Assembly: GCF_018873765.1 (NCBI RefSeq) | Contig: NC_057926.1 | Location: 49,901,043 to 49,965,042 of the forward strand | Direction: 5' to 3' | DNA length: 64,000 nucleotides | Origin: Telopea speciosissima | Taxonomy: Eukaryota > Streptophyta > Magnoliopsida > Proteales > Proteaceae | Shown here: piece after piece, positions 1 through 64,000 of the stretch | Layout: each line of letters begins with the position of its first letter | Numbering within the stretch: position 1 is the first letter of the stretch | Position numbers and translations under genes: made by a program | Notes under the pieces: model-generated | Database searches by the model: none | Told to the model about the DNA's origin: nothing | What the model saw: the letters and a program-made list of their open reading frames with translations, nothing else

Positions 1-20
1 ACAAAAGGAGATGTTTAACG

Positions 21-557
21 TTGATAAGGTCACTTGGTCTTTGTGTCCTGAAGGCAAAGTTCCCAATAGGTGAAAAGGAGCTCAAAGTGCCACTATTTCA
101 GGCTATCGTTTTGATGTTTTTTATTGATGCCCAAAAGCTTAGCTTTCAAGACATCAAGGATTCTTCAGATATTGAGAATAAAGAGCTCAGAAAGACTCTG
201 CAGTCTCTTGCATGTGAAAAATTATGTGTACTTCGAAAGATCCCCGTAGGCAGAAATGTGAGGGATAATGACTCATTTGTTTTCAACAAAGAATTTAGTT
301 CCCCACACGACAACATAAAGGTAAATCCAATCCAAATGGAATACTTTCTGAAGGAGAATACAAATGCTACTACACAAGTATTCGGCAATCGTATATATCA
401 GGTCAGAGCAGCTATTGCCCGAATAATGAAGAAAAGGAGAAAGCTTAGCTTAACCGACTTGAAAACTGAGCTCCTCCAGCAGATAGAGGAGCTCTTTGAA
501 CTGGAATTACTGGAGCTGGACAAGAGTGATCTGCAAATATTGCACTATCTGACTTGA
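21..557 (+). pseudogene. Cullin-4-like C-terminal fragment, probable retrocopy
   Basis: An open 178-codon frame matches the C-terminus of plant CUL4, the scaffold of CUL4-DDB1 ubiquitin ligases. Recognisable pieces in order are VLKAKFP, DAQKLSFQDIKD, KELRKTLQSLAC, the winged-helix part around IKVNPIQM, and the neddylation segment, here ARIMKKRRK in place of the usual VRIMKTRK. About 25 residues of the last helix region are missing between TELLQQ and the final LDKSDLQILHYLT. No intron interrupts it, whereas plant CUL4 genes are normally split here, so I infer a processed copy whose 5' part lies outside the window. The frame is open but strongly diverged (roughly 60 percent identity from memory). 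A diverged, expressed cullin paralogue is the alternative. Confidence 0.6.
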
Positions 558-1809
558 TCCATATCAGCTCATTATAGGTACTCCTTGTCCTTGTAAATGA
601 AAACATGAAACGGCTGTCCTCTCTACAGCTAGCCTCAGTGAATAGTGATTCTTTGGTACACCCATTGGTGGAATGTACATGAATCTATATTTTTTTTAAA
701 AATAGAATAAAAAAGATAGATTCGGGGGCTGAGTTCAGTTCTGTTCTGCCAAAAAAATATATATATTTCTTGGGCTATGATGCAATTTTCTCTCAACAAG
801 TGTGTGGGTTTCTCTGGTTTTCAAATTTGTTCAGTGGATTATAGTTGTCTGCTGAACTCTGTCAATTTACTTTTTATTTTCCATTCCATGGATATTGCAT
901 TAACACTTTTGCTTTTCCCCTCTTTTATTGTTTTTTTTCCCCCCTTCATTTGCTCTTTATATTCTTAAAGCAAAAGGAGATGGAGAGAGTGGTGACTGGA
1001 ATTGGATATTTGGGGCTATTTATTATGAGTTTAAAGGAACCAATCTATCGTTATGATTTAGATAGAGTTTGGAGATCTTTTTGTAGTGTCCCCTCTTATT
1101 TGGGGTTGGGGATGAACGAATGATGCCCAAAAACCGTAGGGTTTAATTATTTAGATCTTCATTCTTTTATATATATATATATATATTTTTAAGAGGGTTG
1201 ATGTTAAGACCTGATCACAATAAGCATTCTAAAATGGGCAAATCTACTAGTCTCACTAGCATCTTAAAATATTTTTCTTTGGGAAAAAAGTATACATCTT
1301 AGATACAACCCAACTCAGCCTTATCCCATTAAATGGGATTGGTTACATGGATCATCAACTCTATTCAAAGCCATGTTGTTACTAGTCCTAAGCTATGTTT
1401 GTCTTTTCTCATCACTTCTCTATAGTCATTTTAGGTTTAGCTTAGTACTTTTTGTTCTTATAATCTAAGTCAAATCACCTCTCCATACTGGAGCATTATT
1501 TATGAAGATTCTTTCCTATGTGGGAAAAACCAATTTGACATTGAATCATCCAAGGTTAATGGGATCTAGGCACCCCCTTTTGCGTAAAATTTTCCATGCA
1601 ACTAATGGGATACGGCTTCGATTTTATTTTTCATATTTTACATCTGATAAAATTTTCTTATCATAGAGCTTCTAACAAGGCTTCCAACTTCAATTAAATG
1701 TGACACATTGGGTTACTTTAGCAGGTTAAACACCAAAAATATTGTAAATGAATTAAATGAATGGGTTTCTTTTTCCATAAATAAAAGAGTAAAAAGAAAT
1801 TACAGTAAC
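558..1809. other. Gene-free stretch
   Basis: The first part looks like the 3' untranslated tail of the cullin copy, followed by AT-rich DNA with a short TA run near 1170-1187. Short open frames at 777-1123 have no recognisable protein features. I see nothing else. Confidence 0.5.
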
Positions 1810-2748
1810 TGTTAGAAATTCTCAATCTCCTCTTCATTGATCTCAACCATGAGAAAACATGTTATAATCACCAAGGCTTCCCTTGGTTCCAAAGAAATGC
1901 AAAAATTCTTCAAAAAAAAAAAGAAACTCAAAAAATTTCTTGAGAAATGAAATATACTTTATAGGATAATAAGTATTTTTTTTTTTTTTTGGTATTTGGA
2001 TGTTAGTGAGAAATGAAATATACGTTAAAGGATTTTCTTTCCCGTCACAATGCCTAGTGATGTATAACACTTCACTATTTGCTACATGACTATACATGGG
2101 TTAGTCCATGTGATAGAGGATTAGGCAAGTATCTCATTGGACATAAAAGCAGTACTCAATACTCAACAAACCAAACTAAGGAAGACATGAGCGAAGAATA
2201 TTTGAAATCGTTTTTCGTAAGAATGAATGAATGAATAGCCATTCCACCTTCTATTTATAGAGGTGAAGTTTCCCTTCAAGGTGTCTTTATGAAAGGGTGT
2301 GTCCAATATAACATGTGACCATGATTCTAAATCCCTTGAAGATTCTGAATCAAAAACTTCTGGGCCTTCCCCATGTATGTGAATGGGTATTTCCAAAGAA
2401 AGAGAGACCCAATAAGGTAAGGTCTATAAACCCAGGCCCAAAAAGACGTAAGCCCGTGGCCTTTGTAACCCCATGACTTAAATTATAAGTTACATCAAGC
2501 CCAAAAGCACTTGAGCCTGTGTCCAAAAAAATATGTAACTGGACTCAAGCCCAAGCCCACAGACACAAAAAATTACAAGTTACATCCAGGCCCAAAAGCA
2601 TTTGAACCCGTCTCCAAAAAATCTAAGCTATTGGACTGAGGCCCAAGCCCACATGCACATCACAACCACACTTGCCCAGTCCACATGGGAGATGATAGAT
2701 AATTTTCTTCAAAGAATTTGTCTGTCTTGAGTATACATGCTTCTAACA
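1810..2748 (-). mobile_element. Solo-LTR-like fossil, Copia type
   Basis: A ~939-bp block starts TGTTAGAA and ends TTCTAACA, perfect inverted LTR termini. Read on the minus strand it begins like many plant Copia LTRs and carries a TATA-like CTATAAATAG near 2250-2260. No internal retroelement sequence adjoins either end, and the flanking 5-mers (GTAAC and CAAAA) do not match, so no target-site duplication is visible. It looks old and is present as an LTR only. Confidence 0.55.
2487..2666. repeat. Two-copy tandem repeat, period 90 bp
   Basis: Two diverged copies start at 2487 and 2577, each with AAGTTACATC, then CCCAAAAGCA, then CAAGCCCA. They lie inside the LTR-like block. Confidence 0.7.
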
Positions 2749-3128
2749 CAAAACCATTGAATGAGTAAGGATTTAAAATTCGGAATCGGGAAAGGAATCA
2801 GTCAGAGAGGATACAGATCCGAATCGGCCTGAATCGGTTCAGGAATCGAGAATCTAAGTTATTTTATGGTGAAAATTGAATCGATTGATGCACCCATCCG
2901 ATTCCCGACTTTTATAACAGTGTGTATGAGTCTTGATTATATGATAACTATATATATATAGTTGTTGAACTTGTTTGTCTCTTTAACTTTGGATCTCTCC
3001 CTTTCAATACCAGTTACATAAACTCATTAGTCATTAACTAAGAAAAGCATGTAAACTCAATATAATGAATTTACAGAGCTCCATTAATTGCTATGATTAA
3101 ACCATCTAGTATACTGATTATGAGCCCT

Positions 3129-6100
3129 CTATATGGCTGTGTAGGTCTCCTTGGACATACTCCATTTGTACAGAACCTTGCCAAAAACATCATAGAAGAC
3201 GAGATCGGCGTCGGTTTCGGTAATCTTTACAGTCATGAATCCTTGCCCATCATAGAAGAATTTCAGTCCCTCTTTGCTCAGATCATACTCACCCCTCCAT
3301 GCCTTTGAACCACCCCCACTAGTAAAATATTGGAGTTTGCTGCATTCCCAAATCCAATCCCCTTATTAGCTACTTCAGTCCATGACTCAAGAACAGTTCC
3401 ATTTAAAATTTGGGAAAAAGAACTCTGTCCGGGAGTGTAGACTACACCAGTACTCCCATGAGTCTATCTCTTTCCTCTCCATATGAAAAGACACCTATGC
3501 CCCCTTGTTTTGTGGAGGAGAGAGAGAGAGACACATGAGAGTGCTGGTGTAAGCCACACTCCCGGACAGAAAACTACTTTCCTTAAAATTTTTTAAAAGC
3601 TTGAAACAGATTTTAATTAATTACCTGTCTAAGCTAGTGATGTGCTGCACCAAATGGTCATGTCCATTAATGTAAAGATCAACATCATTGCCCTGTAAAT
3701 TCAAAGAGAACAAGTTATTATCTGTTTATTTTTGAGGTGTTCTTTAGTAAAACTTCATTGATGATCACCTTAAGGATTGGGAGAAAGTCCTTAACGAGCT
3801 CCTTGGTGTCACCATGACTGCCTGCACTTCTCAATGTATGGTGACCAACTACGATTTTCCACTTCGATGTCGAATCTTTCAATGCCGAATCGAGATCCTA
3901 TTTATACAACCATTCCTAGATGTTAAAGCTTGAGCTTTCTTTAGGCTCAAAAAACAGATATATCTATAAAGTGGAAGTGGATGAATGAGTTACCTTCAGA
4001 AGGTTACTTTGATATTTCTTTCTAGTAGGAACTACACCCCTCCAGTCATAAGTATCATCCCCTGGATGAGTGAAGTATTTGTCTACGAAAGGAGTAGTGT
4101 CAACAAAGAAGATCTCTGCAATTCCTGTTAAATAACAAAGGAAAGAATAAAAAGATTAGATCATTTGGATTTCTTCGTATTTGATCTACAATGGATTAAT
4201 TGCGTTGGGGTTCCATGCACCGGAGATCAACCGGCAAACATTTTGTCAACACCAGTTGATGCACCGGTCGACTGGTAGCATCAATTGCCAGACAATAAAA
4301 GTAGGATTTTTGGAAATCCGTTTACATGGTTTTGATTGATAATTTGTTTAGTCCTTAGATGTCAAAAATCACGTGTTAATTTGATGTTTTGATGATCCGT
4401 AGAGCCACTCAAAGGTTGATTGACAGTTGAAATGAATCTGTTATTTGTGATTCTAGGGTTTACTTTGGTTGAGAAAGAATGGAAGTAACAATATTTGAAG
4501 ATTCGTGGCTAGGATTTGAGATTCTGAGGATGGAATCAAAAAATCTTGGTTGGAAATAGGTGAATTTAGGGCTTAAGGGTGAAGGAAGGTAGTTTGGGGG
4601 CAGAGGGACTCAAAGGGTTTTAAGAATAAGGGAAATGAAATGAATTTTGAAATCCAAACCCCTTCATATCCCGTGCCGCCTACAAGTCCGATAGCTAAGC
4701 CGGCGAGAAGGTAGGAGTAATAATCCCACATCAGATGTGAGTAGTTCGATGTGAAGACTTATATATAGGTACTTGGACACATTTTTTACGATTAGATTTT
4801 AAAGATGAGTTTTACCCAAGTCCCTAAGAAGTGATATCAGAGCCAAGGTTGATGAAACAGTACCTGTATTAACAATAAAAGATCTCATGCACAGCCATTT
4901 CTGATCTTTCATGGAAAGAACTGGGCTCAATTGGGCTTCTACATCACCCCTGTAATCGTGGTTGCCCAAAACTGCAAGAACTCAATCAAATTAATTATTT
5001 TCAACATAAAAATGGTTTATGAGTGGATGGAGGGTCTGAATGAACAAACCATTGAACCATAGCTTTTGCAAGCTTTTAGCAGTGTAGATATTGGAAAATG
5101 ACTCCTCAAATGCTGGGTCATCTACCCCAGTCAGTCCATTCTCATAGAAGTTGTCACCAGTGGAGATTATAAAAGCTGGGTCCAGCTCTTCTCCTATCTT
5201 TCCCATCTGAAATAAACACATAGTATGTGAGAACAAAGAAAGAATCCCTAACTAGTTAAACCAGAAAAATGGGAGAATCAGGTTCTTTTGCACTAGTGGA
5301 TCAATGGTTCAGTTGAAGAGAACTGAAAAATAAGGAAAAAAAGGGGGGGGGGGAGATTAATGCAAAATTCAATTACTATGTAACATGTAGAAAGCTAAAA
5401 AAATTTATAGTTGTTTTTTTTTTAAAAACAATTTCATAAAATTATCTTAGTTAGGTAAAAAGTCTTGTATGATTAAAATTCTATTTCATTCTTAATATTT
5501 ATGAGGAGGCAATCATAGACAAGTGTTAGACCCACAAATGATCAGTTTATGAGGGTATACTGTATATTTTCTTTTTCACCATATTCATAACAAAAGTGGT
5601 GTGGCTTTAGGTGTTAAAATATTATCAAATTGACACAAAAAATACTTAAAATGATACACCCATATGAGGTGTACAATAATAAAAATGGGATTCACAAAAA
5701 CAAAATCATATGAATACTTCAAATCATAGTTATCAATGTCATAAGGCGATCAAGGCATTGAAGAGGATCCAAAATCAAGGCGATACCAACAAGACGGCAA
5801 ATCACCCATGCCGTAGGAGAGAATCCAAAATCAAGGCGATACCAACAAGACGGCAAATCACCCGTGGCGTAGGAGAGAATCCAAAATCAACAAAGCGTCA
5901 AGTCACCTGTCTAAGTGCCCAAGGCGATGCCTTGATATAAATAACACACCCACCCATATATCAATGTTTCTACCAAAAAAAAAAATGAAGAAATGTTCTC
6001 TGCAGGGGCCCGCCCAGACACATGGGGCAGAAATGACCGGTGCACCCCCATGAATGGTGGAAAATCCGCCCCAATGTGCCAGAAGAAGGCCATGGATTCT

Positions 6101-6412
6101 ATTCCAAGAAAAAGGGCTATATTGTTTCAAGAAGAAGATGAAGCCCAAAAAAAGAAAAAAAAAGTTTCTTATCAAGAAAATATGATTGAGAGACAGAGAG
6201 AATAAGCATACCTGAACTGCAACTTCAGTTTGGTTGTACAGTCCTTTCCTTCCCCAATCTCCAATAACCAAAAACTTGAGTGAATCAGAGTTCACCAAAT
6301 GATTGATACGGTGAAGCTCAGCCAACGTAGAGACTAAACACAAGGCGAGGGTGATTGCCCACAGAGCCATAGACCTCTTGTTGTTGATGAAGGAACCTGA
6401 AGAAGCAGCCAT
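3129..6412 (-). CDS. PAP: Purple acid phosphatase A, seven exons
   Basis: Spliced as complement(3129..3339, 3625..3692, 3769..3897, 3994..4124, 4864..4971, 5050..5206, 6212..6412), giving 334 residues, the usual length of small plant PAPs (PAP3/7/8/17 group). All introns are GT-AG and the phases join cleanly. An N-terminal hydrophobic stretch (about residues 15-31) is a signal peptide, so the enzyme is probably secreted or vacuolar. The binuclear-metal ligands of the family are all visible: GDWG (D52), GDNFY (D85, Y88), LGNHD (N123, H124), VVGHH (217-219) and NGHDH (251-255). The family hydrolyses phosphate monoesters and often shows peroxidase activity. The start is the ATG at 6412; an in-frame GTG lies just upstream. 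Intron 1 (~1 kb), intron 3 and intron 6 carry repeats. It is a paralogue of the gene at 27.3-29.3 kb. Confidence 0.93.
3424..3570. mobile_element. MITE with ~30-bp inverted termini in PAP A intron 6
   Basis: The left end TCTGTCCGGGAGTGT is matched inversely by ACACTCCCGGACAGA at the right end, and the complementarity continues inward (CTACACCAG / CTGGTGTAAG). The 147-bp length and the foldback fit a miniature DNA transposon. I could not assign a clear target-site duplication. Confidence 0.75.
4690..4844 (+). mobile_element. LTR-end plus primer-binding-site fossil in PAP A intron 3
   Basis: The sequence around 4725-4829 resembles the end of a short plant LTR, and TGATATCAGAGCC at 4832-4844 resembles the initiator-Met tRNA primer-binding site (TGGTATCAGAGC) used by Copia and TRIM elements. 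The left boundary is uncertain and no second LTR is seen, so it is a remnant only. Confidence 0.4.
5767..5897. repeat. 56-bp tandem repeat in PAP A intron 1
   Basis: Two nearly identical units start at 5767 and 5823 (ATCCAAAATCAAGGCG...), and a partial third starts at 5879. They differ at only a few positions, so the duplication is fairly recent. Confidence 0.85.
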
Positions 6413-7635
6413 CACAACTACTCTGCAGACAGGAGAACTGGAGGAGAAGCAACAGAAACAATGAAAAACTACAGTAAGATTGAACCAGTATTTAAGATTG
6501 AAAAGTCCAATAAAAAGGACAAACGAATTTGGGAAATAAGGGAAGTAACCAAGAAAGTGGGGTGAGGGTCAGGTGGGCCCTACAGATAAGAAAACCTAGA
6601 GTTTTCCCTTGGCAGAGAAGATAAGCTACTTGTTTTCTTATGGGGAAGAAAGGTAGTTGGATACCAATCCCTGCCTTGTTAGTTTTGTTTCAGTGTTTGA
6701 ATTCCCAAGATTTTTTTGAAGAATTGTTTCACAGGAACAAACAAATCTAGGGGACCTTTCATTGTCTATGGGACCTTTTTCTTTTCTTCAATTGGAACAA
6801 GGAATAATTCTGGAATAATTCTATGTGGATTTGGGTAATGGGTTTGTTCTTTTATAAATTGCTATTCATGGCCTTATGGGGGGTGGATATTTATTGTTTA
6901 TTGGAATCCACTTCATAAAGTGCTTTTTAAGTGTCAATTTTCTCTAGTGCCAAAACCTTCCCTACTTTCCACCTGCCTCAGAACCAGCCTTGGATGTAAA
7001 GAATCAGCCTTGGATGTAATTAAGTGAGTGATTTAAGAACTGTGGTTCCTCAGCCAGTGTAGGTGCCAATGGGAGCGAATATAGAAACATCATTAGAGGT
7101 GGAAATTTTTGCTTTTCATGGGGGCAGGGCATTCATTTCGTGCAGAACTAAGTTTGCGTATAGAAATTACCTTCTTAGGCAGGGATAAATTGGCTACTGC
7201 CCGAATTGCAGCTATGTTCCTGCTGCCCCAATTGTAGGCGTCAATTTGGAATTTAGAAAGGTATTTTGAAAAATATTAAAACTTAAGAGGATATTTGTGA
7301 ACCCAAAGAGGAAAGAAATTATCCCTAATCGGCCTGCAACATATGTGAAGAGACGTAGTGTATGCCTTTTAGCTTAACCATAGTAGGGAAATGGCGAACC
7401 CTTAGCAAACATGCACTCTACACCATCTCACATTCATTTCTCTAATAATTTTTTTTCTCGTTTAAAAAGAATTAATGTTGTAACATATGTGAGAAGGCAT
7501 AGTGTATGCCTTAGACTCTGAGAGCCTTTTTCTCTTAACAATATTAGGGAAAAGTTTGGGCACACCACCTGCGTATTTCGAACTAACGTCCGTTGTGTCT
7601 CTCTTCCCTTGCATTGGTGCAACCCACTAATTTAC
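6413..7635. other. Upstream region of PAP A
   Basis: This is the promoter side of PAP A. I scanned each ATAT by eye and found no GNATATNC (P1BS) site, unlike the upstream DNA of PAP B. TTAAATAC on the minus strand near 6487-6496 is a weak TATA candidate. Otherwise the DNA is unremarkable and has no convincing gene. Confidence 0.45.
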
Positions 7636-8072
7636 TGTTAGAATCGTGGATACGATCCGGCAGAAGCAAATTGGAATTGTTGCAACCGATGGGATAAACC
7701 ATTCAAAACTCAAAACGAAACTTAGGGTTTCGATCGTTACCTGAAACTTCATGAGCGCAAAGCCTCCAAGCAATCTTAGCCCTTTTGCAATAAATCCCAC
7801 ACACACGTACAACTTTGCGTTCCCTTGAATGCAAGTTCCTCCACAATCAGTTTGGATTTTTACCAAAACCCTAATCACAGACTAGTAGAGAAGAAAACTG
7901 AAGAAGATGAAAAAGCCCAATAATATTATGAGAGTCTGTACCAGGGTTTTCACACCATATCTATATATAATGCAAAACCTTATTACTAAGTAATTGGGTA
8001 ATTATCAAATTACCCCTGGGTTTTTCTAGCGGGAATTGAAATCCAATTCATAATCGAATTCCTTTTTCAACA
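7636..8072 (-). mobile_element. Solo LTR fossil, Copia type
   Basis: A 437-bp block starts TGTTAGAAT and ends TTCAACA. Flanking 5-mers TTTAC and CTTAC match in 4 of 5 positions, consistent with a decayed 5-bp target-site duplication. On the minus strand the 3' end, with a GGATCGTATCC motif just inside, resembles known Copia LTR ends. No internal region is present. Confidence 0.6.
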
Positions 8073-8594
8073 CTTACTGCACGTATGTGGTGTGTCTATC
8101 TCTTTCCCTACTTTAAATTAAAAGGGGATATTCCTGCTCTCAGTTACTCCAAATTCACACTCTGAGACTGAGAGTGGCACATAATCCTCCAATTCAAATG
8201 TTTGACTTCATGTTAAAAACATTTACACTATGAAAGAAATAAACCATGGTTGAATTCTAATATACTAATGGGAGTCACATTGGGTGTATGAGTGTGGTGT
8301 GTGTGTTGTGTATATCCGTCATTCTACAGTTCTAAAAGTCAGTTCTAAAAATCGATTAATCTCTTAGGATTGGTGTGTGGTTTGTATGATTACACTTGCA
8401 TAAAAAAAAATCCTAATGGAAGAGGGATAGAAACATCATCCGTGTACGATAAACTAGTGGATGGCACCAATGGGGGTCCAAGACAAGGCATCATATATGA
8501 AGGGGCAAAAGTAATTTTTTTTTTGTTTGTAATTGACAAAGGTCGAGGGGAAGCATGTGGTGTGGCCAGCCTTTTCCGTACCTTTAATTATCAT

Positions 8595-9045
8595 TCTTTC
8601 AAGGGACCTTCACTTGAGCTCCACTTCAATACATGAGAGTGAGATTATCTTTAATTATAATTGTTTCAACTTTTTAAGACCCAAAAAAAATCTATGGCCT
8701 GTGTTGTTAGTTTAACTTATTCTAATTAATTTTTGGGTCTTATGACATAACTACTGATTTGATTTGTAAGAAAAAAATTATTTATTCAGTTCTGATTTGT
8801 TTTAGATAATAGATATATAAGGGTGCATTTGGTGATTCAAATTCTATTGGTTGGATGATGAACAAGAATTCATAAAAAAATGCAGATATGACAAACAATG
8901 TCACTATTTGGAAGCACATCAAGCCGAGCAGAGAATCTATTCTTAAGATTTCACCCAAAAGAATAAAAATAAAATCTATTTTTAAGACAATAATGATGCC
9001 CCTATTGGCCATTTTTGAATTGGATAAGATTACCCAAGGCATGAA
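8595..9045. repeat. Dispersed repeat blocks A and B, first copy
   Basis: Block A (about 8595-8775) recurs at about 10895-11085, sharing for example CTAATTAATTTTTGGGTCTT. Block B (about 8820-9045) recurs at 10530-10800 and 13500-13980. The order is A-B here but B-A at 10.5-11.1 kb, so this is not a simple tandem duplication. No coding potential is visible; the blocks may be pieces of an unrecognised transposon. Confidence 0.6.
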
Positions 9046-9159
9046 CCGAGGGAGGTGATAATTATTCGTGAGTGGACGAAGAACCCACAGAGAAAAGTAA
9101 GACAGGTAGAAAATGAGGGTGTTTTTGTTTTGTAATTAATAAAAAAATTTTAATATTTA

Positions 9160-9222
9160 AAAAAATCAAGGGGTGATTTGAATTTCGTTTGAAAACTAAG
9201 GGGTGACGTGTAATTTACCTTT
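9160..9222. mobile_element. Half-copy of the long-TIR MITE family
   Basis: This block carries one terminal arm, AAGGGGTGA...GAAAACTAAGGGGTGA then GTAATTTACC, that matches the arms of the 392-bp element at 41621-42012. The other arm is not found nearby, so it is a truncated copy. Confidence 0.6.
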
Positions 9223-9279
9223 TTAGGTTTAGATTAAGAGCTTGTATAAAGGGTGGTGGATTAGGGGATGAGATAGGCC

Positions 9280-9503
9280 TAGGGGTGTAAATGAATAGCC
9301 GAAATCCATTTTTGTATCCGTTTAGCAATATTCGAATCCGTTCGAAAGCTAAACGGATGCAGATACGGATATGCTATAACTATTTACATGTAAACAGATA
9401 AAATCTCCAATCCATATCCGTGTCCGTATCCGTCCGATAACTAATCGGATGCGGATGCGGATATAGCACTATTTGAGCCGAATCCGATCAGTTTACAGCC
9501 CTA
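9280..9503. mobile_element. hAT-like non-autonomous element, family B (224 bp)
   Basis: The termini are TAGGGGTGTAAA and TTTACAGCCCTA, and the interior is full of GGATGCGGAT-type repeats. It is flanked by a perfect 8-bp duplication, GATAGGCC at 9272-9279 and 9504-9511. The 8-bp duplication and the TAGGG-TGTAA ends are typical of hAT MITEs. Confidence 0.85.
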
Positions 9504-9980
9504 GATAGGCCCCAAGGTGGTTTGAACTCATGACCTCTTATTTAAGGAGTTGGTCTTTTGCCAACTGACACCTTGGGGTTTACCTTTTTTGTTTTACAAA
9601 ATAGTTCTGAAGTATTTTAGTGTTGCAGTCTCAATGAATGGTGTGGATTGGGTAGATTCCACTTAGTTGGTATAGATCATGCAAACTAAACTATGATTAG
9701 TTGATCAGATTCGATGAGGTTGATGGGGGGGGGTCTCAGAGGGCAAAGATTGGATGGTGTTAAAGTGTTCAACCTTCTCTGTATAACGCTTCAATGGCAA
9801 TAATAATTTCATATTGTGGCAACAATGGGTGAAAAATATTCTTACATTGAGGGGGGTAATCTAAACTCTCAAAAAGAAATCAGATGACAACAAATGAGTG
9901 ACTAGAGTTAAGGATTAGTAAACAACATGGTCTAATTGTATCTTGCGAATAACACTCTATGTGAGGTCATCAGCTTTGTG

Positions 9981-10384
9981 TATGAGTGTCAAAAAAACCC
10001 GACCAGCCTGAACTCGCACTGAGCCTGGGTCAGGCGGGCTGGGCTTGGGTTGAGGCCTCCTCGACCTTGACAGGCCAGCCCGACCCTGTATTATATAATA
10101 TATATTTAAACAATATATAGAGAGCGATGCCTTGGTAAGATGATCAAGGTTCCTCTATTGTGGCCAAGTGTTTATGAGTCCATGTTTGGAAATAGTCTCT
10201 TTGTGAAAAACACCTTGTTTTTTATAGCCTAGGATTTGTTAAGTGGGTTGTGATTAGGCTTTGTTAGTTCCACAACTCAATGGGTCGATCAAGATATTCA
10301 GAGTCAATTAAGACCTTGGGTTTAGGTTAAGACTCTTAGGGTTGGACTAGGGTTTAGGGCAAGCCCATACCGTTGACATCCCTA
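9981..10384. mobile_element. hAT-like non-autonomous element, family A (404 bp)
   Basis: The ends are TATGAGTGTCAA and TTGACATCCCTA, and the interior is the GC-rich 'GGGCTGGGCTTGGG' type shared with four other elements in this window. Flanking 8-mers GCTTTGTG (9973-9980) and GCTTTGGG (10385-10392) match 7 of 8, so it is an old but recognisable hAT insertion. Confidence 0.75.
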
Positions 10385-10529
10385 GCTTTGGGGTACGCTT
10401 ATTTGGGTTTGTGAAAGTTTTCCTTTCCAGAGGGCCTTCTCAAAATTGTACTTTCCCTTTTGCTAATATAATGCCCCACTTGCAGGGTTTTTATGCCCCA
10501 AGAAATGCATTGTGTGAGAAGAATCATAT

Positions 10530-11090
10530 GTTCAAATTCTATTGTTTTAAGAATTTATAAAAAAATGCTAAATGACTATCAATGTCACTATTTGGATGCA
10601 CATCCAGCGAAACACAAAATCTATTCTAACTTCTTAAGACACTAAAATGGCCCTTTTGGCCAAATCTATATTTAATTTTCACATAAAAAAGATTAACGGG
10701 GAAATCAATGGTGCAAGGAGCTTCTATACTGGTCCATATATCATATTCTCAAAGTTTGGTATTCCAACTTTTTCTGTTTAATTAAAAAATCTCTTTTTGT
10801 ATGCAAAATCAAAATTTTTTATTATTAAAATCTTCTTTGTACGTAAAATAATTTTTTTTGCACTCTCCTATGTCTAGGTGCAGAAACCACGCCACCAGAC
10901 ATCATTCTTCAATGGTACCATCACATGAGCTCCATTTCAATACAAGTGGGTGAGATTACCTTTAATTATCATCGTTTCAACTTTTTAAGGCCCAAAGAAT
11001 TTTATGGGTTGTGTTGTTAGTTTGGTTTATTCTAATTAATTTTTGGGTCTTATGACATAACTACTGATTTGACTCATAAATTGAAAATCT
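10530..11090. repeat. Dispersed repeat blocks B and A, second copy
   Basis: Block B (10530-10800) and block A (10895-11085) are diverged copies of those at 8.6-9.0 kb. See that entry. There is no gene here. Confidence 0.6.
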
Positions 11091-11285
11091 ATATTACTCT
11101 AATGCATTCTAAGGGATGTCGGTCTTGGACTGATGGTTGGGAGTAAGTTTGCATGCGTATGCGTATTTATACACGTATCAATAAATTTTTTGATTTATTA
11201 TAGCGTGATTTTTTTTGAATTTTGTTTTGTTTTCAGTAATTGATGGAATGATGAATTAGGGAAACAAAGATATGACTGTATGAGC

Positions 11286-11869
11286 TAGGGGTGAAACAGG
11301 GCCGGGTTTTTAAAAACCCTAGCCCAACCCTGAGTCCTCTTGGCTCAACCCAAGCCCAATCCGGCCCTAGGTCAGGTTGAGATATCTCAGCCTAGTCCAG
11401 CCCAGTCCTGATTGACCTTGATCGGACCGAACTAGGCCGTGTTGACCCTGATTGATCCTGATTTTTACCATTTACATCATCCTATGCATTAAAAAAAGAG
11501 ACACATGTGAGAGTGGCTATTGATTTGTTTCACTCATTTGACCATTAGATTTTTTTTTGGGTTAAAAAACATAACCCAATCTTAAAATTGTAAATAATTT
11601 CGTTCAATAGATAATTAACATTTTTTTCTTGGTAAACCAACAATTTATTAGATATTAAACAAAATTTGCAAAATATAAACAATAGATTGTAAAGCATAAT
11701 CTAACACAGGGCCAGGCTCAACCCGAGGTCTCAACCCTGGCCCAACCCGACCTTGACCCAGTCCTAAAAATTTCAACCCTAACCCACCCTCAAGATTGAA
11801 AAATCCAACCCAGGCCCTCTTCAGGCTCATGGCGGGCTTTGATTAATAGGACCAAACTTACACCCCCTA
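11286..11869. mobile_element. hAT-like non-autonomous element, family A, inside the ndhH insert (584 bp)
   Basis: It begins TAGGGGTGAAAC and ends ACACCCCCTA. Flanks GTATGAGC (11278-11285) and GTACCAGC (11870-11877) match 6 of 8; the right flank is the authentic ndhH sequence, and the left is its decayed duplicate. The interior is the GC-rich family A type. Confidence 0.75.
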
Positions 11870-12007
11870 GTACCAGCTACAAGAAAAATCCTTATGATGG
11901 TCAATATGGGTCCTCACCATCCATCAATGCATGGTGTTCTTCGACTCATAGTTATTTTAGATGGTAAAAATGTTATTGATTGTGAACCCATATTGGGTTA
12001 TTTACAA

Positions 12008-12152
12008 GGATCCAACTCTTCTTTAGGGAACCCAGCATCCAAGGAGTGTGTAGGGGGCATTCAAGAGTTGGGCTGTGCCGCACACATTTCGATGTATGCC
12101 TAAAGATGTGTGCAACACAGTTCAACGGGCTGAATGCCCCTGGGCGTGCTCT
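12008..12152. mobile_element. Foldback element inside ndhH
   Basis: About 145 bp foreign to ndhH is a long imperfect hairpin: GGGGGCATTCA near 12052 pairs with TGAATGCCCC near 12131, and GCACACAT pairs with ATGTGTGC at the loop. Exact ends are unclear because the duplicated TTTACAC-like target has decayed. Confidence 0.65.
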
Positions 12153-12984
12153 ATACACAGAGATGGAAAAAATTGCAGAAAACCGAACAATTAAACAATA
12201 TCTGTCTTTATCTAATATGTTGGGATTATTTAAAAAACCATGTAAAGGTACTTTACCTGCAACTCTTCATCTCCTTCGTAGCCGATAAGTTTCCTTCGTC
12301 GTCCTCAACCTCAAGCAAGTGTCCCTTACCACTGCAACTCATAAACTGCCTGGAATCTTCTAGTTTCTATTTCTTCATCTGAGAGAGAGAGAGAGAGAGA
12401 GAGAGTGTGAGTGAGTGTGTTGATCATCCGATGCCTTAACAGAAAAGCAGTAGTAGTTTAATGGTGTGTGGCAGTGAAATAACTGCGGTTGACAAGACTA
12501 GACAATGACAAATATATTAAATGAACTCTTACTTTCCACCACTGTAGCAATTCAGACACAAAATTAAAAAGTGTGTAAATTTATTATCAACTTTTAGTGT
12601 TTTGTGTTATTATATTATCAATTTTGTTGCTATTAAATTATGTTTAATTGAATGAAAATCTTGTTTTCGATAACTTTATAATATGATGCATTATTGTATT
12701 TATAGAATGATGTATATGTCTATATATATCCGTATTTTTATTTACATAATAATCGTATTAAACACATACTATATCATTGTCATGCAATTTTATTACGTTG
12801 GATTTTTGAAAAATATTATTGTCGTTTGATCTGTTTAATTATCGTACGTATCTTTACCCGTTTTAATGTTATTCCCAAACTTACTATGGTTGGGACCATT
12901 GGTCATTTTTATCGTCTGTAGCAAGTCAAGTCTTTTTTGGAATAAGTGTTGGTCCTTCGTGGGTCCCTTTTGGGCCCTTGTGGG

Positions 12985-13403
12985 TAGGCTTGTAAACGGA
13001 TCGGATTCGGCTCGGATATAGATAGGATATTTCCTGGTCGAATACGGATACCTCTAAACGGATTCGGATGGATTCAGATGCGGATCAAATTCGGATTTTT
13101 GACCATCCGTTTACACCTCTGCCTTGTGTAACCCGAACCTTCCTCCCCCTAGTGGATACAATTCACTCTCAATCCATAATTTTATATCATGATTCTCTTC
13201 TCCTCATATTCTAGAACTTGTTGAATCTACAAAAACCCTCAAGATCGTTATTTACTTAATTTTTTAAAATTAAGTATTTGGATTCGGATTTTTATTGGAG
13301 TATTTGGATTTTTTTTTAGATATCTCTAATCGAATACGGATGCCCCTAAACGGATCTGAATGCGGATCGAATTTGAATTTTCGATTATCCATTTACAGCC
13401 CTA
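12985..13403. mobile_element. hAT-like non-autonomous element, family B (419 bp)
   Basis: The ends are TAGGCTTGTAAAC and TTTACAGCCCTA, with a perfect 8-bp duplication CTTGTGGG at 12977-12984 and 13404-13411. The interior matches the inverse of the element at 53345-53890, including the unrelated-looking middle with AGTGGATACAATTCACT, so the two are the same composite element in opposite orientations. Confidence 0.88.
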
Positions 13404-13499
13404 CTTGTGGGTTTATTGCCCTGACTTGGTTCTTTCGTGGGTCTATCCCTAATGCCCTCCTTGTGGGTCACCCCTAGTGGGCTAAATTCTAACACAATA

Positions 13500-13980
13500 T
13501 ATATAATAAAATAATAATGCAATAGAATTTATAAAAGGTGCACACATCATGACTATCAATCAATGTCACCATTTGGATGCACATCAAGCCAAACAGAGAA
13601 AATCTATTCTCAAGACACTAATGATGGCCCTTTTGGCCAAACTGATATTTTATTTTTGGAGAAACAAGAACCATACCTAGTTGCGTGGCTATGTGGCTCC
13701 TGTGCCTACACACACACAAAAGCACACAAAAGTACAGAGCTACCCCCATGAAACGGCAAAAATTTCGTCCAGATTGATGCTTGTGTGCTCACTCCCAAAT
13801 CCCAATGTCTTGAATATACATGCAAGCTCTAGAGGCCCAGTCAAGAATCTCTTTTCTTAATTTTTACATCAAGATTAAACGACGAAATCAATGGTGCAAG
13901 GAGCTTTTATAATGGTACCACCATTTTCTCAAATTTTTGGTATTCAAGCCTTTTCTATTTTCTTGAAAAACCTCCACTGA
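13500..13980. repeat. Dispersed repeat block B, third copy, with an insertion
   Basis: It matches 8820-9045 and 10530-10800 on both sides of a ~190-bp segment (about 13660-13850) that is absent from the 10.5 kb copy. That segment contains CACACA-rich and CCCCCATGAAACGG sequence like the family C MITEs. Confidence 0.55.
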
Positions 13981-14451
13981 ACTTAAAATAATAATAAAAA
14001 AAGATTTTACATGCTACATAGTCTTAAACATTTTGCTAGGGTACGTAAGATTTAATTATTGTAAAACTTTTCAGGTATAAACAAATGAGGCCTAAAAAAA
14101 GTTGGGATTTTGAATCTTATGTGATTTTTCTGTTAGGTTTTGTGTCTGTATTCTGTAGTGGTTTACATAGTTATTATTGGGTTTGTATATGTTGGGGTTA
14201 AATTTTGGATTCATTACATTTCTATTGTGTTTTGTTTCTTTTTTATACACTTCACTTAAATAACTTTTAAGAACAAGACAAGATGCAATTGAAAGTAATT
14301 GTCTAAGACCTATGTATGTATTGCAATCTAATTATCGAACCCTAATATAGAGTTTGATAGAGAACAAAACATAGATAATACAGATAAAGTTAGGCCAGAA
14401 TCTATTAGAGACAGAGAATTGCACACTTAACTCACATTCTCCTAAGGATTT

Positions 14452-14559
14452 GGATCCTCTGCTGCCGCCTGCCCGTGCAGCCATTTCAGGCAATGGGTAG
14501 GGTGGTCATTTCGCTCCTGCCTATGTGAGGCCGCATGGGTAGGCGACAGCAGAGGATCC
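14452..14559. mobile_element. BamHI-ended foldback element (108 bp)
   Basis: Inverted arms GGATCCTCTGCTGCC and GGCGACAGCAGAGGATCC enclose a short GC-richer middle. Related elements are at 31564-31839 and 32445-32604. It has no coding potential. Confidence 0.75.
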
Positions 14560-15595
14560 GATGCCTCTCATAATAATGTAAAAAAAGTTTAGTTTTGGGA
14601 AAGGGAAACAAAAGCGAAAAAACCAAGCCATGCAAGCATGCAAAGTCCATAATGGACATGAATTTGGCTCTCCTCCAATTGTGACGGAACTTAGAGAATC
14701 TAACCTAACAAAACAAGGAGGATTTTGATCATTTCACAAGGGGCCTACTTGTATAAATTCCACATGAATCATCTGAGCTGTTACAATAATTTTCATTGGT
14801 ATCCATTATCTGGAATAAAAAAGAAATTATTTATCGCTCGTCATACATGCCATGCGATAAAGTTAGAAAGGCCTACCGCCTACGCAATCCCCACACTTGT
14901 ACGAGACTTTAAGCACAGAATTCTAACGACGCTGATTCTTTACCGTCTAGTCTGTCTCCCTGTTATGCAGGCAGGCAGTGAGCGGGGCGGGGCGGGGCGG
15001 GGCCGGGTGAGTGGCGCAAAGGATACAAACCTGCACCTCTTTTCTCTTGTAGAGAACATGGACTATTCCTTGACAGCAATTACACTTCCCTGGGTCTCTT
15101 TATCATTCATGTTCCGAGCCTATGATATCACATCAAGTGTTCTGTAAAATCCAAGGTACTAACCTCGTCCCCCTCCCTCCTAATTTTCCTTTATGTGATT
15201 CTGGATTTTTTGATGATTTTTTCATTTTGAAATTCCTTAAATTTTGATGATTTCTGTTCATCTCGAAGTTCTTTGGTAGATGGTAGTGATTTTCCATTTT
15301 TGTTTAGAAGTAAGTGCCTATATCGTTTAAACTCTGTTTTCCGTCCATGGGTGGGATACTCAGATTGAGTATAAGACTTTCATCAGCGAAGAAGGGGAGA
15401 AAAGGGGGCAGAAGTGAGAGGGAGGCAGGGGTGAAGGGGGCGGGGACAGGGCCGAAGGTGGAGGGAGTGGGTAGGTTGGGGCAGCTCTGAATGGTATTCA
15501 AACATTTATATTAGTTTAAGCAACTAGAATCACCATAGTTTGATCAAGCCTCCCTGTTTACATTACATTCAGTATTTCTGTCAAACCCTAAATTT
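14560..15595. other. Gene-free stretch downstream of RDR1
   Basis: This stretch holds a GGGGC-repeat run near 14978-15005 that could form a G-quadruplex, and a purine-rich block at 15390-15480. Short open frames look accidental. The RDR1 3' UTR probably extends into it from the right. Confidence 0.45.
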
Positions 15596-18500
15596 TTACA
15601 CATCTAAATAGTTTTTCCCAGTCAAAACATACAACAAAACAAGCAACATCAGTAATTTAATTAACCGAATCAACTGATTCTGAAACCATCTGCAAATTGG
15701 CATTCCAGCAATGATAAATGATGTGACCTTCTTCTGATGCTGCTTCTCCTTCTTGACCTCTATAAGCTTGTCATAGATGCACCATGGAAGACTCAGGAAA
15801 TGATCCCTATTCATTCCCTCACTGTGGCGTCCCCAATAATCAGGATGATATGTTACATGATACCAAGCTGATGCCTTAGCATTTACCTCATCAGGAGATG
15901 AATCTTCCCCAAGTCCCTCATTAAACCTTCTCCTTGCCTCCTCCTTTAAAGACTTAACTGCCAATCTGATTGCCTCTACATCCCATTTCTTAGTGAATGG
16001 TTTCGCCATCTTTGTGATACTACCACTGAGGATCTCTGCCTCATTTTTGATCCCATAATAATCCATTAGGTTTCCCAATTTAGAATCATACTCACCTTTG
16101 TATTGGTAAGCATCATTGATGTAATTCTCAAAGCCATCAACCTCCATGTCAGTGTCATAAGATCTTCTTGCCACCTCCCGAGTAAATCTTATAAAAGACG
16201 TGTCTGTGTCTGATGATTTGTCTTTTATCTCTCTATATAGTTTTCCAATCACTCCCGGCGATTCATAGGTTGGTTTGTCAAGTTTTTCCATGAAATCTGG
16301 ATATTCCTTGACATGTAGATGACCTGGAATTTCTGCTGGTACACCGGTCTTTGGGAAATCGACGGCAATTGAGTGTAGCCTTGCAAGCTCTAAACATTTT
16401 TTGTTTTCTGCCTTGTTTGGTTCCTTATCAGCAAACACTTTGTGAGCATTTGCAATCATTCCAAGCCTTTCATTGAAAATGTAGTTTGTGAAATACTCTT
16501 CAACTTCCTGTAACAGAAAAGGGTAATGCTTAGAGAACATAGTCAGATTGTATTGTAGAAGCTCACATAGCTTCAGTTGAATAACCATGAGAGAGAATTC
16601 TCTAGAAACATATCAAAAGTGAAAGTAAGAAAGAGAAAGTAAAAATATTAAGAAATAATATATAGAGAGAGTTGAGATTTTTTGATAAAATAAACTATGC
16701 ATTAGATGAAACTCATTTGATGGAGATCCAAATTTCCAAGGCATTAGTCAATCCTTGTAGGAACCATGAGTACAGGTTGCTATTTAAAAATCATACTAGG
16801 AAAACTCCATGGTAAGCACTGCATAAAAGAATAAGCAAAAACCAGAATTTTAGATGAAGAAGTACTAAAGAATTTCAGAAGAACACCATGCATCCTATCA
16901 TGGAAGACTAGTACCTCAATCGTAACGTCATGGTCCTGGTAAGAAGGTAGTGCTGCAAGATAGTCCATGGGTTCGATTTGACGAGGTGGAATAAGTGCAG
17001 GGTCCCAACTTACAAAATATATATCTCCATCTAAATCACTCCCTGAACATTCATCTGGGTGTGGTCTAAAACCACAGTTCAGAAATTATTAAAAGTCAGA
17101 TTTAGAGAAGGAATAGTTGAGATTTATACAGACGTTTAAATCAAAGTAATGAAATAAGAGCAAACTATTTATAAAAGAAAAAAAAAGTAAATAAAGCCTA
17201 AAACTCTTATGTTTTGATAGCAATTGTTTAGGAGTGGCTGCTATAAAAACATTCAAAAAATAAAGCCCGAAACCCTTCTGTATTGATAACAATAGATTAG
17301 GAGTTTCTGCTATAAAAACATTCAAAACTGTCCAAATATTTCAGTGTTTATAATAAAACCCAAGTTATAAGAAAACAGAGAAGGGGGGGGGGGGGGCAAA
17401 AACTCAGGTACAGCTACATCTGGGATAGTATGAACTATGATTTGATATAAGTCAAACTAAGATCCTGATTGAGATCACAAAAATATCACAGACCCAGTAT
17501 AGTTGAAAGTTAACAGAATAAAACATGTAAAATGTCCCACCTTGCTCCTTTTTGTGGGAAAACAACGCAATCCACCATATGGTGCAATGCTGGGACATCA
17601 ATGGCACACAAAACACGCACATCACCAGGATGCAAGCATGGGTTTTTAGCAACAATTACCTTTCCCTTAACAATACATTTTTGCTGGTCTGATTCATTTC
17701 TGCCAAACTTAAAAAGGGAATTATCATGAAACTGTTTATGCCCAATGCTAGAAACTTGGACAAATACTTGCCCATATTCCAAGGTTCGAGTTTCATCCAG
17801 ACATCCCATCAATGATCTTCCATATGGAACAAATACCCTTGTCTTTGTTCGCAGTTCTTCAAGCTTTTCTGCTCGGATTGCTTGTAGCATCATTGAAAGG
17901 AATGGTTCAGCACTAGGCTTATAGCCACACATCAACATTTCCTTGAGAACATTACTGTTTTCACCTGGAAACATCAGCTCTAATACTTTCTGTGCCTTTA
18001 ATGGATGGGTTAGAATAGCATCCAGTTCCTCTATAGCCTGCCTTTGCTTCTCTTGAAAAATATGATCTTTGACTCCAAGTGTTGATAAAAGAGTGATTAT
18101 CTGACGATTGAGGAAACAAGGCTGATACTTGCTCCATGTCAGAACACCTAGTTTTGTGTTCTGTGATTCATACTTACACATGCTCTTTCTCAAGGATAAT
18201 TTCATTGCAGACGTAGGATCTACAGCCACAACACCCTTGTAACCACCATATCTTATTTGAAAGGCAGATGGAGTAGAACTTTTTAAGTCACACTTCATTG
18301 CAACTTTCCTTGCAAAATCGGCAGAAATTTTACCAATACCATCTGAGAAAACATACTTCATCTGTCCTCTTTCCAGCTCTATATCAGGGATAATTTCAAA
18401 TTCATGTTTATAAATTTGAAGACTTTCCTTGGAAGAGCTGAAAGATTGACCCAATCTAGCAGCATATTTTGCCACATTTCTTATTTTACGAAAATCACCC

Positions 18501-21426
18501 ATCCATTCTCTGATCTTTGCTGCCGTAAGCCCATCATCTGTTTTAGCAAACATCCATGTAGAACTACCACGCATCTGACTTGTTGAGAAGGCAAGAAAAT
18601 CAAACCTCTTTTCTCCAATAACTATGCCATTTCTTAAAGTAGAAAGTATCCTGTTATAAATTCCAGTATGCCTTTCTTCGCTGGTAGAAAACTTATGTGG
18701 AGATAAATCTGTTGAACGCATTTGATCCAAATTCTCATCAACAAAAGTTACACGAATGAAATTATCAATGTACTTAGGGTAGTTACGTAGCACATGATTT
18801 GAAAGATTAAGCTCTGGACCCCGAAAGTACACTTTACTAGGGGTTATTTGAACCCTGCGAACATATACCAAGCCGGCATTCAAGGAAATTGCAGGGGAAC
18901 TAGGAATACCATTGGATCTGTGGTATCTTTCATATTGCTCACGGAGCCACTCAATAGGTTCATAACAGCATTCTTTTAAATGATACATTTTCTCCAAAGC
19001 ATGCTCTATGTAGTTAACTGGAACAAAAGAAGGGTGAACCAACTTGAAAAAATTGGCATCAAGTGTTGGCCCTGCAAGGCATCCATTCTGAACCAAGGAA
19101 CAAACCTTAAACAGGATTTCAAATGGGAATCTGTGCAACTCAGGAACATCAGGAGGTCCAACAATAGGGACTAGATCCAAATTATTGGAAAATGATGATC
19201 CAGTCTTCACGATGAACTGACCTATATCTTCTTCATAGTTGACAAAGTATTTTTTAAAATCTGGAAGTGCAGAGCTGTATGGAAGCTCCAAACACATGGC
19301 AGAAGATTGTCCAATACCACATGAACGAGTAAAATCTGTTGCTCTATCCCACAGATAATCTGAACCATCCTTAAAATAGTTTAAATTGGGATCAAACATA
19401 AGCTCAGAAGAGGATACAGGTTTCTTATAGATCCGAGGAACACCAAGCACCTGGAAGTTGAAGAAGTTAAGTCATCTGTCTTCACTAACATGCTTTGTGA
19501 AATATTATGAACATGCAGAGCAGTTATGTTATGTTTGGACTACATGACCTTGCAGTAAAAATGGTAAATTTCAAGCAGCATTTTGGAGTCAAAATCTCAA
19601 GCCAATGAGGTAGTAAAAAATTGTATTACATTGATTGCAAACTTAAAACAAGCATTGCTTGCATTCAATTCTACACGATGTACAAAATTTATGTATGAAT
19701 TACAGTACAACATGGTAAGTGTGTTTTTAACTTTTTATAATTTACTACTACTTTTGAACACAGGTTGTTAATCATTAACCCCCCCCCCCCCCCCCCAAAA
19801 AAAAAACCTACAGATTGGTAACCAAAGAATAATGCAATATATCAGTTCCTTATGAAAGCGTTGGCAAAAGAGAATTGAACCCTGCTTGAAGCAGTGGAAT
19901 TCTAGCAGACATGAAGAAGCCAATTCTCTTCACAATGGTAGGACTCGATGTAGCGAAGAAGAATACAAGGTTAACAGATTAACACCAGAAGAATAGGAGA
20001 TTAAAGAATCTGATAAAACTTCTTGGCATCCCAAGTTTCTTTGATACATCCAAATTCCAAATCAGAAAATAGGAAAGACATTACTGAAAACAAAAAGATT
20101 CAAAGCCCGATTAATAAATATCAACCTAATGGTCAGATCATCAATTACATCTGAGAATGATTGTCAGGAATGGAGAACTATACTGTTGCAAAGAAGATTA
20201 CTAGATTAACAGAGTAACACCAGAAGAAAAGGAGATTAAAGAATCTGATTAAACTTCTTGGCATCCCAGGTTTCTTTGATACATCCAAATTCCAAATCAG
20301 AAAATAGAAAAGACATTACTGAGAACAAAAAGATTCAAAGTCTGAGTAATAAATATCAACCTAATGGTCAGATCATCAATAACAGCTGAGAATGATTGTC
20401 AGGAATGGATAATATACTGTTGCAAAACAGATTCAGAGGGAGCTTTTGTGAGCATGGTAATTTGGTCTTACAGGTATATATTGAGGCAATAACCTGTGTT
20501 TATCCACATTAACCAATCAGGTAGGCCTAGCAAAATCAATGTATATGGGCTCATAGGATTTCATATTGATCTCAGACATTGATTGAAATATCATATATAA
20601 GAATTCACTATCAATATAGATAGATCTATAAATTTGTGTATCAACCAATACAGATTTTTTGGTTATGTTTGAGATCAGGCACACACAATTCCAATTGCAA
20701 AAGTAAGATCACATCCACTAGCAGAATACATTAATTCCAGAATCACTTATTATCACCACATAAGCCACTAAATCATTAGGAAACAAGACTAATTAATTAC
20801 ATAGAAATAGAACTAAATTGCAATCTAATCAGGAACAATGACATAAAATCATGATCAAACAGAAAAAAGCAGCAATATTGAAACTGCATCCCAGATACCT
20901 GAAGTAGTATAAACTTTTGTCTCTGTTGATCATTTGGACAACGAAGCTGGATTTTCCTTATGTCCTCATAAAAGAGTTCAAGTTTATATTCTACACCACA
21001 ATAAGACAGGAAGAAGTATATTTTCTCCATTTCAAATCCAAATTTCACCACAACATCCTTCCCTCTGTAGAGAACAGAGAATTGGTCACCTGAAACTTGA
21101 CAACCAAAATGCAATCTTGTATGCTCCAAAGTGAGAATCGAAAGCCTTGGCTCGGTAACTATATCGCGTTCATCCCAAACCTTAAGAATAGAATTTCCAT
21201 ACTTCAAGTGCCCATTAACCAAAGAGGTTATAAGTTCAGCACTGTTAGTAGTTGTGAATTGCACATTAGCATAAGCAAATGTCTTCTTATCTTGCCTTTG
21301 ATTCTTGACTTGCCCAATTTTAAGCACATAAACAGTTCCAGTGCCAGTGTGACCCTCTAGAAATGTCTTAACCTCTTTCACAGTCACATTAGAAGGGAAC
21401 CCAGAAAGATGAATTGTCCTCCCCAT
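15596..21426 (-). CDS. RDR1: RNA-dependent RNA polymerase 1, four coding exons
   Basis: Spliced as complement(15596..16507, 16915..17065, 17541..19450, 20899..21426), giving 1166 residues; GT-AG junctions and phases agree. It copies single-stranded RNA into double-stranded RNA that feeds Dicer-like enzymes in antiviral silencing. The N-terminus (MGRTIHLSGFPSNV) is the RRM-like domain of the RDR1 class. The RdRP core follows, with FSDGIGKIS, YGGYKGVVAVDP and the catalytic DLDGD at 823-827 within CSGSDLDGDIYFVSWD. The C-terminal part keeps WYHVTYHPDYWG and the family-like ending MNRDHFLSLPWCIYDKL. The tail after KKEK is ~45 residues, hydrophobic and unlike the family, so the true end may use another splice site near 15716 or be altered. 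An in-frame TTG precedes the ATG; the ATG is chosen because MG-TI is the family start. The gene looks functional by sequence. Confidence 0.95.
19955..20430. repeat. 235-bp tandem duplication in RDR1 intron 1
   Basis: Two copies offset by 235 bp share TAACACCAGAAGAA, TTCTTGGCATCCCA and ATGATTGTCAGGAATGGA at about 90 percent or better. A poly-C/poly-A tract (19779-19806) lies just downstream on the plus strand. Confidence 0.9.
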
Positions 21427-21445
21427 ATCCTCCAAGTAATCCAAA

Positions 21446-21695
21446 CTACAGTTCCATGTAATGAGATTTAATGAGTATGAGAAACAAGATCATTCAAACT
21501 CCAAAGCATTAATCAATAAAATATGGAAAAACCCATGTTCTGTAACCATTACAGAGAACAATAAAGATAGAATCACAACTTGAAACTTCAGAAAAAGAGT
21601 GTACATTTCATCATATTTGGAAGACAGAAACAAAGAAGCGCGCATAAGAACATTCCATACTCAAAACCCATTTCCTGAAACATAATAAAACTCAC
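21446..21695 (-). other. RDR1: Putative 5'-UTR intron of RDR1
   Basis: Reading on the minus strand, GAG|GTGAGT at 21698-21691 is a strong donor and CTGTAG| at 21451-21446 an acceptor 20 bp before the ATG. RDR1 genes commonly have an intron in the leader. No transcript evidence is available here. Confidence 0.5.
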
Positions 21696-21699
21696 CTCA

Positions 21700-24465
21700 A
21701 AGGTCTCAAAGTTCCACCAGAGGTTTGAGGTTTAGTTCAAACCACAATGAGCTGAGAGATGCTTTCAAGGAAAAGGAATGTAATCTTTCTATTACAAACC
21801 ATCGTTGAAAGATAGGAACAAGGAACAACACCCACTTATCACCTTCTGGTGTTACTTTATTCCTTCTGTTTCCATTTGGGATTTTTATTTTAGAGACTTC
21901 AGACTTGAGTTGAATTGAATCCTCCCATGAGAACACCACCGGATTAGAATCTTTTAATGATGTGGTCCCACAATATGTCCAGCTAGAGCTTCAGTAAAGG
22001 ACACGTAGTTCCACTCCCATTCTTGTTCTCCTTTCTTTCTTTCTTTACTCCATTCTTTTGCTCTTTTTAAGTCAATCAAAGTCTTCGTCGTAGTCTCATT
22101 TCATGGAGGAATGACTTTGTGGGTCCCATTTCTTTCATATTCTAACATGTTTTGAGTTCATTGGAAATTTCGCATTCATCCAAGCAAGATTTGAAGTAGG
22201 ATCTACTTGAAATGAATGAATAAGGAAAACTACAAGATTATTCAATATTGGATTTGAGTTTATCAAATTATCCATCGAATCTTTTATTTAGTTAAAGGGT
22301 ATGAGATCCCTGTTTGGTTGCATGGTTGATTTGTCCTCTACATTAGTGTCTGGGCCAATCGAGGAACGTGTCTGGATATCAATCCAAAGAGTAGAGGTGT
22401 CATTTCATTAAGCCCTTTGAGAGGGTGTAGGGGATGCCACTAAGCAGGGATTTTTTTCTAGAAAATAGATGGATATTACAAAACTATCCAAAATAGCAAT
22501 CTTGTAGGAATTGGTGGAGAAAAGCAGAGTGGAGGAGATTACATACCAAAAAACAGAAGTTGGGTGTGAGTAATTTGGTAAATCCAAACACAATATTGCA
22601 TAATCGTGTAATTTTCCCAGATGAATATCTGATAAAAGTGAAATCCATAGATCCAACGATCCACGCTTATCATCAAATATGACCCAATCATTTATTTTAC
22701 ACATGGACTTCATTATCCCATCCTTCTAATTCTTTATTTATTTATTTTTTTTCGGATAAAGATTTTTTCTACTCATAGAGGACGGTTCACCCTCCACCCT
22801 AGGGTTTGCAAATCCCTTCCAGAGTTTTGATATGTTTCAAAATAACTTCTCGATACCTATTCCTGCCCTCTCCAACCCCACGGTGAATGGATCCCATTAA
22901 TCGTAGATGGAGGGAAACTCGATCTGTTTTTTATTTTTTATTTATTTTTAGGTAGAATCCCATCCTTGCATCTAAAGTAAGTGTTTGTTATAATCATCTG
23001 AGACTGGGCCCACCTACCATAGGCCGTAGACTTTCTTTTCTAGTTCGATTCCTCTCTTTTTTGTCACTACTCATTATACGTATAGTACGATAGATCTAAG
23101 AAATTTCGATAGGTAATAATATTGGGGAGAAGCATTGTTGGGAGATCAATGGCCATGGAGAGATGAAACTTAGCCACCAAGTAAAGCTCCTCATCGTACG
23201 TGTGGGGCCATGTCCTTGACAATGGATAATATTCATTTTTAATGTTCAGACGATGAAAGGAGGGGGTAAGGATGAAACTCATGAATGATGATAGATCTTT
23301 AGGCTATGTTTGGTATATAAAATAAGGGAAAAACAACACTTGCCTGGTCACGTGGTCAGTTTGGTTCCTACGTCTACACATAGTACTGCCTTGTCCCCAT
23401 AAAAAGGTGAAAATTCCATTTAGATCAATGCTTGTAAGTGTCCTATCATTGGTCAACGTACGTATGCAGACTATGGAGGCTCAGGCAACATTCTCTCGTC
23501 AATAAAATAATTAATGGTGTTGTATAAGGAATGCATATCAAACATATTTTTATTGTTTTTTATTTTAATTCTCAAAACAAATGCACGACCTAGAGTGCAC
23601 TTCAAGAATGTATACCAAATGCAGTCTAAGAAAATTCCCTCAAAAGCAAGGTTGATCGATTGTGTGGGGGGCTTACATTGTCTATAAGGGATATTTTATC
23701 TTTTCATTCAAGGAAATGAGGGGGTAGGGTTTAAGGAGATTGAGTTTTAAGAAAAGGTTTTCAAAGCCAACGGTAAAGGATACACTAGCACGCTTTCTCT
23801 ATATCACTCATCCTCACATGAAATGACCTATCCTTTGTTGTATTATACTAGGAACTTAACTCCTGGTTGTACCCTTAGATTTTATTAAAATAAGGAGATA
23901 AAAAGAAAACAATGGGAGGAGAGACATAACCCGCCTTACCCCTAACCCAAGACCTTATGTCCTTATCAAGGTCATACATAGACAATAAAGACAAATAAAA
24001 AAAATCTTCCCAATACAAAACAAAAACAGGAAACTATATATAATGCAGCTATACAAGGTTAGAAGAGTTAACTTTACCTTCAAACCGCCTGCTCCTTATG
24101 TATATGAAATGACCTATTTGCTCCTTATGTATAAAACCATTTCATCGCTTCTCATTGGTGTGCTCTCTATACTGCTGTGCTTAGAGAACCGTCTCTTTTT
24201 ATTTATTTATTTAATATTTAATCTTGTCCCTTGAGGCCTTGTAACAAAGTTTCGATTGAATACACAAACACAAGGAAGAAACCAAGCAAAAAATTATATA
24301 TGAACACGAGAAATTTAACTTAGATTGGCTTAAATACCTATATCCACCCAAAAAGAGAATTTTCACTAGCCAACAAAAAAACTCTACACCACTCCCCAGC
24401 TCACTATAAGATCTCCTTTGGTTGTCCCTAGTGTTTTACCCTTAGAGACAATATATAGGTTAGAG
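21700..24465. other. Upstream region of RDR1 and gene-free DNA
   Basis: This contains the RDR1 promoter side and AT-rich DNA. Short frames at 21706-21939, 22408-22713 and 23067-23282 have no recognisable features. I see no RNA gene or clear transposon. Confidence 0.4.
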
Positions 24466-24535
24466 ATATAAATGGATAGTCAAAAATCTGAATTTGATTC
24501 ACATTCATATCCGACAATATCCAAATTCATCATGT
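24466..24535. mobile_element. Terminal piece of a hAT family B element
   Basis: TTAGAGATATAAATGGATAG followed by CAAAAATCTGAATTTGAT matches the left end of the element at 53345-53890. It directly abuts the RDR1-like fragment. No matching right end with a convincing duplication was found; TAGCCCTCTAA near 24773-24783 is a weak candidate. Confidence 0.55.
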
Positions 24536-24632
24536 AAAATGTCTCACCTTGATCCTTTTTGTAGGAAAACAATGCAATCCCCCATATGGTGCACTGGTGG
24601 GATATCAATAGCATGCCATACACTCACATATC
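24531..24632 (-). pseudogene. Duplicated RDR1 fragment spanning the exon 2 end and its splice donor
   Basis: About 100 bp match 17524-17627 at roughly 85 percent, including the end of RDR1 exon 2 (the VDCVVFPQKG region) and bases of the following intron with the GT donor. Because intron sequence is included, it is a genomic rather than mRNA-derived copy. Nothing else of RDR1 follows. It lies about 3 kb upstream of the parent gene in the same orientation. Confidence 0.8.
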
Positions 24633-24965
24633 TGTATTCTTTCCAGTTTTCTGATACAAATTCAGGAGAACTCAATCCCATAAATCGGCTTACAAGACCA
24701 TATCAACATACATCGAATCATAGGGAGAAGATATTAAATTCTAGTTTGGAAGGTAAAGTTGTAAAGACCTTAGCCCTCTAATTTAAATTTTTATTTCCAA
24801 TTATAAGGAGAAGATATTAAATTCTAATTTGGGCCATCAAACGGGTTCGAAAAGAGTAGAATCAGACTCAGTTTAAGGTTGTGGATGACTGGGTGGTATG
24901 AGAAGTGTGGACCTGGGCCCTAGTAAAAGAGTTCACATGATCAGAATAAGAGTGTCCGGGTGAAC

Positions 24966-24968
<3 letters not shown>

Positions 24969-25059
<91 letters not shown>
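24969..25059. repeat. (TA)n microsatellite, about 45 units
   Basis: An uninterrupted alternating TA tract. It is self-complementary and likely to be length-variable. The long Tyr-Ile frames across it are artefacts. Confidence 0.97.
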
Positions 25060-25062
<3 letters not shown>

Positions 25063-25228
25063 GAGACAGGAGGGATATCCGACCACGTACTATATATTTA
25101 GGGATAAAGAACGCTAACGGGTCTCTAGGGCCAGTGTACATGTGTGAAGGCAATGAGGTGGATTGAGGCATCATGGGGGTGGGGCAGTCATTTCGCACCC
25201 CCATGAGTCTAGGCATCATTAAGAAATG

Positions 25229-25373
25229 GTTTTTGTGGGAGTGTGGCCCCTGCATGCACTTAGATATAGAGGGGGACATGACTGCCCCACCCCATGAAAG
25301 GCGAAAATGTCTACCCGGGTGATGTTTCAGTACGCTTCCATTGGCTACGCACATGGACCACGTTCCCCCATAG
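25229..25373. mobile_element. Family C MITE (GTTCTCTATGGGGGAACGTG ends)
   Basis: The left end TTTTTGTGGGAGTGTGG is matched inversely by CCACGTTCCCCCATAGAGAAC at the right end. Related copies occur at about 25438-25600, 52013-52175, 55978-56125 and 58151-58302, with fragments near 5995-6090, 13660-13800 and 54990-55130. Typical length is about 150 bp. Confidence 0.65.
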
Positions 25374-25437
25374 AGAACACTATGACAATCTTTTTCTCAT
25401 TATCAATATAATCTGACAAAAAATGATAGTTTCATAT

Positions 25438-25600
25438 ATTTTTTTGGGTGCACGTTCTCTGTTTGGGAGCGCATTTGGGCACAGGCTGCGCCCTGACACA
25501 TGGGGCGGAACAAGAGTGGGGTTTAGGTCATTCAGGGGGTAGGCCAGTCATTTTGCCCTCCCCCCATGTGTTTGGGTGCATCCTGTGCCCCCAGTGCAAG
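25438..25600. mobile_element. Family C MITE, second copy
   Basis: The sequence ACGTTCTCTGTTTGGGAGCGC with internal ACATGGGGCGG and CCCCCCATGTG matches family C. Its right end is degraded. Confidence 0.5.
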
Positions 25601-25789
25601 GGAGATTAGTTATTTTTAATATTCAATAGAAAAAGGAGGCTGTGTGTTTTTACAGGTAAAAGGAACTCTCTTCGGGAACATGCCTATGTGACCACTCTCA
25701 CTCTCATGTTTATCTCTCTAATCCACATGTAAAAAGACATCTCTATCCCTTGATGTCAAGCTAAAAGGAGATTTTACTTTACCAAATAT

Positions 25790-26029
25790 TCCTCAAGTCA
25801 CGGTGAATGAGAATCCATTCACCGTGGGGCTTCAATGTATGCGGGAAAGTATTAAAATAGTATTTTAGGAAACATATTAAAATCCTATAGGGGTTTATAA
25901 ACCCTAGGATGGTGTGGTGAACCTTCATTGTATTGGTGAAGAAAAACTTTCTCCTTTTTTTCGGGTTCATCAAAATGTAAGAGTTGTGCGCGGCAGCAGT
26001 ATTGGGTATGTTGCATTTGGTATCGAAGC
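25790..26029 (+). mobile_element. LTR end with primer-binding-site motif, Copia/TRIM type
   Basis: TGGTATCGAAGC at 26018-26029 resembles the initiator-Met primer-binding site, preceded by TGTTGCA like an LTR end. The LTR start is not clear. I treat it as a degraded remnant. Confidence 0.35.
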
Positions 26030-27138
26030 TCTAGGCAACATGCTAACCAGCTTTGGGTTCTATGAGTTCTTCTAGTTTGGTCAACTTCGGCAACGGATGC
26101 ATTGTGGTGCACCTAGTGTGTGCATTTTAGGTGCTTCACTATCCAAATAATATGCAGCTAATATTATTGGGAATAATCGCACATTGGCTAACTTTAGGAT
26201 CTTAGATGTCTTTATATACTAGTTGGATCCTTCAGCTAATAGTTCGAGCTGTTACATTATAATCTAACATGATATTATGCTACTTGTATGTTCATGTAGT
26301 AAGTTTGGAACCCTAGGTGTCTTTATATTTATATACTAGTTGAGCTCATAAGATATTTACATCAACCCCATCAGTAAGAAATTTTTTTTAGACCAAGCAA
26401 CCGATATGATTAAACTAAAACATGCCACTATCCGGTTCTTAGTTAAAATCTCGTAAAAGAAGATCAAGAGATTCACATACCAGGTGGGTGGGTCTCTATC
26501 TAATGAACTTTGTCTGCTTGTTTGTCTTCATTTTTTTGCCCTTTTAGTATGACATAATTTTCCCCAATGAAGATAATAATGTTTTTTAACATGCATATTT
26601 GAAAAATGTGGGATCCCAAAAAAAATAAATTATTCTCATCCTTCCACCCAATCTATGAGATTCTTAGTCTAGGATAACGGGGAAAGGAGAAATAAGTGAC
26701 AAGTCTATTTTAACCTACCATAGTTTTCAACTACACAGCTTTTTTATTTTGGAAAAGGGTTGAGCACGCCACCAAGGTGTCCAACATGTGTCATCCTCTC
26801 TCCTCCCTTTTTGAAAAGGATCCCCTTATCCTCCAATGTCCAACCCCCTTATTGATGTATGCCGCTAACTTATCGAAAGTTGGCAGCATTCCAAACCCTC
26901 TCCCTTATTTTTAATTAAAAGAGAAAGAGGAGGTTGGGGGAGGAAATGATCGGCCTAAGAAATTCCCACAAAAATGCCTTCTTTTTCCCTCCATGTTTGC
27001 AAATATGGACAGGCTTATGGGCCGGCCCATTTGGATCTCTTCAAAAGTTAATTGATGGAGCAATTGGGTTCCTCCCATCGAACATCTGATATGCATTTTT
27101 ATTGTCAAATTCAAAACCCAGCTAGACTTTTGTGTTTG

Positions 27139-27181
<43 letters not shown>

Positions 27182-27338
27182 GAAATAAAATGAAATTCTT
27201 GGCTCTCTCCCATTTTAAATGTTGATTGGCACCATGAATGCCTTGATAGTACTACATAGATCTGTACAAAGGACCAAAATTGGAGGGCACCATTTGACTA
27301 ATGGTGTGTTACAATGTCCGATTTGGGTCACTAATCCT
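26030..27338. other. Gene-free stretch downstream of PAP B
   Basis: AT-rich DNA with a (GA)n run at about 27140-27176. No coding or RNA feature is visible. Confidence 0.45.
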
Positions 27339-29331
27339 CTACATATCGGCGTAAAGCGGCTTCGACAAATCAAATCTGTGCAAAACCTTGCCGGAAACAT
27401 CATAAAATGCAAAATTAGCTTCAGTTTGAGTCAACTTCACAGACATGAAACCTTGCCCATCGTAGAAGAATTTCACTCCCTCTCTGTTCAATCCTTTAAC
27501 ATCACCTCTCCATGCCTTAGAACCTGCCCCGCTCGTCAAGAACTGAATTGGACTGCAATTAGAGTCACAAAATTAATTCCATTAGTATTCTTTACTTGAT
27601 AGAATTCCACTAATCTTCTCATATAGAGTTTGATCAATTAGATCATTAAGGGTTTTTATGTTTACCTATCATTATCACTAATGTGCTCCAAGCAATGATC
27701 GTGCCCGTTTATGTAAAGATCGACATTATTCGCCTAAATGATCATAACAACAATATTAGTAATGTAAATTTCATTCATGATTAAGTGTTAATTAATTTAT
27801 AATTACCTTAAGGATTGGGAGAAGTTGCTTAACAAGCTCCTCTGTGTCACCATGATGTCCGACGCTTCGGATAGCATGATGACCGACAACAATCTTCCAC
27901 TTTGCCGACGACTCGCTCAATGCCAAATCCAAATCCTATTTATTACAAAAACTTAAGTTATTAGGTGGAGATAATCTAATAGTATATGAGGATATATATG
28001 ACTATACCTCTATAACTCCCAACATGTCAACATAAATAATGCAATTCTTGTATGATACAATGTGATACCTTAAGAACATTTGCAATGTACTTCTCTCTTT
28101 TTGGAAGAACTCCTCTCCAATCATATTTATGGTCTTTCGGATCGTTGAAGTACATATCGACGAATGGATTTGTATCGACGAAGAATAATTCTGCAACTTC
28201 TGTAGAAAAGAAGATGAAATCAAAAAGTTCATTAGTTAAATTCAATTTTGAAAAATTGGAATAGGAAAGCATGGGTGGAGAGTGTTGCTTTACCTGTATT
28301 AACAAGGAAGGACTTCAAGCAAATCCATCTGCTATCGATCTTCCTAAACACATGGCTCAATTGTGCTTCAACATTTCCTCTATAGTCATGGTTACCCAAA
28401 ACTGCAATTTGAACAAGCAAAAAACTTCAATCTTGTGCCACTCTTTCACCAAGACTAGAAGTGTCAAAAGTTGGTCCTAAATGACCGAAACCAGCCCGAA
28501 CCAAAACCAATATAAACTTATTGGATCATGTTTAGGACACTCAAATTGGACAACATGGAAATAAGACATCAAACCTAACTTTGAAAAATGGGACCAAAAT
28601 CAGTATAACCCGATAAGAAACCAGTACCAGTTCAAAATTCACAAAACAAAAAAACACTTTTTTTTTTTTTCACACGTGTTAATATGGTTATTTATTGGAT
28701 CATGTTTTGGACTCACTCATTCTACCGAAACTGGCTCAAATCGATCGATTGATACCCCTAACTGAGACCAGGATTGATCCACATGGTTGAACCGCCAAGA
28801 AACCGGGTTATTCGACACTTGATTAGATTGATCAATTTAGAAACCCGGTTTGACCATCTAATGGATTATCTTCTAAAATACTTACCACTGTACCATGGCC
28901 TCTGTAGGCTCTTAGCAGTGTAGATTTTGGTGAATGACTCCTCAAATGCCACATCATCGACTCCGGTCAGCCCATTGTCATAGAAGTTATCGCCGGTCGA
29001 GACTACAAAGTTTACATCTAGCTTCTCTCCTATCCTTCCCATCTACACCAACAAAGAATGTGAGAAATTGAAACTAAAACAGAGACAAACAGAGAGAGAC
29101 AAAAAACAGAGAAAGAGAGAGAGAGAGGACCTGAAGAGCAACTTGAGATTGGTTGTAAGCTCCTCTTCTACCCCAATCTCCGATGACTAAGAAGCTGAGA
29201 GAGCCATCACCATTGGTGGTTTGATGGAATTTTGGAAGCTCTGCAACAATGGAGACCAAACAGAGATTCAAAGTAGTCATGAAGACGAGGCATAACAGAG
29301 CCATGGTTTTATTGCACAGACTTGCACCCAT
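27339..29331 (-). CDS. PAP: Purple acid phosphatase B, seven exons
   Basis: Spliced as complement(27339..27552, 27666..27733, 27807..27935, 28069..28199, 28294..28401, 28886..29042, 29131..29331), giving 335 residues. Exons 1 to 6 have exactly the lengths of PAP A (201, 157, 108, 131, 129, 68) and the last differs by 3 bp, so the two are clear paralogues. A signal peptide covers about residues 10-30. Metal-site motifs are GDWG (D52), GDNFY (D85, Y88), LGNHD (N123, H124), VVGHH (217-219) and NGHDH (251-255). The C-terminal [15 protein letters not shown] is typical of the group. Introns are short apart from intron 2 (484 bp). I chose the ATG at 29331 because it gives a normal leader; an upstream in-frame ATG at 29388 would add 19 residues. 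A TATA-like site and two P1BS-type sites lie upstream. Confidence 0.94.
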
Positions 29332-29489
29332 GGCTCTGTCTTTATGAGGAGTAAAGGAAAGGAACCCAACACAAGAACAAGGATTCAAAGCAAAATAAGA
29401 AGAAGAAAGCAGAGAAAGAGAAAAATAGAAAGAGAGAGAGAGAGAGAGAGCCTTTGTTCACCAATGTAAAAAAGATTTGCTGTTCATGA

Positions 29490-29498
29490 TTTATATAG
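29490..29498 (-). promoter_or_regulatory. TATA-like box of PAP B
   Basis: CTATATAAA on the minus strand, about 160 bp before the ATG. Between them the leader has a GA-rich run (29415-29450). Position and sequence fit a core promoter. Confidence 0.65.
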
Positions 29499-29702
29499 TT
29501 TTTTTTTTAATTTTTTGGGATTGTGTGTTTTACCACAATCTCTCCCATGTTTAACGCCTATTACTTTTCCACCGGGATAAGCGGTGAACGGCGTAAATGG
29601 GCGGTTCTCTTGTTCAGAATGACACGTGGAGAATATTTATTGGAGACAGCTCTCTCTGTTCATCAATAATGTTTTGGGTTTTGGTGGTTTCTCCATAAAT
29701 AC

Positions 29703-29710
29703 GGATATTC
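29703..29710. promoter_or_regulatory. P1BS-type site (GGATATTC) upstream of PAP B
   Basis: It matches GNATATNC, the site bound by PHR1-class regulators of phosphate-starvation genes. It lies about 370 bp before the ATG and has a partner 37 bp further upstream. Confidence 0.55.
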
Positions 29711-29747
29711 CGTGGAATATTTAGTGGAATTTGGGTTCCTTACCTCC

Positions 29748-29755
29748 GAATATTC
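29748..29755. promoter_or_regulatory. P1BS-type site (GAATATTC) upstream of PAP B
   Basis: Second GNATATNC match, about 415 bp before the ATG and a perfect palindrome. Paired P1BS sites are common in phosphate-responsive promoters. Confidence 0.55.
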
Positions 29756-29859
29756 TGTTCCATCCTGACATGCATCGATAGTTTCAATCATTCCACTCAT
29801 ATTTTCTGGATTTATCAGCTATTTTTTGGAAAAAAAAAAATAACAAAATGGACGTAAAT

Positions 29860-30325
29860 GGCAAATAAAAAGGAAAAAGAAAACGCCGTTGCCGGGGATC
29901 GAACCCGGGTCACCCGCGTGACAGGCGGGAATACTTACCACTATACTACAACGACTTGATGAGTTTATTTATTTACTTTTTAAAGAATTATAATACTAAA
30001 CTGTCTCCAAGCTAAATTTAGTTTAACTCAACTGATTCAATACTGATCCACTGGTATGATCTAAATGTAAAAAAGTAGTAACATTTTTTATTATTAAAAA
30101 GTAGGGGCAATATAGTCTGATTCAAAGCAATTTAGATCGGTATCGATCGAGACTGATCCCATTCCAATTTCTATTACCTATACCATGTCCTAGACTGGTG
30201 CCAATGGGGATCCAATTAGATACTAATAAAGAGATTTGAACCATTTAATACCAAACTTTAAAGTCATACTTATGGAGCTTCAAACTTTTGCAAATTAATG
30301 TTGTGTAGCAAACACTATTGTTAGA
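29860..30325. repeat. Segmental duplication carrying tRNA-Asp, copy 1
   Basis: The tRNA and ~370 bp beyond it (shared ACTGTCTCCAAGCTAAAT, ACCATGTCCTAGAC, GCAAATTAATGTTG) recur at 32095-32945. Copy 2 is longer because of an insertion between about 32264 and 32640. Confidence 0.85.
29884..29955 (-). tRNA. tRNA-Asp (GTC), first copy
   Basis: A 72-nt gene read on the minus strand from GTCGTTGTAGTATAGTGG, with anticodon GTC in CCTGTCACG, B box GGTTCGATCCC and the acceptor pair GTCGTTG/CAACGGC. A T-run follows directly, fitting Pol III termination, and CAA lies just upstream. The sequence appears identical to the copy at 32115-32186. Confidence 0.97.
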
Positions 30326-30589
30326 TAATATTTTCTTTTTTCTCTTGGACTAAAGAATTCAAGAATTATATTAAGAAGAAAAAGAGGATGTCCAAATTAA
30401 TGTCTAGGGCCCTAGTCATACCCAGACAGATACAAGAAACATAAAAGTGAATGGGTAATCCCACCTTCGCCAATGCCATGAGAAGAAAACCCACAACACC
30501 AACTAAAAATTTTACAAATAGTCATTGCCCCCACTCCCCCTCTCGATAATTTAGATATTTTGTCATCGAAATTTTGATGGTTCCAGTGG

Positions 30590-31355
30590 AAAGCCCTCCA
30601 ACCGAACTGCTAAAAACTTTTGAGACAGGGCAATAAAAGACTGGCGCAAGAAACAATGACTCTAGCTTCCTTCATCGCATGGCAGATCTGGGTGGCACGC
30701 AATGATGTTATTTTCAAGAGAAGGAAGTGGTCTCCGAAAGAAGTCATAGATGCAGCCCACAAAGCCCACGCTGAATTCACCCCAGCTGGTACCAAAACCA
30801 CAGGTACCTTCCACCACTGAGGTCCAGAAGGAAAGCGCAATGAACTGGCAACCCCCTCCCCAAGGATGGTTTAAGCTTAATAGCGACGCTTCGCTCAAGC
30901 CGGGAGACTACAATGGCGGACTGGGATTCATAATTTGAAACCAGCATGGGAAGTGTGTGCTTGCTGTGTCCTCCCCAATGAATTTCAAGAACATTCTTCT
31001 CGGAGAAGCGCTGGCCTTGCCCAGAGCCGTTCTACTAGCCCTGGGAGAGTGCTGCGACAGCCATTGTCCAAGCCTTACTTATACAAGACCCTGCAAAGGA
31101 TAGCCCTGTTGAAGTCCAGCCTGTTATCCAAGACATCCGACACCTGGTTACACCTTTTGAAAGATGTGTGGTGACCCATATTCCTAGGGAGACTAACAGC
31201 GTGGCTGACTCCTTAGCCCGGAGGGCACTGTCTTATTCGTGTGAGACGGTCTGGCCCAATTCCACTCCTTGGATCCTTGATCTATATTATCATGAATCCT
31301 CGGCTGTAACACGATCTTTTTCTCAATGAAGTTGTTTTTAACCAAAAAAAATAAT
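30590..31355 (+). mobile_element. LINE 3' end with RNase H-like domain
   Basis: The sequence encodes pieces of the RNase H-like domain found at the end of plant L1 LINEs: an N-terminal part around IAWQIWVARNDVIF, then GWFKLNSDASLKPGDYNGG, then IPRETNSVADSLARRALS. It is spread over more than one frame and ends in CTCAATGAAG...CCAAAAAAAATAAT, a poly-A-like tail at about 31345. The rest of the LINE is absent, so it is 5'-truncated and inactive. Confidence 0.85.
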
Positions 31356-31547
31356 CTTTTGAGACAATGAAGCTGGCTTTAATTTCATTATTTTGATGAA
31401 ACTTTTCCTTGTTTTGGTTGCTAAAAGGTTGCAAGTTGTTCATATCTATTAAATAAATATTTCATGGGTTGGTATAATGATTCATCATTTAATATAGGTT
31501 TCTTTTCCTTGGAAAATGGTCATCTATCAATAGTAACTAAATCACAG

Positions 31548-31740
31548 CTGAAAATACAATCCAGATCCTCTACTGCCGAGTTGCTTGGCTAGACCGTGCA
31601 GTCCGCATACAGTGAAACGTGCAGTGACCGCCTTGCCCTTGCTAGCTGAAAATACAATCAGATCCTCATCGCCGAGTTGCTTGGCTAGACTGCGGCAGTC
31701 CGCACACGCTGATGAAACGTGCGCTGTGACCACCTTGCCC
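31548..31740. repeat. 97-bp tandem duplication overlapping a foldback element
   Basis: GCTGAAAATACAATC...AGATCCTC...GAGTTGCTTGGCTAGAC...CTTGCCCTTGCT occurs twice at an offset of about 97 bp. Confidence 0.75.
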
Positions 31741-31839
31741 TTGCTCAAACGCCTTGTCCAAGTGAGATAAGGCAGTCATTGCGTGCCTCACTATGTCTAG
31801 GCTGCACGATCTTACTGGGCAGCTGGGCAGTAGAGGATC
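31564..31839. mobile_element. BamHI-ended foldback element, larger copy (276 bp)
   Basis: GATCCTCTACTGCC at the left is matched by GGGCAGTAGAGGATC at the right. Its left half is tandemly duplicated. It belongs with the elements at 14452 and 32445. Confidence 0.65.
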
Positions 31840-32114
31840 AATAATTATAAGCCTAATTCAAGAAACCAATTTGAGAGAGAGAGAAGAAGAAGAAGAAGAT
31901 GAAGAAACAAAAGCACTAATGTTCCATTCATGAGACATGCTTTATAAGAGAAGTGTCAAATCTGAGCTGTTTGTAAGAATATGACATAATGCCGCCATGT
32001 TAAGAACAAGGATAGAATTTGGGTGAAACCCTTTTGAGTGTTGAGGACAAAATCTATCAATCGATCGGAGAACATTTACATATCTCAATGAGGAAAGAAT
32101 TTGGAAAAACAAAA

Positions 32115-32186
32115 CGCCGTTGCCGGGGATCGAACCCGGGTCACCCGCGTGACAGGCGGGAATACTTACCACTATACTACAACGAC
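32115..32186 (-). tRNA. tRNA-Asp (GTC), second copy
   Basis: Same 72-nt sequence, anticodon GTC and promoter boxes as the copy at 29884-29955, again followed by a T-run on the minus strand. The immediate upstream sequence is CATCCA rather than CATCAA. Confidence 0.97.
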
Positions 32187-32444
32187 TGGATGAATTTATT
32201 GGTTTATTTTTTAAATAATTATAACATTAAACTGTCTCCAAGCTAAATATAATTTAACTTAATTAGGGGAAAGTTTTCATACAGCCGTGTAAGCCGTGTA
32301 TGACATCGAGTTTCACTTAATTATAGTGTGGATGTTAGTTAATGCAAAATAGTTACTTTATAGACAAGTGTTTAAATATCAACAAAGGCATATGGATCGT
32401 CCTTGACCGTGGTTTGTAATTTCATGATCGCGATCGTCAGATCT

Positions 32445-32604
32445 GGATCCTCTACTTCCATCTGCCCCCTACACACAAGCAAGGTAGAAAATATTGCCTT
32501 ACCCCCGCTCGGGCAAGGCGCTCCGATAGGGGTAAGGCGGTATTTTTTGTCGTGCTTGTGTGTGGGGCGCACACGACAATGGTGGCAAGCGGAAGTTGAG
32601 GATC
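32445..32604. mobile_element. BamHI-ended foldback element (160 bp)
   Basis: Arms GGATCCTCTACTTCC and GGAAGTTGAGGATC enclose a second stem, GCCTTACCCC pairing with GGGGTAAGGC, and CACACAAGC pairing with GCTTGTGTG. Nested within the insertion in the duplicated tRNA segment. Confidence 0.75.
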
Positions 32605-32945
32605 TCGTTGTGATCAAATAGGTATCTGTCGAGGTTGATCCCAAATATTGACCGATTTGATACTAACCCATTGGTACAATGCAAGAGTAAAAATGTAATA
32701 AAAAATGATTTTTTTTATATTAAAAAGTAGGGGAAATTTCGTTTGATTCAAAGCGATCCAGATCGATATCGGTCGAGACTGATTCTGATCCAATTTCCAA
32801 TACCTAAACCATGTCCTAGACCGGTGCCAATGCGGATCCAATTAGATATTGATAAAGAGATTCGAACCATTTAGTACTGAACTTTAGTCATGCTTTATGG
32901 AGCATGAAACTGATGCAAATTAATGTTGCAAACCAAACACTAACA

Positions 32946-33609
32946 TGTTTCATTCATGCAAAGGGATCAATTGAAGAGGTATAAGGAGTCGGCACAGCAT
33001 GATTCCAAGGGCTACCAGCAGGCCAAGATTACAGCTCTGTCAGCCTTGCTTGATCAGAGGTCTGTGGTGGAGGTGAAGGGATTTGGGTCCTCTATAGGGC
33101 GACAGAGTTTGTAGCGCATCATTCGATGACACACAGTCCAACACATAGGTGGGGAATTGGACTGCGTGCCCAAGCACTGCAGGCCTTTGAATGTTCATTA
33201 CACTCCCTATTGTGCTACAGAGGAACCCAACGCGAAGGTGAAGACCAGAGAGTTAGGGGGACTTGGCAACAATGATGACGCAGAGGGGGCCGTTGATGAG
33301 GACAAGGGCAATGACCGTGATGATGACAAGGATGACAAGGAAGCCACTGATGGGGGCAATGATTCGTAGATCTAGAATTTTCCCCTTCCCCTTCTCTTGT
33401 TGTAGCTATTTTCATTGTAAAAAGAACTCATCTTTTTTGAATAAAATGAAAATCTAGCTCTTTTCCCTCCTTCGTGCATGATTTTGATGGAGATTTGTAT
33501 GAATTGGTGGACCGAGTGCTTACATCCTGGTTAGTGTAGACATCATTTCTTTGCTTGTGTATGTACACACATGTGTTATATAATGATACTAAGTCATTAA
33601 TCTAGGTCC
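32946..33609. other. Gene-free stretch with an acidic open frame
   Basis: A 70-codon plus-strand frame (33157-33369) ends in an Asp-rich tail followed by an AATAAA-type signal near 33440. It resembles the tail of a transposon-borne protein, but I cannot assign it. No domain is visible. Confidence 0.35.
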
Positions 33610-34012
33610 TGGGGCTGCGACAGGGTCAGGTTGGGCCAGGCTTTCTAAATACCCAATCCAATCTTGAGTTCCCTTAGCTGGGCCCAGGCCCAGCCTTGAC
33701 TCGGGCCTGAAGAATCTAACCCTAACTCACCCTCAAGGCCGGTATAGACTGTCCTTGATAAGCCTTGACTAGGGGGGGTGGGGAAGGGAAATGCAGGGGC
33801 TGGGCCAGGCCGGGGAGAAGAAGAAGAAGAAGAAGAAGACAGGACTGGTCTGAGCTCAGCCCAAGGCCTCAATCCTAGTCCCACTTTGACTCAGTGTCAG
33901 AAATTGTCAACCCTGACCCACCCTTAGGGCCAAGCTATTTCAACTCAGGCCTTATTCGGGCTCAGGGAAGGCCAGGGCGGGTTCATGCTACAGGGCCAAA
34001 CTTGCACCCCTA
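33610..34012. mobile_element. hAT-like non-autonomous element, family A (403 bp)
   Basis: The ends are TGGGGCTGCGAC and TTGCACCCCTA with the family A GC-rich interior and a GAA microsatellite at 33817-33838. No target-site duplication survives. Confidence 0.55.
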
Positions 34013-35659
34013 CTTGCCTATATATGTTGATGGTGGTAAAGTTTATTAATTTAGATTTATTGTTTACTGAAAAAATGATAAAATTTCCTTTTTCTAAAGG
34101 CTTATTTGTGGGTGGATAATACTCATATACATGTAAATGTGCCCATTATATCGCCATACTATTGAGTAAAATTTTTTTTTTTGAGAAACCCACCTAAGGC
34201 TAACCAACCTGAGAAAATCTGAGACTGACTGGGGGCTTAAATAATTTTGATTGGGTTGAGCTTGGGTTGAACAATCCCAAACCTAAGGTCGAGTTGGGCT
34301 TAATTTCCTATACCTTGGGCTGGGCTCCGGCCACCCTTCCAGCCGGTTTGACTGGCCCAATGCCCACTCTTACTTCTTAGAACAGGTAGGCAAGGGTGTG
34401 GCTTAGTGCGATGATGAAAGCAAAATTCAAATTATAGACATTTCTAATCATACCCAATAAAAGAAAACAAACGATAGAGCAAAAGAATTATTAAGAGGCA
34501 AATTTGAAATTAACTTTCGGGAGAGGGTTCCCCACATTGCTCGAGTGCAGTTTCAGGCGAATAAGAGAACACCATTTGGAATCTGACAAAAGAGGGAGGT
34601 CCATTTATGACATATCACCCCGTCACATGACTAGTGATATGTGAAGGGTTGCGCAATTTCACTTTCGAGTTGGCATTGTACAAAACTTTTTCCCTTAACT
34701 TTCTATTAGTGAAAATAAGCTGGGCTGTGCATGGGATATGAGATGATCTAGGTCCATTTCACTCTTACACTATTTTGTGGACTGGGCTTAGGCCTGAAGT
34801 CAGCCCTCGGCCCAAATGCCATTAAACTCACCTTAGCTAGCCTATAAACACAGACCACTTATCATCATAGTTGCACCTCAAAGAGGCCTCACACACTTTC
34901 CATATTAGTTGTAATATTGTTTTGTTTCATCCAAAAAACCCAAAAAAATATTGTATTTCGATGGAAAACATGAAAAATCTAATTTATTGAAAATTTTCAT
35001 TTTTGTGCTTATGTTATTTTAGTTTTGTTTTGGTCCATTTTTACGATTTCATCGCTTTGCTAAATCTAGAATTAGGACACATTTCAAAATCTATGTTTTC
35101 CCAATCTCAAGATAAAGAGGTATTCTTGTAAAATTTGATGTCCTAGGCCTGATTTGGTATGATTTCTATTTCAATTTCATGGGACGATTTTTATTTCGGA
35201 AATTATTTAGTTTGATTTTTGCACCTTATTTCTGTTTTTCAGCTGCAATTCGGAGCACCATATTGCCTAGGAAAACTGTGCTCAAGTTCCTCATCCCTTT
35301 GGCTTTTCATTCTTTTCTTGTCGGATGAATGTTTTCTAGGAATCTTCTTAGATTTTTGTTGAATACTTGAATATCATGAAATGCAGTTCCTTTAGGAGCT
35401 TCTCAGAGTGGAATGAAGTTAAAATGGAACCACTTCTGCTGATCTGCGTCACTGTCCCATACCTGTTGTGGGAGATAGGTGATGAAAATAAAAATTTAAG
35501 GGATAAGGAAAATGTTGTGGCATCCTTCTTAGCGAGGAGGGGCTTTATAAAAGGGTATTGATAGTGTTGCAATCTATCCCGTACTAGGTTGGTCCAATCT
35601 AGCATCCATATACTAGATCGAGCCTCATAAATATATATTATGTCCATTGACCACCACTT
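34013..35659. other. Gene-free stretch
   Basis: AT-rich DNA. A segment at 34200-34380 looks like a further decayed family A piece. At 35560-35640 there is a decayed match to the LTR of the TRIM at 39818-40290. No gene is seen. Confidence 0.4.
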
Positions 35660-35664
35660 TTCAT

Positions 35665-35832
35665 TAGAGTTCGGTTCTTTTGCACGTATCAACAGGTGAA
35701 CGTACATGTGAGAGCCTTTTATTTTAATTTTGTTTCCATAAAAACCCCTCTTCCCCTTGTAAATAACAAAAATAGGACAGGTGGTTGGTTCTCACATGTA
35801 CATTTACCTGTTGGTACGTGCAGATGATCGAT
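35665..35832. mobile_element. Foldback MITE
   Basis: TTTGCACGTATCAACAGGTG...ACATGTGAGAGCC is matched inversely by GGTTCTCACATGTACA...CCTGTTGGTACGTGCAGA. The arms are about 45 bp with a ~75-bp middle. Confidence 0.7.
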
Positions 35833-35843
35833 TCTCTTCCTAG

Positions 35844-36370
35844 TAGGGGTGCAAGTTTGGTCCTGTCAGCCCAAACCCGCCCTAAGCCCGAATAGGGCTT
35901 GGGCTGAAATACCTGGTCCTGAGGGTGGGTCAGGGCTGGAAATTTTTGGTCGTGAGTTAGGGTCAGGTTGGACTAGGGTTGAGGCCTCGTGATGAGCCCG
36001 GCCCGGCCCAGCCCGACTTTGTTTTAAGTTATACTATGTAATATATATTGATATACTATATATATATTATAAACTTTAAATGTCATACATATTTTTGTAT
36101 ATAATATAATATATATGAAGAAAATAAGTGAATATATTTTATTATAGTGTTATTTCATATAAACCCAGCCCAATTTAGTCTAGTCCATGCATCTCTCCCT
36201 TCCCCCACTCCATGAACAGGGTCTACCTGACCCAACCATGAGGGCAGGTCAGGGTTGAAATTTCCAAGCCCTGAACCAGGGTCGGGTCGGTCATGGGCCC
36301 AGCTATGGTGACTCAGGGTTGGGCTGGGATTTTAAAAAGCCCGGCCCAACCCGATCGTGTTGCAGCTTTA
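35844..36370. mobile_element. hAT-like non-autonomous element, family A (527 bp)
   Basis: It begins TAGGGGTGCAAG and ends TTGCAGCTTTA, with the family A interior. Flanks CTTCCTAG and CGTACCAG match only 5 of 8, so boundaries are provisional. Confidence 0.55.
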
Positions 36371-37987
36371 CGTACCAGTTCCCAGAATATATTGGTATTT
36401 CTGCCTTGTATTTTCAAAAGTCTTTTCCATTTGTGATTAGTGAAGCAACGAATCCACAAATCAAAATCAGATTGAACCATGTCTGATGATGAGTCTGGTA
36501 TTTAAAACTATGGTGGCCAAGACTTGACAGTCAAGGAAATTTGTGAATGGGTTTCTTAAAACCTCCAAAGAATAGAAAAGTAGTTAGTAGTAATAAAATG
36601 ATAAGGTTTTTTTATTTTTTTTGAGTGAATAGAAACTTTTATTAAAGAAAGGAAGGAAGAGGAAGATGGATGCGTCAAGTGGTAGTTGAGATTGCAGAAA
36701 CAAATTAACTAAAGCTCAGATTCTAAAGCACTCGTTTTCTTCCAACAAATATGACATTAAACAAAGTAGAACTCTCAAAGAAGATTCAAATAGCTGACCC
36801 TAAAGTAGTGGAAGACTTGGCAATTTCTTCCTTTCTGTGAATTGTGAATGACAATCATATCACTCCCTCTCTCTCTCTCTCTCTCTCTCAATGAATTCCT
36901 AGCAGATATACACTAAGTTCCTAATTCACATTCAATTAGGTTATTCACCCTCCAAATTTGATTTGATATCTAATGGATATTTTACTTGCATTTCTAAATC
37001 GAAGTACCCAATCAATTTTGTATAATATTATATATAAATGGTATATAGCTGATTATCTTGTATTCGGTCATTTGCATTAGTGGGTTGATTTTGAAGGGTC
37101 ATCAGGGCTATATGGGTACTTTGGTTAAATTCCTATAGAGAGTTTCGCTATAAATTTGTACCAAGGGCTATTGATCTACAATGCAATCTGAGAGAAGTGT
37201 GAGGACAAACAGCTAAAAACCCTATTATTCATTGATAAAGAAACAAATTTCATCTCACCATGGACGTAAATCTTTGTATGCACTATGTAATTGTTTGTTT
37301 GTGAATTCTATTTTTTTCTACATCGTTATAGGTTTCATTTTTTACGATTAATCCTATATTTCTCTTCTTTTTTTTAGTATTTCTTCATATGATCCACTAT
37401 CAAAAACGAAAAAACAGTATGCATCAAAACCTCCATCACATAATTATTCACTTACCTTTTTTGTGTGGGCATATATCAACTTTAATATGAGAGATGAAGC
37501 TAATGACATAAAGAGAACTCTTAAAAGTCAAGCTTTCACACTCTCACAAGACAAAAGTTCCCATGAGAAACAGTCAGAGAGTAGTACTAATGGATTAGAC
37601 ATTTTTCTTTTTAATTTAAAAAAGAGAACATAACCCACATATATAGTGCACCATTAAAACTGATTCCCTTCTTTCTTCTCTTTTTCTTCTTCTTTCTCAG
37701 CATCCACATGGAATAGTATCTCAGTTCAGAATAAAGTGCAGCAGCTTCAGCCACTTACAAAAACCCTAAAAGAGATGTATGTTCAATACAGCTTAAGACT
37801 TACATGCTTGGGATTATAAGTAAGATATGGCTTTTTCTTTCCTCCTTCCAACTCAACACCTCTATAGCAGACCTTTGTGTTTGTGACCATATATGTATAT
37901 ATCTATATTTTCCCTTTATGTCACCCATGAAGAAACTGGATTCAATTAAGGGATACCCACTTAAAAGAATGACAAGTCTTTAGCATT
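36371..37987. other. Region downstream of KAN1, with an LTR fossil
   Basis: It contains the likely KAN1 3' UTR (near 37700-37987), a (CT)n run at 36867-36889, and at about 37052-37349 a plus-oriented copy of the Copia-type LTR family also found at 38.5, 42.7 and 59-60 kb. That copy holds the unoccupied version of the hAT target site at 37180-37187. Confidence 0.55.
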
Positions 37988-40900
37988 TCAATCATGTTCT
38001 TCACTGTGCCAACCAGGTCTTCCTAAGGTGAATTCCAAGCTAGGATTCTTGATACCCAAATGGGACCCAGGGAAGCTTTTTGATCTGCTGAAATTGCTCT
38101 CCTGTGATGATGGAAGACATATTGTTATCTAAAATCTTCAAGTAGAAATGTTCACATAAAGGAGTGAATTCTGAAAGTATATGGCATTACTGGATAGAGA
38201 TCATTACCTCAACTTGGTGCCCAGGTCTTTGTTGGGACAAGAAGGTTGAAGGTCTATGCCAATCCATGTCACTTGTGTTATTTTGCAGAGGCAATCCTCT
38301 ACCACTGAAAATTATTCATAAAACATAAAAAGTTAGTTTGAACCCAAGAAGTTGTATATATAGAAGAGGAAAAGAAAAAGGGGGGAAACACTAGAAGTTG
38401 AACCTTGAAACAGCCTAAATGTGAAGTATGTTTCTTAAAAGTTTTATGGTGTATTTGTTGAAAAACGAAACCTAACACGATGCAAAAAAGAATGGAAATC
38501 ACAAACAACAATCACACAATGAACACAAGGATTTATGTGGTTCGGTATGATTGCTTACGTCCCCAGTGAGATGAGATCTGTTTCACTATCAATGGAGAAT
38601 AGGGTTACAGCCTCTCGTCCTCACACCTCTCTTAGATTGCATTACGGAGAAAGAAGCCTTGCTATATACTTATAGTGAAACCCTATACAAGAATTTACCA
38701 AAATACCCAAACCAAGCGATGGCTTCTTAATGGCCATTCAGAATCAACCCACAAACCCAGCAACGGAATACAAGACATCGTACCCCCAATAGTATTGACA
38801 GTTAAGGATAAGTACACCTACTCTTTCATGACTGAACAAAAGATGTATGAAGCAAAAACAAAGATGGCATTTAAAAAGGTAAGTTTTTAGATAGGCTATA
38901 TTAGGAATACTAATAATGAAAGATGTCAATTTCAGTGATTAGATGATCAAACTCAAATCTGACCATAATCTTCATAAGTATCATCTAAGGCTACATTAGC
39001 TTAAATAAAGGTATAATTATCTTGAACTACATTAGCTTCTATCTTCAGACCAGCACTGCATCATGCTAGTGTATTACTCCCACTTTAAAGTTTGATTCTG
39101 TTGGTGGTATATGTAGAGAGATCAATCTAGTCTACACTATGGCTAAACCCATTTGATTTCCATAATTTCTTAAAGTAGGATGTAAATTTTATTATGATGT
39201 TATTTGATCAACCTTAATAAGCTGTAGCTCTTAATAGATGAGCCAGAGTGATAATCTTCTTTAAGGAAATTAGATGATATAAATAAATAGGCTTATCTCA
39301 GTTATTATACTAATCCTATTCATTTCTTTAATTAATAATTATTAATAACTAAATAGTGAAATTACTGATCCAGGACACTAAAATTATATATTGCATTGTT
39401 GTTTATCAGATGTCTGATTCATTTTTAAAACTGAGAAAATGAAGGAAAAAGGCAACCCTAGGGGTAGTGCTTGGGAGAAAGGGAGGGATTTGTTTGTGAA
39501 GGGATAGTTGAAGGAAAAGGACTTGTTCAGATTCTTCTTTGAAATATGGTAACATATACACTTATCCTATTGGATAAATATTAGTATATCTTGAAAGAGT
39601 GAAAATGATGTTGTAACCTTACTTTTTGCCCTTTTAGTACAACATTTTTTTTTTTCAAATGAGGGTTGATCCTGTCATTTAACATGTGTAATAGAAAAAT
39701 CTTCAAGATAATGATACATTCTTTACCTTAATAAGTTTGTAACCATACATTCTTTACCCTAATAAGTTGACTTGTCAATTACTTGAAGGGGCTAAGGATG
39801 TAAAGTTACTAACAATGTGTTAGGTACTTGATAAATACACCAAAAGCTACAGAGCTGACGGAACATGTTAAATCAAGCCCTTTAACCTATCACATACTAG
39901 GCTTGTCCAATCTAGCGGCCATACACTAGAGTGGGCCCCATTAGGCATATAACAGACTACCACGCTTCTGCAGCCGTTGTCCTTAGCGGCTCTCACTCTA
40001 GGCAACTTTTACTCTGGCGGTAGGTAGCCCTTTCCAAGCAACTCCACTCTGCTCCAGGATTTTGCCTGATGTTTCTTGACGGCTTTCACTCTACTCCAAG
40101 TAGCCCTTTTCGAGACTCGAACCCGAGACGTGGTGCCCAGCTCTGATACCAAATGTTAGATACTTGACCGATATGCCAAGCGCTCTAGAGCTGATGGAAC
40201 ACGTTAAATCAAGCTCTTTAACCTATCCCATACTAGGCTGGCCCAATCTAACGACAATACACTAGAGTGGGCCCCATTAGGCACATAACATCATTCTTCC
40301 TCCAACTCCGGCTCAGATGTTCCCTTTCCTCTCTCTCTCCCTCAATCACCCTCCCCTACTAGTTCCGACTATGGCTCCCTTTCTTCCTCCACTTTTTTTT
40401 TTTTTTGGTAAAAGCAAATTTTATTGCAAAGAAGGGCAAGAGGAACACAAGGCAACCTAATTACAAGCTTTAAGGAGCCAAGGAGTGGAAAAAGGCCAAT
40501 CTGTCTTATTTACCAGCGACAGGGCCTTCCTGGCTAGAGAGTCCGTGACTGAATTCGCTTCTCTAGAGATTACAAAGAAATTACAAGACTTAAAACTTGT
40601 TGAGAGCACCCGGATATCTTCAATCACACCCACAGCACCAGTAGGGTGGGGGAAGGAATGGGTCATTTAAAAATCTTATAAGATTGGCATTATCGGACTC
40701 CTTTCTCCCTCTCCTTGCTCTAGCTTGCATCTTCCTCCCTCTCTTGCCCACCGCAGCATTGTTCTGCCTGGACCCCTCCCCTACCCAGAATCATCGATGT
40801 TGTAATTCAATCATCTTCTGATACATCAAAAATCAGAATGCATATAATGGGTAGGGCTACCCATCATTTCTCATGGCCTCCAATGGCACTCAAGCATCCA

Positions 40901-41441
40901 AAATGAAATGGGCACTCAACATTAATTGTGCTTCAAACTCAAACCATTAGTTATCGAGAGCGAGACCTTCCTCAACTACTGTAACAACACTATTACGGTA
41001 AGGGATCCTATGATATTGAGTTGAGCTTATTTTTTCAAGAACTGTCTAGCAATGGCACAAACAACTAACTAGTTCAGATCGTATGTGATGGATAGGAACG
41101 TACAACACCAACAGCAATTTCATCAGCTAGTGAAGGTGGGAACGCTATGGGCTCCTTGATGAAGTAGATGATATATTGGATCTTTTACTATCTCCATTGG
41201 TGGTTGACCGCAAGATTCCAGAGATTGGTCGATGGAGTTGCAGAGGAATCAGCTGTTAGAGGACGAAAATGTTTCAAAAAAAAACAAAAGGACCAAAGGA
41301 AATATTTCCTAAGTACAGGAGACGGGAGTTGGAGGGGGGAGGGGGAGCAAGATGTCGTGGGCAGTGGAGGGAGGGAGATACCGAAGCGGGGAGAGGGAGA
41401 GGGGGGGAGCCAGATCTTGAGGCAGAGAGAAAGGTTGATCG

Positions 41442-41475
<34 letters not shown>

Positions 41476-44400
41476 CCCTATTTTCTCTTTTGCTCTAAAT
41501 TTTCTTCTTTGCTTTTAGCCTTGTCATCAACCTTATTATTGATGCAATTATGGACCATGGTAATAACTAAGACACCAATTAGTGTATCTCACATAAACTT
41601 TACGGTATGTAATAAATTAAGGGTAAATTACACATCAACCCCTGGTTTTCAAACGAAACTCAGATCACCCCCTGGTTTTTGAAAAAACTCAAATCGATCA
41701 CCTCCTCTACAGTAACGGTGTTAGTCTATTGTTAGTTATTGGTGTGACAGGACTATTTTATTTACCCTTGTACTAGAATATTAGAATTAAATTTACAATA
41801 CTACCCTTCCTTCATCTTCAACATTGGTCAAGGGTAGTTTAGGGATTTAAATTTATTTAACTGGCTGACATCATCACTTAGCAGCATAAAACTAACGGTA
41901 GGGACTAATTTGTCATATTGGGGTCTAGATCAAGGGGTGATTTGAGTTTTTTCAAAAACCAAGGGGTGATCTGAGTTTCGTTTGAAAACCAAGGGATGAT
42001 GTATAATTTATCAAATTAATTTAAATAACATTTAGAGTTTACATGTCAAACATCACACTTCGAGAGCACAAAGATTTTAATGCAGAATCCTTTTGTATAT
42101 ATACTTTGAAATGAGAAACATTGTTTAGTTTAAAATCTAAAAAATAGCATGTCTAGTAATATGATCTAGTGAAAAATTTATTAGTCTTTGCTTTATGACA
42201 ATTTGTAATTGTCTACATACCAAATAGATTACAAAAAAATAGAAGACAAAATAATAATAATAATAATAAAACAATGGTGAAGGTGAGGGGTATTATATTT
42301 GATATGAAATGAAAGTACAGATCTTAATTATCTCCTATCCTAAAATGTGTATTAGAAAAGCCGTAGGTAAAATATTTTATGAGGAACATGGAACCTATTG
42401 AATCAGTACACTTTAAATTGTAATTAGTTGGGAACTTATTGTATGAGTTTCATTACCTAGTGTCACTCCAAACAAATCTTTTAATGCATTCTCTTACAGA
42501 TCATGAAACTCCTGCAATTGTATAGGTCCCCCCCCCCCTCCCTTATTCCTCTCATAAATTCAATACCAATTTTCTGTGTTTATAAAATTCTCTCCCTTTG
42601 TTTATGGAGAAATGTTTTACTATGTTTTAAGTGTGGAGCAGCTTTCTAATGTTTTCAATATTTAGGTAAAATTATCACTAACTTTGTTGGGGTACGATGT
42701 CTTATATTCCGTCGCTTACATTAGTGGGTTGATTCCAAAGGGCCGTTAAAAGGATTTAGGAGCCAAAGGTCCCAAGGCCTCGAGGGCTATATGTGTATTT
42801 CGATAAAATTCACGTATAGGGTTTCACTATATATTAGTTAACGAGGGTTTCTTTCTCTACAATGCAATTAGGGTTGTAACAGGGTCGGGTTGGGCCAGGC
42901 CTTTTAAAATCCTAGTCCAACCCCGAGTCCCTTTAGTTGGTCTCATGCCCGACTTGGCCCTAACTCAGGACCAGGACAATCCAACCTTGACCCGCCCTCA
43001 GGGTCGGGCCGGGTTGACCCTAATTGGCCCTCACCATGGGGGGAAGGGAGATGCATGGGCTGGCCAGGCTTGAAGGAAGTAGAAGAAGAACAACAACAAC
43101 AACAAAAAGAAGAAAGAACAAGAAGCAAAAGACAAGGTCGGGTTGGGTCGGGTCGGGTCGGGTCGGGCTCAGCTCGAGGCCTTGACTCAAGGCCAAAAAT
43201 TCATTACCCTGACCCGCCCTCAGGGCCAAAGTATCTCAACCCAGGCCCTGTTCAGGCTAAGGGTGGACCAAGGTGGGCTCGGGCCGTCAGGGCCAAACTT
43301 GTACCCCTAAATGCAATCTGAGAGAGATGTGAGGATGAGCGACTATAAGTCTATAACCCTATTCTCCATTGATAGTGAAGCAGATCTCATTTCACCATGG
43401 ACGTAGGCAATCTTGTCGAACCACATAAATCCTTGTATTTGATTGTGAAATTGTTGTTTGCAATTTCCATTCTTTTCTGCATCGATTTAGATTCTTTTTT
43501 TTTTTTCTTTATAACTTGACGTATAGATGTGTAGATTGACTCCTGCAAAGGTAGACTATTGCAAGTTAAGCACTCCACTCGATTTTGAACCGCTTCTGAA
43601 CGTCTGGCATGGCCAGAACCGGTGCTTCCCCTACTCTCGTCAACTTCCAAGCCTCTCAACACCCTGTTTTGTTTAATGAGAAAAAGCGATCAAAGGAGTG
43701 TGTTCGGAGAATGAGCCTCGGGGATTGAGTATCAATTATCGGTTTCACTGCTCCATGGAGGTGGGCAGCAGACCCACCATAATCTCCTGTTATTCCTTGG
43801 GTTGTTGGATCAGCACTGGCCCAATTGAAGCTATTATTGCATTGAAGGGTATGTTAGGTGCATCTCAAACAAGAAGATCCAATTCCCCGGCTGTTTTATT
43901 TCAGCCAACCCAATTGACTGTTTCAATTCAACGGCCATTAATTCCATTTACTTGCCAAGTGGTTACACAATTCAACGCCCATCAAGTCTTCTCCTCATTT
44001 CATGCAACTCAACTCGGGAATAAAGGAGTTCAGTTTCATGCAGCTACATTTTCTCCTTATCTTTCGTCAATTATGGCTTTTAAAGCTACTCAAATATCTA
44101 TTAATAGTCCTCATCAAGAGGCTATTGATAATTCTTATCACTCTCCCATAATGGTCAGTGGTTACAACTCTACTCTTTCTATAACTCCGCATGACCATGA
44201 AGAGTCTACTTTGGAAGCGCAACTAACCGTTGGATCTTCTAACCTCAATTCTCCCCATCTTCATAGGTCGAAGGATGGAGCGAACACTGGCCAAGTTCCT
44301 AGTGTCGAAAGCAGAGTCAGGATGGAAGGCCGAAAAATCTCTAAGCCATATCCACTTGCTAGTTCGGTAGAAGTGACATGTATGTAGTTGGAAACTCTGA

Positions 44401-47400
44401 AACCAAACAAGATGTCACGTTTAGGGATTTGTCTGTCACACCTCCACTGGTGATTTCTCTAGAAAATCCATTGGTTTTGTCCATCCCATAGTTAGGAAGA
44501 CCCTGTCATTGGCATATAAGACAGTATGGATCGTCATACTCCATTCCTTGGTTTCTGGTACTGTGTATCCAAACCTTGTGTATCGGCCGTTTATCTGAAT
44601 GAATTTACCAAAATAAAAGGGTAGACTATTGCAGAAAGGAATTAAAAGGATTAAAGACCTCGTTTATATTAACCATCATAAAAGCAGTAGCACGAATTGT
44701 TGGACAGTTCCAAAGTCTTGTTATGAGAATAAATCCAAATAAAAACAAGAAGACATAATCTCTTACCTTTGTTGCACACTCCTACTCATATTAACTAAGA
44801 ATAGAATAGACAAAGGAGGTACAATCTATCCAGCATCAATCCCCTTCCAGAAGGCCCAATGCAAAAATATACTATCCCCCTCCCTCCCCTCACCTCCCAA
44901 AGTAAGGCAAACATCCCTCCTTAAAAAATTCTTAGAAGCAGAGATACCCAATTTCACAAGTATAATACAAGGAGGTAGTCTTAACAAGGATATGTTTTAT
45001 GATAGATTTGGAATGCTCACCCTTCTTGAACCAAGAAAAGAAAGTTTTTCAACAATGAAAATTTGTAGGAGAAGATGAAAAGGAGCCAGCCTTAACATAG
45101 ATGTGTTTAATGGTAGATTTGAATTAATGCTCAAATCTGGAAAAGAGCAGTGATGGGTTGCCAAAAGACCTTTTATGGATGTCTGAATTTATAAGAAAGG
45201 GCACCAAAAGAGGAAGAATCAAATAGGAATAGTAATCCATTATATGCCCTATATTCGGATTCTGTTCCACTTAGGAAGAGAATACAATCAAAATTAGATC
45301 ACAACCATGAAACAAAACTCCTCTTTTTTCCTTTTTTCTTTCCCAAAATTCAAAAGTTAATGTATCTTTGGAATGACCCATCCTATGTCTGTCTTTCTTT
45401 TATTAAAGTGTTTAGATGTTAGGAATTTCATTCTTGCGGTATGGAAGATTGGAGTGTTAATCACTATTATGTGCCACTAATTTTTTAATTTAGTGAAGAA
45501 GAACAAACATAGGATTTATAGGCTGATACACTTGAAGTAATCCATATTCTTACATGATATCAAGGGAAAAGTAAAAAATAGAAGGGAAAAAAGGAGATTA
45601 ATGTCAGCATATTCATAACAATTTGGTTGCTTAAAAGAAGCTATTTGTTAGTGGTGAAGCTTGACCTCAGTTTTAATCTAGAAAGTACTGTTGATTCTTC
45701 GGCTGGTTGTTTCGTCCTCGAAACGTACATTAAAGTCCAAAAAGTGCTTGTCGAGATATTCGATTTGATATATTATTCGTCTTATGTTGGTTTGGAATCT
45801 GGACTAGACTAGATAGGCTTCTGGGCGCAGTTTTGTACTTTTATGGGTTAGAGTTTTCTCTATCTTGTAACTATATATAATTGTTATCTCTTTGAGAGAT
45901 GTGAGGGTGTGAGAGAGGTTTTGTATTTTCTTCATAGAAATAGTGGATCTGGATCGATCACACTGTCGTGGATGTAGCCAACCTTCTTGGGGGTGAACCT
46001 CGTAAATATCTGTCTTGTGTGTGTGAGCTTTCTCTTTCTCTTCTTCTTTTGCAAATCCCCATTCTACTGCATTGTTATTTCCTAACATTATTTTATATTG
46101 TTTGTCATCTAGTATGATTGTTTGATCTTCCAATAGTTCAAATACAGTCTTTATTACTTTAACCTTTTCCTTGTCATTTCATGATTTCCTATTAAAATCA
46201 CCTATTGAGAGCTTTGCATCCACTATGATTGATTTGTCTCATTCTACTCAAGAAGAAATGTAAAATAATAAAATGTGATAACTAATCTAAACCATTATAG
46301 CTAAAAGAAGGTAGTTCTCATAGAATTTAAAAAAAAGAAAAAGAAAGTAGAATCATATATAAATCTCAATGCAGCTTCTAATGTCTTCCATGTTACCAAA
46401 AAGCAAATCATTCTAACAAAGATCATAAAGAGTATCCCATTTGGTAATACACAAAGATTTGATATATTTTTTTAATATTGTCATTTTTTTTATAAAATAT
46501 TATGGTATCGAGGGATTTTCTTACTTTGTAAAATGCACTTCAATAGTCAACAATATCACAATCAAATCCCACATTAATATAATATATGAAATTCACCAAA
46601 TTTTTTAATTTATACAAAATAGAATTCAAGCTCCCACTAGAAAATAATAATAATAATAATAATAATAATTTTAAAAGGGAGTGGGTCTTCTTGGTCATAT
46701 AGGAGGAAGATAAAAGTGTTACAGTGGTTGCTTTCTCTCTTTCTTTCAGAACAATGGAAGCTAAATATTGCATCTCTTTAGAAAATTGCAAAAAGAAAAA
46801 TCATTAAAGAGAAACAGAAAATAAAAAAGCAAAGGCTGACAAAAAGAGCTCTTTTAGTTTTTTAACTGTGGAGGGACGTGGGTTTTGCATTTTCTAAGCT
46901 AAGCATATCCATGCAAAAAGTTAAAAAAGAAAGAAGCTTTAATCAATCTATCTAAACGTGAAAGTGTACGTGCACATAGAGTTCTTCACAAAGAGAGAAA
47001 AAAAAAAGAAAGAGTTACCTTGAAGAGTTACTCCACAAAGTAGTAGTAGTAGTAGTAGAAGGGTAATCTGAGTCTCTATGTATAGATCCATCTGATGTTC
47101 CTCTTTGATCAATTAACCTTTGTAATCTAAGATCTCCGGCTGCCGCCGCTGATCCCGCCGATCCAATATCTTCATCTCCTGACCCATCTGATTGTCCTTC
47201 AAGAAAAGACCCCAATTAGAAATGGAAAATTCCTGTAAATAAGCTCACAAGAGAGAGAGAGAAGAGAGTGGTTCATCTGAATATAATAATAGTATATAGA
47301 TTTGTGTATCTATATGTATATATATACGTATATTCGTACACTAGCTGGATTTGTGGGTTTTGTGAGAGATAGAGAGAATAGGGGATGAGACAGAAGTTGC

Positions 47401-48937
47401 TAAAATAAGGGTGAAGGGAAAGCAAGACGATTTGTTACCTGAGGAAGCTGCAGGTTTGTCAGTAGTCTTAACAGTTCGATACATCTGCAAAGGAGAAGAG
47501 AAACAAACACTGAGTAGATGAACCAGCGAAGAAGCTGGGGGGTCAAAAAAAATTAGAAATAAAAATAGAAATGGCAAAAACCCCTCATTTCCCCAAAAGA
47601 TAATAGAAACTTTCATTATAACAAAATGTGAAAAAAACCAGTCCAAAATCAATTCCAATACTTCTGTCTCTCTCTCTCTTTCTGTTTGGTAAGGATGGTA
47701 ATGTATTATTGAGAAATGATTTCTGTTACTTTTTATTTTAGATTCCTATTCACTCACTCTTTCTCTCTTACTCTCTCTCTCTCTCTGTCTTTCTCTGTCT
47801 CTCTCTAAAACAAGAAGCTGTCCTTTCTCAGAAATCACTCCATTCATCGGCTACTGTGCCGGAAGAACAGATTAAGAAGATCTGACCGGTCGACCGGTCA
47901 TCGTGCTAGAGAGAGAGAAAAATAACAGAAAAACAAAAAGAAGAAATACCTGTAAATGACTCTTAACATGAGCTAATGTTAAATCTTTAACATCCATAAG
48001 CTCAAGAACCGATTTCGGAGTAGCCCCTGAAAACCAAAATATATCCATTAAAAATCAAATCTAAAAGAATTGAATACAAACCAAAAGACCCAAGAAAGAT
48101 CTTACTTTCATGTCCACCGAGAAGCTCCACCGCATGAACAAATCGAGCATGAAGAGTACTTGTCCAACGCATTCGAGGCGCTCTCATACTCCGTTTCGCC
48201 GGTAGCTTTTGCATAAATCTTGATCTAATCATTCCATGAGAAGTCTCTGAAGCTCCCATTCCATATTGGTTGTGGTGGTGGTGGTGGTAGTACTGATGAT
48301 GTTGTAGTTGGTTAGATTTGAATGAATCTGAAGATAACCCATTAAACCTAGAAACAGCGGCAATCCGATAAGCCGGTGACGGTGATGATGACAGTGACGG
48401 TGACGACGGAGAAGATGAATTGAGTCCACAGCTTAATATTACCATAGGGTCTAAACCTCTTTGTTGAAAGGAAGAAGTTGGAGAAGTAGAAGAAGAAGAC
48501 CAAGAAGGATATGATGACATTGGGTAGAAACACAAGTTTGGATCCTTCTCTCTTGAATTATCTAAAGACATGAAAGGGAATGAACGGTTGTGATACACTG
48601 GAATCCCTTTTATGGGTAATACTCCATCATTTAGATGATTAGTATTCCAGTTACTATTAAGATGATGGAGTTGTTGTTGTTCTTGAGGCACTACTACTAC
48701 TTCATCTTCTTCTTCTTCTTCTTCTTCACTTCCTCTTGTAAAGTTTCTCCCCCAATTCCTTTCAACTTCTAACCCATTTCTTGGGTTAGCCAATGAAAGC
48801 TCTGGGTAAGCTTGTGAGTCTATCTTTACTGAACTATCACTCTCCGGTCGTCGTCCTTGCCAAAGATCGAATCCGGTGTCCGATGAAGGAACTGTATTAG
48901 GAGGGCTAATGTGTAAGGAAAGATCAGGAACCGGCAT
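37988..48937 (-). CDS. KAN1: KANADI-type GARP transcription factor (KAN1-like), six exons
   Basis: Spliced as complement(37988..38101, 38208..38304, 47019..47196, 47439..47484, 47950..48026, 48106..48937), giving 447 residues with GT-AG introns and consistent phases. KAN1 proteins are nuclear repressors that specify abaxial identity in leaves and ovules. The N-terminus PDLSLHISPPN carries the conserved LxLxL-like repression motif. The GARP DNA-binding domain starts at about residue 249 (RSMRAPRMRWTSTLHARFVH), runs through ATPKSVLELMDVKDLTLAH and ends in KSHLQMYRTVK. GQSDGSGDED and the C-terminal NPSLEFTLGRPGWHSEEHD match the KAN1 rather than the KAN4 subgroup. His-, Ser-, Glu- and Thr-rich runs fill the linker. 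Intron 4 is about 8.7 kb and full of transposon remnants; the others are short. The last two exons were found by motif and splice-site reading, so that join is the least certain. Confidence 0.92.
38456..38791 (-). mobile_element. Solo LTR fossil, Copia type, in KAN1 intron 4
   Basis: A 336-bp LTR flanked by a perfect 5-bp duplication GTATT (38451-38455 and 38792-38796). Minus-strand reading ends GAACCACATAAATCCTTGTG...TTCAACA, a usual Copia LTR end. It is close to the KAN1 exon 5 splice acceptor (about 150 bp away). Confidence 0.8.
39818..40290 (-). mobile_element. TRIM (miniature LTR retrotransposon) fossil in KAN1 intron 4
   Basis: Two 137-bp direct LTRs (39818-39954 and 40154-40290), both TGTTAG...ATAACA and about 87 percent identical, flank a 199-bp interior. 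Next to the right LTR the minus strand reads TGGTATCAGAGC, a perfect initiator-Met primer-binding site. It has no coding capacity, as usual for TRIMs. Flanking 5-mers (CAATG, TCATT) do not match. The LTR divergence indicates an old insertion. Confidence 0.85.
40393..40670 (-). mobile_element. LINE 3' end with RNase H-like domain
   Basis: It encodes, in one open frame, VISREANSVTDSLARKALSL and FSTPWLLKACN, the end of the L1-type RNase H domain, followed on the minus strand by a poly-A tail (poly-T at 40395-40408). It is truncated to the last ~280 bp and belongs to the same group as 30590-31355. Confidence 0.85.
41451..41472. repeat. (GA)n microsatellite
   Basis: An uninterrupted GA run next to a purine-rich block at 41320-41450. 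Confidence 0.9.
41621..42012. mobile_element. MITE with ~75-bp terminal inverted repeats (392 bp)
   Basis: The left end GGGTAAATTACACATCA and following CCCCTGGTTTTCAAACGAAA are repeated inversely at the right end (TTTCGTTTGAAAACCAAGGG then ATGTATAATTTATC). Flanking AAATTAA at 41614-41620 and 42013-42019 is a likely 7-bp duplication. No coding region is present. A half-copy lies at 9160-9222. Confidence 0.8.
42685..43500 (+). mobile_element. Copia-type LTR fossil, split by a hAT element
   Basis: It starts TGTTGGGGTACGATGTC, matching the minus-strand start of the LTRs at 38791 and 60493, and ends near 43500 after GAACCACATAAATCCTTGTA. A hAT element at 42869-43309 divides it. The LTR alone would be about 370 bp. 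Confidence 0.75.
42869..43309. mobile_element. hAT-like non-autonomous element, family A (441 bp), nested in an LTR
   Basis: The ends are TAGGGTTGTAAC and TTGTACCCCTA. A perfect 8-bp duplication AATGCAAT lies at 42861-42868 and 43310-43317. The related LTR at 37 kb has this site once (37180-37187, CTACAATGCAATCTGAGAGA) without the insertion, which fixes both ends to the base. Confidence 0.93.
43564..44619 (+). mobile_element. Non-LTR retroposon, ~1.06 kb, with 14-bp target-site duplication
   Basis: It is flanked by GGTAGACTATTGCA at 43550-43563 and 44620-44633. The 3' end TGAATTTACCAAAATAAAAG is a poly-A-like tail as in LINEs. Inside, an open frame of 229 codons (43698-44387) contains EGRKISKPYPLASS and no domain I recognise. 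A partial second copy lies at 51411-51965 next to a LINE end. I read it as an internally deleted LINE or a LINE-mobilised non-autonomous element, perhaps holding ORF1-side sequence. A short frame starting MARTGASPTLV precedes the long one. Confidence 0.8.
45646..46087 (+). mobile_element. Solo LTR fossil, Copia type, in KAN1 intron 4
   Basis: A 442-bp block with perfect inverted ends TGTTAG...CTAACA. The interior near the right end, CGTGGATGTAGCCAA...GTGAACCTCGTAAATATC, is typical of Copia U5. Flanks CTATT and TTATT match in 4 of 5. Confidence 0.7.
47883..47900. other. 18-bp perfect palindrome in KAN1 intron 2
   Basis: TGACCGGTCGACCGGTCA is its own reverse complement, with nested ACCGGT repeats, in an otherwise CT-rich intron. 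It could be a binding site for a dimeric factor; its role is unknown. Confidence 0.8.
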
Positions 48938-49351
48938 CGAAGTAGAAGAAGTAATTGAACTGTTCTAAGAATAAACTCAATTGGGTTTGTAGAATTTTGA
49001 AGTGGGTTTTGCTTCTTATCCTTCACTTGTGAAAAGGAGAGGAGTGGAACCTTGGAATTCTTGAAATGGTGAGAGATATGAGATGAAGAGTGGTTTAATC
49101 AAAGAGGGTCTCAAGAAAGACACTCTTTTAGTCGTCTCTCTTCTTCCTCAACAAACAAACATGCTCTTGAGGAAGATGGATAGAGAGGAGATAGAGAGAG
49201 AGAGAGATGGATAGAAAGAATAGATGGGATTTGTATGTTGTTACACAATGAAAGATGAATTAAAAAAAAGAGAGGCATGGAAAGGAGAGGGTTTTGGGTC
49301 TGCCTTCTTCTTAGAGTATATCTTGGAAGATGACACTCAAACTTGGCCTCT

Positions 49352-49390
<39 letters not shown>

Positions 49391-50599
49391 TTCTCTCTCT
49401 GGTCTATAGTCAAAACACGCAAAGCAGCCAAAAATAAGTGGGCCATGGACTTCCTTCCCCGGAGAGGACGGGTTAAAAAATAGAAGAGAGAGAAAGAGAG
49501 TCTATTATGTGATTCCTTTCCCCCACCCTCTCTCTCTCTCTCTCTATGATAAAATCTCTAAATGAGATTTACAAAATCTCGTAGGATTTTGAGATTCTCG
49601 TGAGATATTGAAGGGGATACCCATGTAATTAAGGGCCCATTGACTTGGGTGACCTCAACAAAGGGTTGTTCCTTTGCTTTCATATTGTTAACATCGTAAA
49701 CCCTAATTCCATTCATACTCTCAAATATTCCTTTTCTTATCTTTCATCAACAACCCTTGTCTACTATCATAGGGTGGGTTTTGGTTTTTATTATCCCGAA
49801 TGCCCCCTTTCATCACCATTGACCCTAGCTATAGCTAACATGAATAATAGATTTCAAAACCCTAGATTGAATCCCACATAAAATAACATCCATAGCCTTC
49901 TCTTCTTCTTGGGAACTACCCTCTCTTCTTTAATGCCCTACTCTCTCGCTTTAAGGGATGATTCAAATTGAACACTACAGGGTCTACTTTGTGTTTGAAA
50001 ATAGTCCTTAGAAATAAAGGACAATCCTTAAATTTTACTATTGACCCAATTGATTGGACGGTATGAATTGATGAAATGAAGAAGCATGGTTACTGCATAT
50101 GACGAGTCGTTAGTACTGAGAGTAATACTACCTGACCCACAAGCCACATGTTTGTGCGTGTTTGTTTATGTACCTTTGTTACCATATTCACAATATTATA
50201 CAAGTATATTCTTCATAGAAGGTATAGCTAGTAGAGGTACATTTTTTATAGGATAATCTCCACCATTCAATTAGTGGGTCCCATTAGATGATTTGATAGG
50301 ACATACTTTACATCAATTTAATGCTTACAACCATTCAAAACTAACAAAGTTTTTTTTTTTGATCAACTAACAGTCATGACCCTTATTAGTTTATCTATAT
50401 GTTATATCATGTTTATGACACATGATTATGATCATGTGGCCAAATTTTAGTGGTCAAGCTTTGATGAGCTTATCAAAGCAATCATTCTTATTCTACCATG
50501 TGGAATCATGATGTGAAAACTCAATGGATGGATGGTATATAATCTAGATTAGTCACATGTCAAATTTCATATCTTAGTTCAATCAAATATTCTTCTATG
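48938..50599. promoter_or_regulatory. KAN1 leader and upstream region
   Basis: The DNA just upstream of the KAN1 ATG is rich in CT/GA runs (49188-49206, 49350-49402, 49528-49546), common in plant 5' leaders and promoters. Part may be untranslated leader. No TATA box stands out. The rest, to 50.6 kb, is gene-free. Confidence 0.4.
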
Positions 50600-51400
50600 A
50601 TTTTTTTTTATTGATAAATCAAATTTATTAAGAATAAAAGAAAAAATAACTACAACCAAAGGAGAGCACCTCCACAACAAGAAGAGCACAAATGCTCCAA
50701 CCATTACCCAACCCAAAGACAACACTCTAAAATAATCTCGAATCGGAGAAAAGAGAGCAAAGGAAGGAAACAACCTCTGATAGCCCAAACTAAGACATCC
50801 TGGTCCACCGAGGGTGAATCCCAGTTTGACAGAAATAAGTTTCTGGGGGACTTAAGACCTTTCGAAGGAGAAGTCGATAGAAATCTTCAACATCCAATCG
50901 AATAGCCTTAATCATTGAAGGCTTGGTTTGCATACTATTCCGGAAGAGGCAAAATTTTATCTCCATCCTAATATATATGAGATATGGTCCCATAGAAAGC
51001 GATCTTGGCGATGCTTCCAATTGAGTCTCCCTTGAACGTTGTGACAATCCAATCTGCTTCTCTCACAATACACCTAGAGGGCCTCCTTTGAGAGGAGCCA
51101 AGTCTACAGATATCCTCCCAAATCTGGAAGGTGAACATGCAGTCGAAAAACAAATGATCCCTATTCTCAATTCCAGCCCAACAAAAACAGTAAAAGGGGG
51201 AAACCTAGATGGTTTTCTTTCTAAGCTGATCTTTGGTAGCAAGAGCATCTAGAATACACTTCCAATCTGTGAAAGACAGGAGAGGAATAGAAAACTTAAA
51301 CCAAATAGCTTGAGCCCAGTTCACCACAAGGTGAGAACCTCTGACTGTATTTCAAGCCAATATGGTGAAGAACAAACCATAGTTGTTAGCCAATCTGGTA
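50600..51400 (-). mobile_element. LINE 3' region with zf-RVT domain
   Basis: On the minus strand the sequence encodes HLFFDCMFTFQIWEDI, the reverse-transcriptase zinc-binding (zf-RVT) motif of plant LINEs, with LATKDQL-type sequence before it. It ends in a poly-A tail (poly-T at 50603-50612). It is spread over several frames and is 5'-truncated near 51400, where it meets the retroposon copy at 51411. Confidence 0.8.
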
Positions 51401-51410
51401 ACAGTCCATC

Positions 51411-51965
51411 AGTTCAACGACCATTAATGCCATTTACTTGCCAAGTGGTTACACAATTCAACGCCCATCAATTCTTCTCCTCGTTTAATTTCATGCAAGT
51501 CAACTCAGGGGTGAAGGAGTTCAGTTTCATGCAGTTACATCTTCTCCTTATCGTAACTTTCATCGGTTATGGTTTTTAAAGCTACTCAAACATTTATTAA
51601 AGTCCTCATCAAAAAGCTATTGACAATGCTCATCACTCTCCCATAATGACCAACGGTTACAACTCTACTCTTTCTGTAACTCCACTTGACACTGAAGAGT
51701 CTACCTTGGAAGCGCAACTAACCGTTAGATCTTCTACCCTCAATTCTCCCCATCTTATGGTTTGGAAGATGGAGTGAACACTGGCCAAGTTCCCAGTGTC
51801 AAAAGCGAAGTGGGAATGGAAGGCCAGAAAATCTCTAAGTCATATCCACTTGCAAGTTTGTTACAAGTGACACGTATGCAATTGGAAACTTTGGGACCAA
51901 GTAAGATGCCTAACTTCAAAGTGGACACCCGTATAGGGCTTTGTCTGCCACACCTCCACTGATGG
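51411..51965 (+). mobile_element. Second, partial copy of the 43.6-44.6 kb retroposon
   Basis: It matches 43920-44460 over about 550 bp at roughly 90 percent (shared ACTTGCCAAGTGGTTACACA, GAAGCGCAACTAACCGTT, CTGGCCAAGTTCC). The long open frame of the first copy is not intact here. The 3' tail of the first copy is missing. Confidence 0.85.
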
Positions 51966-52012
51966 TTTTTTCTCCACCCAAGTATTAATAGAGATATAAG
52001 TAATATTCAGCA

Positions 52013-52175
52013 TTCTCTATGGGGGAACGTGACCCCTACCTGCTCAAAGGCCAACGAGAACACATACGTTGGCATCATGGGGTGGAATTTCACCTTTCAT
52101 GGTGGGAACAATGGTCATTCCCCCCTCCCCTGTTGCATTTGGGCTTGGACAATACACTCTCCCGCAGAGAACTTT
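52013..52175. mobile_element. Family C MITE
   Basis: The left end TTCTCTATGGGGGAACGTGACCC is matched by CACTCTCCCGCAGAGAA at the right. This is one of the better preserved copies. Confidence 0.65.
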
Positions 52176-53344
52176 TCTCTATAGAGTAATTAAATACTAC
52201 TAAAATAATACATAATGGATTTCAAACTTCTATCAGACATGCTCAATAACCTAAATCTTAAGCCACACCATGTCTTGGCCACAACACCAACTTCAACAAA
52301 TTCGAGTAAATCTTAACTACAAATTAATGAGACTGTACCTATTGAAGTAAGTGATTAGGATCTTGTGCAAATGAGGTTTATTAATTTGATGCTCAAAATT
52401 TCATACTCTTTGAACATTTTTGGTTTTTGAGTTGTGCCTCCCAATTTCATGGGTCTATACGTATGTATGTACAAGAGAGAGAGAGAGAGAGAGAGAGAGC
52501 TCGTTTTTTAAGGTTATATGAACCATTCTTATTGTCACCAGACCCCTATGCATCTCATTAACGTAATGAGATATTAAAAAAAAAAAAAAAGTCTACCCAA
52601 ATTCGGATTCAAGTAGGAGGGAGGGATGAGGAGGTGAATATCTTATTATAGAAAGCTTAATCTAAGCAATCGAATCACATGATGCAATACTAAATCTTCT
52701 TTGAATAAAAGCACTTGAAAAGGTCAAATTTATCTATTCGATGCAATTTAGATTCTATGATGACATACCCATCTTCTCTATCTCTCTCAATGACGCCCCA
52801 ACCTAGAAATTCGCTCCAATTTGCCATCTGTTCTTTCTTGAGGCTCGACTTGAGTAGTTGTTTCATGTTTGTGTCATTTGAAAATGTTACGATTAAATAA
52901 TTCACCCTCATAAATCGGTCTAGAAGGGGGTGGAAACCCAATATTATATAATGCCCACATCCAAATATTTATGTGATTGATGTGAGACTATTGTACATAA
53001 CATTGTCTCACCCTTTAACGGTTGATGTATGTCCTCATTGGTCCACTACAGATTAGGCAGCCCTTTCTAGGCGACTCCACCCATACGGTGGTTCATTGAA
53101 TCATTATTTATTGTTCTCAAATAATTAAAGAGGAGTGTCTAAATGACATTTCAATATGTGTATTTAGAATTGGACATTTTCCTTCAATTGCCTCTTGTCT
53201 TATTTTCAAAAGTTTTTTTTAAGTTAAGAATATAAAAGATCAGATACTTTCCAAAATAATTTGAAAGTAAGATTTCACTAAAGTTGATCCTTACATGCAC
53301 CCATCCCCCCCCCCTCCCCAACAAAAAAAAATCTTGGGTATGAA
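52176..53344. other. Gene-free stretch
   Basis: AT-rich DNA with a GA run near 52473-52498. At 52990-53090 a decayed stretch resembles the interior of the TRIM at 39818-40290. No gene is seen. Confidence 0.4.
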
Positions 53345-53890
53345 TAGGGATGTAAATGGATAATCGAAAATTCGAATTTAATCCGCATCCGTATTCGTTT
53401 AGAGATATCTGAAAAAAACATCTAAATACTCTTATAAAAATCTGTCTGGAAAAAAAAAGGCCAAATACTTAGTAATAAAAAATTAAGTAAATAATGATTT
53501 TGAGGATTTTAGAAGATTCAACAGGTTCTAGAATATGAGGAAAAGAGAATCATGATCTAAGAGATATGGATTAACAGTGAATTGTATCCGCCAGGGGGAG
53601 GAAGGTCCGGGTTACACAAGGCAGAGATGTAAACAGATGGTCAAAAATCTGAATTTGATCCGCATCCGAATTCATTTAGAGGTATCCGTATTCGGCTAGG
53701 AAATATCCGGATCCGTTAGGGGGAGGAAGGTCCCGGGTTACACAAGACAGAGATGTAAACGGATGGTTAAAAATCCAAATTCGATCCGCATCCGAATCCA
53801 TTTAGAGATATCCATATTCGACCAGAAAATATCCAAATCTGACCACATCTGATCCGTATCCGAGCCGAATCCGATTCGTTTACATGCCTA
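53345..53890. mobile_element. hAT-like non-autonomous element, family B (546 bp)
   Basis: The ends are TAGGGATGTAAATGG and TTTACATGCCTA. A perfect 8-bp duplication GGTATGAA is at 53337-53344 and 53891-53898. The interior is an inverse match to 12985-13403, with an additional ~125-bp internal tandem duplication (GGAGGAAGGTCC...GGGTTACACAAG seen twice). Confidence 0.9.
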
Positions 53891-54067
53891 GGTATGAATA
53901 ACCATAATAGAACATTTTTATTCGATTAGAATGACAATACCTGATTTCTTAACCTTTATTAGCTAGATTTTGAATGCATGTAAAATAACATCTCAAGTTC
54001 AAGTTGGGCTAGGCTTCATAACTTATTCAGAAACTAGTTTAATCTTGAGTCTTCCTTAATAAGTATT

Positions 54068-54207
54068 GGGGGAAGTTTTCATATACGATCGGGGCCCTTC
54101 TCACAAAGAGTTGAAAAAGTCATAAATTCCCACTCATTAATTAATGCCTTGAAACTCTCACCCTCTCACATACACGATTTACACAGCCATGTATGAAAAC
54201 TTTCTCT
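54068..54207. mobile_element. Mutator-like MITE (140 bp)
   Basis: The ends GGGGGAAGTTTTCATATACG and CATGTATGAAAACTTTCTCT are inverted repeats. Flanking 9-mers ATAAGTATT (54059-54067) and ATGAGTATT (54208-54216) match 8 of 9; a 9-bp duplication is characteristic of Mutator-type elements. A related end lies at 32264. Confidence 0.78.
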
Positions 54208-54259
54208 ATGAGTATTAATTTATTTCTTGTTGGGTACAAATGCCAATTTCTTACGACGT

Positions 54260-54825
54260 AAGGCATATGAAAAACTATATTTGATTTTTGGAGATGCTTT
54301 TATTATCTAAAGATTCCAAAACAGTCAAATCATAAGCAAAATTCTTCCTTACAGATCCTAGTTATTTAAGCTTGACCCTGGAGGCTGCTTTGAGAAAACT
54401 TTTTTTTTTAAAATTTTTGGTAAGAGGCTGCTTTGAAAAAACTACTATTAAGTTTTCTTTGGTTCCTTTAAAAATATTATAGTTTTCCTAGATTTTCTCT
54501 TAGTTTCTCTTATTTTCTCATAATCTTTAGTTTACTTAATTTTTCCTTATATTATTTATATATTCTTTGATTTTCTTTCTTCCTTATTTGCTCCCATGGG
54601 ACTTAAAAAATTGCCATATTTGGGCCCCATTTATTTTTCATGTGATATTCCTAACAATTTAATTGGGCATTCAGGAAAGGTTCCTACCATGGTATGTGTG
54701 AATTCAACTATTTACTTAGTACATTTTTTCAAATGGATCAATGAATTTTTTCAAATGGATAAATGGATAAATGAATTTTTACTTCGTTTAATCATATTCA
54801 AGATTTTACATGGTATCAGAGTAGG
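54260..54825 (+). mobile_element. Possible LTR end with primer-binding site
   Basis: TGGTATCAGAGTAGGC at 54811-54826 follows TTTTACA, as at an LTR/primer-binding-site junction of Copia-like elements. The LTR start is not identifiable. The part after it is interrupted by an A-run at 54840. Confidence 0.35.
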
Positions 54826-55137
54826 CTATGTCCTTACCAAAAAAAAAAAAAAAAAAAAGAGTAGGCTATGCGTATTTCTCTTTTGGTTGTGTCAAGTTCT
54901 GTTTTCCCCTTTTAGTTTCCGTCCTCCTGTTTTCTGACCCACCAATAGGTGAGGGGAAGCGCTAATCTCACTTCAATTATGAGTGGAAAATTATGACATT
55001 CGAATTTCTCTTGGTCCCTATGCCAGCATGGGGGCCAATAGGAACGTACATAAAAGCGTCAATAACACGAGTTTTCACCTTTTATGAGAGGTGGGGCAAT
55101 CATTTCACGCTCCTCTGTGTGTGGATTCAATGGTCAC

Positions 55138-55380
55138 TCAGCCTTTCAGGTTCTTTTTTCCTATAAATAAACAATCCAAACATTTAACATGCCTAATGAG
55201 AGGAGCTTTGATGCCCATTGGAGGCAGAATATCAAAAAAAGTATGATCGAGGCCTGTGACACTGAATTTTTCCAGTGGCGCATTTGCTAAATCAAATGCT
55301 GAAAGATTTCTGCCTTGAGAAAGTGGGATTAGCATCAGAAGGAAGTGGAAACAATAGAACCCTAAAATTGAGAAATCCAT
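55138..55380 (-). CDS. Hypothetical small secreted protein
   Basis: An 80-codon frame from a genuine ATG has a clear N-terminal hydrophobic segment (FSILGFYCFHFLLMLIPLSQG) followed by a short polar part with DILPPMGIKAPLIRH. This is the layout of a secreted peptide precursor, but I recognise no family and cannot see a TATA box or intron. It may be chance. The plus strand has an overlapping open frame, also unassigned. Confidence 0.3.
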   Translation of the reverse strand: MDFSILGFYCFHFLLMLIPLSQGRNLSAFDLANAPLEKFSVTGLDHTFFDILPPMGIKAPLIRHVKCLDCLFIGKKNLKG

Positions 55381-55977
55381 TTGGTTCTCCTATGGGCTAT
55401 GAAGTGGAACTGGCAAGGGAAACAATTAGCAGGAAAACTGGATTTCCAAAGGAAAAAAGAGGAAAGGAAAGCTGGCCCAAGCGTGTGCACTCTTCAAAAG
55501 AAAAAGAGGTAACAAAAGTAAAAGTGAAGAAAAAACCTGATTGGGATAAAGGAACTGGAAAGTGAGTGCGCATGTACTGAAATGGGAGACCAATCAGAAG
55601 CACCCAGGTGTCCCCTTTGTGGATATGGCCTAATAATTCGCGTAATGATGGTGCATAGAGTCAAACTATTAGGATGACGGTATATATCTATCTCAACAAA
55701 GGAGAGAGAGAAAGATAGAGAGCACACTTAAGAGAGTTTAATCATGTATTGTATTTCATGATTTTAATTTGGAAGAGGTTCCCTCAAAGGAAGGGTGGCC
55801 TCCACCAGCATGGGACAATGGGAGTACGCGTGGAAGCATCAATAAGGGTAGAATTTTCATCTTTCATTGGAGAACAGGGTGGTCATACCCTTTTATGTTT
55901 GAACGTGGGTCACATTGCCTTTTAGGGTTATTTATTCATATTAATTTTTAAGAGGAAGAGTTTTCAATCTAGGAGTG

Positions 55978-56125
55978 CGACCCTTATGCCAGTATAAGGA
56001 CCAATGGGAGCACATGTAAAAACATCAATAGAGATGGGATTTCTGCCTTTCATAGAGGTAGGGCAATCATTTCATAAGGCCCTATATCTGGGCGTAGGAG
56101 TCACACTCCCGCATAGAGTTCATCT
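55978..56125. mobile_element. Family C MITE
   Basis: GAGTGCGACCCTTATGCC at the left and GAGTCACACTCCCGCATAGAG at the right. The middle has the GGTAGGGCAATCATTTC motif common to the family. Fragments of the same family lie at 54990-55130 and 55800-55930. Confidence 0.6.
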
Positions 56126-57231
56126 GTTCAGCTCAACACCCCTAGGGCCCAAACCAAAACATCCTTTGGAGATCAACAATTAAAACCCCTTTCTTATTCT
56201 CTTGGTGTCATGCAACAAAAAATAGATAAATCAAGGCCGGCAATAGAATGCTAATCGGTCATGTAACACCTATACCAGTACAAGGATTAATAAGAATGCA
56301 TGCAGGAGCATTTAAATGAATGAGATTTTTTAATTTACTGAGAGTTGAACGATAATTTTGCACGATCATATGTCTAGACGCAAGAATCATGCGATCAGTT
56401 ACCATGTTTTTTTTACCATAAAAGACAAGAGAATATATTGGAGAATGAATAGCTCCATTGATTCTGCTCCTCTTTTGACACTTTCTCAGTATATCACTCA
56501 CTCACATGCAAACACTATAACACAACATTCTTGGTGGGTCCAACGCAACAGTTAGCATGTGTGGTCTCGTCTTTCACTAGCTCCATCAACTAGTGAGAGA
56601 TTAAGAGGGTTTCTAAGTAAGAAAAGGAGTTTTAGTAGCAGTAGTAGTAGTAGTGGTGAATCGGCTTTCGTGATTCCCAAAAAACATAAGGGACCTTTTA
56701 AGAAGGTCTGTGTTTTGCTTTCTTGTAGTTGACATGACAATGTGATGCTTCTTTCTCTCCAAGGTGACGACAATCCATACAAACTTGCAAAGCAAAGCAA
56801 TGCAACCAATTAATCCTTCCTTTCCGTCTCTCTCTCTCTCTCTCGTGCCTGCAATCTGCATGGGAGAATAATATCATTCCCTGTTTCTTTAGCTTTTTCC
56901 TATAGGGCCTAAGAAAAGTAGTGCTACCCATATCCGGAAAAGTAACATTAGACAGACCTAGCCCCACCTCTTCTTTTGACGAAGAAAACAAAACCCATTT
57001 TCCTTCCATTTTATTCTTTTCACAAGAGCAATCACTTTGAATTCAACCACTCCTCCTCCTATAGTCCCACCCCAACATGAGAGAGAGATGCATCAGTCCA
57101 AGGAAGTTAAAACTTTGAACCACCTATCAAGTCTTGAACTCTTAATTACTTAACCATAGCTAGCTTTAGAAACTAAAGCAATCAATTGTTTTGGATTGTT
57201 TATTTTTTTTTATTTTTTATTTTTTATGTTA
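56126..57231. other. Gene-free stretch
   Basis: It contains TC runs (near 56828-56844) and short Leu-rich frames on the minus strand made by AGT/TAG triplet runs. No recognisable gene. Confidence 0.4.
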
Positions 57232-57236
57232 AAGAA

Positions 57237-57561
57237 TGTCGGGCCTAGAAGGTCAGCGTCTCCTCGTGACTCTGAGACTAACCTGCACAAGGAAATAATC
57301 TTGCGTCCTTAATATCATCAATTGGTTTTAATGTAGTGGTATGCGTTTGATCTGAAAGACCAACAATTGATATCAGAGTCACGATCGTAGGTTCGAATCA
57401 TTCTGCAAATGCTGAAGGGGGGATTGTTGGGCCTAGAAAGTCAGTGTCTCCTCGCAACTCTGGGACTAACCGCTCGCTCTGCATAAAAAAATAAACTTGC
57501 ATCCTCATGACCACCAATTGGTTTTAATGTAACAGTAAACGTTTGATCCGAAAGACCAACA
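57237..57561 (+). mobile_element. TRIM (miniature LTR retrotransposon), structurally complete fossil (325 bp)
   Basis: LTR 1 is 57237-57365 and LTR 2 is 57425-57561, both TGT.GGGCCTAGAA...AAGACCAACA. Between them are only 59 bp, with ATTGATATCAGAGTCACG at 57366 (a degenerate initiator-Met primer-binding site) and a GAAGGGGGGA purine tract just before LTR 2. A perfect 5-bp duplication AAGAA flanks the whole (57232-57236, 57562-57566). The LTRs are about 85 percent identical, so the insertion is old. It has no coding capacity. Confidence 0.9.
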
Positions 57562-58150
57562 AAGAAGAAGTTGTATAAGTGATTACGGGCTAGTAGGGGT
57601 GTGGCCTTTTGTCTAATCATTTCAGTTTATTAGGTTTTCATGGGTAGACCCTGGGCTCACAGTTCTTATATCCTCTTCGGATTTCTCTTCCAACTTGATT
57701 CAACTATAGAGATATGCCATGGTTTTTGTTGTGGAGCTCCCTCCATTCATTTTTTTTTATCTCTATTTATATTCCTTCCTCCATTTGTGTTTTTTTTGGG
57801 GGGGGGGGGGGGAGAATTCTAGGTTTCGTTGAATATATATTTTAATTACAAAAAAAAAATAAAAAAATGAACAATTAAAATGGGCAAACCGGGAAAACTT
57901 ACCTGACTATGAAATAATCTGTCATTTTTTTATCATAATCCATTTTGCAACTTGTCATGTGATGTGTGTGTGATATTCCTTCCCCCTTCCAGAACCCCAC
58001 AAGGATTTGGTTGTTGATGTGATTAGAGCTCCATCAAGAAATAGTTAATACTGCAGCCGAGCCCAGCCTAGATCCATGACCATGGCTGTTAAGTACTGCA
58101 CACCAAGCTCAACATTGTACACACAACCACTCATTAAATTTGTAAGGAAT

Positions 58151-58302
58151 AACGGAGAAAATTTCTCTGTGGGGGAGTGTACAGCCCATGCCTGGGCACA
58201 GAGGGGGTGAAATGATCGCCCCGCCCCCCATGATGCCAACTCGTGCGCTCTCATTGCCCCCCACGCATGCAAGGGTCACGCTCTCCCCACAAAGAACGTT
58301 GA
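58151..58302. mobile_element. Family C MITE
   Basis: The left end TTCTCTGTGGGGGAGTGTA is matched by CACGCTCTCCCCACAAAGAA at the right, among the best preserved pairs in the family. Confidence 0.7.
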
Positions 58303-58574
58303 CCCTTTCATTTATACTACTACATTGACATGAAAAATGTGGTAGAATGATGTGACAATTCTGACCATTGGATAGATAAATATATGTTTGGATTAGTCAC
58401 CTGTTAAATTTTAGAACCTAATTCAATCAAATACCCTATCATGTATTGGCATTTATCTATGTATTTTTCAATTGATCGTGTATGCCCATATTTTCCTTCC
58501 CCTTATATTTTCAAAACTTTATTTTGCTACTTGGTGGGATCTATTTGGGCTAAGACTTGATATGTAGGCGGGGG

Positions 58575-58762
58575 CCATTAATTGGGTTCCACATTTTCGC
58601 AAAATTTGGACCTCATCTAATGTGCCTTTCGTAAGCTTAGAAAGTCTTTACCCAATTTGTAATGGTGGCCATTAATTGGGTTCCACATTTTCGCAAAATT
58701 TGGACCTCATCTAATGTGCCTTTCGTAAGCTTAGAAAGTCTTTACCCAATTTGTAATGGTGG
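58575..58762. repeat. Perfect 94-bp tandem duplication
   Basis: Two head-to-tail copies (58575-58668 and 58669-58762) appear identical by eye, so the duplication is very recent. The second continues into a retroposon-like 3' tail ending CACCCCAAAAAAAAATAC at about 58900. Confidence 0.9.
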
Positions 58763-58900
58763 ATGTTTTAGAAGTTCCTGCGCAGATCAAAATAAGAGGG
58801 GTGTCCCCCTCCCCTTTTCTTCTCTCCTTCTCCCACCTTTTGGTAGCCTTGTAGCTATGCTTTGTTGATTATATTAATTATTCACCCCAAAAAAAAATAC
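58763..58900 (+). mobile_element. LINE-like 3' tail
   Basis: Terminal sequence TGCTTTGTTGATTATATTAA followed by an A-run resembles LINE 3' ends. No coding part is recognisable, so the assignment is weak. Confidence 0.4.
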
Positions 58901-59298
58901 TCCGAACAACAGTAATATGAGTTGGAAACTGAGTGTGCAGTATTTAAGATAGTAATAAATGTCTGAGAGTTGTCTGTGTACACCTCGTACCTCACTTCCC
59001 TATTTATATGAAAGACGGTGGAGATGTTAGATTCATCATAGGAACTGAAAAAGAAAAGTCGCCTTAGGGATAATTCACCTATCACCATGGTGGTAAAGAG
59101 GTGAGGTAGTATAAGTCTCGGTGGGCTATAGCTGCTTTTACCCCAATCTTCCACTTTAGCTAGGTCTTATGCCATATGTCGATCATCCAATGGTGGACTA
59201 TTTATATGCATATCACCTACGTCTATAGTGAGATGAGATATGCTTCACTTTCAATGGAGAATAGAGTTACATTTACTCGTCCTCTCACCAGTCTAAGA

Positions 59299-59362
59299 AT
59301 TTTTTTTTTTAACTAAAGGTCAGCAATGTATGTATTAATATAGTGAAGAAGAAAACATGATA
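59299..59362 (-). mobile_element. Short 5'-truncated LINE insertion (64 bp) with TSD
   Basis: A 64-bp insert beginning with a poly-T on the plus strand (the LINE tail) is flanked by CAGTCTAAGA at 59289-59298 and 59363-59372. It sits inside the partial Copia LTR, whose other copies lack it. Confidence 0.85.
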
Positions 59363-60069
59363 CAGTCTAAGATTGATTACAGAGAAAGAATCCTCACTAC
59401 AATATATAGCGTCGAAACCTCTAGGCTCGCAAGTTGGCTTATGATCTTATTGAACATATTGAGATGTTCTAATAGATTTACACCTTCTTCCATCTATAGA
59501 GAATACAATTGCTTCTTCACAGACTACTTTTTATTTAGGAACTTCGTCATGTAGATATTTTCAAGTTTTGCCCATACCTCAGATGCAAATTCGAGATCCA
59601 TCACATATTTTAGGACGTCATCTGAAAAATTCAATAGTATAGCTCTTACCGTCTTCTCCTCCATTTGTTCCTAATATTCATCACTCACTTTTTTATGTTT
59701 CTTCACCTTCGCCAATACAGTCTTCGCCAAACACTTCTGTACCAGGATCCTTCATCCTTCACCACCAGGACAAAGTTGTTTTTCATATTGAACTGCTTCA
59801 TGTTGTACTTGACAGTCGATCCCTTTTCATGTCATCGTGATAGCAAACCCCAGAAAGCAAAAAACCTGGAGACTGATACCAATTTGTAGAAAAAGAAAAC
59901 CTAAAACAATGCAAAAAAAGAATGGAAATAGCAAACAAACATTCACACTATGCACACAAGGATTTACATAGTTCAGCAAGATTGCCAACTTCCACCGTGA
60001 GATGAGATTTGTTTCACTATTGATGGAGAATAAAGTTACAGTCGTTTGTCCTCACACCTCTCTTAGCTG

Positions 60070-60213
60070 ATGCCTATGTCGTACGTGAGTGAGTGATCTG
60101 AGGTTTTTTTTTTTTTTTTTTTTTTTTTTTGGTGGGGGGCTTTTCCGTAGTTTGTACATTCTCATTTTTCTTTCCTTTTAATACAATATGACCTTTTAGC
60201 AAAAAAAATAAAA
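60070..60213 (+). mobile_element. Retroposon tail inserted in the Copia LTR
   Basis: About 145 bp with no match in the other LTR copies ends TTTTAATACAATATGACC then an A-rich tail. A long T-run (60104-60129) lies within. The left boundary and duplication are not clear. Confidence 0.5.
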
Positions 60214-61189
60214 AAAAAATGACAGAGAAAGAACTCTCGCTACACTATATAGTGAAATCATATACATGAAATTTGCCGACATACCACCCATATAGTCCTA
60301 AAATTTTTTCTCTGGGGCAGAACCCCCACATGGACCCACTAGTTCGTCGAGATCCCACCAGTGTAACGTAGATTAATGCACAAGGCTGTGCCAATTTTTC
60401 TGGGCCTCGATGCTTAGAACACCCTACAACCTCTTAACAGCACTTCAGAATTAACACAGTTATGCAAGAAACGGAATACAAGACATCCCAACAATATTGC
60501 CGATCATTCAAATTTCTTAAAATTAAGATGTACAAGGAAAAGGAGACAGGAGTACATTCATAACGTCTTAGTCTTACAGATAGATTCTACCAAACAGATT
60601 CAAAAGGATAATCAGAGAGAATTCAGAAAGGGGAGGGCATGGGATGTCGGTAGAACCCGTGACTCGGTTGATAATTTCACGTGGGTTTCCACGTTAATTG
60701 TTAAGCGATTCCAAATTTAAGTTTAATTGGTTTTCAGCTTTGATCACTTTGGAACATGAACCTCGAGGAATGATCCAAACCCGGAAAACTAGAAAAATTA
60801 TTTAAGAAGTAATTTCTTAATTTCAAAGTCAATTACCTCGATAAGTGAAATCTTTTTATCATTAAACAAAAAGAAAGCAAAAGATTAAACACAAAGGCTT
60901 AGTGTTGTTCATGTTTTAAAAAGTTTTAATACGTTAAGACATGTGTTTGATATTAATGTAAGAACAAAAGAAGCAAACACAAAGCAGTGGAAGATTCCAA
61001 ACTTGACCGAGAATCGAGCTCTGAGCATCTTCTTATGATCGATTGATGTGTTCTTTGTCCGACGACAAAGGGCCTTGGAATTATCTATTTTAACCAATTA
61101 AGCCCTTAAATTAATCTCTCTCTCGTTCTCATGGTTTTTAGTGCGTGGTATCGGATCGGTATCGGTCATTTTCAAAACCAATACAATGC

Positions 61190-61316
61190 CGATATTCATG
61201 TACGTACGAGAACAACTCCCAGCTGTTTAGATGGAATACATCTATGTGGGTCTCACAAAGTGGATTCCATCTGAACAGTTGGGGGCTGTTCTCGTCCGCT
61301 CACGTACATGAATGTG
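61190..61316. mobile_element. Foldback element / long hairpin (about 127 bp)
   Basis: TTCATGTACGTACGAGAAC and AGCTGTTTAGATGGAAT are matched inversely by ATTCCATCTGAACAGTT and GTTCTCGTCCGCTCACGTAC. The arms are about 50 nt with a ~20-nt loop, so an RNA from here would fold into a near-perfect hairpin. Confidence 0.75.
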
Positions 61317-62895
61317 AGCTGGACCCTCGATGCAGTATCGACAGAAAATTATCTTCTCCAGTTTCCTACCCATGCAGCCCAATTCTCCAGTGCCTCTAAT
61401 AAGGGGGTGGACCCCACTCGGATAGGGATAGGGGGGTTATTGCACCCCCCTTGTTAAGGGCACTTGGGAATTAGACCAGGCAGAGAACTGGAGAGGATAA
61501 AGATCCCGACATTGGCATGGATTGACTATACCGAATAAGTTTACCCCTGAATTTTCTTAAAAATAAGTTTTCTTAATTATTTTACTCCTTGTCCGTACTA
61601 TTCCACCGACACAATATCAATCAGGTATTCGTATCAATCACCTCCAAAATCATATAATATCGATCGTTTCGAACGAACTGATACTAATACCTCAAACCAG
61701 ACTCTTTCTCTTTCTCTTACGGGGAGAGAGAGAGAGAGAGAGATATATATGTGAACATGGGGAAGAGAAACACTGAAACAGGAGAAGAATTAATGGTATG
61801 AGACAGTGTGCATGACAGGCATAATTTAACTGCAGGAACTAGAGAGACAGATATGTCCCTTTTGAGATAAATAATTTTTCACTTTTGGTTTTTCTCTTCC
61901 GTGACCTTTTACTGTCACCACATCAACGAGACCTTGACTCATATGCACTCACTCACTCACACACACTCTCAAACACTTTAAAGGCAACTCTTTTATCGAG
62001 ACCCCCCCCCCATTAACCTTACCTTCCCTCATTCAATTCCTTGACTTTCCTCATCTATTTTATATTTATGAGACCTTTCTCTAACACCCATTAAATATAA
62101 AACCCTAATCTTCTTGGATTCTCCAACACAGTTTTTTTTCATTATGGGTTTCCTGGTATTTGGGTTCTATGTAAGAACCATAGATAGAGAGAGAGAGAAG
62201 GGCAGAAAGCTCAAAGAAAAGAATAATGACCTCAAACAGTCAGAGTTATCCATTTTACTTGATAGAATATATGAAATCACTCAAATGCACGTACAGAGAG
62301 AGAGATGGGAAGAACAATTGACAGTTCCAAGAACCCAAAAACCAAAACCCAGTAGGGGCAAATGAAATATCAGAGAAAGAAATGGTAGATCAACATGTGG
62401 CACAAGGGAGTACAACCATTGAAGAAGAATAGCTCAAGTGGATCCAGCTATACTTGGGAGAGAGAGAGAGAAGGAGAAGAGAGATGGAGGAGCCCAAGAT
62501 GGGCCAGAAATCGAGAATGGGGGAGTATTAAATGAGGGGGACAGATTGATAAGGACTTTTTTGTCAGCAATGAAAAGAAGATATGAGAAGAAATGATTTT
62601 GTAATCCATTGCTTTATGATTGAAGGAGAAAGAAAGAAAGAAAGAGAAAAAAGAGGAAAAGAAAAGAGAAGCTTTCTTTCTTTCTTTCTTTCTTTCTTTC
62701 TCAAAGCTTTGCTGACTGACATAAAAATTTTCAAAAAAGAAGGTTATGATGGCCTTATGATGGGCATAATCTCAGTACAGTATTGTTCATTTGCTTTGCT
62801 TTGCCCGAGGTTCTGACCCTACAGAAGGGTACCCTCCTCGGTCAATACCTGTGAAGCCCAAGGCTCTATTGAACTTTCACATCAATTCCCCCATC

Positions 62896-62938
<43 letters not shown>

Positions 62939-64000
62939 CAAAGGCAGTGTTGTGGTTGGATTGTGAAACAATGTTTATGGTTTTGCAGAGGGAATTGAGA
63001 AAGTGGGGTCCACCTGACCCCTGGACCTGACCTGACCAGAGCACTCTGTGTAGCTCTGATTGTAAATTCCAAATCCTCACTACGATTCTCCCGCGCTTTA
63101 AATGCCGGGCAGTCAGTGTGGGCAGCTACGTTCATGGAGTACAATGTCAGCCCTCTCTTCCAGTCTCTTCCTCTCCCCCACAGGCCACACCACAGTGCTT
63201 TGGAAAAAGGCAAATCAAACCCTTCTCTCTCTCTCTCTTATATCTTAGACTTGGACGTGCAATTTCTCATTATATTATCTTCTTGTGAGACATTGGGTTT
63301 TTGGTCAAGTTTAGGTTTTGCATTTGGCTCCTAAAGCTCTCTTCCACTATATAAATTGTTGTTTAAAGTTTGAACAAGGAAACATGACTATATCTACCTT
63401 AGATACTCCCAAAGATGATGTTTAGTGGAAAACCATTAAAGATTCAACATGGAATAAGTTCTACATGTTACATTAACCATCATTAACAATGATTAATTAT
63501 CAAATGTTGAAGATTACACAAGATGTAGACCTTCAATGCAAATGAATGGACTAGATGAAGTGGGGGGGGTAGGAATTTCTTTAGTGATGGTAGATCCCTC
63601 TTCCCCCGATTTAAATCCTCTCCAATGTCCTCATCTGCCAGTAAAGGGCTGGTTGGATGACACATACGTGGAATATTCTAAATCCAATTGTTCTTAATCG
63701 ATCGACCTAGTTCTTTGATCCAATCATTGAATTTGAAATATTTCATGTGTCATCCTCAATGCATCTCATTGCACCTCACCAGTAGATAAGGGTATTGGAG
63801 ACGATTTAAATCCCTCTTCCCCAATCCTAATGCTGAGGAATTTTTAGAAATGTGGTTGGGGCCTCTTTTGGGTCGCTACTCTAATTATTTGGGGATTCAG
63901 TCAAACTTTAGTGCGGAATTTGAATCCCTTTTCATTGGTATTTAGATTGCAATGACTAAGGATATATCTCATTCTTTGGATAAAATTTGACTCCAATGCG
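61317..64000. other. Gene-free stretch with microsatellites
   Basis: It holds a GA run at 61723-61744, a GAAA/TTTC tract at 62630-62701 with an inverted middle, and a (GA)n run at 62897-62937. Short frames (62114-62365, 62583-62816, 63116-63334) have no recognisable features. A promoter or leader for a gene beyond the right edge is possible but not shown. Confidence 0.45.

Follow-up and report, generated by a model that had tools for sequence, protein, structure and literature searches.

A compact TRIM family in Telopea speciosissima with a possible split tRNA-type Pol III promoter

Introduction

The described elements closest to the one reported here, within the open-access (PMC) literature, are the Helenus elements and the wider TRIMp3 group. 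In the account given in the cited parts of Kojima 2024 (PMC10886601), TRIMp3 denotes Pol III TRIMs in general and Helenus any TRIM whose LTR contains a tRNA-like sequence; Selaginella is there the only plant with Helenus, and its element (Helenus-1_SMo), which is similar in size to the one here, has an LTR of 120 bp and an interior of 85 bp. The same account describes Cassandra RNA as carrying an 18-bp repeat at both ends, through a start in the 5' LTR and a stop in the 3' LTR. SMART (FRetro129) is 292 bp long with 85-bp LTRs and a 122-bp interior, as summarised in PMC3281118, and larger elements with similar LTRs are known for 11 of 289 TRIM subfamilies according to the figures quoted from Gao et al. 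2016 (PMC4717578). For TRIMs, which do not code, the mechanism of transcription seems open in most families.

Here we describe a TRIM within a 64-kb stretch of T. speciosissima DNA (64,000 nucleotides on contig C11, referred to throughout as the window), together with its relatives in the 823-Mb genome (1287 contigs). Taken as a whole, the statement that this family, D, is a TRIM with a Copia helper and a split Pol III promoter is one that we put forward tentatively, at a little under even confidence.

Results

A complete 325-bp element in the window

The element occupies 325 bp (57237–57561; TGTCGG...CCAACA) with an exact AAGAA at both flanks, so that both the boundaries and the perfect 5-bp duplication of the complete TRIM recognised in the original prediction are exact. 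Its parts are as follows.

57232..57236, no strand: left target-site duplication (TSD), AAGAA
57237..57365, plus strand: 5' LTR (LTR1), 129 bp, TGT...ACA
57366..57424, plus strand: interior, 59 bp, without coding capacity
57368..57381, plus strand: primer-binding site (PBS) TGATATCAGAGTCA, initiator tRNA-Met type, two transitions off the exact complement
57414..57423, plus strand: polypurine tract (PPT) GAAGGGGGGA, one base 5' of LTR2
57425..57561, plus strand: 3' LTR (LTR2), 137 bp
57562..57566, no strand: right TSD, AAGAA

The two LTRs had been put at about 130 bp each with TGT...ACA ends; the pair stands, and the lengths are corrected to 129 and 137 bp, a difference due to a single 8-bp gap. 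They are identical at 107 of 129 aligned bases, with 18 transitions, 4 transversions and 8 gap columns (K2P 0.20), and their local alignment score of 129 compares with a maximum of 37 among 989 pairs of 130-bp stretches drawn at random from the 64-kb window, so the pairing is not due to chance. Tandem Repeats Finder gives no entry at 57237–57561, so the LTR pair does not belong to a longer tandem array, and the order of LTR and PBS is kept; the two observations named beforehand as speaking against a TRIM are thus both absent at this locus. The purine tract expected before LTR2 is present, and the PBS-like motif expected after LTR1 is real, with the qualification that it reads TGATATCAGAGTCA in place of TGGTATCAGAGCCA, the sequence antisense to the 3' end of the host initiator tRNA-Met (iMet) gene once CCA is added to the gene. 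The plant iMet sequence has nine exact copies in the host genome.

TRIMs are defined, in the cited part of PMC4717578, by a length below 1,500 bp without gaps, the absence of a retrotransposon protein, and copies with different TSDs. The element is 325 bp long; no ORF of at least 80 aa overlaps 57237–57561, from which the absence of a retrotransposon protein is judged; and different TSDs are carried by L001 (the window copy), L003, L005, L006 and L083 and by the solo LTRs L087, L088 and L084. The interior, originally called extremely compact, is indeed shorter than those of SMART and Helenus-1_SMo, and we claim no record size. We conclude that 57237–57561 is almost certainly a genuine, well-formed and old TRIM copy.

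Several features of the window lie beside the element. A 94-bp unit is present twice with 100% identity at 58573–58762, 1 kb downstream of the TRIM. Part of a gene for an RNA-dependent RNA polymerase (PF05183, E 1.7e-138) is located at 17510–19450 on the minus strand, and a 311-aa ORF without a Pfam match at 48002–48937 (minus strand), about 8 kb from the TRIM. The latter resembles a KANADI/GARP transcription factor.

Dispersed copies of family D

Nucleotide searches of the genome returned at least 44 matches with the whole element and at least 50 with LTR2, and these include what was expected of a family, dispersed copies that keep the order of LTR and PBS and differ in their 5-bp duplications. 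It is plausible that family D was previously undescribed. The best match (L002) is 82% identical over the whole query and the remaining matches that span most of it are 68–79% identical, so under a strict rule of 80% identity over 80% of the length only L002 would belong to the same family as the window copy; identities of 68–79% are, at the same time, expected if the copies are old. Both LTRs were computed for nine complete copies, in which K2P between the paired LTRs is 0.095–0.262. Because flanks of roughly 2–3 kb are shared within the pairs L004/L005, L006/L018 and L008/L024, these are duplicates and the nine copies represent six independent insertions. The window copy has at most a few bases in common with L002, L003, L006 and L008 beyond the element. 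The duplications found are listed here.

Exact TSD: AAGAA (L001, window copy), CAAAC (L003), TGATA (L005), AATTG (L083)
Exact TSD, one event in L006 and L018: AAAAT
Inexact TSD: GGATT/GTTTT (L002), TGATA/GGATA (L004), CGAAC/TGAAC (L008), CAAAC/TGAAC (L024)
Solo LTRs with TSD: ATAAG (L087), CTTCT (L088), TAACA (L084)

No TSD is seen at other single LTRs, L014, L035 and L085 among them. The substitution rate in grasses is 1.3e-8, and rates in trees are slower; at 1.3e-8 the window copy would date back about 8 million years, and at tree rates it would be several times older.

When 37 interiors or starts of interiors are aligned, several of them partial or foreign 3' of the PBS, the alignment contains the PBS, a block with the majority sequence AAGGTCGCAGGTT.GAGTCACT, and a G-rich PPT before LTR2. 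One related locus has a tandem form, in which two 34-bp interiors without a PBS stand between three D-type LTRs (L074, 601–1079).

A- and B-box-like motifs on either side of the PBS

The consensus of the A box is TRGYNNARYGG and that of the B box GGTTCGANTCC, and AGGTC is the rule for a tRNA variable loop. Motifs resembling both boxes, which the original prediction did not include, occur in the window copy.

57326..57329, plus strand: T4 run, the sole T run of at least 4 in LTR1; putative Pol III stop when met in the 3' LTR
57329..57339, plus strand: A-box-like TAATGTAGTGG, 8 of 9 informative positions of the consensus; shares the last T of T4
57382..57398, plus strand: tRNA-like block of variable loop, T-stem 5' strand and T loop
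57390..57400, plus strand: B-box-like GGTTCGAATCA, 9 of 10 informative positions; starts 61 bp from the A-box start
57522..57525, plus strand: T4 run of the 3' LTR, the sole T run of at least 4 in LTR2

The block after the PBS, which includes a B box, reads tRNA-like in the sense direction and follows tRNA order, as a variable loop, five stem bases and the T loop TTCGAGT; in some other copies it is AGGTC GCAGG TTCGAGT. The variable loop AGGTC is shared by 5 of 18 sequences from D and 2 of 4 from A (family A is described below). The column majority at the LTR end is T4 followed by TAGTGTAGCGG, which is an A box at every informative position. None of 400 shuffles reached the joint scores of the window copy (A 8/9 and B 9/10). 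Both boxes score at least 8 at the fixed 61-bp spacing in 9 of 18 D copies, and the best score falls at the same place in 13 of the 18 for the A box (that of L079 is shifted by 4 bp) and in 16 for the B box; poor scores are given by L018 (p 0.44), L069 (p 0.44) and L073 (p 0.04). Across the A-box columns of 46 D LTRs, 16 score 9, 16 score 8, 11 score 7 and three score less, so that 32 reach at least 8, as against 4 of 1199 T4-anchored sites in the window, a set that includes the window copy's own LTR1 and in which none of the four reaches 9. T4 runs are confined to this one LTR place in 9 of 10 complete D copies, L007 having one extra at an uncertain start. Their number is not below that of shuffles (means 0.7–2.1 in D) and it is in place alone that they are constant, which may be due to descent.

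We saw no match to the tRNA covariance models of Rfam at E up to 5 in 56900–57900, an interval with no Rfam match above the gathering score, and none at E up to 10 in 14 loci; the T stem is mostly unpaired in D (0–3 of 5 pairs). The motif was, moreover, recognised after looking at the data, which counts against reading it as a split promoter. Judged by eye, D and family B have a CAA triplet some 10 nt 5' of the A box, and A has none there; the cited part of PMC11700998 names CAA triplets a short distance upstream as sites where transcription of plant tRNA genes starts.

Two further candidate features were set aside. An inverted repeat directly 5' of T4 (D, CCAATTGG; B, AAGACGTCTT; A, AGCTtcggAGCT) is common by background, as stems of at least 4 precede 199 and stems of at least 5 precede 65 of 1200 T4 runs in the window; the stem length is 5 in D and L044, 4 in A and L109, and 3 in the window copy. 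Descent from the iMet gene in the sense direction gave p 0.014 in L003, but 0.13, 0.36 and 0.22 in three others.

Similar arrangements in other families

A copy of a second family, A, is present in the window.

39818..40290, minus strand: family A TRIM copy, 473 bp
40154..40290, minus strand: LTR
39955..40153, minus strand: interior
39818..39954, minus strand: LTR

Its LTRs are identical at 117 of 137 positions, and it has no clear TSD (AATGA/CATTG). The layout of T4, A box, PBS and B box is that of D, with T4 lost in its LTR1; for the family it consists of T4 and TGGCGTATTGG (8/9) or TGGCATATCGG, the PBS, and GGTTCGAGTC. The family A loci (L104, L107, L108 and the window copy) were all fetched through the B box, and thus only their A box counts as a test. 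Three comparisons of A and D LTRs revealed no significant similarity (p 0.69, 0.28 and 0.41), the best stretch in one of the three being the T4–A box itself. Three family A modules are spaced 364 bp apart at C10:58806018–58806783.

Family B includes copies with exact TSDs.

L044: AATTA
L061: AACAA
L068: CCTCT

Its layout is weaker, with T4, an A box like TGGGGGATTGG, and AGTTTGAGTC; the A box scores 6–7 of 9 in five copies and the B box 7/10 in four of the five, with p values against shuffles of 0.09–0.30 in four copies and 0 in L109. The family B LTR is related to that of D (0 of 300 shuffles, two comparisons) and so does not provide independent support. In family C (L105, L106) GGTTTGAATC is positioned 4 nt 3' of the PBS and the A box is absent (best 5–6 of 9). 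A B-like box is thus found without an A box, which argues against attaching meaning to a B-like box alone.

Genome-wide, a PBS plus B box occurs at 98 exact places, most of them not family D and 10, by hand count, family C; the reversed control gave none. The full arrangement T4-A-PBS-GGTTYGA is present at 38 places, which by reading of the list are 37 of family A and one of B; there were no matches with the reversed pattern or with a complemented A box. That none of the 38 is in D reflects decay of its exact motifs. Dropping the B-box requirement yields 185 places, and the 100 of these that were listed comprise 32 of family A, one D-like (L031) and 67 of B type; 20 of the 32 listed family A sites and none of the 67 B-type sites are among the 38. 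On its own, the PBS word is present 15,389 times. With T4 at that distance, the PBS and GGTTYGA and no A box required there are 142 matches, some sites being counted twice where the T run is longer, and among the roughly 100 that were listed, many LTR ends are CT-rich and have no A box. None of 26 further loci that carry the CCAACA-ATTGRTATCAGAG word has A and B both at 8 or more; the best are A 7 (L048) and B 7 (L048, L051), and L048 has a family-B interior. That at least two, and perhaps three, TRIM families here have a split Pol III promoter with the PBS nested between A and B is a possibility to which we give somewhat less than even weight.

Association with Copia elements

At L032 a D-like LTR and PBS are followed by a decayed Copia gag (PF14223, E 3e-6, a 48-aa piece), with boxes of A 7/9 and B 6/10, and this pairing identifies Copia as the likely helper. 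L031 has a D-like LTR (A 9/9, B 6/10) whose next stretch is Copia-like by eye without a Pfam match, and in L025 the D-like LTR and PBS lead into uncharacterised sequence (A 9/9, B 5/10). Behind a family-B-type LTR end, L046 has an open frame of 371 aa matching Copia gag (E 1.4e-21), with boxes of A 6/9 and B 7/10; an exact B-type T4-A end with an L046-type leader is present at four of the 185 T4-A-PBS sites of the genome. No second D-like LTR was seen within 5.4 kb downstream of L032, no Pfam match was obtained for one ORF each downstream of L032 and L031 or for two further L032 pieces, and no partner with intact genes flanked by D-type LTRs was found among the loci examined. Proteins were probably supplied by a Copia element as helper.

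An ORF on the opposite strand near L034, with a Copia pre-integrase match (E 2.4e-17), was taken to be an unrelated neighbour. At about 1410–1540 of L046, the end of a family-B TRIM and that of a Copia-type LTR stand head-to-head, both cut near AAAAG...CTTTT, in what looks like a product of reverse transcription or recombination.

Alternative explanations

The foremost alternative is an ordinary Pol II TRIM that arose as a deletion derivative of Copia. In such an element the A-box-like end would be inherited from the Copia LTR, the B-box-like block would be fortuitous or an inherited leader without promoter function, and AATAAA in R and the next T/G-rich stretch would be poly(A) signals; this alternative, taken as a whole, we consider credible to a degree just short of an even chance. 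T4 with an A box does end LTRs that lack a B box, some of them adjoining Copia remnants, and those adjoining LTRs have the same end and no good B box. Conservation within D also favours Pol II transcription, as the A box is no better conserved than the LTR at large (83rd of 127 windows by identity, and 38th of 127 by transversions and gaps) and AAATAAAGTTGC and CCAATTGGTTTT are, AAATAAAGTTGC being the best conserved of five blocks compared; the conservation of both would suit a Pol II poly(A) region as well. The Pol II alternative does not account for the presence in families A and D, with unrelated LTRs, of T4, an A box and, after the PBS, a B box in tRNA order, when both boxes reach 8 in none of the 26 other PBS loci.

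In yeast Ty1, extra boxes pair with the T arm of initiator tRNA-Met. That the post-PBS block is likewise an extended contact with the iMet primer is very improbable: GGTTCGAGTC resembles, by eye, the antisense of the iMet T loop, but antisense similarity past the PBS is no greater than in shuffles in four sequences (p 0.38, 0.14, 0.11 and 0.82), and T4 and the A box are left unexplained. A chance tandem duplication of 130 bp rather than a retrotransposon, in favour of which stands the three-LTR array at L074, is refuted with near certainty by the exact TSD, the other TSDs of dispersed relatives, the conserved PBS and PPT, and the flanks that the window copy does not share with four other copies.

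Discussion

Judged from motifs, the possibility that a split tRNA-type Pol III promoter drives family D falls slightly short of evenly balanced. On the split-promoter proposal, a Copia-derived TRIM with an A-box-like sequence already at the end of its LTR would have gained the B box in its leader. Pol III RNA would be made from the A box at the LTR 3' end after T4 and the B box 3' of the PBS, beginning some 10 nt before the A box of LTR1 and ending at the corresponding T4 in LTR2, and the short R repeat left over would serve strand transfer in a manner similar to that of Cassandra with its 5S promoter. In LTR retrotransposons a tRNA primes the minus strand and the PPT the plus strand, and integrase makes the 5-bp TSD. 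With proteins provided in trans by the Copia element, initiator tRNA-Met at the PBS would prime reverse transcription and the PPT would give the second priming.

As the boxes are split, the promoter would be present only in a complete 5' end, consisting of LTR and interior, and neither in a solo LTR nor in the 3' LTR. If the proposal is correct, each complete element would have one working promoter, at its 5' end, with solo and 3' LTRs silent, and the same would provide a rule for fossils, in which complete 5' ends can make RNA and solo LTRs cannot; this rule on RNA-capable pieces would differ from those for Cassandra and Helenus. The 59-bp interior also sets a very low bound on the cis needs of an LTR element, namely a PBS, one tRNA-like block and a PPT.

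The element resembles TRIMs as characterised in the cited part of PMC4717578 in being small and non-coding with two LTRs, with copies that have different TSDs and with some tandem forms, and differs in its 59-bp interior and in its A- and B-box-like motifs, which are not part of that description. With SMART (FRetro129), taken from the summary in PMC3281118, it shares the 5-bp TSD, TGT...ACA ends and the very small size of a plant LTR element; the interior of SMART is 122 bp versus 59 bp here, a comparison of descriptions rather than of sequences. Cassandra, so far as its outline in PMC10886601 extends, is similar in starting in the 5' LTR and stopping in the 3' LTR with a very short R, as proposed here, and different in that the promoter within its LTR is that of 5S rRNA; 56900–57900 gave no 5S match at E up to 5, which bears out the original view that this is not Cassandra. 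Helenus, within the same outline, is likewise a TRIM whose A and B boxes, of tRNA type, have been proposed to form a Pol III promoter, and has the PBS, PPT and, in plants and fungi, the 5-bp TSD that are also seen in the window element. In Helenus, however, both boxes are inside the LTR, whereas here A is in the LTR and B in the interior with the PBS between them, and for this reason we do not file the element as Helenus, even though it may work like it. If the split promoter is real, it would represent a third Pol III TRIM architecture, beside those of Cassandra and Ajax, with 5S in the LTR, and of Helenus, with a tRNA in the LTR.
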